From contig JAGGDC010000001.1 of assembly GCA_020809425.1 (NCBI GenBank), forward strand, positions 1,811,001 through 1,875,000: a DNA stretch of 64,000 bases, in the 5' to 3' direction. The notes under the pieces are model-generated. The model searched no databases. It was not told the DNA's origin and saw only the letters and a program-made list of their open reading frames with translations. Position 1 is the stretch's first letter. Each line of letters opens with the position of its first letter. Positions 1 to 64,000 of the stretch are shown one piece after another. This DNA comes from Candidatus Synoicihabitans palmerolidicus. Lineage in GTDB: Bacteria; Verrucomicrobiota; Verrucomicrobiia; Opitutales; Opitutaceae. The translations under genes were made by a program, and so were the position numbers.

Positions 1-1566
1 TGAGCGTCACTCGCTTGTCGGCCAGTTCGAACCGGACTCCCGCCTCCACCAGTTCCGAGGTCACCGGGTCAAAGGTGGTGCCATCCAGATCAGCGACGGT
101 CGAGGCCACTTGAATCTCGGAGTTGACCACATAAACTGAAACCCCGTCGCGCGGTAACCATACCGCTCCAAAGCGAGAATTCGGGGCATCGCCGCCCGCC
201 CGATTACTGGCGCCCGTGCGGTAGTTGTTGGTCAAATTGGAAAATTCCGCCCAACGAGCTCCCGCCAACAACGACAACCGATCATCAAAACTAAATGTCT
301 GCTCCTGCACATAATACTCCCGATATCACGTGTCCGTGGAGTTGTTGGAGCAAGGGGAAAACGTTCCAGGAGTGGCCTGCCCACGCTGGGGATTCACCAC
401 CGCGATGGGAGCTAGGCTGGCACGGTCCACCGCACCTCCGCTGAGATTCCACCCATACTCGTAGCCGGCCAATAGGTTGTGCCGCACCGCGCCGGTCTCG
501 AAATTGAAGAGCAAATCGGTCTGCAGGTAGTGGTTGTCGACGTAGTTATTTTGTCGTGACACTCGCCGATTGACCAGCTCGCCATTGGCGGACACCTCGG
601 TTTGATTGACGATGTCCCCCACGTCATTGGTTTGATTATTGCGATAGGCCACCCGGGCCTAAAAATGCTCACTTTTAGTGAACAGTGCCTCGTAGCGCTG
701 GGGGAAGGTCTGCACGTCGTTGTAGGCAAAGTCTTCCCCGGAATAGGTCTCCGGCCCCACGGCGAGTGGAGCAGTGCCGTAGGCCAAAATGCCATAATAA
801 GGCCGGCGGCGGTCGTCGGTGTATTCCCACTCTCCCACGAACTTCAACGCGTCGGTCGCTTGAAAAGTCACAATCGTGAAACAAACGTGCGATCGATGAA
901 GAAGGTGTCAACGTGGGATCCAGAGGCCTGCCACGCTCCCGTCAGGCGGTAGGCCAGACGACCGTCTCCGACCGGGCCCGTGGTGTCGAGGACGGCGCGT
1001 TTGAAGGAATCGCTGCCAACCTGTGCCTCCAAGGTGGTGCTGGCGACCGGTTGAGGCACCTTGGACAGAATATTCATCGCGCCGCCCGGCGAAGTGCGGC
1101 TCATGATCACCGAAGCGGGGCCCTTGGCGATTTCAATGCGATCCATGTTGGCAGTGTCACGAGGGGCCCGTCCCGTGTCGCGAAATCCATTCTTGAAAGG
1201 AATCCCGGTTGTAAACCCTCGCATCTCGAAGCGATCCCCGCGGGAGTTATTGCCCTCGGTAACGCCGCTGGTGTAGCGCAGCGCGTCTGCCATCACCAAC
1301 GCCTGCTGATCGGCGATGAAGGAATTATTGATAACCTGAATAGACTGAGGCGTTTTGAGAATCTCAGTATTGGTCTTCGTTCCCGAGACGGAATTTTCGG
1401 AACGATAACCTTCGTCCGATTCGACCGAGATCTTAAAGGGAGACAACTTCACCAGATCGTCCGCCAACGCCACCTCGGACGTTTGAGCATGAACCAGAAT
1501 AAGAATGAATACGGAAAGGAATAATGGAAACGTGATTCCGCGAACAGTCGACAGAGAGGGTAACAT
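1..1566 (-). pseudogene. TonB-dependent outer-membrane receptor, broken and running off the window
   Basis: Outer-membrane, TonB-energised uptake receptor. The N-terminal part (1566 down to about 870) has a hydrophobic signal segment, then a typical Opitutaceae-style start (KLSPFKISVESDEGY) and a plug domain with the TPQSIQVI and RGF elements and the IEIAKGPASVI box. Reading frame is lost near 868-880, and the barrel continues in another frame from about 871. There it meets an amber codon at 659-661 (SEHF-stop-ARVAYRNN, probably an old Gln or Trp) and a TGA at 326-328 (TDT-stop-YREYYVQ, probably an old Trp). The C-terminal barrel lies left of position 1. One frameshift and two nonsense codons make it a pseudogene. 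Substrate cannot be told. Confidence 0.85.
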
Positions 1567-1833
1567 AACGGCGGGGGTTTGGGTGAAAGACAGCGATCGC
1601 CTGCAACAGGTCCATTCGACTGACCGGAGTTCTGAGCTCGGACTCGCCGAAACTAAAGACCGCCCGCGCTCACTCTATTGCGCATCGCGCTCCACGTCGA
1701 AGCCCACGGGGCTCAATCACTGCCCCCATCTATTCGAATCGAGTTGAGCAAGTCAAAGGTCTCAGCCTCCCCGGAGAAGTGCCCCCCCCACAATACACCG
1801 AGACCTTTGGTATGCTGATGTCGCGAAGTAACG

Positions 1834-3662
1834 AGAGCGTGTCCCATTTACCCTGATTTTGGAAGGGGGGCAGGAAAGTCGATTTTTTGAACGGATTTCC
1901 GACTACCAATGGCGGATTTAGGCGCGCGCAAATGCAATTTAATGGCTAAATTGCAGTGTCGCAGCAGTCAGTGCCTGGATCGTTTCCATGAGGGAACCTC
2001 CGGCAGCCGGTTTATTGTTCATCGTTGGAGTAGGCTTGGTGGTTTTAGGCGGCTTGGGCCTGCGGTGGTTGGTCGGCCAGCAGTCGGGCGATGAGTCACA
2101 GGTTGTGACCGAGGATGCTCCAGGCTACCGTCAGGTAGCGATTCGTGAAGCCTCTGGCACTCAATCGCTTGCCTTGGCGTTGCTTGATGATGGCAATGCG
2201 GGCCTCCGTCGAAGCCCGGCGATGTTGGAGCGCCACGAACTGCGGCTCCTGCATGCGCCGTTGCAGCAGCTGCGGATGGCGGGGGCAAGTGGCGTCATAA
2301 ATGTCGGCTTCGGCCAAGCGTTCGCACAGCCGTTTGGTCGAGAAGCCTCGGTCGGTGCTCGTCGCTTTGATCGGGGTGCTCAGGTCGAACTGATTCTGAC
2401 GATCAAAGCTTTCGCTCAACTGACGCCATTCGGCCGGAGCCATTCCCTGATACAACTGCTAATCGATGATCAACCCCGTCACGTTCTCACTGATCATGAG
2501 GGTGTTGCCAAACTCGACCTCGCAGGACGCTTTGCCTCGGACAACGGTCTGCACGTCGGGTTCGTAGACGCTGAGGATCTTCTCGGCGTTGGGCACTGGT
2601 CGCGCGCCGATGATGCGTTCGTGGGCCTGTTTGATCGCGGCCGGCAGTTGCTCGAGCATGGCGTCGATGCGCGCAATGATGCGGGTGGCCTGGCGCTCAC
2701 TGAAGCGGGTCCGGGCGTAGGCGGCGGCGAGGTGGTCGCGGTGGCGGCGGGCGTGCTCGCCGATGGTGCGCAGCAGGCGTTTCATCTGGCAGAGCACGCC
2801 CTTGCGGGCCCGCTTCGCATCGCTGCGCCGTCGGCTGTGGGTCATCGCGATGCACCACCGATTCATCTGCTTGGCAAAGACTGGCGGCTCGTTCGGCATC
2901 CGACCCCGCAACCCCGCTGCACGGAGCAGTTTCACCGCCTTGAGCAGGGGGTGGGCGGCTCCACGTTGCGAAAGAGCACCCAGTCGACCGGGAAATGGAT
3001 GTTGGCCTGCAGGCAGGTCGAGTCCACCAGGCACGTATCCATCGGCTGCGCCGCAGCCAGTCCCAGTTCGCTCGCCCGGTCCGCCTCACCTCACATCTCG
3101 ATAAAGACTTGGCTCATCCTGCGCACCTGCCCGGCGGTGCAGCATTTGGACGCACGCTCCCGCACGCTTTCTTTGGGAGACCCCCTTGATGCCGTTGATC
3201 CGGCGCGCTCCGCAAAAGTCGGCCAGCAGATCGCTGGAGGCAATGCTCAGGGAAAGTTTACGCAAGCTGATGTTTACGAGCATCATGCGCAATACCTGAA
3301 CCCGCCGCGCCTTGCGCGCGAACTGCAGGTGTCGCGGCAACCCGGCCACGTCGTCGCCCCGCTAGTTTTCCCGGGAAAAATCCACGGCCATCGCTTCCAA
3401 GAGACTGTTGGCCAGCAACTGATCGAGCCCCGCCAGTTGATCGCGAAACGCGGCGTAATCTTTGTTGGGTCCGACCGGAGTCAGGTCTGGACGCAGCCAG
3501 GTTTGCAGGGCAACTTCCGGGGCGACGGCTTCGGTAGTATTGTTCACACCAAATTATACACGCCGTTTTTGTGCCGAAACCAGGAAATCCTCCCAGTTTC
3601 GGCCTCTTTATTTTTACGCTACCTCCTCTTCTTCAACCTCTTGCGCTTGTTGGACACGCTCT
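1834..3662 (-). mobile_element. DDE insertion sequence, copy A (ISNCY/IS1182-like), decayed
   Basis: Bounded by inverted ends (AGAGCGTGTCC at the left, GGACACGCTCT at the right), about 1.83 kb. It matches copy B at 29608-31433 over its whole length in the opposite orientation. The transposase reads on the minus strand from MNNTTEAVAPEVAL (3547) through a catalytic-type core (DSTCLQANIHFPVDW) to a C-terminal LSARGFTNRYLTVAWS segment. Stops unique to this copy are TAG at 3362-3364 and TAG at 2459-2461 (both TGG, Trp, in copy B) and TGA at 3091-3093. A +1 shift in TCCCAAAG (about 3170) is shared with copy B. No target duplication is obvious. Family assignment is from motif resemblance only. It has removed the 5' half of the adjacent IclR gene. 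Confidence 0.85.
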
Positions 3663-4146
3663 AAGTAGGACGACGGACGAAACCGCTCATTTGGCTCTAC
3701 CTTGCGACGATCGATCCTTGATTGTCTCCGTCTTCGACAGTCCCCACCCCCTACTACGAGCAGCTTTCAGTCCGGGCACACTCACGGATCTGTATACGTC
3801 TTCCACCGGAAAAATCTTTTTGGGTTACCTTCATCGCCACCGTATTGGTGAAATTATTGAGCGTCACGTTCCTCCCCAGCGCACGACTAAATCCATCACC
3901 ACTGTGGAAGCCCTCGAAACGGAAGCCGATCGCGTGCTGGCCACTGGATTCGGGGTGGATGATGAAGAATTCACCCCCGGCGTGCGGTGCTTGGCTGCCC
4001 CCGTTACGGGCTCACATGGTCGGGTGGTTGCCGCGATGGGAATCACCGCCGCCGCCGCCCGTTTCACCGAAAGTCGCATTCCTGAAAGTGCCCGCCACGT
4101 CAAAGATTCTGCCTGTTCGCTATCACGTCTGATCGGGCATCACTGA
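3663..4146 (+). pseudogene. IclR-family regulator, C-terminal effector domain only
   Basis: The frame entering from the insertion sequence reads ETAHLALPCDDRSLIVSVFD, then LYTSSTGKIFL, a hydrophobic TTKSITTVEALETEADRVL segment and GFGVDDEEFTPGVRCLAAPV. This is the classic order of the IclR ligand-binding domain (small-molecule effector, GAF-like fold). The N-terminal winged helix is missing: the IS end at 3662 sits directly against the effector domain, and nothing helix-turn-helix-like is seen in 1567-1833, so a deletion accompanied the insertion. Without a DNA-binding domain it cannot act as a normal repressor. The remaining part has no internal stop. Confidence 0.7.
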
Positions 4147-4178
4147 TCGAGACTCGAAGCGACGCCACGAGTTTCGCT

Positions 4179-5183
4179 TCACTCGATCGGACCGACCAAC
4201 CGCCCGAATACCAGCTTACCGCCCGCTGACGGGAGAATGCTGGTAATTTGTGCCGTCACCCGACTGCCCACCAATGCTCGAGCCTCCTCGACCACTACCA
4301 TGGAGCCGTCTTCGAGATAACCCACTCCCTGATGGTCTTCCCGACCAGTCTTGACCAAATCGATCTCCAACGGCTCCCCCACGAGGAGCTCTCGCCGCAT
4401 CGATTTAGCCAAGGTCTTGAGATTCAACCAAGGCACCCCATGAAATTCAGCCATCTTGGCCAAATTGTAATCAGTTGTTAACAGTTTGGCTTTCATCGAT
4501 TGCGCCAAAAATACCAACTTGGCGTCCACCTCACTCGCCTTCGCTTCACTTTCATGGATGCGTAGATCCAATTGTTTCAAACGCCGTAAAGACGCCAAAA
4601 CTTCCAATCCCCTCCGGCCCCGCGCTTGTCTCGCCGGCTCCGCCGAATCCGCCACACGTTGCAATTGCTCCAATACGAATCGGGGGATGATCAACGCCCC
4701 ACTCAGAAATCCAGATTCACAAATCCGCGCAACCCGTCCGTCAATCAAGGCACTCGTATCAACCACTACTACGGAAGAATCCACTTCATGTGGCACAAAC
4801 CGCACGTAGGGGATGACCAAATTAAACTCATCTCGCCCCCTGAAGGCGATGACCGTGCTCATATAAGTCACGATTAGAAACAACGCCAAACGGAATAGAT
4901 AGACAATCTGCTCATCTCCCTCGATGAACAGTGGCGATGTACAGATTAGGTAGGAAATCAACGACCCCACCCCCAAACCAAACGTCAACGCTGACAATCC
5001 GCGGAGTGAAAATCCCTTCAACAACAGGTCGACCAAAATCACTAGCACGCCAATCGATATGCCAATAAATGTGGCCAGTATCCGAAACTCATCCCACTCC
5101 CGAATCGTATAACAGACCAGCCATCCCGTTGACGCACACAGCGCGATAAATACCACTCGGATAGGCAGTAAGGTCTTGGTCAT
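4179..5183 (-). CDS. Membrane PIN-TRAM domain protein (YacL-like)
   Basis: Intact 334-residue protein. The first ~125 residues form four hydrophobic segments (STGWLVCYTI, LATFIGISIGVLVILV, SALTFGLGVGSLISYLI, FRLALFLIVTYMSTVIAF). A PIN nuclease domain follows with the acidic residues expected for metal binding (VVVDTSALIDGR, then LEQLQRVAD and LLTTDYNLAK). The C-terminal ~60 residues form a TRAM-type nucleic-acid-binding domain (GREDHQGVGYLEDGSMVVVE). This is the architecture of YacL and similar putative membrane-tethered RNases; the substrate is unknown in the family. Start ATG at 5183 gives a natural membrane N-terminus. One of the few undamaged genes here, so probably under selection. Confidence 0.85.
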   Translation of the reverse strand: MTKTLLPIRVVFIALCASTGWLVCYTIREWDEFRILATFIGISIGVLVILVDLLLKGFSLRGLSALTFGLGVGSLISYLICTSPLFIEGDEQIVYLFRLALFLIVTYMSTVIAFRGRDEFNLVIPYVRFVPHEVDSSVVVVDTSALIDGRVARICESGFLSGALIIPRFVLEQLQRVADSAEPARQARGRRGLEVLASLRRLKQLDLRIHESEAKASEVDAKLVFLAQSMKAKLLTTDYNLAKMAEFHGVPWLNLKTLAKSMRRELLVGEPLEIDLVKTGREDHQGVGYLEDGSMVVVEEARALVGSRVTAQITSILPSAGGKLVFGRLVGPIE

Positions 5184-5235
5184 TAGGTTTAATGAGGAAA
5201 ACTAGACCTGAAGGTTCCAAACGCCAATGGCGGCG

Positions 5236-5859
5236 TCAAGCAGCTAGTGCACAGTCCTTTTGTATAATAGCATGAAAGACTTCAGCGGGAGACTGTCCGT
5301 CGAGCCCGATGCGAGGGAGATTATTGAGTAGCCACTCCGTTTTGGCGATTTGGCCTTTGGTGACGGTGTTAAAGTCGATGCCTTTAGGGAAGTATTCCCG
5401 GATCAGACCGTTGATATTCGCGACCGCACTGCGCTGCCAAGGGCTGTGTGGATTGCAGAAGTAAACCGCCACTTTTGTGGCAAGGGAGAAGGCGGCATGT
5501 TGGGCCATTTCGCGGCCGTTGTCGTAGGTGAGGGTCTTGCGCAGGTGGGCGGGCAGGCGTTTGAAGGCCCGGATGAGAGCGCGGGCGACGTTGATCGCGT
5601 CTTTGGCGCCGCTCAACGGGACGATCATCACGTAGCGGGAGACCCGTTCGGTGATGACAAAAATGGCGGTGCGATTGCCCGCACCCATGACCAAGTCGGC
5701 CTCCCAGTGTCCGGGCACCTCCCGGCGCTCCACCTCAGCGGGTCGTTCGCCGATATTGATCGCGCCCGGCAACTGGCCCGAGAGCGTGCCCTTGGCGCGG
5801 GGGGCGGGACTGCGCCGGGGCTTCTTGCGCCGCAAATAAGCGATCAACAGCGGCGTCAA
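5236..5859 (-). pseudogene. IS30-family transposase, 5'-truncated
   Basis: 207 residues of an IS30-type DDE integrase core: GHWEADLVMG (first Asp), LTYDNGREMAQHA (second Asp) and NGLIREYFPKGIDF (Glu region), ending NLPRIGLDGQSPAEVF. The usual N-terminal HTH (about 100-130 residues) is absent. The motif usually read as PWQRGTNENTNGL is altered here to PWQRSAVANINGL, losing conserved residues near the active site. No terminal repeats could be assigned. The fragment lies between the intact PIN-TRAM gene and an unassignable stretch, and is probably immobile. Confidence 0.8.
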
Positions 5860-6280
5860 GCGGCTGATGTTATGGGAATCCGCGCTTACTCGTCTCGGTT
5901 TGTCCGCGATTCCCGCGACCCGCCCAATGCCTGACCTTCCCCGACGGGAGTGGTTTCTGGCTGCCCCTCCATCGTCGCAACCCTTTTGCCTCCGGTGTGT
6001 TCTTGAAATTTCGCGTCACCGCGACGTGAAAGTTTCCGGCCAAGCACCCAGGCTGGAATCCTTCGAAAATGGGTTGGATATGGCCTATCTGCCGCAATTG
6101 GCATCAGTGCTTACCGCACCAGCGGTCCGCTTCTCATTTTTGGAACGACTCTCCCGCTCCTTTACCCCTGCATACCCACATGCTTGCCCCCGGTAAAGCC
6201 TCTCTGGACCAACTCTGCCAAGAACTCGAAAAGGAGTGGCTGGAGCAGGGGTGGATCGAAACTCCTCTCCTATCGAAACC
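5860..6280. other. Unassigned stretch with one short ORF
   Basis: No convincing gene between the IS30 fragment and the sulfotransferase. On the plus strand a 34-codon ORF (6180-6284, MLAPGKASLDQLCQELEKEW) has a charged amphipathic look, and its stop overlaps the sulfotransferase ATG (ATGA at 6281-6284), as in a coupled operon. It may be the tail of a longer, frameshifted upstream gene whose codons would lie in 5937-6180 (for example FWLPLHRRNPFASGVFLKF). I could not name a family. Confidence 0.35.
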
Positions 6281-7184
6281 ATGACTTCGCAACGACCCAG
6301 CAATACCGGAATCGCTTGGCTGGCGTCTTACCCCAAATCCGGCAACACGTGGTGGCGCCTTCTGCTGCAGCACCTCTTCAATCCCGAATTGACTACCCCC
6401 TACCCCGGTTGGTCACACATCGAATTGGCGAGTTCACGTCGCATTTTAAAATACCATTCCGGACTCAACCCCGGGGACCTGACCGATCCAGAAATTGATG
6501 AGTTGAAACCACGAGTTTTACGGTGATGGACCCATCATTCAAAAGAGCCTCAGCCGTTCCTGAAAATTCACGAGGCGTATCGGCGCCCCCATGGACCGCC
6601 TCTTGTCCCCCCCGGATGCTTCTCGCGGCGCGCTCTACATCGTGCGTCATTCTGGGGATGTCGCGATCTCCTATGCCCATCACCTAGGCCACGGTGACTC
6701 GAATCGTGTGGCACGTGAGTTGGGAGACGAAGATGCCTCGTTCGTGGCGGCCAAATTTGAAGGCCTGCAAATCCTCCCCGAATATCTCGGCACTTGGAGC
6801 CATCATGTCTCGAGTGGGTTGGACCAAGACGAAATACTAGTCCACTGCGTGCGTTATGAAGACATGCTGGCAACGCCGGAGACGACCTTTGCGACTGCCT
6901 TGAGTTTCCTCGGTTTATCCGTGACTCCCCTCGCCCTGTCCACCGCGCTGGAAAAATGTCACTTTGATCGACTACAGACGTGGGAAGCTGAAAACGACTT
7001 TCCCGAATCACCAGCGGCGGGTCGGAAGTTGTTCCGGCAAGGCAAAGCGGGAAATTGGCAGACGGAATTGACTCCGCAAAGCCAAAGTCAACTTCGAGCC
7101 GATCACGGATCCGTGATGAAGCGGTTGGGTAAACTACGCGCGAAATCGCACCGCCCAAATGTGGAGAACCCCGAAGACAATTGA
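6281..7184 (+). pseudogene. Sulfotransferase, broken
   Basis: PAPS-dependent sulfotransferase. The N-terminal fragment contains the 5'-phosphosulfate-binding loop WLASYPKSGNTWWRLLLQH. The C-terminal fragment starts near 6591 and contains the 3'-phosphate-binding motif region YIVRHSGDVAISYAHHLG and a YEDMLATPETTFATALSFLG helix typical of bacterial sulfotransferases. Between them lie a TGA at 6524-6526 and a frameshift at the C5 run near 6586 (KIHEAYRRP continues into MDRLLSPP). The ATG at 6281 overlaps the stop of a short upstream ORF. In this setting it would have decorated a polysaccharide or small molecule with sulfate; it is not expected to be active. Confidence 0.85.
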
Positions 7185-7295
7185 GTCGATTTTCCATCTC
7201 CACAGCGGGCTGCCAAATCAAGTGCGACCGTGACTGGGTTTCCCCTTTGCAATCCTGCTCGCTGATCGCCGGTATCTTCTGATAAGTTTCCGCCG

Positions 7296-8895
7296 TTACA
7301 CGCGGATAATAAAGTCCATAATATTTATCTCGTCATAAAAATTGAATTCACGATCCAATAAAAAGGGCTTCTTGAAATAGTGCTCAAAATCCAGGATCGA
7401 CGGATCCGCATCAACGAACGGAAGAGCTTCCGACTGCGGGAGCGCTATCCCAGACAATTGGTCCCATATTTTGTATCGACCACACCATTGCGCCTGCTCC
7501 TCGTCGCCCATGGTCAATAGATCGCCACCAGGTTTGATTCCCAAAACCATCAACAGGAAGTCGTGGGAAAACAGGGCGAAAATTTGGGGACGATCAATCT
7601 CTTCCAAACGTAGGTCTTCAGCACGCATCGCTGCCAGCAAACCCTGATCGCGGAAGCGCGAAATGAGTTCTTCGACTCACGCCACGTTCACTCCGTCATT
7701 ACAGGCTCGCCAGAACGGAATTTGGACGCGGCGATTCAGACGAAATTGCATCGCGATGAACCAGCGTAATCGGGCCCAAATTTCACCAACGCTCTGGTTT
7801 ACCTTATCCGCCAAATTCCTACCGCGTTTCAGGTGCTGCAGGTGCAAAACGGCCGCGTAAATATTGGTGATGACCATGTGAAGCGCCGTCGACTGTAACG
7901 CTTCGATGAAACCGTAAGCATTGCCAATTCCGATCACGTTGCGCCGGATCATCTGGGTCCGACGTCCCGATTTGAAGCGAATCAGCCGCGTGTCGCCCAC
8001 CCCCGGATTCTGCTCACGAAACTCGCGTTCCGCTTCATCAGCAGAACGTCGAGGAGAAAATATAGCCAAGGTGGTCCTCGTCGCGCATCGGACTATTCCA
8101 TTGCCAACCATGATTCATGGTCCGCGCCTCGGTAAAAGGCTTGATGTCTCCGCCATGGGAAACATCACCCGCCACCGCCATGTTCGTGTAGTGACTATCT
8201 TGATACGACAGATGAGGCACCTCCATGGCCTCCCCGATCAATAACGAACGAAAACCTGAACAGTCGATGAAATGATCGAATGATATCCCCCGACGTCCTC
8301 CGTTCGTAGCTCCGCTAAATCCCCCTGCTCATTACATCGGGTTCCGATGATCGTGGTTTCAACCACTTCGATCCTTCGCTCGATCGCTTTTTGTTTCAAA
8401 AACCGGGCCAACCTATGGTTGTTCAAGTGATAGGCATACGAACACGGCTTCGCGACGGACTTAAACGAGGAGCGACCACCGTTCTTAGGCTTGATCACAA
8501 AACTCTGGTGCTGATCCATCAGCACCGAATTCAGCGACTTATAATTACTCTCCCCCCACCGCTGCCAGGCTCGCGAAAGGGCTTATGTCGCCCAGCGCAT
8601 TGTTCGCAGAAGGGTAGGCCTCGTCTCCCCAATAATATCTCACCCCCAATTCCCAAGTGGGCTGCACTTCGCGATAAAACACGCCGAGATCATACCCCCA
8701 AACGGTGTGCAGCATGCGCAGAAGTTTAGGCGTCGTGGATTCTCCGACCCCGATGACCGCAATCGAAGCCGATTCAACCACCGAAACTTCCTGTTCGGGG
8801 AAAAAGTGCTTCAAGCACAATGCTGACAGGTATCCCGCTGTCCCTCCACCCCCAACCCCCAAACGGGTTTGCGATTCCATACGGTAATTTTCCAC
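7296..8895 (-). pseudogene. FAD-dependent tryptophan-halogenase-family protein, broken in several places
   Basis: Read from 8895 down, pieces in different frames align with one ~500-residue flavin-dependent halogenase: the FAD loop GVGGGGTAGYLSAL, the GVGESTTP signature, HLNNHRLARFLKQKAIERR, a GWQWNSPMRDEDHLGYIFSS segment, IGIGNAYGFIEALQSTALHM and a C-terminal DDE/PF-rich tail ending near 7296. Frame changes occur at the C6 run 8552-8557 and near 8240, 8050 and 7660. The halogenase hallmark WxWxIP reads GWQWNSP, so the Ile is also lost. GVGEST and the EALQSTAL segment are otherwise well kept. The family chlorinates or brominates aromatic substrates with reduced flavin. Upstream (8896-8999) no promoter is evident. 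Confidence 0.85.
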
Positions 8896-9001
8896 GGTTC
8901 TATGAAGTCGACTGAATTCTTTTTGTGACTCACACTAGATTCTGCCGGGGCAATTTTCCAACTTGATCGGAGCAAGACGCGCGCAACCCAACGGGCGCTT
9001 A

Positions 9002-9068
9002 GGGGTGTCTGGGAAATAGACCGAGCCAGCGGGAAGGAGAAAGCGTGCTCGGCCTAGGCGACGGAGGG
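9002..9068 (+). repeat. Truncated copy of a ~178-bp palindromic element
   Basis: The left half of the element found complete at 47673-47850 and 58802-58979. The shared blocks are CTGGGAAATAGACC, GCGGGAAGGAGAAAG and GGCGAC-GAGG. Similarity stops after about 9068, where the ABC-transporter remnant region begins, so the right half was lost, probably in the same deletion that removed the transporter's 5' part. A TA dinucleotide precedes the element, as in the other copies. Confidence 0.8.
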
Positions 9069-9125
9069 GGATTTCTCCCGCTCTTGCTGATGCTGCCATC
9101 CGTGCGCACTTGGCGCCGTTCCGAG

Positions 9126-9620
9126 GCCGATGTGCCTCAGGATGGTTTCCTATTCAATCACACAGGTTTATCCGCTAAAATCTACTGTGGATGAATCCCA
9201 AATCTTCGGATGCGGAACTTTGGTCTGCCCTCGACCAAGCGGCCGCCGCCGATCTCGTCCGTAACCTCCCCTCTGGCCTCGACACCTTGGTCGGTAATCG
9301 GGCCGTCCGTCTGTCGGGGCGCGAACGTCAACGTATCGCCCTCGCCCGCATCTTCTTGCGTCGCCCGACTTTCCTCGTGCTCGACGAAGCCACCAGCGCT
9401 CTCGACAACACCAACGTGCGTTTGGTTCAACCAGCGATCCATAGTCTCCACAGCACCATGACCATCCTGACCGTAGCCCACCGTCTCTCCACCATCCGAA
9501 CCGCCGACCAGATCATCGTCCTCGAGTTCGGTCGGATCGCTCAAACCGGTTCGTGGACTCAACTCACTATGGATAATGTCCGGGAAACTTCCCCAAATGA
9601 TCGCGAATTCCGCCATTTGA
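9126..9620 (+). pseudogene. ABC exporter ATPase domain, 5'-truncated
   Basis: Only the C-terminal half of an ABC nucleotide-binding domain remains: VPQDGFLFNHT (Q-loop side), then after a frameshift near 9185 [18 protein letters not shown], the signature [15 protein letters not shown] (usual LSGGE, here Gly to Arg), Walker [13 protein letters not shown] and the switch His in [15 protein letters not shown]. The membrane domain and Walker A are absent; the truncated repeat sits where they should begin. By family these are type-I exporters (lipid, peptide or drug). The altered signature and lost Walker A mean it cannot work. Confidence 0.8.
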
Positions 9621-9656
9621 CTCCATACTTTTTGGTTCGCTCCTCTCCTGCGTCAC

Positions 9657-12393
9657 ATGCGCCGCATTCACATTGTCCAGTCACTCAACTCCACGATCCA
9701 CGAGAGCTCCCCCCCATATCCGTCCCGGATAACTCCACCCTCGCTCGCTCTGAATACGACCGCCTCGCCGCCGACGCCCGTCGCGAGGTGCATTGGAAGC
9801 GGTGGGGCCCCTACTTGGCCGACCGACAATGGGGCACGGTGCGCGAAGACTATTCCGCCAACGGCGACGCTTGGAATTACTTTCCCCACGACCACGCCGC
9901 CGCCCGCGCTTACTGCTGGGGCGAGGACGGATTGCTCGGCCTGTCCGATGCCAAGGGGCGACTGTGTTTCGGCGTTTCCCTCTGGAATGAACACGATCCC
10001 ATTCTCAAGGAACGCCTCTTCGGTCTCACCGGCCACGAGGGAAATCACGGCGAAGACGTTAAGGAGGTCTACCCCCACCTCGCCAGCACCCCTTCGCACA
10101 GCTGGATAGAGACGCTCTACAAATATCCCCAATCCGCCTACCCTTACGCCGAGTTGGTGGCCGAAAACCGTCGGCGCGACCGCACGCAACCCGAATACGA
10201 GCTCGCTGACACCGGGGCCTTGGATGAAAACCGCTATTTCGACGTCTTCATCCGCTACGCCAAGGCCGGCGCCAACGACATCCTGATCGAAATCGAGGTC
10301 GCCAACCGCGGGCCCAACCCCGCTCGTATCCATATTCTTCCGACGTGGTGGTATCGCAACTCCTGGGTCTGGGGTTGCGCCCACGAGGGCTGCGAACTCA
10401 AACCTGTGATCAAAGCCGATGGCGCCGGCCATGCTCGGGGCGACCAGGAATCCCTCGGTCCTTGGCTCTTCGCGGTCGAGGACAACTCCCTTCCTTGGTA
10501 GTTCACCGAAAACGAAACCAATCGCGAAAAAATCTTCCACAGCGCCCACGAGACCCCTTTCACCAAAGACGCATTTCACCGTCTCATCATCCATGAGGAA
10601 ACCGACGCCGTAAACCCTCGCCGACGCGGCACCAAATGCGCCGCGCACGCTGCCATCGAACTCGCTCCCGGAGCCAGTCACGTGGTGCGCGCCCGTTTCT
10701 GTGCCGAAGCCGAAGCACCGGCTCCCGACGCATGGTTCGGGGATGCCTTCACCGCCATCTTCACTTCTCGCCGCACCGAAGCCGACGCGTTTTTCGCATC
10801 CTTGCCCGATCAACCCGCCGACTCCGCCACAGCCGCCGTCGTCCGACAGGCCTACGCCGGTCTGCTGTGGACCAAACAATTCTACCACTACATTGTTGCC
10901 GACTGGCTCAAGGGCGACCCCTACCAGCCCGAACCTCCTCCGGAGCGTCGCACCATCCGCAATACCGACAGGAAACACCTCTACAACCGCACAGTCATCT
11001 CCATGCCCGACAAGTGGGAATACCCGTGGTATGCCACTTGGGACCTTGCCTTTCACCTGATCCCCATGGCTCACCTCGACCTCGACTTCGCCAAGAATCA
11101 ACTGAATCTCCTGCTGCGCGAATAGTATATGTACCCCAACGGTCACATGCCGGCCTACGAGGGGAATTTCTCCGACGTTACTCCTCCCGTCCACGCCTGG
11201 GCCTGTTGGCGCGTCTACAAAATGATCGGGAAACGCAGAAAACGAGACCGCCTCTTTCTCGCCCGCACTTTCCAAAAACTCCTCCTCAACTTCACTTGGT
11301 GGGTCAATCGCAAGGACCCGCGCGGTAACAACCTGTTCGCCGGCGGTTTTCTCGGTCTCGATAACATCGGGGTGTTCGACCGCTCCAAGGAACTCCCCAT
11401 CGGCGGTTCGCTCGCTCAAGCCGACGGCACCGCCTGGATGGCCTTCTACTGCTCCACCATGCTCGCCATGGCCCTCGAGCTAGCGGAAACCAGCCCCGAA
11501 TACGAAGACATCGCTTCCAAATTCTTCGCACACTTCGTCTCCATTATCGACGCCATGAACGACCTCGGGGGCTCCGGTTTATGGCATGAGGAAGACGGCT
11601 TCTACTACGATCAATACCTGCCGCCCGACGGTCCCCCCGAGCCTCTGCGCGTGCGTTCCATGGTCGGCATCATCCCGCTCTTTGCGGTCGAATTCATCGA
11701 CGACGATCGCCTCGACACCCTGCCCGGCTTTGCCAAATGCACCCGTTGGTTTCTGCAGAACCGTCCCGATCTCGTCCGCTAGAGTTCCTACTTCACCGCC
11801 GACCACCGCGACTCCGGCCATCATCTGCTTGCCATCCCTTCCCGCCAACGCCTCGAACGCGTCTTGCGTTACGTCTTCGACGAGAACGCAGTCCTCTCCC
11901 CTCATGGTATTCGCTCCCTCGCCAAAGTTCATCTGGAGCACCCCTTCGTCATGCACACTGGCGACGAAACTCACTCCGTAAACTACGTCCCCGGCGAATC
12001 CGACTCCTTCATGTTCGGCGGCAACTCCAACTGGCGCGGGCCCATCGGGTTCCCGCTCAATTACCTCCTGATCGAAGCCCTCGAACGCTACCACCGTTTC
12101 TATGGCGACAGTTTCGTCATCGAATACCCCACCGGCAGCGGTAACCTACTGACACTCGACAAAATCGCCGACGCATCGGTAAACGTCTCGGTCGCCTCTT
12201 TCTACCCGATCCCACCACCGGGCAACATCCCATCCATGGCGACGATCCCCGCTACGCGACCGACCCGCACTGGCGCGATCTGGTCCTGTTCCACGAGTAC
12301 TTTCACGGCGACACCGGCCAAGGTCTCGGCGCCAGCCACCAAACGGGCTGGACCGCCCTCGTCGCCCGCCTGCTCGAAAAACATCAAATGTAA
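9657..12393 (+). pseudogene. MGH1-like glycoside hydrolase (large glucosidase), broken by three amber codons and frameshifts
   Basis: One long (~900-residue) cytoplasmic-type glucosidase of the (alpha/alpha)-barrel MGH1/GH63-like group: [20 protein letters not shown], then [75 protein letters not shown] and GGNSNWRGPIGFPLNYLL. In-frame TAG codons stand at 10499-10501, 11123-11125 and 11780-11782; the second falls where relatives have Trp (LLLRE-W-YM). A frameshift near 12180 moves the C-terminal RLFLPDPTTGQHPIHGD part to another frame, ending at TAA 12391. The start is uncertain: ATG 9657 needs a shift through the C7 run at 9709-9715. It lies directly behind the ABC remnant. Confidence 0.85.
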
Positions 12394-12578
12394 CCGAGCC
12401 CACGATTGACTCTCTCCCCTCAATCTTGCCTCGTGGACGACTCCTTTTCTCCTCGTGAACTTAGAACCTGAAGACGCCGACCCTCTCTCTCCGCCGCCGA
12501 GCCCGCGGCAGTCCGGTCGTCTCTAACAGGTGACTCATGGCGCCCGGGTTTGGATATCACCGCTTCCCCCTTTCCTCC

Positions 12579-13129
12579 ATGGCAGTTCGATTTTCCGATC
12601 TTCTCGATCCTGCTCGCATCACCCTCGATGTGCGCAGCGCCCGCCGTACCACCGCTCTCAGCCAAATCGCCGGCCAGCTCGAAACGCATCCCGCCATGCG
12701 CAATTACAAGGGCTTCTACCAGGACTTGATCGCTCGCGCCTTGACTCCACTTGCTTGGGCAACGGGGTCGCTTTGCCCCACGCACGCACTGACCACGTTA
12801 CCGAGCCGCTCATCACCGTCGGTCGTAGCGAACGCAGCATTTACTTCGAAAAAGCCGACCAACAAGTGCAACTCATGTTCGTACTCACCATTCCCAAACA
12901 CAACCCGAGCGCCTACCTGACTCTCGTGAATGCCTTATGCCGCCTCATGAAAAGCGCCGAGCACCGCGCGGCCTTCCTCGCCGCCGAGTCCCCTGAAGCC
13001 TTTATTGCCGCCATCAAAGCCGCCGAAGACGCATCTGAATCCGCTCTTGGTCATTTCAGCGTTTTAGCGTTTCCCATTTTCAGCTTCTCTCCGGCCCATG
13101 ATCACCTCGTTCATCTTCAGCGAAGGTAA
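12579..13129 (+). pseudogene. PtsN-like PTS EIIA domain protein, frameshifted
   Basis: ATG at 12579 gives MAVRFSDLLDPARITLDV, a typical PTS EIIA (nitrogen/fructose class) beginning. After a shift near 12740 the protein continues as LGNGVALPHARTDHV, which holds the phosphorylatable His in the usual GVALPHAR box, then QVQLMFVLTIPK and SPEAFIAAIKAAED. Length (~160 residues) fits a stand-alone EIIA(Ntr). By family it passes phosphate from HPr/NPr and regulates rather than transports. The tail overlaps the start of the next gene (13098), suggesting a PtsN-CorA-CorA operon. One frameshift breaks it. Confidence 0.75.
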
Positions 13130-14056
13130 AGTCGTCGGCCCCGATCTCGAAATCGATGCACTGCGACTCGTGCGCTCGGACCGGGGCCTCTTCCTGTGGA
13201 TCGACCTCAGCGATCCCACTCCCGATGAGATTAAAAACATCCTCGAGGGCGTTTTCTCCTTCCACCCTCTCGCGATCGAGGACTGCGTCACCCCCAGCGA
13301 TGTGCCCAAACTCGAGGATTACGAAGACTACCTCTTCCTCGTCATGCACGCGGTTGACTTCACCCGCACCGAAAAATTCACCACCACTGAGCTCAACCTC
13401 TTCCTCAGTCGTAATGTCATCGTTACGTTCCATCGCACTGCACTCAAAGCCGTCGCCTCCGTGATTGATCGGTGCCGTAAATCCAACGGCGTTTTCGCCA
13501 CCGGCCCCGACCGCATCGCTCACCACGTGCTCGATGCCATCATCGATCTCTACCAACCCGTCGCCGAGGAATTCCGCGAAGAACTCGAGGAGATCGAAAA
13601 ACAGCGCCTCTCCCCGGATCCGCGAGACCTCATCCCCACCCTCCTCGAAACCCGCGGCGAACTTTCTCACCTGCGCCGCATCATCGCGCCCCAGCGCGAC
13701 GTTATTAACCGCCTCGCCGTCGGAGAATCCGATCTCATTCGACCGGTCATGCTCCCCTACTTTCGAGATTTGCGCGACAATCTCGTCCGCATCAACGAAC
13801 TCGCCATCACGTTCTCGGATCAGCTCCTCATCGCCTTCGACCTTTTCTCTCCAAGTCCGGCTTCCAAGCCAACGAAAGCATCAAGGTCCTCACCGCCATC
13901 ACCCTTCCCGCCATGGTCATCGGCACGTGGTTTGGCATGAACTTTCACCACATGCCCGAATTCAAAACCACCATCGGCTACCCCACCGTGCTTTGTCTCA
14001 CTGTGGTCGTTTCCAGTCTCACATGGTGGTGGTGCAAAAAACGTCGCTGGATCTGA
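13098..14056 (+). pseudogene. corA: CorA-family Mg2+/Co2+ transporter 1, frameshifted near the C-terminus
   Basis: A cytoplasmic alpha/beta plus coiled-coil domain (LFLWIDLSDPTPDEIKN, FHPLAIEDCVTPSDVPKLE, LLETRGELSHLRRIIAPQRD) reads cleanly to about 13850. The pore part then appears in another frame: IKVLTAITLPAMVIGTWFGMNF with the diagnostic GMN motif, a second membrane helix and the basic KKRRWI end at TGA 14054-14056. Normal CorA length (~318 residues) once the shift is removed. The inner-membrane magnesium channel would be lost unless the shift is bypassed. A second, separate CorA follows 58 bp downstream. Confidence 0.85.
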
Positions 14057-14113
14057 CCGCCCCTGCTACCTGCCACCGCGCCCTTCGCCTTACTTCAATC
14101 CGCCTCTTCCTCC

Positions 14114-15086
14114 ATGGTCACCACCCTCGTCTATCGTAACCACAAGCTCGCCGTGGAAAATCCTCCCACGAGCATGCTGGCGACGTTGCGAGAGGAACCC
14201 GGAGTCATGATCTGGATCGATCTCGCCAATCCCTCCGAGAAACACGTCAAACGCGTCATGGAAGAGCTCTTCGCTTTCCACCTCCTCGTCATCGAGGACT
14301 GCGCCAACGACAATCCTTTCCCCAAACTCGAAGCCTACGACGACTACCTGCACCTCGTGATTGCATGCGGTCGATTACTCCAAAACCGACAAGTTCACCA
14401 CCCCCGAACTCAACTTGATCATTGGTAAGAACTTTTTGGTGACGTTTCACCACCAACCACTGCGCCCTATTCAGGCTGCCATCGACCGCTTCGTTCGCAC
14501 GCCCAATCGTCCCGTCCGCGGTCCCGATCGCATCGCTCACACCATTCTCGACTACGTGGTCGACGCCTACCAACCCGCCCTCGCGGAGCTTCGCCAGGAA
14601 CTGGAAGACATCGAATGGGACGCCCTCCACGACGGCACTCCCGACGACCTGTTCCCTCGCCTCCTCGCCTTGCGCAAAGAGCTGAGTCAACTGCGCCAGA
14701 TCGTGCGCCCTCAACGCCAAACCGTCGCCGAATTGTCCAAAGGTAAAGCCAAGTTCATCCGCAAGGTCATCGTCCCTTACCTGCGCGATCTCGGCGAGGA
14801 GATACAACGCATTGAGAGCCAAGTCGCCGGTTGGTCCGATCAACTCATCCTCTCGTTCCGGGTCTTCCTCAACCGCTCCAGCCACGAAGCCAGTGAGGGC
14901 GTGCGCGTGCTCACCTCCCTCACCGCGCTCAGCATCCCTTCCCTGCTCATCGGCGGCTGGTTCGGCATGAACTTCACTCACATGGATGTGCTGGATCGCA
15001 CCTGGGCCTACCCCGCAACTCTCGCCATCACGATTCTCTGTACCGTTGGCATGGCCTTCTTCATTCGCCGCCGCGGCTGGTTGTAG
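14114..15086 (+). pseudogene. corA: CorA-family Mg2+/Co2+ transporter 2, one frameshift
   Basis: A second CorA paralogue in tandem. The N-terminal MVTTLVYRNHKLAVENPP to YDDYLHLVI is in one frame. After a one-base shift near 14365 it continues as MHAVDYSKTDKFTTPELN and runs uninterrupted through LLALRKELSQLRQIVRPQ to SLLIGGWFGMNFTHMD (GMN pore motif) and the final FFIRRRGWL, stop TAG at 15084. Both paralogues share the FTT-ELNL and GPDRIAH segments, indicating an old tandem duplication. The break lies in the cytosolic domain. Confidence 0.85.
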
Positions 15087-15192
15087 TCCCCCCTCCGGTG
15101 GGCCACGCATCCCGCCTCCGTGGATTCACTACCCCCATAAAACCGAGGTTGATCGGACCGAAAATTTGGACCGACGATGGCTGACAATTCTG

Positions 15193-15799
15193 ATGTACCG
15201 CCTGCTGTTCATCTTTATGGTTTCTCTGGTTTGGGCCGCCCGGGCCAACGATATGAAAATCGTGGGTGAATTCGACTCCGGCCCTCATAAAAGGCTTTCG
15301 TTTGTCTCTCAAACCCTGCCACAAGCCGAATGGGTAAAGCTCGGCGGTAGTTATCGAGGCTACCGCTTCATCAGCTACGATTCGCAGAAAAAATCCGCCG
15401 CGCTTCAAAAAAACGGCCCCATTCTGGAAGTCTACTGGGGCGGTAGCGCCGGAACTTCCTCGACTGCGCCCACTCCGTTGCCCCCGGAGAAAAAAGCAGA
15501 AATCCGTCAGCTCGTGTACAACAACTTGCGGCAACTTTCCTCCGCCGCGGATCAATTCTATTTGGAACACGGACGCCGTACGACCACCTACTCCGAGTTG
15601 GTCGGCCCCACAAAGTACGTCAAAGTAATCGTCGTTGTGGACGGCGAAGACTACCAACAGCTGCAGTTCGCCCAAAGGCAACCCCTTGACCATAACTACG
15701 GCCCACGGAGACGTCATTACCCCCAAAACCATGATCCGCCGGACCGATCCTTTCCGCGCCTTTTGCTCCTGCGGGTCCCTTAACGGTCTCGTCGCATAA
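15193..15799 (+). pseudogene. Secreted pseudopilin-like protein, frameshifted at the C-terminus
   Basis: ATG 15193 gives MYRLLFIFMVSLVWAARAND, a signal peptide. The middle reads KKAEIRQLVYNNLRQLSSAADQFYLEHGRRTTTYSELVGPTKYVK. The AADQFYLEHG-T-YS-LVGP-KYVK pattern is like the C-terminal half of verrucomicrobial type II pseudopilin-like proteins, but no prepilin peptidase site is seen. After QLQFA the frame shifts (KGNPLTITTAHGDVIT). No enzymatic motif. Function unknown; probably envelope-located. The bidirectional terminator at 15871-15901 separates it from the converging peptidase gene. Confidence 0.55.
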
Positions 15800-15870
15800 C
15801 CCCTCCACTGACTCTACCGCCTCACTCGCTTCGAGTTTACAGGGATTTCAACCGCCCTCGCTGCCCACCA

Positions 15871-15901
15871 AAAGCGGCGACCCTTTCCGGATCGCCGCTT
15901 T
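15871..15901. terminator. Bidirectional intrinsic terminator
   Basis: A perfect 10-bp stem AAAGCGGCGA / TCGCCGCTTT with an 11-nt loop, followed on the plus side by TCTT and on the minus side by TTTTGG. It lies between two converging genes (pseudopilin-like and PepF-like), as expected for a shared terminator. Confidence 0.8.
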
Positions 15902-15930
15902 CTTAAATCAATAGGCGTTCCAACAACACG

Positions 15931-17841
15931 TCACTCCATGGCCGCGATTCGGTCCGCCTCCACTTCAAGGCGACTCACCAACTCGTCCATCTGATCAATG
16001 ACCGCTTGGATGGTCGCCTTCTTCGACAAGTCCACCCCGGCCTTGCGCAGCTGTTCCATCGGACTGTCGTTACCTCCGCTGCGCAACAGCGTGAGGTAGC
16101 GCTCGGTCGCCGCCGCCTGTTCCTCCGCCGTGCCCGTCGTCATGGATTTGTAGAGCTGCGCGGAGGACGCAAAACAAGTGGCGTATTGGTAAACATAATA
16201 CGTGGAGTTGAAGAAATGGGGAATCCGCGTCCACGTGTAAGCGTAAAGTTCGTCCTTCTCCACCGCGTCGCCGTAGTAATCATCCATCAATCAATCCGGT
16301 GTAGATGGCCGATAGACTGTCCGGCGTCGTGGGCTGTCCCGCTTCGACGCGCTCGTGGGCCTGTAGTTCATAGTCGGCAAACATCACCTGCGCAAAGAAT
16401 GTGCCTTGGATATTATCAATCGCTTTTTGCAGGAGCAGGAACCGCTCCTTCGGGTCATCCGTCCGGCTCAGCAACAACTCGAGCAGGAGTCGCTCATTGG
16501 TCGTCGAAGCCACTTCCGCCACAAAGATCGTGTAGCTGGCGGTCGCAAACGGCTGCGTCTCATGCGAAAGCACCGTATGCATCGAGTGCCCCAACTCATG
16601 GGCAAACGTGAACACCGCATCGAGCGTATCGTTGTAGTTCATCAACATGTACGGACCCACGCCGTAAACCCCCATGCTGTAGGCCCCGCTGCGCTGGCCG
16701 TCATTCTCATAGACATCGAGCCAACGGTCATTGAGCAACTTCGCCATCTTCTGCTGATAGTCCTCCCCCAGCGGTGCCACCGATTCCCAAACCGTATCCT
16801 TCACCTCATCATAAGGGTAGGTGCGGTCATCCTCCACCAAAGGCAACGATCCGTCGTAGAGATGGTAGGAGTCCAATCCCAACATTCGCTGGCGTGCTTG
16901 GATGTAGCGCCGCAACGGAGCCGTTCCCTCACGCACCGTCTCGACCAAAGTCTTGTAGACATCCACCGGCACGGCATTCGCATCCAACGCGGCCGCGACC
17001 GTGGATTCATAACCACGAGCCTGCGCCCGAAACCAGTCGCGCTGCAACACACTGTTGTAGAATTGCGGCATACGTGCTCTTGTTCGCCTCATACGTTCCG
17101 TAGGGGACTTTGAAAACCGCCTCGCGGTCCTCTTGCTTGCGTGCCGTTTCCAACGCTTCCCGATAGCCCCCGTAGCTCACCTTGATCTCACGTCCGTCCG
17201 ACAGCGTCACCGTCGGGAAATCAATATCAGACGTGCTCAACTCCTGATAAATCGAACGCGGAGTCCCCCCAAACTGGGACGAATACGACAGCAACTTTTC
17301 TCCTGCTTCATCCAGCACGTGAGCTTGTTGCCGATACGCCTCCATGATCGGAAACCGATACGGCTGCAGGCGCGGTTCCCCGTTGATCCACTCGATCATC
17401 GTCGTCTCCTTGATCTCCAGCAACTCCGGGGTGAACCACGATATCGCCGTGCCCATCTTGGCAAACAACGCCCCCCACTCTTTGAAACTTGCCCGAGACT
17501 TCGGTGTCGCGGGTGTCGACATCACGTTGCAACATCGTGTAACAATAATCCAAATACTGCATTCGGCCGATGGTATCACCCATTTCGTAGGCCTTCACCA
17601 CCGCATCAGGTCCGCTGCCCAAGGTTCCCTTGAGCGCGGCATAGTCCGTAATCATGCTGTCCAATTCCGCCTCCCACTCCTCCCACGAACCGTAAATCCG
17701 GAAAAAATCCCATTTATAGGCATCCGCAATCTCATCACGGTTACGAGTCTCGGGTCGGGCAGTGCTCATCGATACAAAAGCGAAGATTGAAACGAAACCA
17801 GCCATGCCCGCACGTCGCAGGCGGCTGATGGAAGGGTTCAT
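15931..17841 (-). pseudogene. pepF: Exported oligoendopeptidase F (M3 metallopeptidase), three frameshifts
   Basis: Starting near 17841 (MNPSISRLRRAGMAGFVSIFAF) there is a clear signal peptide, so this would be a periplasmic M3 peptidase. The protein continues through PYGTYEANKSTYAAILQ and RARGYESTVAAALD to the zinc site HELGHSMH (HExxH) and the later ELLLELLLSRTDDPKERF region, ending IAAME at 15931. Frame changes occur near 17500, 17085 and 16285. Total length (~610 residues) is normal for PepF. Catalytic residues are intact but the message is not translatable as one chain. Confidence 0.85.
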
Positions 17842-18002
17842 ACGTTGCATCCCCCATCTCTCCCTCAATCCGCCTCACTCCGCAAGCTCAGGCCGCAAAA
17901 CAACCTCCGCCCATCTCTCATTTTCCTCTGCGTGCGGTGCTATCATCCCAAAAGAGGACATCTGCCTCTTGCCCTCGCGCCGCGACCGCGCATCAGTGCC
18001 CC

Positions 18003-18668
18003 ATGATTTCCGCGTTCATCCTCGATTTTGACGGCTTGATTCTCGATACCGAGACACCGCTCATCGACGCATGGGTTGCGGCGCACGCGGCGCACGGCCG
18101 TACTTTCGCCCGCGAGCGGGGCCATAGCGTTATTGGGCATCACGGGGTGGCCTTCGATCCCTGGGAAGGCATCCCCGACCATATCGATCGCGCCCAACTG
18201 GAAGCCGAGTTCGTGGCTCGTAAAAACGAAATCATCCGGCCGCAGCCCATCTTACCCGGCGTCGAATCCCTGCTTGATTATGCCCGCGACCACCGCATCG
18301 CCCTCGCCGTGGCCTCGAACTCGTTTCACAATCACGTCGACGGTCATTTACAACGCTTGGGACTTTGGTCGCGCTTTCAGACCATCATCTGCCGCGACGA
18401 TGTCCCCCACCCCAAACCCGCGCCCGATGTTTACCTTGCGGCTTGCGCCGCCTTGGGCGTTTCGCCCGGCGAGGCGGTCGGTTTCGAAGATTCCGTGCCG
18501 GGTCATGTGGCCGCCTTCACCGCCGGGTTGCCCGTGGTCGTAGTTCCCAACCCCAGCACGAGTCATTGCACCTTCGCCCACGCTTCCTTGCAACTGACCT
18601 CTCTGGACGAGTTTTCTCCAGCCCAGTTGGCGGCGCAACTGAACCGGATCCATGCAGTCGAAGGCTGA
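18003..18668 (+). CDS. HAD-superfamily phosphatase (beta-phosphoglucomutase/phosphatase-like)
   Basis: Intact 221-residue HAD subfamily IA enzyme. Motif I is ILDFDGLILDTETP (nucleophile Asp and general acid Asp), motif II AVASNS, motif III Lys in HPKPAPDVY, motif IV GFEDSVPGH. A helical cap domain lies between residues ~18 and 85. By family it hydrolyses or transfers a phosphate from a small metabolite; the substrate cannot be read from sequence. ATG at 18003 chosen because motif I begins a few residues later; the frame stays open upstream without homology. Confidence 0.88.
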   Translation: MISAFILDFDGLILDTETPLIDAWVAAHAAHGRTFARERGHSVIGHHGVAFDPWEGIPDHIDRAQLEAEFVARKNEIIRPQPILPGVESLLDYARDHRIALAVASNSFHNHVDGHLQRLGLWSRFQTIICRDDVPHPKPAPDVYLAACAALGVSPGEAVGFEDSVPGHVAAFTAGLPVVVVPNPSTSHCTFAHASLQLTSLDEFSPAQLAAQLNRIHAVEG

Positions 18669-18682
18669 GTAGCGGGGCTGGA

Positions 18683-18810
18683 TGGCGAGCAGATTTCGGT
18701 GGTGAATGACCAAGAAATACCCGACGGATATTTCGCCGAATGTGATAACCCTGAAAGATGCCGTCAATCCGCCTCGAAACGACCCTCTCGACTGCCTGGT
18801 TCCTGCTGAG
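18683..18810. repeat. Dispersed repeat, copy 1 (partner at 31437-31618)
   Basis: About 128 bp matching 31437-31618. Conserved blocks include GGCGAGCAGAT-TCGGTGGT, AATGACCAAG, the TACCCG-CGGA-ATTTCGCC segment and CGCCTCGAAACGACCCTCTC. Relative to copy 2 it lacks an internal block of roughly 65 bp. No ORF spans it. It sits in the gap between the HAD phosphatase and the acetyltransferase. Identity unknown; it could be an IS end or a small non-autonomous element. Confidence 0.7.
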
Positions 18811-18911
18811 TGCCACCTCTGCGTTCTGACGTCTCCCGACCGACAAAAACGCTCGCCCGCCACCCGACTGGTACCACAATTTCATCGGCCTAGTCGGCCC
18901 TCCCCGTCGTT

Positions 18912-19747
18912 ATGATCGTCTACTGCCAAGCCACCCGCCATGAATTCGAATTGGCCGTTTCCTGGGCCGCCGAGGAAGGGTGGAATCCCGGCCTGACCGA
19001 CGCCGATTGCTTCTGGCAAACCGACCCTGAGGGGTTCGTTTGTGCCGAGGAAAACGGTGAAGTTGTCGCCACCGGTTCTGTGGTGTCCTACTCGGGTGCC
19101 TTCGGATTTATGGGGTTTTTCATCGTGCGCCCCGACCGCCGAGGCGTCGGCGTCGGGCGTGACTTCTGGGTATGGCGGCGTGATCGACTCCGCTCCGGCG
19201 CCGCCATCGGCATGGATGGGGTATTCGACATGCAGCCATTTTATGGTCGGGGCGGATTTACCTTTTCTCATCGCAGCTTGCGCATGGCCGGCCTCGCCCA
19301 CGCCTATCCGTCATCACCTGCCGTGGTCGACCTAAACACCGTTTGGTTCTCCGAATTGGCAGCCTTTGATCGCCAACACTTCGATTTTGATCGAACCACT
19401 TTCCTGCGGTCTTGGATCCAGCCAGCCGGAGGCCGCGCCCTAGGCCTCTTAGCCGACGGGCGCCTCACCGGATTCGGCGTCATTCGTCCCTGCCGCGAAG
19501 GCTTCAAGATCGGTCCTCTCTTCGCCCAAAACTACTCTGCCGCCGATACGTTGTTCCAACATCTGGCTTCGCACGCGGTGGGTGAAACGGTCTTGCTGGA
19601 TGTGCCCGAAAATAATGCCGCCGCCCTCTCCTCGCTTCCCAATACGGCCTGAATCAGGTTTTCGGCTGCGCACGTATGTATCACGGTCCGGCGCCCCAGC
19701 TACCATGGTCTCAAATCTTCGGCGTAACGTCCTTTGAACTTGGCTGA
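18912..19747 (+). pseudogene. GNAT acetyltransferase with YitH/HolE-type C-terminal domain, frameshifted near the end
   Basis: [27 protein letters not shown] opens a GNAT fold; the acetyl-CoA loop is [14 protein letters not shown]. The second half ([39 protein letters not shown]) matches the Acetyltransf_18 type C-terminal domain of YitH/HolE-like proteins. Near 19630 the frame shifts; the proper end, [15 protein letters not shown] and [10 protein letters not shown], is in another frame and stops at 19745-19747. The break removes the last ~35 residues, so activity is doubtful. Substrate unknown. Confidence 0.75.
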
Positions 19748-19773
19748 GATTTCGCGGCACTAAACGCCCGCGC

Positions 19774-20508
19774 TTGCCAATCTCACCACACGTGCAAGAG
19801 TCCCCAACTTTGGTGGAATTTCCGCGCTACAACGTTCTTGGAGTGAGGGTTCACGCCCTCGATCTGCCCAGCGCCACTCAAGCGCTGCTGGATGCCGGGC
19901 CAAAACTGTCATGCACCTATGCGTGTTGCAGTAATGCTGGGTCTATCCTCCTTGCCCGCCGTGACGCGCCATACCGAGAGATTCTGAACGGGGCTGCCCT
20001 CAACATGCCCGATAGTGTCCCCTTGGTTGGGCTGGCCAGATTGGCCGGATATCGTCGGGTGCACCGCGCGCAAGGCACTAACCTTATGCAGTCCACCTGC
20101 AATGCGACCACCGACGGGAGCCGCACCCATTTTTTCTATGGTGGTGCGCCCGGCACCGCGACTGAACTGGCCGACCGTCTCCTGAAACGTTTCCCTGGAA
20201 TCTTGATCGCCGGCTCCCACAGTCCTCTTGCCGAACGAGCCGTCGAAGACCGCCCGCTCAACGCCGTCGCACTCGCCCAACCGGGCTTCGTTTGGGTCGG
20301 ACTGCCGTCCCCTGATCAGGAACTGTTCATGCAACGGCTCGCCGCATCCGAAATCCAGTTCGGCGTCGCGATCGGTGTCAGCAACGCTTTCGATTTTATC
20401 ACGGGCCGCGTGCGCGCCGCTCCCTTTGCTCTTCAACGCAGTGGCCTGGAGTGGCTGTGGCCCACCCCCACTCGGGAACCCGATGGCGATGCCGTTCCCT
20501 CTTCATGA
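19774..20508 (+). CDS. WecG/TagA/CpsF-family glycosyltransferase, divergent paralogue
   Basis: A 244-residue GT26 protein read from TTG 19774. Recognisable family segments are YNVLGVRVHALDL, THFFYGGAPGTATELADRL, GFVWVGLPSPDQELFM and AFDFITGRVRAAP. The active-site region, usually PDGMP..RVxGPDL, reads MPDSVPLVGLARL and RRVHRAQGTNLM, so both the Gly of PDG and the GPD are lost. It is followed by an overlapping second copy that keeps these residues. By family these enzymes move a UDP-activated ManNAc-type sugar onto a lipid carrier during surface-polymer assembly. This copy may be inactive or altered in specificity. Confidence 0.78.
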   Translation: MPISPHVQESPTLVEFPRYNVLGVRVHALDLPSATQALLDAGPKLSCTYACCSNAGSILLARRDAPYREILNGAALNMPDSVPLVGLARLAGYRRVHRAQGTNLMQSTCNATTDGSRTHFFYGGAPGTATELADRLLKRFPGILIAGSHSPLAERAVEDRPLNAVALAQPGFVWVGLPSPDQELFMQRLAASEIQFGVAIGVSNAFDFITGRVRAAPFALQRSGLEWLWPTPTREPDGDAVPSS

Positions 20509-21242
20509 ATCCAGCACGTTATAATGTGCTCGACGTCAGAGTAAGCGCCCTCACCCTTAAAAACGCGACCGCCTGGATTACCGATTCGAACCGCGGCTAC
20601 GTCTGTGTGACGGGCGTCAATGGCGTGATCGCGTCGCAGTATGACCCCGCCCTGCTTCAAATTCACAACCAAGCCGCACTCGTCACTCCCGATGGCATGC
20701 CCCTTGTCTGGCTTGGCCCACCCGGAGTCTCCCGCGTCTACGGACCCGACCTCCTTCTCTCCGTCTGCGACACCGGCCGTCACTCCGATCTCCGTCACTA
20801 TTTTTATGGAGGCGCCAAAGGCATGGCCGATAAACTGGCCCAACGTCTCCAAAATCTATTCCCCGGGCTCCACGTCTGCAGCACCTTCACACCCCCGTTT
20901 CGCCCCCTGGATTCCACCGAGCTTGTCGCGCTGCAAGCAGACGTCGCCCGTTGCCAACCCGACATCGTGTGGGTGGGGCTCAGCACCTCCAAACAAGAGC
21001 GCTTCATGGCCGAAAATCACGCCCGGCTGCAATGTAAACTCATGATCGGAGTCGACGCCGCCTTTGATTTCCACACCGGTCGGATCAAACAAGCCCCTCG
21101 TTGGATCCAACGCAGCGGATTCGAATGGCTTTACCGCCTCTCGCAAGATCCCCGCCGCCTCGCTCCCCGCTACCTGCGCAACAACCCCCGCTTTATCTGG
21201 TTGCTGCTCACGCAAAAACTACGGCGGCGTACGAGTGAATAA
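20505..21242 (+). CDS. WecG/TagA/CpsF-family glycosyltransferase
   Basis: 245 residues from ATG 20505, whose ATGA overlaps the previous gene's stop, so translation is probably coupled. Family motifs are intact: RYNVLDVRVSALTL, ALVTPDGMPLVWLG, SRVYGPDLLLSVC, YFYGGAKGMADKLAQRL, PDIVWVGLSTSKQERFM, GVDAAFDFHTGRIKQAPRW and GFEWLYRLSQDPRRL. This is a standard GT26 enzyme adding a hexosamine-type residue to a polyprenyl-linked precursor. Intact in contrast to the other glycosyltransferases in the window. Confidence 0.88.
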   Translation: MNPARYNVLDVRVSALTLKNATAWITDSNRGYVCVTGVNGVIASQYDPALLQIHNQAALVTPDGMPLVWLGPPGVSRVYGPDLLLSVCDTGRHSDLRHYFYGGAKGMADKLAQRLQNLFPGLHVCSTFTPPFRPLDSTELVALQADVARCQPDIVWVGLSTSKQERFMAENHARLQCKLMIGVDAAFDFHTGRIKQAPRWIQRSGFEWLYRLSQDPRRLAPRYLRNNPRFIWLLLTQKLRRRTSE

Positions 21243-21379
21243 CAGACAACGTTAGGTCGAGTGCGCTTAAGCCTAGAAAACGCAGTCCAAATCAGAAAAC
21301 ACATGTTACAAAGTTATGTTATTCTGTCGGTTAGGGAGTTTCACTGGGCCCCCGCCGACCCACCTGGCAGGCAGGGCAA

Positions 21380-23090
21380 TTTCAAGAAAGGTTATTGAAA
21401 GCGATTTTGAGGGGCTTGGTTGCGAAGCTAACCGCGTTGTAGGCGTTGGCGTATAGCCTCTTTGGGACGCATGGCAGCGACTCTTTGAGTCTGCCAAGCA
21501 CGGTGGTCACCAGGGATCTAATCGTTGCGAGCAGCGAGATTGTTGGCCAGTTACGGGGTAGCATCGGTCTTCACCCATGGAAGCGTCTTTGCGGTAGTGA
21601 AGAGCGTTCTCGATCTTCCAATGTCCTGTGGCCTGAGCGAGTAGCTTGGCCGGATCGGCTTGGGTGCAATCTTGGTTGGTCACGAAAACGATGCATTGGA
21701 TTTGTTTTTTACCTGTGTGAGGTTCTCGCGCTCTCGGGTGATCCGGCCGGCCTGCGCCGCGAAGGGTCAGGTCGGTCGGGCTGGCGTCGATCGCTGCGAT
21801 GCTGCGGCGCTCGGTCCTGCCATGGCCCTTTTTCAGGGTGAAGATCTTCCTGACCTCGCTGGCATCCATCCTTTTGACGATGGCCTTGCGCAGCGCCGGG
21901 CGGTTGCCCTTCACGCTCATCAGATAATCGGCTCCGTTCTCCTGCACGATGCTGTGGGCTAGCGTCCTGCGGCAATGTAGGGCGTCAACGGTTACGAGCG
22001 TTCCATCGATCGGACCGATCTTGCCGAGCAGATCTACGACGGCCGGCGGCTCGTGGTTCTTTCCCCTGACGCAAAGGCTGCTGAAAAAAAATTTCTCAGG
22101 TTATGGCTGATCGCCGAGACGCTCAAGGCCTCAGGATTGGCGGGTGTCGCCTTGATCACCTTGCCGTCGATGGCGATGGCCTGCGGGGCGTCGTGCTGAT
22201 GCTGCCGGAGCCATGTTTCTACGACTTTATCGAAGGCCTCTGGCTGCGCGCAGCGCAAATGGCTCGCCATAGTGTGGTATGGGAGGGTGCGACGAGCTTG
22301 CCGGGGCCGAGGGCACGCCAGAAGCCGAAGCTGCGGCACTGCCTTTGATTCAACGCAGCGGCGAAGGCGGCGCACTGCTCCAGCGAGCGGCACCCCGCGA
22401 AATATCCGCAAACGACCACGCCGAGCAAACCGGAGAGGCGATATCGGCGCCCCTTGGCTCGCGCCGGTCCTCGAGCAACCCGAAGGCTTCCATTAGCGAG
22501 CCGATCGCCTTACCTTCGGCAAGGCGCGGATACCGCTTTTGCTGCTGCTGGCAGTAGCCATGGTAGGGCTCGGGTAGCTCCTCGCGGCACAGCAGCTCCT
22601 TGAAGTCCTGCCGCAATGGATACTCCTGCCGCAATGGATACATCAGAATCGTCTTGGGCTTGCCGTGATGCTGGTAAAAATCTGCCGCTTGGCGGGCGAA
22701 CCCCTGGCTCGAACCTACCACCGTCCAGTTGGCGACCTTATAGCAGGTGCCCTCGAAAAACTCCGGATCCACGAAGGCCTCGACTGCGACAGGTTCCGAG
22801 CCAAAAGCACCACGCCAGTCTTCGCGCAGGCGTCTGAGCGCCAGCGAGAGGCTTTGGGACGCCAGATTTGGCATGGAGGGCGACGACCCAACAATCAGCA
22901 AGCGGCTGTTGGCCACGAGCAGTTCGAGGCGCTGCCTGCGCTGCCATGCTTCCTAGCCAATGCAGCTGTCGCGTGCCTTTAGATGGTAGGCTGCGAAGCT
23001 GAACGAGATCCGTGCCGCCTACTTCCCTGCCACTTCCACCACGCAGCGCAGCGCTTTTCCCGCCACGTTCGAACTGCGCAAAGAATGATG
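21380..23090 (-). mobile_element. ISAs1-type transposase with DruA-like (DUF4338) N-terminus, decayed
   Basis: Read from about 23090 down. The first ~190 residues match the DUF4338/DruA fold (LKARDSCIGWLG, MANSRLLIV, NLASQSLSLALRRLREDW, VEAFVDPEFFEGTCYKVANW, VVGSSQGFARQ). Then comes an ISAs1-like transposase: GVVVCGYFAGCRSLEQCAAF, APQAIAIDGKVIKAT, VTVDALHCRRTLA, NGADYLMSVKGNRPAL, ATGHWKIENALHYRKD. The pieces are split by frameshifts near 22350, 22260, 21510 and at the T8/A8 run at 22084-22091. An in-frame direct repeat (TCCTGCCGCAATGGATAC twice, near 22605-22640) adds residues PLRQEYPLRQDF. No terminal repeats could be fixed. Confidence 0.75.
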
Positions 23091-23099
23091 AGTGCGGAT

Positions 23100-23618
23100 C
23101 AGATCATTTTATAACATTATCTCTGCTTGATCGTCGAGCAACCGGATCGTGGCATTATCCAGCAGGTATCTCTGACGGCGGTTTGGACGGGTCGTTTTCT
23201 CAAACATTTGCCGACTCTGGTCGGACATGCCGGAAAAAGTTCATTGTAAATTACATATAATATTATCTACCTGTAACTTAAAGTTTATTATGAAATAGCC
23301 CTACCTGTCGGGTGAACGAATCGGTGCCTGCGACGGACCGTAACTCGTTCCAACTTCGCGCCCTTCGTTCCCTGCTGTAACATCCAACTTCGGAATTTAG
23401 GATCATAGGATTCCGTGCCGGTGCGACCAAAACTCGCGTGACCGTCCCCCCTGAGAACGCTGCCGCCATTCGCCTATATGAATCACTCAAAGTTCCCCTC
23501 TATCCCGCGATGAAGACGCCTTCAAGAAGGCGCACTACGATCTCCCATAGACTTAAGCGCAGCCCCTAAACCCAAACGCAACGGACACAGCGCGCAAAGA
23601 AAAGCAGTTCAGTCCTCC
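23100..23618. other. Region with no intact gene; possible acetyltransferase tail
   Basis: Relatively AT-rich at 23100-23290. On the plus strand near 23384-23520 the peptide VTVPPENAAAIRLYESLKV resembles the C-terminal strand-helix of GNAT acetyltransferases (NAAAIRLYESLGF). It is preceded by stops, and after a further shift by DEDAFKKAHYDLP. I regard this as a possible degraded fragment only. No promoter or RNA seen. Confidence 0.3.
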
Positions 23619-25136
23619 TCACTCCTTGATTTCCAACCGCGCGTCGCCGGAGGGTTCCCGAGTGAGGTGCCACTCGGGCTCGACAATTTTGGCCAGGAAT
23701 CCCTCGTCGTGGCTGACCATCAGCATGGCGCACGGGCAATCCGCCAGCGCCTCCTCCAAACACAGAATGCTGGGTAAATCCATATGGTTGGTCGGCTCGT
23801 CCATCACGATGAGGTGCGGGCCGCGGACGAGGCCCAGGGCGAGCAACAATTTGCGCACTTCGCCGGGACTCGGCAGCGCGCTTTCCCACAGTCGCGCCGG
23901 TCGCGAGCCGAGCCGACTGATCGTCGTCATGACCTGCCCGCGCTCATCGTTGGGCAGGCGCTTCGCCGACTCGAGCAACGCACACGAATCGTCCGCCGAA
24001 ATTTCCTGATGCACGATCACACATTTTCCCGCCGGCAACTGCAAATGCGTGAGCAGGTGCTAAATGAGCGTGCTTTTCCCCAGCCCGTTGGTACCGGTCA
24101 ATGCGATGCGACTCGTGCCGCCCAGGACCAGATCCGGAAAGTGCAACTGTCGCCCGTCGCCACCCAAAGGCAGACTCCCCGCCGGCAAACGCAGCAAAAA
24201 ATCCCGCGGCATGAAGGACGCCCCATCGACCCATATGCCGGTCTCGTAACGCTTCTTCACTTCGATCCCCGCGCGCTGCTTCGCCACCTTACCCACCTGC
24301 TGATTCATCTGCGCCACCATTTTCCCGGCATAGGCGTCCTTTCCACTGACCTTGGCGAGATTGCGTTTGGCTCGGCCGTCATGGTCGTGGACCGGAATCT
24401 TGATCTGCTTCGAGCCTCGCATCCCCGCAGCCTTCTGATCCGCGACCACTCGGCGGCGTTGGGCCTCGGCTTGGAGACGAGTTTCAGTACGGCGCAGGGC
24501 ATCGTTGGCGCTGCGGGCCGACGTTTCCTCGTTGTCCAGTTGCGCCAGCGCCGCCGTCACACCACCCGGTCGCAGCACCGCGGATGGCGGATCAAGCAGC
24601 ACACATTGCGAGCAAAGCTCGTCCAACAAGGCGCGGTCGTGGCTCACCAGCAGGCCGATGCCGCCAAATTCCTGGAGCGCCCGCCGCAAAAGACGGCGCG
24701 CGTCGGCGTCAATGTGGTTGGTCGGCTCGTCCAAGGCGAGCACCGCCGGCTCTCGCCATAGCGCCACTGCAATCTGGGCGCGCTTGCGCTCGCCGTGACT
24801 CAGCGTGTCCCAACGCTCCGGCCAGTCCTCGACCACGCGCAGCCTTGCCTTGAGCACGGTGGCATCGGGCGCCCAGATAAAATCCTCAAACTGCTCGGGG
24901 GGATCGTTGGTGCGTTGCGCCACATACAACGCCTGCCCCTGCCGATTCACCGTCCCGCCATGCGCTTCGAGTTCTCCCGTGACCACCTTCAACAACGTCG
25001 TTTTGCCTGCGCCATTGGGGCCCACGATCCCCGTCCACCCAAACGGAAACTGCACCGTCAATTCCGTGAAAAGCGGCATGGTCATCCCAGGATGCGAGAA
25101 CTCGATCGACTGAAGGGCTAGTTGGGCAAACGCCAT
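23619..25136 (-). pseudogene. ABC-F ATPase (translation-factor type), interrupted by a single amber codon
   Basis: Soluble tandem-ATPase protein without membrane segments. NBD1 has Walker A GPNGAGKTTLL, signature LSHGERKRAQ, Walker B AVLALDEPTNHID and switch SHDRALL. A charged linker (EAQRRRVVADQKAAG to NQQVGKVAKQR) follows. NBD2 has GTNGLGKSTLI, LPSPGEVRKLLLALGL (usual LSGGE altered to PSPGE), IVMDEPTNHMDLPS and VSHDEGFL. The only interruption is TAG at 24060-24062, directly after Walker A of NBD2 (GKSTLI-stop-HLLTHL, where a Gln/Arg/Lys-type residue is expected). No frameshift over ~505 codons. ABC-F proteins act on ribosomes. Either a young pseudogene or dependent on amber readthrough. Confidence 0.85.
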
Positions 25137-25748
25137 ATCCCATATCGTGAAGCCACCCGGCCCTCTCGCAATGCCTCAGTTTTAATGCCCCATGGTCACG
25201 CTCACCAATCGGACATGAATCCGGCTATCTTACGGTGTCTTCTCGCATCCAGCCTGTGCAGGCACCATTCGACTGGGAGCGCGAGAGGTTTGGCCGCACG
25301 CTGCAAACGTGGCTTTCTCTCAATCCACGGAATGGCCGCATTCGTCAAAACCAGCATCCGAACCGTCGGGTCGACTCTCGGGTATTCTGGCTCAGGACGG
25401 TCCGCCCAGCATGATCGGCCGCCACGCGCAGCCCGTTGAAAAGCAAAGTCGCAGTCGATCGCGGCAAACCACCCGCCACCATGATACGGGACCACAACGA
25501 TCGCCAGAAGACCAATGGATCCACTTTGCGGCGCTCAAACCGACCCCGGTTCCGCTGTGGTATCAATTTCGTTTGAAAGAAGTTAGGGGATAGTTTGGCA
25601 GCATATCGGCCAAGGGAATATCGTAACACGAAACGACCATGGTGGCGCTTCGCTCGCCCAGCCCCCGCCACCAGCCCTTCACTGCCAACATCTGGGGCTA
25701 ACGGCCATCGCCCAATTCGCAGGTCCGGATACGGGTCGCCCTTGCACT
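25137..25748. other. No recognisable gene
   Basis: The stretch between the ABC-F gene and the GT2 remnant has only short overlapping frames without family motifs, membrane runs or codon regularity. No tRNA, terminator or repeat was noticed. Confidence 0.5.
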
Positions 25749-26678
25749 TTGCGAACTACCTCTCTTTCTGCATGCACACACCGCGTGATCGACTCCCCAT
25801 ACGGCATTTCCGTAGTGATCCCGACCCGCAACAGGTCGACTCGCTTACCGCCAGTATTGGAGGCGGTGCGCCAGCAAGAGTCGATGGACACTCGAAGATG
25901 GGAAATAATCGTCGCAGACAACGATAGCGATGACGAGACGGTCGCCGTGGTAGAAAAGATCGGACGGCTTTGGCAGGCCGATGGCGGACCGCCACTTTCG
26001 CTGGTGGGAGCAAGCCAACGAGGTGCTCACCATGCCCGGTGCGCTGGATTGGCGGCTGCAAGAGGGCGGTGGGTGGCCTTCCTCGATGACGACAACGTGC
26101 CGGATAAAAATTGGCTGGAACAGGCCCTCACTGGCGATACAGACCACGGGTTGGGCGCGGTTAGCAGGGCGAGTTTCCTGCGTGTTTCCTCCTCCCCTTG
26201 GAATCGAAACCGACAGTATCGTAGACAGCGCTTTCGCCGGAAAAAGTACGATGGAAGCCTTCGACTACGATCCACGATGCTCCGTGCTTCCCCTCCACGG
26301 CCGGTTTGGTCATGCGGCGCCAGATTTGGCTGGAGACGATCCCTGACGATCTTCCGCTGACCGGACGAAACCAATATCATCAACTCGCCGGGGAAGACAC
26401 GTTTGTGGTCGGACTGATGCTAGCCGCGGGGTGGCGGGTGGCACACAACCCCGGAATGCACCTCACCCATCGACTCGATTCCGAACGGATGCCCCCCCCC
26501 CCAAATGCTGGAGACGGTCTGGTCGTCAGCATCCTCTCGCATCGTGGCCCGCATGTTCGCCGTTTCCCACCGTCCCTCGCCGGTCGCATGGGCCATGCTA
26601 GGTGGCGCATGGCTGCGTGACGGTCTCCGGTATTTGTCCCCGCTTCCAAGCAGGATGGAGCCGATCCCCGGAACCTGA
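25749..26678 (+). pseudogene. Family 2 glycosyltransferase, broken, with a C11 tract
   Basis: The N-terminal GT-A fold reads GISVVIPTRNRSTRLPPVLEAVRQQ, EIIVADNDSDDETV, then ARGRWVAFLDDDNVPDKNWL (the DxD nucleotide-sugar site). The frame is lost near 26180-26300 and resumes as NQYHQLAGEDTFVVGLMLAAGWRVAHNPGMHLTHR. It meets an 11-C run at 26492-26502 after which the C-terminal part (ETVWSSASSRIVARM, MLGGAWLRDGLRYL) is one frame over and ends at 26676. Typical GT2 for a surface glycan. At least two independent breaks. Confidence 0.8.
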
Positions 26679-26800
26679 CAGCACAAGCCGAGCAGGTATT
26701 CAGACGGGCCATCTTTACCGGCCCCTTCACTATGTTGAAACTGGGCGCACTCGGCCCCTCCTGGCGCACTGTCAGACAGGCTCGATTAAATTTCCAACGC

Positions 26801-27753
26801 ATGGTGACAGCGGCGCCCAGTGGTGGTTTGGGGAACCAAATGTTTCAATATGCCCACGCTTTGACCCATGCCCGCCGTCTAGGCGTGCCCCTAGCTTTGG
26901 ATTTACGTTGGTATGAGAAAGGAAATCGAGCATTCGAACTGCGTCACTTCGCGCTATCCGCTCGCATTCTTTCCACATCCCAAGCCGAAACTTTGCAGCC
27001 GAACGATCTGTTCGACCAGTATAAGGCGTTTAGGCTTTTGCCCCGCGAAAATAGTATAAACGCATATTCGCGGGGCTCAAAATCCGCTGCTTGAGCCTAG
27101 GTCGTCACAATTTAGTGAGTGAATCTGAACGCTGGACCAACCGCGCCGATAACATACGCCCCGGCAGTTACGTGATGGGTTACTGGGAAGCCGAATCGAA
27201 TTTCCGACAAATCGCTGACCAAATCCGCCAGGAATTTTCCGCCCGCCAACCCCTGAGCGATGCCGCCCAAGCCATGGCGTCACAAATCGAAATCGCCGAT
27301 CAATCTGTCGCCATTCACATTCGCCGCGGCGATCGCACCACAGAGGTGGAGCCCCAAGGGCTCTGTCCTCCGCAGCACTTCCACCACGGCTGGAAAGCAC
27401 TGCAGCAAAAGTATCCCCATGCGACTCCGTTCATTTTTTCGGACGATATGGAAGCGGCGAAGTTCTTGGCCGCTCAAATCGACGGAGCGATCATCGCGGA
27501 AAAACCTGGCGAGATTTCCGCCATCGAAGGCTTTAGGATTATGCAAAGATGCCAACACTGCGTGCTCTCCAACCGCACGTTTGGTTGGTGGAGCGCTTGG
27601 TTGGCTCCGCATCAGCAAAAAACGGTGATCGTTCCCGAAACTTGGGATTTAAGTGCCCAGACCAAATTCAAAAAATTTGGGCCCAGTAACTGGATCGTCC
27701 TCAACACTCCACTTGTGACACCGGAAGAATACCAGTCCCAGTCAACCGCCTGA
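26801..27753 (+). pseudogene. Family 11 glycosyltransferase (alpha-1,2-fucosyltransferase), one frameshift
   Basis: From ATG 26801: GGLGNQMFQYAHALTHARRLGVPLALDLRWY is the characteristic GT11 N-terminus. A one-base shift near 27085 moves to the frame that continues SYVMGYWEAESNFRQIADQIRQEF, the HIRRGDR motif (GDP-fucose binding, usual HxRRGDY), FIFSDDMEAAKF and CVLSNRTFGWWSAWLA, with TGA at 27751. Length ~315 residues is normal. It would transfer L-fucose or a related 6-deoxyhexose onto a surface glycan. Lies directly downstream of the GT2 remnant, in the same direction. Confidence 0.85.
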
Positions 27754-28249
27754 GTTTCGCATTTGGAGTGCGACGTGTTGGCTGATACCCTCCTTTGCGT
27801 CCCCGCTTAAGGACTACCGCAAGCTGCCTATTTCGTGCCCTTGCCCGAGTATTCAACCTATAACTACACCGCCGGCGGACTTATCACCGACACCGAATTC
27901 TTTTCGCCGCGCTTCATCCGTGCTTGCGCGCAAATATTCCCGTCTGTTTTGGTTCAGCCGGAGCGAACATCCCCCCCCCCCGGGAGGGACCTCCTGCGAC
28001 CATGCGGGTCAGTTCCAAATGGGCGTTGATAACAATGGCAGCGGGGAACAACTCAACGGAATGATCCGTTGCCGGTACCCCCAACGCACCGACTTCCGCC
28101 TTCTGACCTAAGCCCGGTTCGCCCCCTTGGGAGACCCTCTCAACCGCGGCCCCATACAGTGTCACCAGCAGACTCGCTCCGATCGCTTTCCTCGAACAAC
28201 AGTTCAAATCCTCCTGACTCCATCCTCCTTGGCCGCTTGCAGCGGCAAC
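27754..28249. other. Unidentified remnant with a C11 tract
   Basis: On the plus strand 27835-27960 encodes PEYSTYNYTAGGLITDTEFFSPRFIRACA, a coherent-looking stretch I cannot assign. It then runs into 11 consecutive C (27971-27981), after which the frame is lost. No start codon or upstream part was found, so this is probably the tail of a decayed gene, perhaps of the same glycan cluster. Nothing else is seen before the IS630 end at 28252. Confidence 0.35.
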
Positions 28250-28251
28250 TA

Positions 28252-29437
28252 GTGTAGTAGGAGTTAATTAGCTATACGAAACAAAAAGAGTAGTGCAGGA
28301 TGGATGCATAGCCCGCCCTGTTAATCCGCTAATCATTGATGCCGCGCAGCATCAAGAACTTGAACAGATGATCAAACGCCCGACCACGCCGCAACGGGAG
28401 GTCAGGCGGGCGCGCATCGTGTTGTTGCGGGCCGAAGGGGAAAGCCAGGAGCCGGTGGCTGCTCAGATCGGAGTGAATCGTCCGGTGGTGGCGAAGTGGG
28501 AAAAGAGATTTCGTGAGGCAGGGTTGGCTGGATGGGCCGAAGCGAGACGTTCGGGCCGGAAGCCGAGGATGTGGCGATTCGCGCTCAGATCGTCACTGAG
28601 GTCACGCAACCCCCGGCCGGGCGCACCAGCTGATCCTCACGGGCGATGGCCCAGGCCAAGGGGGTGTCGGCCCACACCGTGCAGCGTCTGTGGCGGGCCA
28701 ACGACCAGAAGCCCCATTTGCGACGAACGTGCAAGTTGTCGCGTGACCGGAACTTTGAGGCCAAGTTTTGGGATGTCATCGGTTTGTATCTGAATCCGCC
28801 CGATCGGGCCTTGGTGCTGTGTTGCGACGAGAAAAGCCAGTGCCTGGCGCTTGAGCGCACCCAGCCAAGCCTGCCATTGGGTATCGGGCACATCAAAACC
28901 GCCACCCACGATTACACCCGCCACGGCACGGTCACGTTATTCGCCGCCCTCGGCTATCTGGACGGCAAAATCCTGCGACGCACCGCCTCTCGGCATACCC
29001 ACCGCGAATGGCTCGGTTTCCTCAAGCACATCGATGCGCAGGCACCCGACGGCTTGGTCCTGCATCTGATCATCGACAACTACGCCACCCACAAGCACGC
29101 CAAAGTGAAGAGCTGGATAAAGTGGCGCAATCAGCGCCATACCAAAGCCCATGGCGTCGAGCGCATCGCACTGCATCGCACTGCACTCCAACATCCTCTT
29201 CCTGGTTGAATCTAGTGGAGCGCTTCTTCCGCGACCTCACCGTCGATTGTATCCGCGATGGCAGCTTCACCAGCGTTCGCGACCTCACCAACGCCATCGA
29301 AACCTACATGGCCGCACGCGATCTCGAACCCACCCGCTACACTTGGAAGGCCGAAGGCTCCGCCATCCTGGAGAAAATCCAACGCGCCCACACCGCCGCA
29401 TCCCTTCATTCAGTATAGTTCATTCACTCTCCGCACA
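28252..29437 (+). mobile_element. IS630-family element, copy 1, decayed
   Basis: The left end GTGTAGTAGGAGTTAATTAGC follows a TA dinucleotide (28250-28251), the IS630/Tc1 target; the right end is eroded compared with copy 2 (54014-55200). The transposase on the plus strand: HTH part VNPLIIDAAQHQELEQMIKR to AKWEKRFREAGLAGWAE; then AKGVSAHTVQRLWRAND; DDE core with LVLCCDEKSQCLALE (first Asp), LIIDNYATHKHAKV (second Asp) and SSSWLNLVERFF (Glu). Breaks are a frameshift near 28565, TGA at 28631-28633 (TGG in copy 2) and a frameshift with a short duplication (CGCACTGCAT) near 29170. Confidence 0.85.
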
Positions 29438-29607
29438 CCATCGATGCGGTGAGGCCGAAGAAGCAGCCGGGCCACCCGGGAAGCAACCAAACACAGGTCT
29501 ATTTCCCCAAAATCTTCAACAAATCCTGGTCCTCAAACAGTTTTGAGAGCAGATCGGTAAGCCCTTGGTTGATCAGCTTCTCGTTCCCTTCCTTGGTCGG
29601 GTTAAAT

Positions 29608-31433
29608 AGAGCGTGTCCCACAAGCGCAAGAGGTTGGCGAAGAGGATGTAGCGTAAAAATAAAGAGGCCGAAACCGGGAGGATTTCCTGGTGTCGGCACA
29701 AAAACGGCGTGTATAATTTGGTGTGAACAATACTACCGAAGCCATCGCCCCGGAAGTTGCCCTGAAAACCTGGCTGCGTCCAGACCTGACTCCGGTCGGA
29801 CCCCACAAAGCTTACGCCGCGTTTCGCGATCAACTTGCGGGGCTCGACCAGTTGCTGGCCAACAGTCACTTGGAAACGATGGCCGTGGACTTTGTCTGGG
29901 AAAACTGGCGGGGCGACGACGTGGCCGGGTTGCCGCGACACCTGCAGTTCGCGCGCAAGGCGCGGCAGGTGCAGGTATTGCGCATGATGCTCGGAAAAAT
30001 CAGCTTGCGTAAACTTTCCCTGAGCATCGCCTCCAGCGATCTGTTGGCCGACTTTTGCGGAGCGCGCCGGATCGACGGCATCAAGGGGGTCTCCCAAAGA
30101 AAGCGTGCGGGAGCGTGCGTCCAAATGCTTCACCGCCGGGCAGGTGCACAGGATGAGCCAAGTCTTTAGCGAGATGTGCGGTGAGTGCGGACCGGGCGAG
30201 CGAACTGGGACTGGCTGCGGCGCAGCCGATGGATACGTGCCTGGTAGACTCGACCTGCCTGCAGGCCAACATCCATTTCCCGGTCGACTGGGTGCTCTTT
30301 CGCCCCCTGCTCAAGGCGGTGAAACTGATCCGTGCAGCGGGGTTGCGGGGTCGGATGCCGAACGAGCCGCCAGTCTTTGCCAAGCAGATGAATCGGTGGT
30401 GCATCGCGATGACCCACAGCCGACGGCGCCGCGATGCGAAGCGGGCCCGCAAGGGCGTGCTCCGCCAGATGAAACGCCTGCTGCGCACCATCGGCGAGCA
30501 CGCCCGCCGCCACCGCGACCACCTCGCCGCCGACTACGCCCGGACCCGCTTCAGTGAGCGCCAGGCCACCCACCCGCATCATTGCGCGCATCGACGCCAG
30601 GCTCGAACAACTGCCGGCCGCGATCAAACAGGCCCACGAACGCATCATCGGCGCGCGACCAGTGCCCAACGCCGAGAAGATCCTCAGCGTCTACGAACCC
30701 AACGTGCAGACCGTGGTCCGGGGCAAGGCGTCCGGCGAGGTCGAGTTTGGCCACACCCTCATGATCAGTGAGAACGTGACGGGGTTGATCACCGATTGGC
30801 AGTTGTATCAGGGAATGACTCCGGCCGAATGGCGTCAGTTCGACCAGAGCCTCGAGCGCCAGAATCAGTTCGACCTGAGCACCCCGATCAAAGCGGCGAG
30901 CACCGACCGAGGCTTCTCGACCAAACGGCTGTGCGAACGCTTGGCCGAAGCCGACATTTATGACGCCACTTGCCCCCCGCGATCCGCAGCAACTGCAACG
31001 GCGCATGTAGGAGCCGCAGTTCGTGGCGCTCCAACATCGCCGGGCGTCGACGGAGGCCCGCATCGCCATCATCAAGCAACGCCAAGGCACGCGATTGAGT
31101 GCCAGAGGCTTCACGAATCGCTACCTGGCGGTAGCCTGGAGCATCCTCGGTCACAACCTGTGGCTCATCGCCCGACTTGGCCGACCAACCACCGCAGGCC
31201 CAAGCCGCCTAAAACCACCAAGCCTACTCTAACGATGAACAATAAACCGGCTGCCGGAGGTTCCTTCATGGAAACGATCCAGGCACTGACTGCTGCGACA
31301 CTGCAATTTAGCCATTAAATTGCATCTGCGCGCGCCTACATCCGCCATTGGTAGCCGGAAATCCGCCCAAAAAATCGGCTTTCCTGCCCCCCTTCCAAAA
31401 TCAGGGTAAATGGGACACGCTCTAAGTGGCGAG
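29608..31433 (+). mobile_element. DDE insertion sequence, copy B (same element as 1834-3662)
   Basis: Ends AGAGCGTGTCCCA and TGGGACACGCTCT. The transposase starts at 29723 (MNNTTEAIAPEVALKTW) and runs in frame to GVSQRKRAGAC, where a +1 shift at TCCCAAAG (near 30097, shared with copy A) is needed to continue as ESVRERASKCFTAGQV. Further breaks are a frameshift near 30190 (not in copy A), another near 30570, one near 30975, and TAG at 31008-31010 where copy A has CAG (Gln). Catalytic-type segments PMDTCLVDSTCLQANIH and STDRGFSTKRLCERL are readable. Immobile unless complemented. Flanked on the right by dispersed repeat copy 2. Confidence 0.85.
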
Positions 31434-31436
31434 CAG

Positions 31437-31618
31437 ATGTCGGTGGTCAATGACCAAGGACGGAGCGAAGCGGAGATGGCGTAGCCCGAAACCGAAGGCG
31501 TAGGGTGAGCCCGCAGGGCGAACAATACCCGGCGGACATTTCGCCAGAAGTGAAACATTGAAAGGTGCCGTCAAGTCGCCTCGAAACGACCCTCTCGAAT
31601 GCAGGGTTCCGGCTGAGC
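31437..31618. repeat. Dispersed repeat, copy 2, with an internal insertion
   Basis: Partner of 18683-18810. It carries an additional ~65-bp block starting GACGGAGCGAAGCGG and ending GCAGGGCGAACAA between the AATGACCAAG and TACCCGGCGG blocks. That block holds short internal repeats of the form GGCGTAG. It begins three bases after the end of IS copy B. No coding potential seen. Confidence 0.7.
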
Positions 31619-31729
31619 CCAGCATGACCCAACTCAAAATCAAAACCACAGCACTCTAGTTCAAATCCGTCTCATTTCCGGTGTCAGACCAGTTAGGCTT
31701 GGCCGATCGCGAGGCCATCCCTCATTCGT

Positions 31730-32993
31730 CTAACAGCGCCAAGAGACCACGACGAATTTGATCGAGATCGACTGTAAATGGATAGTTTTTTGCATCCCGC
31801 TATAGAGCCCATGTGATTTCAAGCTCGGACCAGCGATGGCGGCGTAGGGCATATCCTTCCACGCGCACATACATCGATACGACCCATTCAAATGATCGGT
31901 GGGTATGAGCTCGAGCACTCGGGTGCCCGAGGCCGCGTAAATTAGATTGGTCATGGCTGCTCCATGTACTGCCACCACATGTCGGGCGGCGCCGACCTGC
32001 CGACGGAGATGGGAGAAGTTCGCCATATCCGCGAGGTCAAACCCGTGTTCTGCCAGTAGAACTTCCACCTCCCGTTGATTGGTGAGAGATCGTGATCCGT
32101 ATCGCGGAATAAACAGACGACCACTGCCCTGAGGCTCGACTGGAGATAAAATGTTGCGATGAAACTCCACCACCCACGGAGCGGACCCGTTGGATACTGA
32201 GGGTAGCGAGGGTTGGATCAGAAATTCGCAGGAAACCTGACACTGCGGGGTGAGCCGTTGCACCTTATCCAAGGGCATCCGTAGCTGCAACTCGGTCAAT
32301 CTCACTGCTTCACAATCGGCCGCAGTTGCCGGGATTAAAATGTGATCCACATCATCCCACTCGAACCCAGCCTTCAAAAAAAGGTCCGCTCGTGAAACCG
32401 AGTCCACCATAAGGTGATAAAAATTATACCATCACAGTGAGGCAAAGATTCAACGTGCGCCCGGGGAGATGCCTCACCGGGCGATAGAACCAACGGCGGT
32501 ATACATCGGAGACCCTCTGCCTCGGCCGGGCACCAAATTGGGAATCCTGCAAAAAGGGGTCGTTGGCCCCGACCACCCAACCGTCGGCCCCCAGCACGCG
32601 AGCCTGCACTATCGTCGCAATTCCTGGCGCCGGGAAGCGACAAGTGTTGTTCGCAGGTTGCTGATAGCCGGCGGGCAGCGGCAAAAAAGCATCGGGCAAG
32701 AGACGTTGATAGGCCGGATAAACCTGTTTCCAATCAGTACCCGCCGCGCAGCCGTGAAAGTCCCGCCAAGTCGAATAACGCCGCGGAGGTCCAAATTGCC
32801 GGGAACTGCCCGGCACGAGCCTCCACAGGCGACGGGGAAAATACCGCTGCACCAATGCTATGAAAACGAGCTTCAGTCGGCCCAATAGCATTCGGAGTTC
32901 CGGATTCATAGCACGAAACGATTGTTGCCCCGCCGTCGCGTCAATCATGAATAGTTCCCGCCAATTGCCCCTAAACTGAACTGGTCCCCCCAT
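31730..32993 (-). pseudogene. Family 61 glycosyltransferase (DUF563), frameshifted
   Basis: The N-terminal half (32993 to about 32445) reads MNPELRMLLGRLKLVFIALVQ to DGWVVGANDPFLQDSQFG. The catalytic half in another frame carries YNFYHLMVDSVSRADLF, GRLFIPRYGSRSLTNQREVEVLLAEHGF, the HVVAVHGAAMTNLIYAASGTRVLELIP block (diagnostic for GT61) and ends SWRC at 31730. The break is near 32445 with a TGA immediately before WYNFYH. GT61 enzymes are xylosyl/GlcNAc-type transferases; in bacteria they sit in exopolysaccharide loci, consistent with the neighbours. Confidence 0.8.
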
Positions 32994-33057
32994 GCAATTT
33001 GACCCTAGCCCAGTGAGTTCCCCGCCCCCCCACTCCGTTGCTTAGCGACGAGGACTC

Positions 33058-34384
33058 TGAGGTGGACCCCGTCGGTTGGACAGGTCGGGCGGATTTATAG
33101 TTATGGTTTCTGGTTTTTCTGACCAAGAATAAAAGATAATGGAGGGGAGCAGGGGAGGAAGCGCGGCTTCCTCCCCGCTCGGATAGCCGCCGTCAGGCGG
33201 CGGCTTGGTCGAGTTGTGCGTGGTAGACCTCGGATGGTGTTTGGCGGCCGTGGGCGGAGTGCGGTCGTCGGTCGTTGTAGAACAGCAAGTAGGTCTCCAA
33301 GTTGGCATGGGCCTCGACCATCGTCTCATAGCGTTTCAGATAGACTTCCTCGTATTTGACCCTGCGCCACAGGCGTTCGACCAAGACATTGTCCAAGCAC
33401 CGTCCTTTGCCGTCCATCGACAGTCGCACGCCGGCGGCCAACAATGGCTGGGTGAACTCGGCGTTGGTAAACAGGCTGCCTTGATCGGTGTTGAAGATCT
33501 CTGGCTTGCCGTAAATCGCCATCGCGCGCTGCACCGCTCGCAAAACGACGCATCGAGCGTGTTGGACAGTTCCCATGCGAGCACCATCCGCGAGTGCCAG
33601 TCGATCACCGCACACAGGTAAACGAAGCCACCGCACACCGGGATGTAGGTGATATCTGTTGCCCACACTTGATTCGACCTTTCAACCTTCAGCGTTCGCA
33701 GCAGATACGGGTAGATCTGATGAGAGGCCGCTTTCTTCGACAGACTCGGTTTTTGATTGATCGCCGTGAGTCCCCTTAATCGCATCAATCGTCGCACCCG
33801 TTTACGGTTCACCACGTGTCCTTCGCGTTGCAACCAACGGGTCATTTGGCGGCTACCAAAGAACGGTGACTCGAGGTAGATCTCGTCGATCGGTTTCATC
33901 AACGCCAGGTCCGCTTCCTTCGGTGGCTTCGGGTGGTGGTAGTAGGTTGAGCGTGGCAGCTCCAACAGTTCGCACTGCCGGGCCACACTCAGCTTCGGAT
34001 GCTCGGTTTCGATCATGCTGCGGCGCTCCTTACTCCCCAAATGCGCTAACTTTTTTTGAGCCACTCGAGCTCCATCTGCAGCTGCCCGATCCGCGCATAC
34101 AGTTCCTTCTCTTTGCGATTCCGCTCGATCTCGTCGCTCACCTGCGCCGAGGGCTTCGCGAAGACCTCCGGCAACCGCTCGGACACCTCCTTCTTCCACT
34201 GGCTCATTTGCACCGGATGCACCTCGTGACGCTGCGCGATTACGTGGATCGGCTCGATTCCCTTGAGGGCTTCGAGCCCTACTTTCGCTTTGAACTCGGC
34301 ACTGAAGGCACGTCGTTTCTTCGACATATTGGACTCCTTTGGGATTTAATCATCCCTCCTGTCCAACTTCATGGGTCCACCTCA
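33058..34384 (-). mobile_element. IS3-family element with OrfA/OrfB
   Basis: Inverted ends TGAGGTGGACCC at the left and GGGTCCACCTCA at the right. OrfA (34327-34046) is an HTH protein KRRAFSAEFKAKVGLEALKG with leucine-zipper-like end IGQLQMELEWLKKS. OrfB is entered through CTCAAAAAAAG (A7G), the usual IS3 -1 slippery site, and has the DDE elements WATDITYIPV (first Asp), NTDQGSLFTN (second Asp) and DNVLVERLWRRVKYEEV (Glu). A non-programmed frameshift near 33550 splits OrfB after SFCER. The right end supplies an ATG that opens into the acyltransferase downstream. No clear target duplication. Confidence 0.88.
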
Positions 34385-35468
34385 CAACCAACGCATCGTT
34401 CACCTGCGTTTTCTGCTGATCGTTGGCGTCGTCTTCATCCATGCCTTCGATACCCAAATCAATTTTTCGACCGATACGGTCAGCGCAGCCCACCAGACCG
34501 GTTACTCCAGTTTTGTTCGAACAATCATCTCGCAGGGCATTGCTCGCACCGCCGTGCCCATCTTCTACTTTCTGGCGGGCTACCTGTTCTTTCTGCACTT
34601 CACCTGGTCATGGAAAAGCTACCGCCGAAAACTAGGTTCCCGTATTCACACCCTCTTGATTCCGTTCCTGTGCTAGAATCTGTTCAACTTGATCTTACGG
34701 GCCGTCGCTGAGAATGCCCCTTTCACTCAATCGTTCTTTTCCGAAGCCAATGAACCCATTCTCGAGTATTCTGTTTACGATTTAGGGAACAACTTACTCG
34801 GACTCGAAAGCTTCCCGATCGCCTACCAATTCTGGTTCATCAGAGATTTGATCGTCATCATTGTGCTCTGCCCATTGATACATCTGATCCTGCGAACCGT
34901 GCCGCGAATCGCACTCGGAGTGATCTTCGCGCTGTGGTATTTCAACCTCTGGAGCTGGTATATCCCTTCCGTTGCCGCTCTGGCATTCTTCTACGCTGGC
35001 GCCTACTTCGCAACTCGCCGAATCCACCCGTTCAGCCTGGACCGCTACGGTCCTGCGATACTGGTGGTTTAGGGGGTGATACTCGTGATCGATGTCCTTA
35101 ACCTCCATGCCACGTGGCACGAATATCTCCACAAGCTAGCCATCGTGGTGGGTATCGGAGCGGTCTTCTGCCTCACCCGCATCCTTTCGCGTTACCCATT
35201 GTTGTGCCGCCCTCTACTCTGGGCCAGTTCGAGCAGTTTCTTCGTCTTCGCGATCCATGAGTCTCTGCTCCGCATCATGAGAAAACTCGCCTACCACCTG
35301 ATTCAACCAGAGTCGGACACCACAATACTGAGCCTGTATTTCGTCATTCCCCTCACCGTAATTTCGCTCGCCATGGTGATTTTCAAACTCATGAGCATCT
35401 CCGTCCCCGCGTTTTTGCAAATCATCACGGGAGGCCGCATCGCCTCCAAATCTCAACGCCTACCATAG
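34371..35468 (+). pseudogene. Acyltransferase 3 family membrane protein, IS-truncated start and two amber codons
   Basis: Multi-pass O-acyltransferase (acetylates sugars). HLRFLLIVGVVFIHAF is the family N-terminal helix with its catalytic-type His; AVPIFYFLAGYLFF, FIRDLIVIIVLCPLI and SSSFFVFAIHESLLR follow in one unbroken frame to TAG/TAA at the end. Two internal TAG codons stand at 34674-34676 (LIPFLC-stop-NL, where relatives have Trp) and 35070-35072 (AILVV-stop-GVIL). The original N-terminus seems to lie left of the IS3 element (32995-33057, MQFDPSPVSS, itself shifted by a C7 run). The present ATG (34371) lies in the IS3 end. No frameshift in 366 codons, so decay here is by transitions. 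Confidence 0.8.
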
Positions 35469-35645
35469 CGCGTCAGAACCTCGGCATTTCGCCCGGTCGA
35501 TGCTGGCGCGACATCAAGGACCCGTAACCGTGCGATCAAACCCGCGCCCTCCCCGATAAGTCTGGGCATGCGACCCTATTAGTTGCCCCGAGTCCTTAGA
35601 CTCCCTCCCGACCACGCAGCGCCAATCCACCCAAAAGCCTAAAAC

Positions 35646-35723
35646 TGGTGTCCCCACGGGGATTCGAACCCCGGTTCTCACCGTGAAAGGGTGGTGTCCT
35701 AGACCGGACTAGACGATAGGGAC
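35646..35723 (-). tRNA. tRNA-Glu (anticodon TTC)
   Basis: Minus-strand cloverleaf: acceptor GTCCCTA paired with TGGGGAC, discriminator A and an encoded CCA (35646-35648), the D-arm region, an anticodon loop CTTTCAC giving UUC, and a T-arm with GGTTCGAATCC. About 75 nt without CCA. The UUC anticodon and G1-C72 pair fit bacterial tRNA-Glu. No damage seen. Confidence 0.95.
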
Positions 35724-35949
35724 GTAGAGCACGGGAGGCCGGAACGTAGGAACCGCCTCAGCCTGCGCAAGGCCAAATTTTCAACTTTTGAGATTTCTTC
35801 TAATAGGGCTTCTGGGCTTTCTTCGCCTAATCTCTTTCAAAATCATCACTTTACGTAATATATATTCACCTAAAACCGAACGGTCTAACCCCCGCCCCTA
35901 AGTGGTTTCCTCAGTTGCATCTGCCCGCGCTGGGACACAGCCTCACCAC

Positions 35950-36492
35950 CTGTATGGCATGGTGAATAAGGAGATCGAAGACATGGTTTGCGAAGTTCAC
36001 GGTGAAGACGCTTGGGAACTCATCAAAACCAACGCCGGTGTCGATGTGGATGTATTCATCAGTAACGAAGGTTACCCCGACGACTATACCTACCGTCTCG
36101 TCGCCGTCGCCAGTGAGGTGAGCAACACACCCGCCGAGGTTATTCTTGAGGCCTTTGGGGAACACTGTGTCCTCCGGACTGCTCTGGAGGGCTATGGCGA
36201 TCTGATGCACGCCGGTGGCGACAATCTGAAAAATTTTCTGATCAACCTGCCCTATTTTCACACTCGCGTGGTGATGATCTACCCCAAACTTCAACCGCCC
36301 CATTTCGAGATCTCCGACTTGCAGGACCGCGAGTTACATCTCCACTACCACACCCACCACAATGGCCTCTCTCATTTCGTGGTGGGACTGCTTCGCTGTC
36401 TGGGAAAAATGTTCAAAACCCCGACCATCGTCACCCAAATCGCCTCGCGACCCGACGGTGCCCATCACGACAGTTTTAGGGTCCAATGGTAG
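35950..36492 (+). CDS. H-NOX (heme nitric oxide/oxygen binding) sensor
   Basis: Intact ~180-residue heme sensor. From the expected start the order is YGMVNKEIEDMV, AGVDVDVFISNEGYPDDYTYRLV, PAEVILEAFGEHCVL, EGYGDLMHAGGDNLKNFL, the proximal heme ligand His104 in YFHTRVVMIYPKLQPP, then Tyr133 and a FVVGLL-CLGKMF end. By family it binds NO (and sometimes O2) and controls a partner kinase or cyclase. The partner follows at once: its ATG (36486) overlaps this stop by 7 nt. Oddities: the heme-propionate motif YxSxR reads Y-H-T-H-H (Ser to Thr, Arg to His), and relatives start MYG whereas here the codon is CTG (35950). Initiation may use CTG, the in-frame ATG at 35959, or a codon further upstream. 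Confidence 0.85.
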   Translation: MYGMVNKEIEDMVCEVHGEDAWELIKTNAGVDVDVFISNEGYPDDYTYRLVAVASEVSNTPAEVILEAFGEHCVLRTALEGYGDLMHAGGDNLKNFLINLPYFHTRVVMIYPKLQPPHFEISDLQDRELHLHYHTHHNGLSHFVVGLLRCLGKMFKTPTIVTQIASRPDGAHHDSFRVQW

Positions 36493-39189
36493 ACACAGAG
36501 AACTCCGTCGGTATCGCGCTCGAGTCCGCCGAAATCGGTCGACTGTTCCCCTTTTTAATCGAAGTGGATGTCGCTGGGTCCGTGCAACAACTGGGACGCT
36601 CCCTGTCCAGAGTTTGCCCCGACATCAAACTCGACACCCCTATCGATTACAGTTTCGAACCAAGTCGGCCTCACACTCCGTTTCACGTCAAAACCCTTCG
36701 AGATACCCCCACAACGCTGAGCTTGATCCGCGAACGTTCCACCGACCTCTCCCTCCTCAGAGGTCAATGGGTCAGTCTCCCTTCAGGTGGTGTGGTCTTC
36801 CTGGGATCACCCTGGCTCTCCGACACCACAGACCTCCGCAAGCGCAACCTGAGCATCGAAGATGTCGCCATCCACGACCCCGCCGTCGATCTTCTTCAGA
36901 TCCTGCGATCGCAAAATATGGCCACCGATGGATCTCCGCCGCCTCACTCGCAAACTCACTGCCCAACGCGCTCAATTCAAGGAAACCAACGCGCGCCTCA
37001 CCACCCAGGAAGCCGAATCCCGCAAACTCGCGCTCATTGCTGAACGAACTGACAACGCCGTCGTGCTTACTGACGCCAACGGGCGAGCAGAGTGGATAAA
37101 CTCCGGCTTCACTCGCCTCACCGGCTATACGCTCGAAGACGTGAAGGGCCGCCGCCCCGGCTCTCTCCTCCCAGGTCCCGACACCGATCCAGACGACGTC
37201 CAAGACATGCGGGACCAAATCGCCGCGCACAAGAGCTTCAACGTCGAGCTTATCAACTACGGTAAAGACGGCCGCCGTTACTGGGTTTCGATCGAAGTTC
37301 AGCCCATCAAAGACGACGCCGGCGAAGTCACTCACTTCATGGCCATCGAGAGCGATATCACCGCTCGCCGCGCCTCCGAAGCCAATCTCCGCGTGCAGTT
37401 TTTAGTCTCGCAAATTCTCGCTTCCGAAACCGCCTTCAAAACCGTGGCGACCGATCTACTTCGCACCATCGCCACCCAACTCGAATGGGATCTCGCCCAA
37501 CTTTGGGTGTTCGACCACTCGGCCCATGAACTCCGCCTCACCGGATCCTGGGCCCAGGATCCGTCACTCCTCACTCGTTTTCTCGCCGCCGCGCAACAAC
37601 CCGACTCTCCCCCCCACACAGTGGGTCTGCCCGGCTGGACCTGGCGCACCATGCAAAATCAATGGGTCGAGCGCATCGATCAATTTCTCTCGTGCCCCCG
37701 CAGCGATGCCTCCCATCGCAACCGCCTCAAATCCGCCGCGGCCTTCCCTCTCCACCTCGGAAACCTCCACCTCGGTGTGATCGAGCTCATGCGCTCTTCG
37801 AGAGACGGGACCCGGCCCCGCTCGCCAACTCGTTCTCGAAGCCGTCGGGGCCCAATTCGTCGAACGCGAACAAGCCCGCGAAGAACGCCGCCGCAGCAGC
37901 GAAGAACTCACCGAACTCAATACCCAACTGGAATCTGCCAACCACGCCAAAGACGAGTTCCTCGCCAGTATCAGTCACGAAATCCGCCCCCCCCCCCAAC
38001 GGCGTCATCGGTGGCACCGACGCCCTGGAATTTTCCCTCCTCGACCCCCAGCAGCGCGAGGCTCTCTCCACCCTTACCGCGTCCGTCAATCACCTGCACT
38101 CGCTGCTCAACGATGTGCTCGATTTCTCTCGCATCGAAGCCGGCCGCCTAGAGCTCCAGCCCGAACCCATTCTGCTCTCCACGCTCATCACCCGCATCTT
38201 TACCCCCATCCCTCGCCAGAAACACCTGGTCTTTGATATCGATTGCCCCACCGCTCCAGATCTCGCCGTGTTCGCCGATGTCACGCGTATTCGCCAAATC
38301 TTGGTCAACCTCCTCGGCAACGCGTTTAAGTTCACGACTCACGGGACGGTCGCCTTCCGCCTGCGCCACCACATCCACGACGACGACTCCCTCAACCTCC
38401 GCTTCGAAATCCAAGACAGCGGCATCGGCATTCCCCCGGATCGGGCCCACTCCTGTTCAACCCCTTCAGTCAACTCGACTCCTCCCACACCCGTCGATTC
38501 GACGGCACCGGACTAGGTTTCGCCATCTCTCGCCGACTCACCGCTCTCATGCATGGGACACTTGATCTCGATCTCAGCATCACCAGGGCAGCCTGTTTTC
38601 CCTCGAAGTTTCCGTTCCTCGAGCCGAAGCCCCCTCTCCGGTCATCCAGCAATCCAACCACTCGCCGCCACCGCTCCTCTGCTCATCGTCGACGATCACG
38701 AGGCCAACGCCACCGCCCTCAAAATATTGCTCAGTCAACTCGGCCTCTCCGGTCATCACTGCCCCAACGCCCAACGCGCCCTCAATTACTGCGAAAGCCA
38801 CGCCCCTCCTGTCGTCTTAATTCGTCAATGCCCACGGGCTCGATGAAGAAATTGTGGACGCAATATTTGAACACGGTGACGATATCTCAACCGCCCAGGA
38901 AGTTGCCGAAATGTTCGCCGCCATGTGGAGAGATGTGCCGTCCGCCCTGGACCGCATCGAACTCGCCAGGAATGGCGGCGATATCAAGGCCGGCCAATCT
39001 CGGGGCCATCGCCTCCGCGGAGTGATCGCGAACTACGGCATGCTAAGTGCCGCCAACTTACTCGGCCGCATGGAAAACGAAACTGACTTCTTCTGCCGCG
39101 GATCAAATCTCGCCGCCGTCCGCGCCCTTATCTCCGTCGGCCACGAAGAACTATTCCGGCGCTACCCTTATCTGGCTGCAGCCAGCTAG
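36486..39189 (+). pseudogene. H-NOX-associated hybrid histidine kinase (HNOBA-PAS-GAF-HisKA/HATPase-receiver-Hpt), broken
   Basis: Order of domains: HNOBA (36486-36960; FPFLIEVDVAGSVQQLGRSL, PIDYSFEPSRP), coiled coil LTAQRAQFKETNARLTTQE, PAS (NAVVLTDANGRAEWINSGFTR), GAF-like (WDLAQLWVFDHSAHELRL), HisKA (ASISHEIR region near 37970), HATPase (RIRQILVNLLGNAFKF, DSGIGIP, GTGLGFAISRRL), receiver (PLLIVDDHEANATALK) and Hpt (GHRLRGVIANYG with its His). Frame changes at about 36935, 37800, the C11 run 37987-37997 at the H-box, 38450, 38600 and 38820. An NO-responsive phosphorelay by family logic; the start overlaps the H-NOX stop. Not translatable as one chain. Confidence 0.8.
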
Positions 39190-39202
39190 CACGGCCTCTT
39201 GC

Positions 39203-39580
39203 TCACTCCCACCAGGCTTCGATCACCTGAATCTCGACCTTGTCATCCGGCCAGATTCGCACGATCATTTTACGTCCCGGCGCCGGTTCAAACCAGGCCT
39301 CCGTCCCGACATCTCCAGCTCGCCCCAAATGGACGACCCATTTCGACGCGGGAACCTTGATGTCCACATTTCGCCGACGGCTCCGCTCCGCATCCAAGCG
39401 CGGCACCCGCCACACCGTCCTCTCGCCGTGCACGGAAACTCCCGCCCGGTCCACCGTCGACTCATTGTAGATCACAATCGCACAACGCCGACTGTTCCAC
39501 CCACCGACTCCGACCGCCACCATCGACAAAATCACGCCCCCCAGAATCCAACGCACCCGACGCATGCGTAAGTCAATCAC
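39203..39580 (-). CDS. Small membrane-anchored protein of the polysaccharide cluster, unknown function
   Basis: 125 residues from GTG 39580, which overlaps the stop of the upstream ligase-like gene (GTGA). MRRVRWILGGVILSMVAVGVGGW is a membrane anchor or signal. The remainder (IVIYNESTVDRAGVSVHGERTVWRVPRL and GTEAWFEPAPGRKMIVRIW) looks like a small beta-rich extracytoplasmic domain. No family recognised. Intact, although its operon partners are damaged. Confidence 0.6.
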   Translation of the reverse strand: MIDLRMRRVRWILGGVILSMVAVGVGGWNSRRCAIVIYNESTVDRAGVSVHGERTVWRVPRLDAERSRRRNVDIKVPASKWVVHLGRAGDVGTEAWFEPAPGRKMIVRIWPDDKVEIQVIEAWWE

Positions 39581-40910
39581 GGCCGCCCCTTCCGCGGTGA
39601 CTCCAACCGCGACACACAACCCACCAGAATCATCCACATTCCCAGATTCTTGGTCTGTGTCAGCACTCGCGCCAAGTCACTGTGCACATAAGTCAGCCCA
39701 AAACTGATCGCCACCGCAGCCAAAAAAAACCCCGCCGACGTCTTCCGCCGAGCCCACGCCCCACGCAATGCCCACCACTGAATCAACACGATCAACCACA
39801 TGTAGGTCGCAAACCCGGCGTACCCCGTTTCCGCCAGCAGCAACCAATAGTGACTCTCGACCACCCCCTTCGCGTAGTCCTCGTCCACCTTGTGGCCCCG
39901 GTTTCGTTCCCAATCATCAATCACGTCTCCGTACGGAAACGGATGATTGATCGTCAGCGCAAAATTGTTCCAGCCCAATCCGATCGCCGAATCCCGCAAC
40001 ATCGCCGCCGATGCCAGGTTCAGCACAACTCGGGTCTCCCCGCTGATCTTGTTGCCTCGATCACTAAATGGCGAGATGATCGTGTCCGCCTTGACCGCCA
40101 AACCCAGCATGCCGACTAAACCCAACACCAAAATAGTTCGTATCCGCCGAGCGGTGACACCATCCATCATCCCGGCCGCCAGAACCGCCATGACCCCGGC
40201 CGCAAACAACGCCAACGCCGCCCGCGACAACGCCGATTGCACGATGATCGCCGCCGCCAAGAATCCCGCCAACCACCAGCGCGTATCACGCGCCTTCGCC
40301 GTCACCATCGATACCGCCAGCATCGGCAACCCGATCATATAGGCCCACATCGCCAGGGGGTTCTGGTGCTCAAACCACCCTCGCACCTGATAAAACCCGT
40401 CCACGTATTTCATCTTCAACACGACCACCGCCTGAATTATCAGAGTGGCCGCAATGCCCTTTAGCACCCATCGCAGATCCTCCTCATCCCGCAGGTAGTT
40501 ATAGGCCGCCACCATGATGACCCCCGCCCCCATGAATTTCCACGCCGCCATCAGCACGTAGACCTTGTTCGCCGCCGCGAAAATCGAAACCAAACTCGCC
40601 ACACCGTACACCACCCGCTCCCCGGTGGCACCCACCTAAAGCCCTTCGCCTTTTCCATCGCCAATCCCAGAATCATCCCCAGCAACAGCGTCACCATCAG
40701 ACTGGCCTCAAAGCCTTTCGTATGCTCTCGATACCACTCCACCGAATCGAGCATCAACGTGAATTTGTTGATGTGCATCGAGGTCATAAAAACCAGGCCG
40801 ACCAACACTCATCGCTGATACCATCGATTCCCTTTCAACCACATGCCCAGCAGCGGGGGCAGCACCACATACCACCCGGATATCACCACGAATTTGATGA
40901 CCTCTTTCAT
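39577..40910 (-). pseudogene. O-antigen ligase/polymerase-like membrane protein, broken
   Basis: From ATG 40910 (MKEVIKFVVISGWYVVLPPLLGMWL) with 10 or more membrane helices. Typical ligase features are WFEHQNPLAMWAYMIGLP, SRAALALFAAGVMAVLAAG, a large periplasmic loop around SAAMLRDSAIGLGWNNFALTINHPF, and AETGYAGFATYMWLIVL. TGA at 40809-40811 (NRWYQR-stop-VLVGLVF) and a frameshift near 40630 (RWVPPG to ERVVYGVASLVS) break it. By family it joins or polymerises lipid-linked polysaccharide in the periplasm. Its start overlaps the end of the GT4 gene (ATGA) and its end overlaps the next gene, so this was a tight operon. Confidence 0.75.
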
Positions 40911-42129
40911 CCGCCGCGTCGTTCCACCACTCGGACTTCCGCTTGTTGGTAGATCTCCTCGGTGCGCGCCGCGATTTGCGTCCAGGTATGCTGGGCTTTC
41001 GCCTCCTCGCAACCCGCCGCCCCCACGCTCGCCGCATCCCTGGATCCGCGACCAATTCCGCCAGTTGCCCCGCCAATCCCTCCGCCTCCCCGGCCTCAAA
41101 AAACGCTCCCGTGCGCCCGGCGGTCACCAGACTCTGCAACCCACCCACTCGCGACACCACGACGGGCAATCCCGCACACCACGCCTCCAGCACCACAATG
41201 CCAAACGGCTCGTGCCGCGAGGGCAGCACAAACACGTCCGACGCCGCCAGCGCATCCGCCAACTGCCGCCCCGTCGGATCCAATGAACCCAGTTTGTGAA
41301 TACGCGCGGAAAACGGACTCGCCGCGATGCGTACATTCAGCTTCTCCACGTAAGCCGCCGCGGTCTCCGGTCCGGCCATCATCAAATGCAATTCCGGATG
41401 CCCCCCCGCCAATCGATCAAACGCCTCTACCAGGGTCGGTTGATCCTTCTGCGGATCGATTCGACTGATGCAGGCCAATACCACCGCGTTCTCCGGCAAC
41501 CCGTGCGCCGCCCGAAATCCCGCTCGATCACCTCCAGCAAATCGCGCCGGATCCACTCCGTTACCCAAATGATGGATACGATCGTGTCCGAGTTGCCCTC
41601 GCGCCTTTTCCGCTTCGCTCGACCGCAACCACGCGCCAAACGTCCGCCCCCACTCGAACTTGCCCGCTTGTGCTTCGGTCAACTGCGCCAGCTCCGCCTT
41701 CGGCACATCAAACACCCCACCATGCAAGGTCGCCACAAACGGTTTACCTCGCATCCGCGCCGCCGTGAATACCTCGCCCCCCCCAACCGCTTGAGAGCAT
41801 GCACATGAAACAGCCGCACGTCCGGTCGGCGCCACAATCCCCACAGCAGTGACCATGACAAAAGATTGCCGCCTTTCTTGTCCATCGCTCTGCGCTGCCC
41901 CGCATTCAGCCCGACAAAGGGATAGCAATACGGATACCTGAATATCTCCAATTCCTGCCACGTCTCCCGCCGCACCGTACTCAACGCCAGCGAGGGGTGA
42001 ATTTCGGGCGCCCATCCCGACCGCCGCTGTTCGCGCAACAACTCCGCAATTACCGTTTCCGTTCCGCTCCTCCGCCACAAACCGGCGTGGCTACGTGGAT
42101 CACGCGGGGGGCACGGCTTCGGCACTCAT
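40907..42129 (-). pseudogene. Family 4 glycosyltransferase, broken at poly-C runs
   Basis: The start ATG 42129 overlaps the stop of the pyrophosphatase. N-terminal RVIHVATPVCGGGAE, ETVIAELLREQRRSG, then HVHALKRLGG; the GT-B C-terminal half reads HLGNGVDPARF, ISRIDPQKDQPTLVEAFDRL, LADALAASDVFVLPSRHEPFGIVVLEAWCAGLPVVVS and GEAEGLAGQLAELV. The E-x7-E motif (EPFGIVVLE) is intact. Frame breaks at the C6 run near 42108, near 42068, at the C8 run 41777-41784 (GGGEVFTAARMRG side), and near 41030 before the true end EIYQQAEVRVVERRGG. A retaining sugar transferase of the polysaccharide cluster by context. Confidence 0.8.
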
Positions 42130-43772
42130 CCTTGGTAAGTATCCAGCCGTTCAAACAAAAACGGCAGCAGTTGTTTTTTGCGCGCAACCATCCCCGCGTG
42201 TCGTCGTCCCTTGTCCGCCGTCGCGCCTTGCAACAACCACGCCGCCCGGGCGCTTTCCGGGTCATCCACCAGCAACAGACTGTCCCCTTTCAGCACATCC
42301 GTGATGATCAAAGCCACCAACTGCCAACCCAACCGGATCCGCAGGCCTCCCAACGCCTCTCGCAACTCCCCTACTACCCGCGTCGTCGTCAACTGCCCTA
42401 GATCCACCGTCTCCAGCTGCGCCACCGCAAACACCACCTCACCTCGCTTAAACGACTTCACATCCTTTTCGACCAACGCATCCGGAGCGCTCTCCATCAA
42501 CTCGTCGTTCTGCCGCAACACTTCGCGCCCAAATTCCACCATATCCACATTCGCCCGCGCCGCCAACTCGCGCGCGATCCGCCGGTCCGTCTCCGTCGCC
42601 GTAGGCGAAGTCAACAACAGCGTGTCCGCTACCAACGCTCCCAACAACAGTAACGCCTCCTGCTTCGTCGGCACTTGCCCTGCTTCCGCATACTGCAATG
42701 CCACAATCGTCGAACTGCTCCCCAATGGTCGGCAATCCACCCGCGCCGGCATCACCGTCTCGATCGCCCCGACCCGGTGGTGATCTACAATCTCCTCAAT
42801 GCTCGCATGCTCGATGCCTTTCACCGTCTGCGTGCACTCAAAGTGATCCACCAATATCAACGGCCGCAGCGGCGGCGCGATGGCGTCACTCTGCGACATC
42901 ACCCCCACCAAACAGCCATCCGTGTCCACCATCGGCAACGCGTGTGATGCCGCCTGCAACAACGGCAAAACCTGGTCCAATCGCTGCTCCGCGCCCAACT
43001 CTTCCACGTCCGTCGCCACCAACACCCGCAAGGGAATCGCCAGCGACAAACTAGATAGCAGCGCCAACATCGATCCCGGATAGAAATACACCGGCATGGC
43101 TTTCGCCCCTGCCGCCGCCTGCCTCGCGTCCTCCAACGCGGCATCGGCCACAATAACCGCCTGCGCCCCCGCTCGCTCCGTCGTCCGCACCACTTTGGAG
43201 GAGGCCCCCGCCATGACCACATCACCTCGATCCACTTGCAGAGGACCTCCGCTCGCCACCCGAAAACTGCCGGGAACCACGGTCGCCGGTCCCGTGCCCG
43301 TCGTCTTCAGGGCTCTGAGCGCAAACGTCTCCACCACGTCCTCCAACGCCAGCAGATGCCCGAGATAATCCTCCACGTTGAAATTGAAGAAATACTCGTT
43401 CTGCCGCATCCGCGGACTCACCACGCCCAACAAACGTCCATTCTCATCGACGACCGGCACCATGCTGATGCGCCGTGCCTGGAGAATGGCCATCGCATCT
43501 CCCAATCGCGCATCCGGCGGCAGCGAAACGAATTCCGTGCGCATCCTCTCCGCCACGGTCCATCGTATATCCGGCCGCACCGGCGGCAACGGGGTCCGCG
43601 CCTGTTTGTATAACCACACTGTTGGCCGATTCGCCGGTCCCAGCAACAATGGCTGATAATCCCTGCCTCGATCCAACCGTTTCTTTAATTTCTCCAGCAC
43701 CATGGCCGCCACCGCCGCGTCCGTATCAGGGCGCTGATGACCCGTCACAAAAACTAAGGGACGTTTTTTCAT
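42126..43772 (-). CDS. ppaC: Manganese-dependent inorganic pyrophosphatase with CBS and DRTGG domains
   Basis: Intact 548-residue family II pyrophosphatase. DHH motifs: VTGHQRPDTDAAVAAM (first, near residue 10), LILVDHFE, EIVDHHRVGAIE (DHH), and RPLGSSSTIVALQ in the second part. Between them are two CBS halves (FVSLPPDARLGDAMAILQ and VLPLLQAASHALPMVDTDG), which bind adenine nucleotides in this family, and a DRTGG insert (ASSKVVRTTERAGAQAVIVAD). The C-terminal DHHA2-type domain (LGWQLVALIITDVLKGDSLLLVDD) closes it. It drives biosynthesis by removing pyrophosphate and is regulated by AMP/ADP in relatives. Well preserved, so likely essential. Confidence 0.92.
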   Translation of the reverse strand: MKKRPLVFVTGHQRPDTDAAVAAMVLEKLKKRLDRGRDYQPLLLGPANRPTVWLYKQARTPLPPVRPDIRWTVAERMRTEFVSLPPDARLGDAMAILQARRISMVPVVDENGRLLGVVSPRMRQNEYFFNFNVEDYLGHLLALEDVVETFALRALKTTGTGPATVVPGSFRVASGGPLQVDRGDVVMAGASSKVVRTTERAGAQAVIVADAALEDARQAAAGAKAMPVYFYPGSMLALLSSLSLAIPLRVLVATDVEELGAEQRLDQVLPLLQAASHALPMVDTDGCLVGVMSQSDAIAPPLRPLILVDHFECTQTVKGIEHASIEEIVDHHRVGAIETVMPARVDCRPLGSSSTIVALQYAEAGQVPTKQEALLLLGALVADTLLLTSPTATETDRRIARELAARANVDMVEFGREVLRQNDELMESAPDALVEKDVKSFKRGEVVFAVAQLETVDLGQLTTTRVVGELREALGGLRIRLGWQLVALIITDVLKGDSLLLVDDPESARAAWLLQGATADKGRRHAGMVARKKQLLPFLFERLDTYQG

Positions 43773-43845
43773 AGTCTCAGGTTAGGGGAATCGCATCCGG
43801 TGCTAAACTAAGTATTGTCGAAGGGCTCGACGAGTCCCCTTACTC

Positions 43846-44103
43846 ATGCCCTCTCCAGTCTCCATTGTCATGCGTTCTTTCAACGACGGAGCGCTTATTC
43901 ACGAAACTTTGCGCATGGTGCATGCCTAGGAGGGCGTCTGGGAGGTTCAACTGGTGCACATCGATTCCGGCTCCCAAGACCAAACCGTTCCCATCATTCA
44001 GTCGTTTAACCCCCCCCACATTCTTCCCTACGATCTCGAAGTCGTTGTCGGCCAGATCGAGTCCTACCTTCAGGAAACCGTCGCTACCCATGGCCACGCG
44101 TGA
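43846..44103 (+). pseudogene. Family 2 glycosyltransferase stub with an amber codon
   Basis: ATG 43846 opens PSPVSIVMRSFNDGALIHETLRMVHA, then TAG at 43927-43929 (relatives usually have Gln), followed in frame by GVWEVQLVHIDSGSQDQTVPIIQSFN. The coding similarity ends at the C8 run 44010-44017; the C-terminal ~180 residues of a normal GT2 are absent, and the flippase starts at 44090 inside its last codons. So it is both stop-interrupted and truncated. Confidence 0.7.
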
Positions 44104-45574
44104 ATGGCAGCGCCACTTCTGGCGCAACACGGGCACCAATTATCTGCGCACCATCCTGCGTCTCGGGTCCGGGCTCATTCTCTTTCGTCTCACTTTCCAA
44201 TACCTATCCACCGAGGCCTTCGGGTTCTACAGTTTGCTCTGGTCCCTTTTCGGTTACATCATCCTGCTCGACTTCGGGCTCGGCTTCACCGCCCAAAAGG
44301 CCGTGGCCGAACACTCCGCCGGCGGCGAAACCTCCCGCCTCAACCAACTGCTCGCAACCATTTTTTGGTCCTTCGCCGGCGTGAGCTTGGTCATGCTGCT
44401 GGTCTTTCTATCCGGGCGCGGGCTCTTCCTCCAGTGGACCCATGTCGACGTCGCGCACTACGAGACTTTCGGCTTGGCCTACGGGGTCTTTTTCTGCGCC
44501 ATGGCCGTCGCCTTTCCTCTCGGCATTTTCCCCGAAATGCTACGTGGCTTGCAACGGATCGACCTCGCCAACTGGCTCGTTATTGGTTCAACCCTTATCA
44601 ACCTAGCCCTGCTCGCCTGGGCTCTCCTTCACGGCTGGAGCCTGCCGGCCATTGTGATCATCAGTGTCGCCCCCAGCGCCGCCGCCTGGCTCATGGTCCT
44701 GCCGCGCATCAAGGGTCTCAGCCTCCACCCACGCCACTATCAACTCCGCGCCGTGCGCGGCGTGCTGTCCTTCTCCATCATCGCCTACCTCATCACGTTC
44801 ACCAACCTGATCATGGCCCGCACCGATCAGGCCGTCATCAGCTTATCCATCGGAATCGGCTTCATCGCCCTCTATCAAGCCGGCTATAAGGTGTCCGAAA
44901 TGTTCTCCGTGCAAATGCAGGACGCCCTCACTCCCGCCGCAGCCCAGATGAATATCCAGAACGACCAGGCTGGCTTACGCGACCTGCTGATGAAGAGTTC
45001 TTCGCTCACCCTCCTCCTCATCACCCCGCTCTACGCCCTCTGCGCAGCCTACCTCGCCCCGCTGGTCAAACTTCTCATCGGTCTCGAGACGCTGGAAACC
45101 GATACTTACTTGGTCGGTCAGGCCCTGCTCCTCGCTACCTACAGTTCCCTCATTACCAGCAGCTGCTCCAAACGGATCCTCATGATGTGTGGCTGGGAAC
45201 GTCGCCTCCTGCGTATCAGCATGGTGGATGCGATCGCTAATCTGGCCCTCTGCCTTTTCCTCGTGCATCAACTCGGCGTGCTCGGGGTCGCCCTCGGCAC
45301 CATGATTCCCACCGTGCTTGTCGGCTGGTTCTGGGTTGTGCCGCTGACCGCCAAATGCGCCGAAACTGGCACCGTCCGTCTCCTGATGGATATCGCCGTT
45401 CCCGTCATGACCCCCATCGTCGCCGGCCTCGCCGTCCTCACCACCCTGCTCTGGTTTGCCCCCTTCCCGTCCGACGGCGGTTTTATCGACTGCGCCTGGC
45501 GTGGTCTCTTGGTCCTCCTGCCCGTCGGAGCACTCGGACTGCAACAACTCAAAGCCCTGCGCCCCTCAGCATGA
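44090..45574 (+). CDS. Wzx-like polysaccharide flippase (MOP superfamily)
   Basis: 494 residues with about 12-14 membrane helices and short basic loops, typical of polysaccharide/teichoic-acid exporters: NTGTNYLRTILRLGSGLILFRL at the N-terminus, DFGLGFTAQKAVAEHSAGGE, GYKVSEMFSVQMQDALTPAAAQ and LYALCAAYLAPLVKLLIG. ATG 44090 chosen because homology begins there; the frame is open upstream to 43865 through the GT2 stub. It would flip lipid-linked oligosaccharide across the inner membrane. Intact, but most glycosyltransferases that would feed it are broken. Confidence 0.85.
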   Translation: MATREWQRHFWRNTGTNYLRTILRLGSGLILFRLTFQYLSTEAFGFYSLLWSLFGYIILLDFGLGFTAQKAVAEHSAGGETSRLNQLLATIFWSFAGVSLVMLLVFLSGRGLFLQWTHVDVAHYETFGLAYGVFFCAMAVAFPLGIFPEMLRGLQRIDLANWLVIGSTLINLALLAWALLHGWSLPAIVIISVAPSAAAWLMVLPRIKGLSLHPRHYQLRAVRGVLSFSIIAYLITFTNLIMARTDQAVISLSIGIGFIALYQAGYKVSEMFSVQMQDALTPAAAQMNIQNDQAGLRDLLMKSSSLTLLLITPLYALCAAYLAPLVKLLIGLETLETDTYLVGQALLLATYSSLITSSCSKRILMMCGWERRLLRISMVDAIANLALCLFLVHQLGVLGVALGTMIPTVLVGWFWVVPLTAKCAETGTVRLLMDIAVPVMTPIVAGLAVLTTLLWFAPFPSDGGFIDCAWRGLLVLLPVGALGLQQLKALRPSA

Positions 45575-46196
45575 TCGAAAATACCACTTCCGCGATCGTC
45601 GTAGTCGACCACGAAGGCGCCATCACTCGCATCCTGATGGAGGGTCCGTCCGGATCATCGGTGTGACCACGGTGGATGAAGCGGAACTGGCTATGAAACG
45701 CGAAATGGCGTCCGTCTTGGTCTGCCGCGACGACCTGCCCGGGGAAACCAGCATCATGTTTCTGACTCGCTACCGCGACGTCGTGCCGTGGCAGCGCCGC
45801 ATCCTGCTGTGTCCACCCCTGGATTCCGAACTGCCATGCTGCTCATCAACGAGACCAACGTCTTCCGCTGCGTGCCCATGCCCACCGAACTCGCCATCCT
45901 CGTGCAGATCGTCGAGGCCGCCCTGCACGATTCCTCGCTCATCGAAAAACTTTTCGCCGCCGAAACCGAGAACCTGCACTTGCGCCCAAAATTGGTCGCA
46001 GCCGAAACTCGCAGGCCGGCTGCGCTCACTCGCGAGTGGCTCCGGGCCATGCCTTGCCTCGCCACCATCGTAGTGTGCACGTTCGCCGGCACCTTCCGCC
46101 ATGGGCGTGCGCACCCTCGCCTTACTATACTTTCTCAAGACCTTTCTCGGCATCGACATCTTCGCCGACGCCCACTTGAGCGACGCCATGCCCTAG
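45571..46196 (+). pseudogene. Receiver-like domain protein with C-terminal membrane helix, frameshifted
   Basis: The start ATG 45571 overlaps the flippase stop. After the first ~25 residues (SAIVVVDHEGAITRILM) a frameshift leads to TTVDEAELAMKREMASVLVCRDDLPGETSIMFL and, after another near 45830, INETNVFRCVPMPTELAILVQIVEAAL. This follows the fold of RpfG/hydrogenase-type receivers, but the phospho-Asp position appears to be Arg (CRDDLPG versus SDxxMPG). The end, CTFAGTF and LALLYFLKTFLGIDIFADAHLSDAMP in mixed frames, predicts a membrane helix. It stops at TAG 46194-46196, formed at the CTAG target where IS701 is inserted. Confidence 0.55.
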
Positions 46197-47670
46197 TTCT
46201 ACTTAGTTAGATGGAGATAGGCCGACGGGAATGCGTTTTCGCCGCTCGATGTCGCGTGCTCTGAGCCGATGCCTGGCGGTGATATTGGTGAGAATCGCCG
46301 CCTCATCGAGGCGCTTACGAGGCAGATAGTAGTCGAGCAGTTCGGTGATGTCGCGCACGCTCAGCAGCGGGACCTGGGCATGCACTTGGGTGCATAATTT
46401 TGGGGAAAATAGCATGGCCATGGCAACCAAGGCCATGTGATGATGCCAGCTGGGCCAGACCCGCACCTGATATTGTGCCATGCCCAACTGGCTCTTCGCT
46501 TCGTGGAAGGCATGTTCGATCCAGAAGCGCTGGGCCTGTGCCCAGGCATAGTGGGCCCACGACTGGCCGGCCGGCCGGTTGCTCAGGCTATATTTGAAGC
46601 GGTTATCTGCATCGCGTCGGATGATCAGTAAACGCTCTCGTGGCTCCTGTGTGCCTGGCTCCCAGGTCCATACGGTGCTCACCCAGATCCGAGTCCACAG
46701 CTCCCCCTTGGTGCCTGAGCGGTATTTGACCCGTTGGTGTGCCGACTCGAAGTGCTCCTGGGCCAATGCTTCCACGCTGCGATACTGTGCGGTGTTGGCC
46801 TCGCTGAACCGATAGTTCTTCGCGAGTCGTCCCCGGTCCGCGCGCGGTTTCTCCAGGTGGAGTTGTTGCGTCCATACCTTGGTCGTCCTGGCCACATTGC
46901 CCACAAAGCGCTCCCCCAGGTCTTCGACCGCGTTGAGCAACTCGCGCTTGCTGCTATACAGGCAGTCGAAGCCGACCCAGCCAAACCTCAGGCCCTGCTT
47001 GCGCGCGTGCACGATCATCTCCCAGGCCTGCTCGTGTTTCTGGTTTTATGCACGCGGCATTGCTCCGGCACCTTGGCCTTGTCCAGTCTCGCCGAGTCCT
47101 GCGTCCACGCCTCCGGCAGATACAGGCGAAAATCAGTCAGGCACACCCGCGTATCGCGCCCCAGGCAAGCGTAGACTCCGACTGGGCAGTTCTCAACCTT
47201 GCCCGCCCGCCCGGACCATTGGCGCTGCACTCCCACCGACGCGTGGCCCTTTTTCAAAAAACTTCTCTCGTCGATATACAGACCGGCAAGTTTTTCATCG
47301 CCGAGCAATGCGTTGGCGTCGCAGGCCACTTGCTCCATCAACGAGTGGTGATCCCATAGCGATGAACTGATGAACCGCTCAAAACCTTGATAATCACTGC
47401 CTTTCACATCCTGCCCGATTACCGCAAGGTTTTTTCGCCGCTGCGTGCCCAGCAGCCCACTGAGGTAGTGGCGCGCGTGCCCCACGCTGTTCATCCCCCG
47501 GCCGATGAAGTGCGGTGAATAGGAGTGGCAAAATTCCACGAACATACGGGCCGCATCTTTTAGGGCGGCAATGTCATTTTTTTCTTCGGCCCGCAGGGCT
47601 AGGCCCCCCGATGACCACCGGGCTGATGAGTCGCCTCTTCTAGTTCTGTCAAACATTTAACTAAGTAGAA
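46197..47670 (-). mobile_element. IS701-family insertion sequence, one frameshift
   Basis: Complete 1474-bp element with 13-bp inverted ends (TTCTACTTAGTTA / TAACTAAGTAGAA) and a CTAG duplication on both sides (46193-46196, 47671-47674). The transposase on the minus strand: MFVEFCHSYSPHFIGRGM, ALLGDEKLAGLYIDERSFLKKG (first Asp) and CLGRDTRVCLTDFRLYLPEAW; then after a shift near 47035 WVGFDCLYSSKRELLNAVED, WIEHAFHEAKSQLGMAQYQVR (Glu-rich third motif) and PSWHHHMALVAMAML. It separates the receiver-like gene from the palindromic repeat at 47673, so insertion happened exactly at that repeat's edge. Confidence 0.9.
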
Positions 47671-47672
47671 CT

Positions 47673-47850
47673 AGGGTGTGGCTGGGAAATAGACCGGCCC
47701 AGCGGGAAGGAGAAAGGGTGCTCCGCCCAGGCGACCGAGGTGGAGGCGGGCCAGCGGCCCGTGCCGCCGAGCGCAACGCAGGTCCAGTTTCCTTTCTCAC
47801 TCCCTCATAGAGCGTCAGCGGTGGCCCAGTTTATTTCCCAGACGCACCCT
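47673..47850 (+). repeat. 178-bp palindromic (MITE-like) element, copy 2
   Basis: Terminal inverted repeats AGGGTGTGGCTGGGAAATAGAC and GTTTATTTCCCAGACGCACCCT (written here as the plus-strand ends) with a GC-rich interior containing GCGGGAAGGAGAAAGGGTGC and GGAGGCGGGCCAGCGGCCCG. Nearly identical to 58802-58979; half of it is at 9002-9068. TA dinucleotides flank the element. No ORF. The right edge provides the TAG stop of the minus-strand exosortase; before IS701 inserted, the left edge would have provided the TAG of the plus-strand gene. Confidence 0.85.
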
Positions 47851-49272
47851 AACGGGCCACTAACAGTTTCGCCGCCAACTTCGCCGTCGCAACCGCAAAC
47901 CCGACCTCGCTCCAATCACGGTTCGATCCCGTCATGATTACATGGGTGCCGGGAGCCGATAAGGGTAACGAAGTCTTGCCCAGATACTCCGGGTAACTGC
48001 GGATCAAATTCCCTCCCTGCAAAAAGTACTGCCGGTACCAGGTGCTACCATCCGTCATCACTTCGGGTTCATGGTCCTCCGCCTGTAACTCCACCCCGCG
48101 GTAGCGCATGCACACTTCCAACGTGTGGTACCGTCCATCTCCCATCGCGTCATACCACACCATGGCCAGCGTCGGCGACTGATCGAGTAGCCGAACTTGC
48201 CGGGCACTCGCCTCGATCCGGCGCACCATCGCGCCCGACGGCAAGGGCGCCGGCTCCGCCGGGATCGTTGGCAATAATGATGCCGCAAACGGCACCCCAA
48301 AATACATCCCCACCACCACCCGCATCGATCCCGGCCAGCCCGACAAATTCGCCGTCGCATCCGTTCCGCCCATTCCACGCAACGCCCCGCTCGCCCACCA
48401 CCCCGCTCCGATCAAAGCCAACACCGCCACCGCCGGATTCCACGCCAACACCGGGATCGTGCCCAGCAACGTCAACCCGAACCGCCCGAGTCTGCGCCAG
48501 GTCACTCGATGCACCAGTGGGCATCCCAACAACCACGGTAGCCACAACGACTCCATCCGCATCAACGCGATCAATCCCGCCGTCCAAAACCAACCGTAGA
48601 CCAACCAGTTCTGCGGCGGTCCGGCCTCCGTGCCTGCCTGCGTCCGCGGCAACAACAGCGCCAATGCGCACAACGCCACCACCCACCCCGCCGGCCCCGC
48701 ATGCAACGGCGCCAGCAGCGCGAGCGCCGCCGCGATGTGCAACGCCTCCAACCACCGTCGCCTCATCGAGGCCGCTCCATCCCGCGCCGGAGCCGCAAAC
48801 CAACCGAGCACCGGCAGGACCCACAAAAACCCAAAGAAATAATGTAGCTGCGGACTCTCTACCGTCGGGTATTGCCAAGCTCGATACGCGATGAGTGTGA
48901 CAATGCGCGCCAGATTCGCCGTAAAAGCCAATGGCACCGCCATCACCAACCTCACCACCAAACGACGATCATAGGCCCGGTCGCGCCAGGTCCACAACAC
49001 AACCGCCAACAATACCGCCAACAATACCGCCAGGATGTTTAATCCCGCACAGTCTCCCGTCCACGGCACGTACAGCTGCCCGATCACCAACCCCACTCCC
49101 TGTATCCTGCGCCGACCATCCCAGCAAACTCAGCGTGCCCGTGACCAACGATTTTGTCAGGCCCCACATCGAAGTCAACCGCCGTCGCTGTCTGCAACAC
49201 CCCGAACACCGCCGCCAAGGCAACGATGGTGCGACCTACATACCGGTTTCGCGACGAATCTGGCCGATCCAT
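47849..49272 (-). pseudogene. Exosortase/archaeosortase-family transpeptidase, frameshifted N-terminus
   Basis: Multi-pass membrane protein whose core has the exosortase catalytic triad: Cys in TGDCAGLNILAVLL, Arg in ANLARIVTLIAYR and His in QLHYFFGFLWVLP. A long C-terminal part adds further helices (WLVYGWFWTAGLIALMRM) and an extracytoplasmic domain (LEVCMRYRGVELQAEDHEPEV to YPEYLGKTSLPLSAPGTHV). The N-terminus (MDRPDSSRNRYVGRTIVALAAV, 49272) is in another frame; shifts occur near 49165 and 49095. From residue 1 of the main frame (49096) to the end the gene is open. The TAG stop is formed at the edge of the palindromic repeat. It cleaves and anchors proteins with a C-terminal sorting tail such as the one at 50261. 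Confidence 0.8.
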
Positions 49273-50271
49273 GCCACTACCTCCGGTTGAGGGTTTCGCC
49301 GCACAATTTCCTCCGACCAACGTGCCCATTCGCCTCCATCTTTCACCACCGCCGAAGCCAACGTCGCCAACAAGACGGTTTCATCACCGCTTTCCCGCGG
49401 ATCCAGCTCCCGGCATTTGATCACCACTTCCGAGTGTTGGCCGGACGCAAATTGCTGCCGCAATGCCAACTGCTGCGTCACGACCGCCTCCATCGCCTCG
49501 CGCACCCCTGCGTCGGCCCGAGCCGCCGCCTGCATACCCTGCCACGCGGTCGCGTCCCTCGCTTCAGCTCGCACCGGGGCCAACATCTCCGCCGCTTCCT
49601 GCTGCAATTCCACCGGTACGCGACCGCCCTTAAGGGCCGCCAACACCATCGTGCCCACGTCTCCACGCCACCCGTCGTCCGCTCGCCATCAGACTCACGT
49701 CAAACGACGTCCATCGCGCCGGATCCGACGTCAGGTAGCCCTTCAACGCGTCCTCCCATTTTCCATCCACGGCCCGGACTCGGGCCGCCTGCAACAATCC
49801 CAATTCCCCGGCCTCGGCTGCCCTTCCCACCGCCAACCAAAACCGATTCGCCAGGCCGGCATTGGCTTCGATGCCCAATCGCCACGCCGCATAAGCGCAC
49901 CGGCCGGGCACCACGGAGGCGTCCACTTCCCGCAGGGCTTCCCTGCCGGCCTCCACGTCCCCTTTCGCTGCCAATAAAAATGCCCGGGCATACACCGTCG
50001 GCGCCGTCCGCATTTCCTCCATTTCCTCTATCGCCCGATCCCGCGCAAACGCATCAGCCGCCAAATGATTCAGCGTCGATTCCACTCGGCCCCAACTGAG
50101 GGCCTGCAGCTCGCCGAGATCCCCGGTTCGCAGATCCGTGCCCAATAAAGCACTACGATCCGAGATTACCGCTGCCACGGGCGCCACGCTTGGTCGCCCT
50201 CGGATCCACTCCAGGAACCCAAATGAGATCAGGAGCGCAACCCCCACGATGCCGACCCACTTAGGCTTCAC
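49236..50271 (-). pseudogene. Helical repeat (TPR-like) protein of the exosortase locus, frameshifted
   Basis: GTG 50271 gives MKPKWVGIVGVALLISFGFLEW (signal/anchor) followed by Ala-rich helical pairs (TVYARAFLLAAKGDVEAGREALREV, RFWLAVGRAAEAGELGLLQAARV, GKWEDALKGYLTSDPA) reminiscent of TPRs. A shift near 49660 moves to a frame ending VAWIGQIRRETGM at 49236. About 340 residues. No catalytic motif. The start overlaps the upstream sorting-signal gene by 11 nt and the end overlaps the exosortase start, so the three were one operon. Confidence 0.6.
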
Positions 50272-51113
50272 GTCGCGCTCCCATCCGGCGCTCCCGCCAC
50301 CACCAGACCGCTCCCGCTAACATCAATCCCCACAACGGAGGCGCCGGTGCCCCGTGCGCGGCCGCCGGGAGCGGAGAGCTTGGAGCTGACTCCCCGGACG
50401 AGTCATCGACCGACAGTACCGGTGCCGTCGTTTCAAAGACCAATTCCTCCGACGCCTCCGTGATCCCGATCGCCGCTTCGTCCAGCACCCGCGCGTCCTC
50501 CGGTGCTAGGATCGCAAAATCTTCCAATCCACCCGAAAAGTCGAAAAACGACTCGTTCACACCCGCATTTTTAGCCGTCTCCAACAGATTGATCTGTAAA
50601 CGGCCCCCGTAATTTCTCCGGCAAAATAGATGTTCTCCATCTGCAAAACGGCGTCGAATATCGACAAATCAAACCCCGTGGTGCCGCTCGTGAGCTGACT
50701 ACTGCCTCCCTGACCAAAGAGCGTGAAATACGACGAAGTCGTGTCACTACCATCCGCCTGAATCATGGCCGTCGTGTTGGGTAAAATATCCGTGAAAGTA
50801 TAGCTGCCCGCCGCGGTATCCAATACAAGGTCATATCACGTAACGCCACCCCCAACGAACTCCTCGACTCCACTCTCGCCGCATTTTCGTGCACATCGAC
50901 GCCCAATAAAAGTCCGCCGTTGCTGTTCAAGTAGGTCGATAAATCAGCTCTCGAGACATCCTGCAGCAGATCAATTTCACCCGCCCCTCGAAACAACTTG
51001 TCTGTCAACAACGTGGGGATCTGCGCACTGGCCATCAGCACCGACGCCATTAAAATTCCGACCAATTCCCATCCCGCGACTCTGCCCCCCGCTGAGATGC
51101 TGCGCCTGAGCTG
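50261..51113 (-). pseudogene. Exosortase substrate: secreted protein with C-terminal sorting tail, frameshifted
   Basis: Assembled from frames: a signal peptide around LVGILMASVLMASAQIP, then LLTDKLFRGAGEIDLLQD, VALRDMTL; AAGSYTFTDILPNTTAMIQAD, GTTGFDLSIFDAVLQMENI; AGVNESFFDFSGGLEDFAILAPED. The C-terminus is a textbook tripartite sorting signal: Pro/Ala-rich APAPPLWG, hydrophobic LMLAGAVWWW, basic RERRMGARRE. The PLWG form is closer to the IPTLxxWG type than to PEP-CTERM. Frame changes near 50830 and 50600; the true start is unclear (about 51113). It lies upstream of the TPR protein and exosortase in the same direction, pairing substrate and enzyme. Confidence 0.65.
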
Positions 51114-51372
51114 TCATGAGGACTCCACCATCCGCCATCTCCTTCCGGTCGCAAGCGTAGTCCGCTGTTTTATAACCTCCTTCCGAGGTGTGAGCCGACA
51201 ATTTATCTAGAGGGATAGTCAAAGCGATCATACTTCTACCTTAACATCTTTAGTGCCTTAGTGCCAACTCAACCGGTACCATATTATACTATTGATATTG
51301 ATAGTGTTAAAAAATCACTACCCTGTTTTTAGAAACGACCGATTCGAATAATCTATTGCATTTCCCTCTCAT

Positions 51373-51402
51373 ATCGTGCATAGATAATTATATATGCACG
51401 AT
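51373..51402. promoter_or_regulatory. Perfect hyphenated palindrome over a start codon
   Basis: Arms ATCGTGCATA (51373-51382) and TATGCACGAT (51393-51402) separated by 10 AT-rich bases. The right arm includes the first two bases of the ATG at 51401 that starts the sigma-54 activator gene, and no Shine-Dalgarno is visible. It could be a dimer operator for autoregulation or, in RNA, a hairpin hiding the start. The surrounding 51240-51400 segment is strongly AT-rich and is the likely divergent promoter region for both the activator and the sorting-signal operon. Confidence 0.6.
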
Positions 51403-52742
51403 GTTCGCGTGGTATCATCCCCTCGAATTCCAATCTGCGATCAGCGCCTTGGTTTCCTCCGTTGAGCCGTTGCTCTCAAATAATTCGGTCCTGCGCGCAA
51501 CGCCTCACCTGGACCCACTCACCGCCCGTTCTACCGACCAAACGTATTTGGTGCCCGCACTGCTTTTGGACGCCCCGCTTTGGTCTGTCCTGCGGACCAA
51601 ACTAGCCACCGCCAATCGCTACTTCATTGTGTTCGGCGAGCACCTTGACCCCGAAAAAATCGTGCCTGCCTGCCGCGATGGTGCATTCGACGTGCTGGAC
51701 CTCCACGATTCTCCTTCTCGTTGGCGCGCCTCGCTTCCTCGCGTTCCCGAAGCTCAGGCCCTCTGGTGGCAACTTTACGGCAGCGAAACCGGCGAAATCG
51801 ACCATCGTCAACTCATCGGCCGTTCACCCGCCATGAAAGCCCTGCGCCTCGCCGTGGATCGCCTCGGCCCCACCAACGCGAGCGTGCTCATCCTCGGCGA
51901 ATCGGGCACCGGCAAGGAACGCGTTGCCGAAGCCCTTCACACCGCCGGCGGGCGGGGTGAATTCGTCGCTTTCAATTGCGCCGCCCTGCCGGCCGATTTA
52001 CTCGAAGCCGAACTCTTCGGCGTCGCCAAAGGCGCCTTCACCGGTGCCCACATGGACCGTCCCGGCCTGGTCGAACAAGTCGAAGGGGGCACCTTGTTCC
52101 TCAACGAAATCGGCGAAATGGCTCCCGGCGTTCAAGCCAAACTGCTCCGCTTCCTCGAGACCCGCACCGCCCGCCGCCTCGGCTCCAACCAGTCCTACCA
52201 CGTCGACCTGCGCATTGTCGCCGCCACCAACCGCAACCTCGATCGCGCCATGAGCGACGTCCCGTCCCGTCCCGACCTCTACTACCGCCTTGCCGAAATC
52301 ACTTTGCCTCTCCCCGCGTTGCGCGAACGCACAGAGGACATTCCGCTCCTTGCCCGCCATTTCGTGGACCTCGCAGGCACTCGGTTCGGCAAATTCTTCG
52401 ACGCCGTTGAACCGGATCCCCTCGTCATATTTCAGACTCACTCGTGGCCGGGAAACATCCGCGAACTGAAGAACACACTCGATCGACTCGTCCTCATGCA
52501 CGATGGCCCCGTCCTCCGCGCCGGATGGTGTGATCCGCCTCGCCGCTACCGCCGACCGCCACATCGTCCACCGCCGCCGCGCCCGTCAGCCCGCCTTCCC
52601 CCGTGCTGCGGAGCCAAAAAGATCGCCTCAATCGCGCACGCACGCTTCTCGCTTCCGGCCACTCAAATCTCGCCGAGGTCGCTGCCGAAATTGCGTGCCC
52701 CCCTCCACCCTTTTCCGCTGGCGCCAGGCCGGCAAAATCTAG
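51401..52742 (+). pseudogene. Sigma-54-dependent activator (NtrC family), C-terminus frameshifted
   Basis: The N-terminal ~120 residues form a degenerate receiver-like domain without a clear acceptor Asp. The AAA+ domain is complete: IGRSPAMKALRLAV, Walker [29 protein letters not shown] (sigma-54 contact GAFTGA), Walker B-like [12 protein letters not shown] (usual LDEIGE, Asp to Asn), arginine-finger region DLYYRLAEITLPLPALRER, and SWPGNIRELKNTLDRLVL. After about 52505 the frame breaks at least twice; the HTH is still visible as RARTLLASGHSNLAEVAAEI and TLFRWRQAGKI. It sits divergently to the sorting-signal operon and so may have controlled exosortase substrates. Confidence 0.8.
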
Positions 52743-52805
52743 CCGCGTTCTGCGCTCCACTTCACCGTTCTTTGGCGCCACCGAAGCAGTCGCCGAATCA
52801 CCGGT

Positions 52806-53398
52806 CTAGAGCGCCCCCAACTCCGGCCAGGCGGCCAACAACGCCTCCCTGTTCACCGACCGCTCGTCAACCGACGTAAGCACCACCAGAACGGGCTCCT
52901 GGCCCGACGCGCCCAACGTCACCCGCCGCAACGTCGTGCGCCACCAGTAGGTCATCGCTGAACCCAATGCGTGCTCCCCTTCCGTAAACCAATACAACGC
53001 TTCCGCCTGCTCACCTCGTCGGGACAACGTTACCCGCGTCGCCTCACCTATCTCCACCGGCATGACGTGCTGATCCAAAACCTCCCAACCCGCGCCTCGA
53101 AAACAAAACAACGGGTCATGCACCGCATGCCGGTTTTTCGTACCGTCTATGATCGTGAGTACCACCTGCGGTCCCCGCACTTGCGCAACCCGCTTTAAGA
53201 CCGTAGCGCCCGCATAGATCTGCTGCTCGACGTCCGACACCGCGACGTCCTGCGACCTGACCATGCCCCCCCCCGCTGCGGCAACGCATCCAATCGTGAT
53301 GACGAGTTCGGTATCGGATAAAACTGCCACACCGTCCCCAACACGATTGCCAGCCCGATCGCCGCCCACATCAACGTGGTCTTCAACTTCACTGTCAC
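52806..53398 (-). pseudogene. EpsI-like exosortase-associated protein (DUF3485-like), frameshifted in a C9 run
   Basis: GTG 53398 gives TVKLKTTLMWAAIGLAIVLGTVW, a membrane anchor, then NSSSRLDALPQRGG. A 9-base poly-C run (53266-53274, poly-G on this strand) shifts the frame; the protein continues GMVRSQDVAVSDVEQQIYAGATV, VVLTIIDGTKNRHAVHDPLFCFRGAGWEVLDQ and EALYWFTEGEHALGSAMTYWW. The HDPLFCFRGAGW box matches the HxPxxCxxxxGW-like region of EpsI proteins, partners of exosortases. Its start overlaps the previous gene's stop. Ends at TAG 52806. Confidence 0.7.
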
Positions 53399-53859
53399 CG
53401 CGCCCCCTCCTCATCCGTTCTGGTTCCTGGTCCCGGCCACCCCACCACCCCCACGCCGCTCACGATGAGTCGCAGGGGCAAATCTCCCCCGGGAAACCCC
53501 GCCTTCGCACTGACCCAACCGAGTGCGGGAACCCACGCCAAGCCCGCCACCGCCACCGCGATACGCGGCCACCACCCGGGCACCCACGCCGCCACCGCCG
53601 CCAGATGACTGGCCACGTTCAAGTGACCGACAAATCCGACCAACTCGACCCCCAGGGACACTGCCAACACCTTCGCCACCGGCATCGCACCGTGTCGCGG
53701 AATCGCCGCCCCGGCCAACCTCAGCCAGATCAACGCCACCACCCAACCCCACCGGTCATACGGCGCATTCCTCCACGCCCACAGGACCTCCCCACTCAAC
53801 ACCACCGTTACCCCCACCAGCAAAACTCCAGCTATTCGTAATTGAGTTCCACTCGCCAT
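53395..53859 (-). CDS. Multi-pass membrane protein of the exosortase locus, unknown function
   Basis: 154 residues from ATG 53859 (overlapping the stop of the exosortase tail, TGATG). About four hydrophobic segments: IAGVLLVGVTVVLSGEVLWAW, WVVALIWLRLAGAAIP, AAVAAWVPGWWPRIAVAVAGL and LIVSGVGVVGW. No catalytic motif recognised. Gene order exosortase end, this protein, EpsI-like protein suggests a role in anchoring or export of sorted proteins. Uninterrupted, although both neighbours are broken. Confidence 0.55.
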   Translation of the reverse strand: MASGTQLRIAGVLLVGVTVVLSGEVLWAWRNAPYDRWGWVVALIWLRLAGAAIPRHGAMPVAKVLAVSLGVELVGFVGHLNVASHLAAVAAWVPGWWPRIAVAVAGLAWVPALGWVSAKAGFPGGDLPLRLIVSGVGVVGWPGPGTRTDEEGAR

Positions 53860-54011
53860 CAGGTCGCTCCTTTCGGCTTCATCCCGATTTTTCCCAGAAC
53901 TCGAAAAACCGCCATGCAGAGGCCAAACATCACCATCAATACCGCCCATCCGCCCCAGTCGTGAAACCAGCCCATCGCCGCCTCCGGGCCGTAACTCAAT
54001 CCTGCCACCCC
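53859..54011 (-). pseudogene. C-terminal fragment of a second exosortase
   Basis: The last ~50 codons of a membrane protein: GVAGLSYGPEAAMGWFHDWGGWAVLMVMFGLCMAVFRVLGKIGM. The FHDWGGW element with its His followed by a helix is like the C-terminal part of exosortases. Upstream it is cut by IS630 copy 2 (54014). The DNA on the far side of the IS (55203 onward) belongs to an unrelated TonB-like gene on the opposite strand, so the rest of this gene has been deleted. Confidence 0.6.
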
Positions 54012-54013
54012 TA

Positions 54014-55200
54014 GTGTTCCGGGAGTTAATTCACTATCCGAATGAAGGGATGCGGCGGTGCAGGCGCGTTGGATTTTCTCCAGGATGGCGGCGCCTTCGG
54101 CCTTCCAAGTGTAGCGTAGCGGGTGGGTTCGAGGTCGCGTGCGGCCATGTAGGTTTCGATGGCGTTGGTGAGGTCTCGAACGCTGGTGAAGCTGCCATCG
54201 CGGATACAATCGACGGTGAGGTCGCGGAAGAAGCGCTCCACTAGATTCAACCAGGAAGAGGATGTTGGAGTGCAGTGCGATGCGCTCGACGCCATGGGCT
54301 TTGGCATGGCGCTGATTGCGCCACTTTATCCAGCTCTTCACTTTGGCGTGCTTGTGGGTGGCGTCGTTGTCGATGATCAGATGCAGGACCAAGCCGTCGG
54401 GTGCCTGCGCATCGATGTGCTGGAGGAAACCGAGCCATTCGCGGTGGGTATGCCGAGAGGCCGGTGCGTCGCATGATTTTGCCGGCCAGATAGCCGAGGG
54501 CGGCGAATAGCGTGACCGTGCCGTGGCGGGTGTAATCGTGGGTGGCGGTTTTGATGTGCCCGATACCCAAGGCAGGCCCGGCTGGGTGCGCTCAAGCGCC
54601 TGGCACTGGCTTTTCTCGTCGCAACACAGCACCAAGGCCCGATCGGGCGGATTCAGATACAAGCCGATGACATCCCAAAACTTGGCCTCGAAGTTCCGGT
54701 CACGCGACAACTTGAACGTTCGTCGCAAATGGGGCTTCAGGTCGTTGGCCCGCCACAGACGCTGCACGGTGTGGGCCGACACCCCCTTTGGCCTTGGCCA
54801 TCGCCCGTGAGGACCAGCGGGTGCGCCCGGCCGGGGGTTGCGTGACTTCAGTGACGATCTGAGCGCGAATCGCCACAATCCACACTCGGCTTCCGGCCCG
54901 AACGTCTCGCTTCGGCCCATCCAGCCAACCCTGCCTCACGAAATCGCTTTTCCCACTTCGCCACCACCGGACGATTCACTCCGATCTGAGCAGCCACCGG
55001 CTCCTGGCTTTTCCCTTCGGCCCGCAACAACACGATGCGCGCCCGCCTGACCTCCCGTTGCGGCGTGGTCGGGCGTTTGATCATCTGTTCAAGTTCTTGA
55101 TGCTGCGCGGCATCAATGATTAGCGGATTAACAGGGCGGGCCATGCACCCATCCTGCACTACTATGTTTGTTTCGTATAGCTAATTAACTCCCACTACAC
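54014..55200 (-). mobile_element. IS630-family element, copy 2, with intact ends
   Basis: 1187 bp; terminal repeats GTGTTCCGGGAGTTAATTC at the left and the reverse of GTGTAGTGGGAGTTAATTAGC at the right; TA on both sides (54012-54013, 55201-55202). The transposase on the minus strand starts at 55159 (MQDGCMARPVNPLIID) and has the same DDE segments as copy 1 (LVLCCDEKSQCQALE, LIIDNDATHKHAKV, SSSWLNLVERFF). Frameshifts near 54880, at the A3G5 run near 54785 (A2G5 in copy 1), near 54580 and near 54120. It keeps TGG where copy 1 has TGA (28631-28633). Confidence 0.88.
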
Positions 55201-55202
55201 TA

Positions 55203-55434
55203 GTATCCGGCCAAACTGAAACAGGAGCAAGTAGGCGGCCTCGTGCTTCTCGACGTCGTGATCGACGATAAAGGACAGGTCGGCAGCGCCGATGTCGTAA
55301 AATCGACGGCGGACGATTTTGTGGCACCAACCCTCGCTGCTGTAAAAAAATGGCGCTTCAAGCCCGCCAAAATCGCAGGCGAAAACGTCTGGGTTCGCCT
55401 TCGCCTGCCGGTCAAGTTCTCCCCCGCGAGCTAA
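55203..55434 (+). pseudogene. TonB C-terminal domain remnant
   Basis: Frame reading YPAKLKQEQVGGLVLLDVVIDDKGQVGSADVVKSTADDFVAPTL (in two halves) and VKKWRFKPAKIAGENVWVRLRLPVKF is the periplasmic C-terminal domain of a TonB/energy-transducer protein. The N-terminal membrane helix and Pro-rich linker are gone, cut at IS630 copy 2. Followed by an intrinsic terminator at 55468-55499. It may be the former partner of TonB-dependent receptors such as the one at the window start. Confidence 0.75.
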
Positions 55435-55467
55435 CCCTTTCCGCAACACCCATCCTCCCCCCTCTCG

Positions 55468-55499
55468 CGGCTCGTCTCCTCCCGGACGGGCCGTTTTTT
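55468..55499 (+). terminator. Intrinsic terminator after the TonB remnant
   Basis: Stem CGGCTCGTC (55468-55476) with GACGGGCCG (55485-55493), one G-T pair, 8-nt loop, followed by TTTTTTG. Confidence 0.8.
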
Positions 55500-55510
55500 G
55501 TCATTGGGCC

Positions 55511-56581
55511 CTAGACCATGCGGGTCGGCTTATTGCTCGAGGGCGAACTCACATCCAACCGAAGCGACTCGAGATTCTCCCGTACCAACTCCCCCATCGA
55601 CTGACACTTTAGATACGCATCCCGGCGGAAAAACTCTGCCAGCCCCGCCCGCAGATCATGAAGATGTTCGGGTGGCGCAATCCGGTCCGCCGCCATCGCC
55701 GCGAGCAATTCACCGAGCATGGTCTCCGTGATCGCCGCCCGGTGCAGGATCGCCACCCGCTCTTCGCGCTGATACTGCTGGGCCGTCTCCACCCGCAGAT
55801 GCTTCATGCAAAACATGGCGAATGACCAATTCTCCTTAAAAAACTGCGGCCGATAAAAATTGAGGCGTCTTTCATAGCTCTGCTGGTCAAAATCCATGGC
55901 CCGGATCCTCAACTGCGCCCCTTCAAAATCCGGGGTCACCACCACAACAAAATTGTAGGCCCGCATGTCACCCAGGAGCCGCACGAAACACCGTTCGTTG
56001 AACTTCACCAACTCCTTCGCCACGCGTACGGGCTTCAAGTCCTTTCCCTCTAGCCATTTATCAATGAACACATCTCCCGGTAGCCCCGCCACATGCTCCT
56101 CCACCAACGTCGCCCCACTCGTGAAGTAGTTCATGCGATTTGGTGACAATAGATGTTCCAGCTCCAGTCCATACACCCGCGAGGCATCCCCTCTCTTAAT
56201 GTAGAAATAGTCCGCGTTGTCATTGAACGCATTCACAATCCGAATACGAAACGGCGCCGAATTCCCAAACGAACAATAGTCGATGCGATCCACATACAAA
56301 TGCTGCATCACCGACATGTCGCCATCCGTGCGCAACAACGCGTAGACGCGCTTCAGATCCTCATGCAGCGGTCCCATCTCCAGCCGGCTGTAGATCACAC
56401 AATCCCACAAAGTCGGCACCCCCTGGACATCCGGCAACGGACACGACTCCTCAAAAGTCAGCAATCGTTCGTAACTGATCGGCAACGATCGCTCCCGCCG
56501 GTTTCGGCGTAAGTAGTCACGCAACCGATCCGAAATCAAAAAGCTGGGTTTCTTAAGTTGCGGGCGCTCGTCGTCGGCCAT
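55511..56581 (-). CDS. Unknown protein with kinase-like motifs
   Basis: Intact 356-residue cytoplasmic protein from ATG 56581 (MADDERPQLKKPSFLISD). No family recognised with confidence. Residues ~120-260 show an order reminiscent of protein-kinase-like folds: NADYFYIKRGDASRVYGLELEHLL (a possible Lys-Glu pair), GDVFIDKWLEGKDL (hinge-like), RCFVRLLGDMRAYNFVVVV (compare the HxDxxxxN catalytic loop; here GDMRAYN) and LRIRAMDFDQQSYERR (compare the metal-binding DFD/DFG). The helical C-terminus is EFFRRDAYLKCQSMGELV. No signal peptide. The kinase idea is an inference from motif spacing only. Intact in a decaying region, so probably functional. Confidence 0.6.
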   Translation of the reverse strand: MADDERPQLKKPSFLISDRLRDYLRRNRRERSLPISYERLLTFEESCPLPDVQGVPTLWDCVIYSRLEMGPLHEDLKRVYALLRTDGDMSVMQHLYVDRIDYCSFGNSAPFRIRIVNAFNDNADYFYIKRGDASRVYGLELEHLLSPNRMNYFTSGATLVEEHVAGLPGDVFIDKWLEGKDLKPVRVAKELVKFNERCFVRLLGDMRAYNFVVVVTPDFEGAQLRIRAMDFDQQSYERRLNFYRPQFFKENWSFAMFCMKHLRVETAQQYQREERVAILHRAAITETMLGELLAAMAADRIAPPEHLHDLRAGLAEFFRRDAYLKCQSMGELVRENLESLRLDVSSPSSNKPTRMV

Positions 56582-56773
56582 TCATCCAACGTGAACACCT
56601 TTGCTCCCTCCACGCAACGTCCGAGCCCTGCTCTACCTGCACCTCGAGGCTCAATTCGCAAAAAATCCGTCAAAGTACGGCGCCATGAGGGATCTTCCTC
56701 GTCTGCATCCGCATTATGTAACTACTAAAACGACCATGTTGGTCTTGGCTATGACGACTCTGGAAAGATCCAA

Positions 56774-57007
56774 ATGGTGCCCACGCACTTTTGGGTCAAC
56801 GTCTTCCTGGTCATACTCAGCGGCATCGTCGCGCTCATTCTCGTGCGCCACGCGGCCCGCATGAACCGCTACGTACTCACACTTATCATTGTGCTACTCA
56901 CGACAACCATTGGCTTTCAATGGATCTACGAGCGTAACGAGCCCCGCTTTTTCACCCCTTTAATCAACCAGATCGCTCCGCTCTTTCCCCAGAAACCCCA
57001 CTACTAG
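56774..57007 (+). CDS. Small two-helix membrane protein, unknown
   Basis: 77 residues from ATG 56774: FWVNVFLVILSGIVALILVRHAARMNRYVLTLIIVLLTTTIGFQWIYE, two hydrophobic helices joined by a basic turn, then FFTPLINQIAPLFPQ. No family recognised. It precedes gnd by 190 bp in the same direction. Confidence 0.55.
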   Translation: MVPTHFWVNVFLVILSGIVALILVRHAARMNRYVLTLIIVLLTTTIGFQWIYERNEPRFFTPLINQIAPLFPQKPHY

Positions 57008-57196
57008 CACGGAGTTCCTCCATCGCATTGCGGTCCTTGCCTCGCCCACCGTATAGATTCGGAACTCCCTCATTCTTTACGTTTGGCGACTGAAATACCT
57101 GCGGGTTGCGACGCCTTGCTCCTTGTTTCTGCTCAAGAATTTTCTGTTTTTCATACCTGCTTTGCGGATTTCGCGATGGCTATCACCTAGGACATC

Positions 57197-58720
57197 GTGC
57201 ATGTTGACCGCCTTCGTGTGCCCAAAGAACATTCAGACATCGGACTCATCGGCCTCGCCGTGATGGGTCAAAATCTCGCGCTCAATATCGCCGATCACGG
57301 TTTTCAGATCTCCGTCTACAACCGGACGACCGCGAAGACCGATGCTTTCGTCGCGGCCAACCCCGACACCCCGGGCGGCCTCGTCGGCACTCCGACTCTC
57401 GAGGCCTTCGTCCAGTCCCTGGCCAAGCCTCACAAGATGATCATTCTGGTCCAGGCCGGCAAGGCTACCGACGCAGTCATCGACGGCCTCATCCCCCTGC
57501 TCGATCCGAACGACATCATCATCGACGGAGGTAACGCCCTCTGGACCGACACCATCCGCCGTGAAGCCAACCTCAAGTCCAAGGGACTTCGCTTCATCGG
57601 TTCCGGCGTATCTGGCGGCGAAGAAGGAGCGCGCTTCGGCCCGTCCCTCATGCCGGGCGGTGAAAAAGGAGCGTGGAACGAGCTCAAACCCATTTGGCGA
57701 GCCATCGCCGCCAAGGTCGACAAAGTCACCGGCAAGCCCCTCGAAGGAGCAGTCCCCGGCAAACCCGTCAAAGGGGGCGTGCCCTGCACCACCTACATCG
57801 GCGAAAACGGCGCCGGTCACTACGTCAAAATGGTCCACAACGGCATCGAGTATGGCGACATGCAGATGATCTGTGAGGCCTACGACCTCATGAAGGGCCT
57901 CCTTGGCCTCAAGGCCAAGGAAATGGGCGAGATCTTCGCCGAATGGAACAAGGGTGCCCTCGACTCCTTCCTCATCGAAATCACCGCCGATATTCTCCAA
58001 CAAAAAGACCCTGCTTCCCGCAAGGCATTCGTCGACGTCGTGCTCGACACCGCCGGCCAAAAGGGCACCGGCAAATGGACCGCGACCAACGCTCTCGATA
58101 TGGGCATTGCCGCCCCCACCATCGCCGAGTCCGTCTTCTCCCGCTGCCTTTCCGCCGTGAAGGAAGAACGCGTGGCCGCTTCAAAAATCCTAAAAGGCCC
58201 CAAGAAAAAATTCAAGGAATCCAAAGATGCGCTCATCGCCGCCATCCACGACGCCCTCTATTGTTCCAAAATCTGCTCCTACGCTCAAGGCTTCCAGCTC
58301 ATGCGTGAGGCCCAGAAGGAATACGGCTGGAAACTCAACTTCGGTCAAATCGCTCAAATCTTCCGCGGCGGTTGCATCATCCGTGCAGCCTTCCTCCAAA
58401 AAATCACCGAGGCCTACGCCCGAGATAAGAAATTGGCCAACCTCCTCCTCGATCCCTACTTCAACAAGACGATCCAAAACGCTCAAGAAAGCTGGCGCAA
58501 AGTCGTAGCTCTCGCCGCTGAATACGGCGTCCCCGCCCCGACGTTCAGCTCCGCCCTGGCCTACTACGACGGCTACCGCAGCGCCCGCCTCCCGGCCAAT
58601 TTACTACAAGCCCAGCGCGACTACTTCGGCGCCCACACCTACGAGCGCACCGACAAACCCCGCGGCAAGTTCCACCACATCGACTGGCCTGATCCCAAGC
58701 GGCCTCAAATCGAAGCCTAA
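57197..58720 (+). CDS. gnd: 6-phosphogluconate dehydrogenase (decarboxylating)
   Basis: Intact pentose-phosphate-pathway enzyme: 6-phosphogluconate + NADP to ribulose 5-phosphate + CO2. The N-terminal Rossmann motif is [21 protein letters not shown]; the active site [21 protein letters not shown] (catalytic Lys in HYVKMVHN) and [11 protein letters not shown] are complete; the C-terminal dimer domain ends with [20 protein letters not shown]. 507 codons from GTG 57197, about 25 more than usual; GTG 57218 or a later start may be real. Upstream in frame ATG 57174 is separated by a TAG (57188-57190). No damage inside the enzyme, so it is retained. Confidence 0.95.
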
Positions 58721-58755
58721 AGGTCCCTCAAACGCTCTCGTCACCGAGACTCTCC

Positions 58756-58790
58756 AGCCGCGCTCCCTCCGGAGCGCGGCTTTGTATTCG
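58756..58790 (+). terminator. gnd: Intrinsic terminator of gnd
   Basis: Perfect 11-bp stem AGCCGCGCTCC / GGAGCGCGGCT with a CTCC loop, followed by TTGTATT, 36 bp after the gnd stop codon. Confidence 0.85.
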
Positions 58791-58801
58791 ACTCCATACT
58801 T

Positions 58802-58979
58802 AGGGTGTGCCTGGGAAATAGACCGGGCCCGCGGGAAGGAGAAAGGGTACTCGGGCAAGGCGACCGAGGTGGAGGCGGGCCAGCGGCCCGTGCCGCCGAG
58901 GGCATCGCAGGCCCACTGTCCTTTCTCACTCCCTCATAGAGCGTTAGCAGTGATCTGGTTTATTTCCCAGACGCACCCT
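58802..58979 (+). repeat. 178-bp palindromic (MITE-like) element, copy 3
   Basis: Terminal inverted repeats AGGGTGTGCCTGGGAAATAGAC and the mirror ATTTCCCAGACGCACCCT, the same GC-rich interior as 47673-47850, flanked by TA on both sides (inside TTAGGG and CCCTAA). The right edge forms the TAG stop of the minus-strand gene at 58978, exactly as copy 2 does for the exosortase. No coding content. Confidence 0.85.
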
Positions 58980-59697
58980 AATCGCTCACCGCCACCTTCT
59001 GCGCCGCGCTCAAAACCAAATCCATCGCATCACCGACCTCGGCAGTTTGCCCCGGTAGCTCCGCCTGGCACCACGCGATCACATCATCGTGCTCGACCAG
59101 CGTGCAAGCCAACCACCACCGATCTCGCAGGGTAAGATTCGGAATCCTCGGAATCGCCACAAAAATACGCCTCAATATCTGCTCGTCTCCGGTCGCAAGA
59201 AACATCCCCCAGCCCAGATACAGCGATGACTTGGATTCCAGCACCAAGTGATCCATCGACGAATCACTCGATAATCCCCGTTCGAAAATCTTCCGCATCT
59301 TTGGCTTCTTCGTATCGTCTGCATAAAGTCGCAAATCTGCCTCGCCTTTCGGATACCCCGCATACCACAACGCTGAAATGACGATGCGGCGCTCCTTTTC
59401 CGGCAATGATCGACAATAGAGCAGCCATTTGTCCACCCGCTCCGGGTTCTGCCCAAATAAATTCGCCATAAACCCAACCCCGACCATCGAATGGCCGGGT
59501 AGCGCAAAATAGCGATTTCGACTGAGATCAAAAACCGAAGCGACAAAGCGCTCCGGATCAGGGTTTTCGTAATAGTGGTTCAACCACGCACGACCACGAA
59601 ACGCAGTCAGCCCGGTGGCACTCGCCGACGAAGCAAACAACACCAGCATCACTGCGATCGCACCGCGCCGCAAAGCAGCCGGACAATACCGCATCAT
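58978..59697 (-). CDS. Secreted hypothetical protein
   Basis: 239 residues from ATG 59697 (MMRYCPAALRRGAIAVMLVLFASSASATG, a signal peptide). The mature part is Trp/Tyr-rich and helical (RAWLNHYYENPDPERFVASVFDL, HSMVGVGFMANLFGQNPERVDKWL, MDHLVLESKSSLYLGWGMFLATG, LRRIFVAIPRIPNL), like small periplasmic helical-repeat proteins. No family named. The stop TAG lies on the edge of the palindromic repeat. Intact. Confidence 0.6.
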   Translation of the reverse strand: MMRYCPAALRRGAIAVMLVLFASSASATGLTAFRGRAWLNHYYENPDPERFVASVFDLSRNRYFALPGHSMVGVGFMANLFGQNPERVDKWLLYCRSLPEKERRIVISALWYAGYPKGEADLRLYADDTKKPKMRKIFERGLSSDSSMDHLVLESKSSLYLGWGMFLATGDEQILRRIFVAIPRIPNLTLRDRWWLACTLVEHDDVIAWCQAELPGQTAEVGDAMDLVLSAAQKVAVSD

Positions 59698-59922
59698 AAC
59701 AAGGGGTTTGGAGGTTTTGGATGACGGAAGGGGGACCGCCGGGGTTTCAGCAAACCTAAACCGCAAACGCGTTACCGTACAGCAGCGCAATCGTGAAACT
59801 ATCTCATACTTAATCCAACCGAACGCATCGCCCTCAAACTCACGATTATTCGACCGCGAGCATAATCCCCTACGGTTTCAACCAGTCTTGAAGACCGGAC
59901 CAACTTATCCTGAATACCCTTC

Positions 59923-60397
59923 ATGCCTCTTATCGCGACGCCGTTTACCGCCGAGACCCACGAAAGCTGGCGCATCCATAGCGTCGCTTCCTTCGCTCAC
60001 GACAAAGTTCAAGCGGGTACTTGGACCGCGGAGGAGGCCCCCCTCCCGGTCCGCGGCCTCCTTCCAAACCCTTCTCCCACAAGGCGCCAATACTCCCAAT
60101 CACCTGTTGCGACGGGTGATTGACGAAGAGTCCCAAGAGTGGGTCGGTTGGTTCTGGGTGGGCAAAGCATCCGATGGCGCTCTCGGATCGGCCTGGCTGT
60201 TCGATATCGAAATCATCCCCGCCCACCGCGGCCTGGGTCACGGCCACACGATCTTGAAAATGACCGAAACCGCCGCTAGTGAAATGGGGTTCAGCCATCT
60301 CGGCCTGCACGTTTTCGCTCACAACCATATCGCTCGCGCCCTCTATGAAGGTGCCGGATTTGAGTTAACGGACCTGTGTTATCAGAAACCGCTCTGA
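59923..60397 (+). pseudogene. GNAT acetyltransferase, frameshifted at a poly-C run
   Basis: ATG 59923 opens PLIATPFTAETHESWRIHSV and, after a shift in the C6 run near 60040, continues FQTLLPQGANTPNHLLRRV, GALGSAWLFDIEIIPAHRGLGHGHTILKMTE (acetyl-CoA loop RGLGHGH) and LGLHVFAHNHIARALYEGAGFELTDLCYQKPL, a standard GNAT end. About 158 residues. The single frameshift is its only defect. Substrate unknown. Confidence 0.75.
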
Positions 60398-60435
60398 ACG
60401 AGTCTTAATCCTGAATTATTGCCTCTCCCTTCGTC

Positions 60436-61055
60436 ATGAAAGTCGCCTCTGATCCCCGCATCGACCGCTACATCGACGAAGCCCAACCATTTGCCCAATC
60501 CATTCTTCGGCACCTGCGCCAACAGATTCATCGCGCCCTGCCGGGCGTGGTCAAAACCCTCAAATGGGGCGTGCCAGCTTACACCCTCAAGGGCAAACTG
60601 GTGTGTTTCACCGCTGCATTCACAACCCACAGCGCGCTGAGCTTCTGGCCAAAATCCATAGCTACCTACCTCGCGCACAGGAAATAACGGCCGATTCCGG
60701 CATGGGAAATTTCTGGAAAATCAGATCACTTTCCGATCTGCCCTCTGATGCCGATTTAGTTAGATTCGTCAGAGAAGCTGCGCTTCGCATCACCAGCCCG
60801 CAGACCGCTGATCCAAAATCCATCGATCGCAAGACGCCACGGTCTCCTCCTCCCGACTTGCTCCAGGCACTCAATTTTCCATCAAACGCCGAAGCGGCTG
60901 CTACTTGGCGCTCATTTTCGCCAGCCAAACAACGCGATTATGTCGAATGGCTACTCGACGCTAAGCGTGAGTCCACTCGCAAACGCCGCCTCCAAACAAC
61001 TCTCCAATGGTTGGCTGAGGGAAAATCGCGCAACTGGAAATACGCATCCTGGTAA
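60436..61055 (+). pseudogene. YdeI-type protein (DUF1801 plus OmdA domain), frameshifted
   Basis: ATG 60436: RIDRYIDEAQPFAQSILRHLRQQIHRALPGVVKTLKWGVPAYTLKGKLVCF is the DUF1801 (iron-chaperone-like fold) domain. After a one-base shift near 60620 it continues ELLAKIHSYLPRAQ, RSLSDLPSDADLVRFVREAA and the bacteriocin-protection OmdA segment LNFPSNAEAAATWRSFSPAKQRDYVEWLLDAK to KYASW. Length ~205 residues is normal. Role in the family is poorly defined. Confidence 0.75.
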
Positions 61056-61186
61056 AGAAAACACCCTAGAGGGACGATGGGCTAAGGGTCGCTCTGTCGA
61101 CAACGCCTCCCTTTCTCCATTCGCCCTCAACTCCCACCCGTCGGGTTTCCTTTGACCGCGAACGTCTCGTTCGTCGTAACTCCTCC

Positions 61187-64000
61187 GTGATTCGGTCGCT
61201 TCTTCATCATCCTGCGACCGCGTGGACCCTGCTCGGTCTGTTCCTCACCGTAACCTTCTGCGCTTGGAAGGCATCGCACGTCTACGTATCGCAACAAGCA
61301 GAGGCACGATTCAACATCTCGGTCGGACAAAGCCGAAACGCTCATTCGCGAGCGCACATTAGAGTATCAGCGAATTCTGCGCGGTGGTATTGGATTATTT
61401 GCTGCCCGCAATGACATCACGCAAGATCAGTGGCGCCGCTACGTCACCGCACTCAACCTTCACCCCTCCTCCGGCATTCAAGGAATCGGCTTCACGCGCC
61501 TTCTAGATCCCGCCACCACGTCCTCTACCGGCAATCGCGAGACAGAGACTTCCGTCGAACTATTCGAGCCTGTCGACCCAGCAAATCTACCGCCACTCGG
61601 CTCCGACCCACTCTCCGATTTGGTCAGCCAGGCCGCCATGACTCGCGCACGGGATACTGGTGAAGCCTCGATGAGCGGCCCCGTAAATCTCTTCGCAGCA
61701 GCAGAAAACGTATCGCAGCCAGACTTCGTCATCTTCCTGCCCGTCTATCATCAGGACAGCACTCCAACCGACATCGAGCAACGGCGCACCGCCTTGATCG
61801 GCCACGTTTTTGCGCCACTTCGAATGGATACTCTCATTCGCAATCAATTCGATCACGTTTCACGAGAAGTCGACGTGCAGATCTACGGTAGCGCTTCCAA
61901 CGTCCGTCAAGATTCTTCGGCCGCACGTCAACTCACCGGAAACGCTCCCTCCCCTCCTCGCTTTCACACGGAACGCACAATCCCTATTTTTGGACACCCA
62001 TGGATTCTCTCCTTCGCCTCCAATCCGATTTTTGAAAAAGGTACGGCCAGTGCTCAAGCGTTCCTCGTCGCCTTCACGGGCACTGGGTTCAGTGCCCTGC
62101 TCTTTTTCCTCATCTTCGGCCTCGAGTCACGATTTCGGAGTCCGTCGACCCCCGCCCGAGCGATCGATGTCGGTCCTCCCGCCAGCGTATCAATTCAGAA
62201 CGCCATCCTGCAAAACGCTCGCACCGCCATCATCGTCACCGACCTTGAGGGCCTTATCACACTCTTCAACCCCGCCGCCGAAGACCTAGTCGGCTACAGT
62301 GCGGCAGAAATGATCGGAAAACATACCCCGGAGGTTATTCACGATCAGCAGGAAATCGCTGAACAGGCTGCCACACTCTCTGAAGAACTGTGCGTGGTAA
62401 TTCCCTCCGAATTCCGAGTCCTCGTTGCCAAGGCCGATCTCAATCTGCCCAACACGTACGAATGGTCATACATTCATAAAGACGAGACCTTCATACCCGT
62501 CCTGCTTTCCGTAAGCACAATCCGCGACGCCGAAAACAGCATCACGGGCTATCTCTTTGTCGCGACCAACCAACCCGATCGCAAAGCCGCCGAAAAAAAA
62601 TTGGCCGCAGGGTTGCATCAGGTGAATCGCATGAACGCCGCACTCAATGAACACGACATTGTAGCGATCACCGATGTTCGAGGAATCATCACCGATGTTA
62701 ATCAAAAGTTCTGCGCAATCTCCGGCTATGCTCGCTCCGAACTGGTCGGAAAAAATCATCGCATCCTCAATTCGCACACCCACGATCGCGAATTCTTCAC
62801 CTCCATGTGGAAGGTCATCTCCCAAGGGCGCACCTGGCACGGTGAGATCTGCAACCGCGCCAAGGATGGAACCCGCTATTGGGTCGACACCACCATCGTG
62901 CCCTTTACCGGAACTGATGGAAAACCGGAACACTACATTGCCATTCGCACCGATATAACAGCCCAGAAGCGCAATGTGGCACTCCTTAACGACTCCCAGC
63001 GATTGGCCGCCGTGGGGGCTGGGAATACATCGTGCATACCAAGTCCTTGAACTGGACTTCGGAGAGTTTTCGCATATTCAACCTGCCCCCGGAGACCCAG
63101 ATAGAACTCCAAACTCAAATCGGACTGTGCACCCCCGCTTTCCGCCTCATGCTGCGACAGGCTTGCCATGAATCAATGTTGTCGGGCGCGCCGTTCGATC
63201 TGGAACTCCAGATTCAAACCGCGCCCGGCTCGGCCTCTCGGTGGATTCGCATTACCGGCCGCTCCGAAATGGCTGGCCATGGCGCCTACCGTCTTAGCGG
63301 TTCAGTGCAGAACATAGACCACATCAAGCGCGCCCAAATCAACCTCGCCGCCAACGAGGTACGATTCCGTACCCTGACCGAACTCCTTCCCGTCGGTATT
63401 TGATAATTCGATACAGACGGCAATTGCCGCTATACCAATTCCGCGTGGCAAAAAACCTCCGAACAGTCACACGAAGATAGTCTCGGTCAGGGCTATCTCG
63501 AGACCATCCACTCCGTCGACCGCGCAAACTTCCTGCACGCCTGGAAGAAAGCCGCGGCCGTCGGCAAACTGTTCGAACACGAATTCCGATTTCGCAACCC
63601 CAGCGGACGCGTCCGCTGAATACACACCGTCGGCACCGCCATCAACCGCGAGGGCCAAGCTGCCGGGTTCGTGGGAGCCAATCGCGATATCACGACCTCC
63701 GTCGCATGGTCGAACTGCTCCGCGAAACTCAAGTCCTCGCCGCTATCGGCGGATGGGAACTACTTCTTCCTGAAAATCGATTGGAATGGACCGATGAGAC
63801 CTACCGTATTCACGGTGTCGAAATTGGAGAACCCTTGGATACCGAACGGGCCTTCGAATTCTACCACCCCGAAGATCAACGGAAAATCAGACGCGTAGTC
63901 GATGAGGCAATAACCACCGGTAAACCGTGGAACCTTGACCTGCGCATCATGACAACGGCCGGCAAGGAATGCAGGGTCCGTTCCACCGGCAAAGCGGAGC
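61187..64000 (+). pseudogene. CHASE-domain multi-PAS sensor protein, broken and running off the window
   Basis: The start near 61187 gives a membrane helix (HHPATAWTLLGLFLTVTFCAW), then a periplasmic CHASE domain (frame shift near 61330; GGIGLFAARNDITQDQWRRYV, LHPSSGIQGIGFTRL, VIFLPVYHQDSTPT) and a second helix (VAFTGTGFSALLFFLIFGL). At least four PAS domains follow (TAIIVTDLEGLITLFNPAAEDL; DIVAITDVRGIITDVNQKFCAISGY; FRTLTELLPVGI; GGWELLLPENRLEWTDETYRI). Breaks: frameshift near 63015, TGA TAA at 63401-63406, TGA 63617-63619 (expected Trp, VRWIHT) and a frameshift near 63700. The output domain (kinase or cyclase) lies beyond 64000. Confidence 0.8.

Follow-up and report, generated by a model that had tools for sequence, protein, structure and literature searches.

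The minus-strand open reading frame at positions 55511-56581 of the window, a stretch of 64,000 nucleotides from the genome of Candidatus Synoicihabitans palmerolidicus, raises the question of what kind of protein it encodes. The initial annotation had described an intact 356-codon gene in which GDMRAYNF, followed about 20 residues later by AMDFDQQ, mimics the catalytic loop and metal site of protein-kinase-like folds, with no known family recognised. The frame, treated here as an orphan kinase-like CDS of 356 aa (stop codon included), starts with ATG and contains no internal stop, as expected of an intact gene. Both motifs were located, GDMRAYNF starting at residue 204 and AMDFDQQ at residue 228, with 25 residues from D205 to D230 and 20 from N210 to D230, which agrees with the interval described. 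Since D205, R207, N210, D230, F231, D232 and Q233 are invariant in all 135 loci compared, a chance origin of the two motifs is rejected.

We assessed the integrity of the gene across these 135 loci. The frames, as delimited, lacked internal stops in 133 of them, the exceptions being L052 and L116; the profile-matched part of the genome of L116 (G001) is stop-free, and some database matches in the phylum-wide single-sequence and profile searches extend across a stop close to an end. Comparison with seven relatives gave dN/dS values of 0.044-0.135, with dS close to saturation. On sequence evidence, the gene is clearly under purifying selection and is no relic.

We then compared the protein with known sequence families. 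The window protein had no Pfam match at E ≤ 10, and no kinase-domain family was matched when 50 members were searched singly at E ≤ 1. These 50 members matched 20 families, each hit by one to five members, with a best E-value of 0.024; PIP49_N (FAM69 N-terminal), a region of a kinase-like protein, was hit by one of the 50 at E 0.068. APH (PF01636), HipA_C (PF07804), CotH (PF08757) and PF00454 gave no hmmscan match for the window protein (E ≤ 10) or the 50 members (E ≤ 1), and neither search revealed a further known Pfam domain. Elsewhere, PF00454 had one sub-threshold match in 41 genomes, and PF07804 had two matches at other positions of the window's genome. The NCBIfam hit to AurF (E 0.089) was dismissed as weak and irrelevant, and the best PHROGs hit, phrog_2505 (E 0.22), was dismissed as weak; PADLOC returned no match. 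Searches of PDB sequences with the single sequence or with a profile of 50 diverse members yielded no significant match, and the weak hits to 2k7b (E 1.1, single sequence), 8yva (E 0.2, profile) and 8x1i (E 2, profile) were dismissed. Among the titles and abstract openings listed in a literature search, none describes this family. Thus, the statement that no known family is recognised holds for Pfam, NCBIfam, PADLOC, PHROGs and PDB sequences.

The initial annotation had also suggested a profile-profile search against HipA, CotH and aminoglycoside-kinase families. The family of the window protein was aligned by hhalign with 40 templates, namely HipA, APH, CotH and 37 decoy profiles. The decoys were clustered ORFs from the gene neighbourhood, probably including some antisense frames. 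The HipA, APH and CotH templates were rough, each taken from the mid-locus open frame of same-phylum loci (30, 20 and 21 loci, respectively, before length filtering), and at least one row of the APH alignment was apparently misread. With these rough templates, HipA (PF07804) scored 17.8 over 12 columns and ranked 9 of 40, below eight decoys; APH (PF01636) scored 16.3 and ranked 15 of 40, below 13 decoys; and CotH (PF08757) scored 14.9 and ranked 24 of 40. Because these scores did not rise above the decoys, they do not establish membership in the HipA, APH or CotH families, and we claim no kinship with them, all three scores lying within the range of the 37 decoys. The suggested check therefore gave no profile-profile signal above decoys and no Pfam match. 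As the templates were roughly extracted, the profile-profile negative carries little weight, and the Pfam scans are the firmer test.

The fold was predicted with AlphaFold2 without templates. Model 1, built from 75 family sequences, reached pLDDT 84 and pTM 0.85; model 2, built with a different first sequence, reached pLDDT 76 and pTM 0.73 and showed the same order of elements. Both alignments were shallow (75 and 68 sequences, at 62-76% identity to the first), and pLDDT over five runs ranged from 84 to 67 for model 1 and from 76 to 48 for model 2. In model 1, an N-terminal extension (residues 1-90; 56312..56581, minus strand), conserved from about residue 11 and carrying helices 18-26, 37-40 and 66-85, lies ahead of a predicted N-lobe (residues 95-162; 56096..56299, minus strand). 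The N-lobe consists of strands 95-102, 111-117 and 123-130, the alphaC helix 133-145 and strands 152-155 and 158-162 (hinge). The predicted C-lobe (residues 163-345; 55547..56095, minus strand) follows with helices 169-176 and 184-205, a loop, strands 210-218 and 221-229 and further helices; it is poorly modelled at 239-243 and 246-249, and much of the stretch past DFD has pLDDT below 50. The bilobal arrangement of the PKL superfamily, with an N-lobe sheet plus alphaC, a hinge and a helical C-lobe, was thus present in the predicted models.

Fold searches pointed in the same direction. All 50 Foldseek matches listed for model 1 against the PDB were kinases or kinase domains by title; the best was VPS34 (E 3.9e-4), and three of the matches listed had E below 0.001. 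The E-values were marginal and the TM-scores low, at most 0.36 to the query among the matches listed. VIA-align placed PI4KIIIbeta first for model 1 (Z 10.7, 4.3 A over 254 residues, 9% identity), and its best 50 matches were PI3K, PI4K or PIKK entries according to their titles and residue ranges (Z 9.4-10.7), so that within these best 50 rows the closest folds to the predicted model were PI3/PI4 kinases. For model 2, the top match was p110gamma (Z 8.8, 5.0 A over 233 residues); since this Z is near the level of models without a clear match, model 1 and the residue evidence bear the weight of the argument. SelO, FAM20, CotH, HipA and APH were not among the PDB fold matches listed (best 50 per search). 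Against viral models, the top match was a Ser/Thr kinase (E 4.7e-4), the sole one below 0.001, and the top matches were mostly kinases, together with uncharacterised proteins and polyproteins.

These figures bear on the possibility that modelling and short motifs have produced a spurious kinase likeness and that the protein in fact folds differently. Marginal Foldseek E-values, low TM-scores, a shallow alignment and the lack of profile-profile support speak for such an artefact, but the topology agrees between two template-free models, the PDB fold matches listed are kinases, and the invariant residues sit where a kinase would have them; we regard an artefact as very unlikely. The initial annotation had proposed structure prediction with a fold search, a fold unrelated to kinases counting against it; a kinase fold was predicted in both models.

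To locate a candidate active site, we examined the invariant positions on the predicted fold. K129, E140, E142, G204, D205, M206, R207 and N210, as well as D230, F231, D232 and Q233, are identical in all 135 loci, the window included. The candidate nucleotide-binding loop FGNS (residues 105-108; 56258..56269, minus strand) lies between beta1 and beta2, with N107 conserved in 135/135 and G106 in 132/135. K129 (56195..56197, minus strand), at the end of strand 123-130, is the candidate ATP-phosphate lysine of beta3, and E140 and E142 (56156..56164, minus strand) in helix 133-145 are candidate ion-pair glutamates, one or the other of which would pair with it. The pairing of a beta3 lysine with an alphaC glutamate, typical of the PKL superfamily, is thereby found in predicted placement. 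GDMRAYN (residues 204-210; 55952..55972, minus strand), at the end of helix 184-205, is the candidate catalytic loop, with D205 as putative base and N210 as putative metal ligand. DFDQ (residues 230-233; 55883..55894, minus strand), directly after strand 221-229, is the candidate metal site equivalent to DFG. In the predicted fold, D205, N210 and D230 reproduce the PKL pattern of a catalytic Asp and a metal Asn five residues apart after alphaE, with a metal Asp following the next two strands. According to the available portion of the source, D166 and N171 of PKA are five residues apart, equal to D205 and N210 here, and N171 and D184 are 13 apart, compared with 20 between N210 and D230 (PMC9758233).

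With D205 and N210 after the long helix and D230 and D232 after the hairpin, the two motifs first noticed correspond to the catalytic loop and metal site of the predicted fold. K129 and the alphaC glutamates, which had gone unmentioned, would complete a candidate catalytic set. Overall, the kinase-like reading is supported by the two predicted models and the invariant catalytic-type residues.

The same residues bear on whether the protein could be a pseudoenzyme, that is, a nucleotide sensor or scaffold that keeps the kinase fold and has lost phosphotransfer. The motifs are atypical, with Arg at D+2, where PI3 kinases have His, and DFD in place of DFG; no conserved partner gene was found among the neighbours examined, and identity to the nearest folds is about 8-12% in the best 50 rows. 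However, the expected ATP- and metal-binding positions are invariant in 135/135, and pseudokinases commonly lose at least one such position, which counts against a pseudoenzyme. We consider this alternative unlikely.

We propose that the window protein is most likely an active ATP-dependent cytoplasmic transferase, and we infer its location, ATP binding, catalysis and residue roles alike. In this mechanism, the interlobe cleft would receive ATP-Mg, with FGNS as a cover over the nucleotide. K129, supported by E140 or E142 from alphaC, would hold the alpha and beta phosphates; N210 and D230, perhaps with D232, would hold the metal; D205 would serve as catalytic base; and the gamma-phosphate would be handed to a hydroxyl acceptor. 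Metal sites of aminoglycoside and choline kinases resemble the IDFD motif. This likeness, together with PI3/PI4 lipid kinases being the nearest folds, slightly favours a small molecule or lipid head group as the acceptor rather than a protein.

A kinase fold may also carry out another transfer, such as AMPylation, as in SelO, or glutamylation, since neither the fold nor the catalytic residues by themselves reveal which group is moved. New kinase folds that lack a sequence signal continue to turn up, SelO being among those with unusual chemistry, and since SelO AMPylates with a kinase fold, it counts in favour of this alternative. SelO has kinase-like residues, as stated in the available portion of the source (PMC3281104). 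Against it, Pfam gave no SelO-like signal for the window protein or the 50 members, and we judge a different transfer quite unlikely. Phosphotransfer remains the preferred reading: it is fairly likely that the product is a cytoplasmic, stand-alone enzyme belonging to the PKL superfamily, with a kinase mechanism and a sequence family of its own found largely in the class Opitutia.

To define the distribution of the family, we searched 387 sampled Verrucomicrobiota genomes. The single-sequence search identified 82 carriers, each with one match, at 45-85% identity to the window protein outside the window's own genome and with E-values from 3e-245 (self) to 7e-91; the copy number in the window's own genome is 1. 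A profile search of the phylum at E ≤ 0.01 returned the identical 82 genomes and no distant relatives among the 387. The gene was found in 35 of the 37 genomes of the window's family and 21 of the 26 other genomes of its order, and is therefore not a rare accessory gene. A further 22 carriers belong to other families of the class Opitutia (where the list of non-carriers is incomplete), and the four carriers outside the class all belong to one family, f40, of which at least one genome (G086) was not among the carriers. The edge of the distribution is sharp, each genome giving a strong match or none. Two genomes of the window's family that are 97-100% complete, G330 and G283, have no copy, and two genus-mates of G330 have the gene; these absences reflect either loss or an assembly gap. 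Small carrier genomes of 1.3-1.7 Mb were also found (G146, G204, G001 and G108), the smallest, G146, being 1.3 Mb and 98% complete.

Phyla other than Verrucomicrobiota were covered by a peptide-pattern scan only. Among 84,980 species in a genome collection, the pattern hit 300 stretches, 283 of which encoded relatives; 80 of these loci were kept. The 80 of 283 showed best-segment identities of 64-77%, and their record titles were all Verrucomicrobiota taxa, including three MAG contigs titled Akkermansia muciniphila. Loci of the family also come from the Opitutaceae Geminisphaera and Ereboglobus (L029 and L030). No match was found in 72,556 plasmids or 50,697 phage records, and none of the 108 viral-contig stretches that matched the pattern encoded a relative. 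A mobile or defence gene was rejected, as there was no plasmid, phage or viral-contig relative and no PADLOC family. In a maximum-likelihood tree of 50 members, most families formed one group each, and family f1 required two changes. Under midpoint rooting, which draws the root without fixing it, f40 fell among Opitutia branches, a placement that would imply transfer. These searches suggest a sequence family largely confined to the class Opitutia and strongly conserved there, and inheritance of the gene appears to be mostly vertical.

The surroundings of the gene were examined for partners. The initial annotation had called the neighbourhood decaying, which was borne out downstream, where transposase-like frames and a TonB_C fragment lie, but not upstream, which looks intact. 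Upstream are a divergent 77-aa ORF and then 6-phosphogluconate dehydrogenase (gnd). Divergent gnd was the commonest real neighbour, matched upstream in 35 of 134 relatives (34 within about 2.5 kb and L035 at 4.4 kb; many loci are too short). The 77-aa hydrophobic ORF (56774-57007, plus strand) had no Pfam match and recurred divergently upstream in 26 of 134 loci at 22-68% identity, many loci again being too short. In one genome subset, all eight gnd loci and all six 77-aa ORF loci belonged to the window's family.

On the downstream side, an apparently truncated 63-aa TonB C-terminal domain fragment (PF03544, E 6e-11) was found at 55243-55434 (plus strand); the homologues in L083 and L078 have relatives of it on their downstream side, at 60% and 32% identity, respectively. 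Overlapping frames at 53859-55159 (minus strand) are transposase-like by eye, with HTH_23 at 54848-55159 and no Pfam match for the frame at 53859-54920 (minus strand), and look like a frameshifted insertion-sequence remnant. A sigma-54 activator (E 1.7e-57) at 51356-52879 (plus strand) becomes proline/arginine-rich and seemingly out of frame past about residue 390. Within the kinase-like gene, the antisense ORF at 56153-56512 (plus strand) belongs to a cluster of antisense ORFs of at least 90 aa that overlaps or adjoins the gene in 118 of 135 loci, probably as a by-product of high G+C content and a strongly conserved protein.

For the partner search, we used 20 co-directional ORFs from the immediate neighbours in 54 loci and clustered ORFs of at least 90 aa. 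An operon or partner gene was rejected, as the 20 ORFs hit unrelated families (NUDIX, LGT, queuosine synthesis, OTCase, DNA polymerases and others), weak ones or none. No conserved operon was seen, because neighbours vary by lineage outside the window's family. Seven loci were inspected by eye for gene fusion. Some homologues are preceded by long open frames (L104, 517 codons; L118, 193; L133, 179), but these look like spurious translations rather than domains; no fused domain was recognised in the seven loci, and gene fusion was rejected.

Taken together, strong conservation in the class and a predicted kinase fold with the expected catalytic residues suggest that the window protein is probably an undescribed kinase-like enzyme. 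The best reading is a new sequence family within a known superfamily, kinase-like by predicted fold and active site. The lack of a conserved operon, mostly vertical inheritance and retention in genomes of 1.3-1.7 Mb suggest that the role is housekeeping and not accessory. We tentatively extend this to a hitherto unrecognised family of competent kinases in the Opitutia core, derived from a PI3/PI4-kinase-like ancestor and acting on an essential small-molecule, lipid or protein substrate in a class-particular pathway, a possibility we rate somewhat short of even. Given its wide presence, the lack of a conserved operon and the unchanged presumed active site, the gene offers a tractable target for the class-specific needs of Opitutia, and it is a candidate for a bacterial lineage close to the PI3/PI4-kinase fold.

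Among known systems, the nearest solved folds in the matches listed are the PI3/PI4 kinases VPS34, p110gamma and PI4KIIIbeta (PF00454). PI3 kinases, like the window protein, have a GD-x-x-x-x-N loop and, after it, a metal motif of the IDF type. In contrast to them, the window protein is bacterial and 356 aa long, shares 8-12% identity in the best 50 VIA-align rows, has no PF00454 match, and carries GDMR-x-x-N with DFD, departing from the DRH-x-x-N and DFG of PI3 kinases, in which the DRH histidine occupies the D+2 position of R207. APH and choline kinase-like proteins are small bacterial kinase-like proteins with D-x4-N and an IDFD-like metal motif, as in the window protein; HipA toxin kinases are bacterial and kinase-like with PI3K-like features; and CotH spore-coat kinases combine a kinase-like fold with atypical motifs. 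In the available portion of a Legionella survey, novel kinase-like families with scant sequence signal were recognised through structure models and conserved equivalents of N171 and D184 and, mostly, of D166 (PMC9758233). Set side by side by description, those families come from a survey of an effector-rich pathogen genus, whereas the gene described here is a widespread single-copy gene of Opitutia (PMC9758233, same portion).
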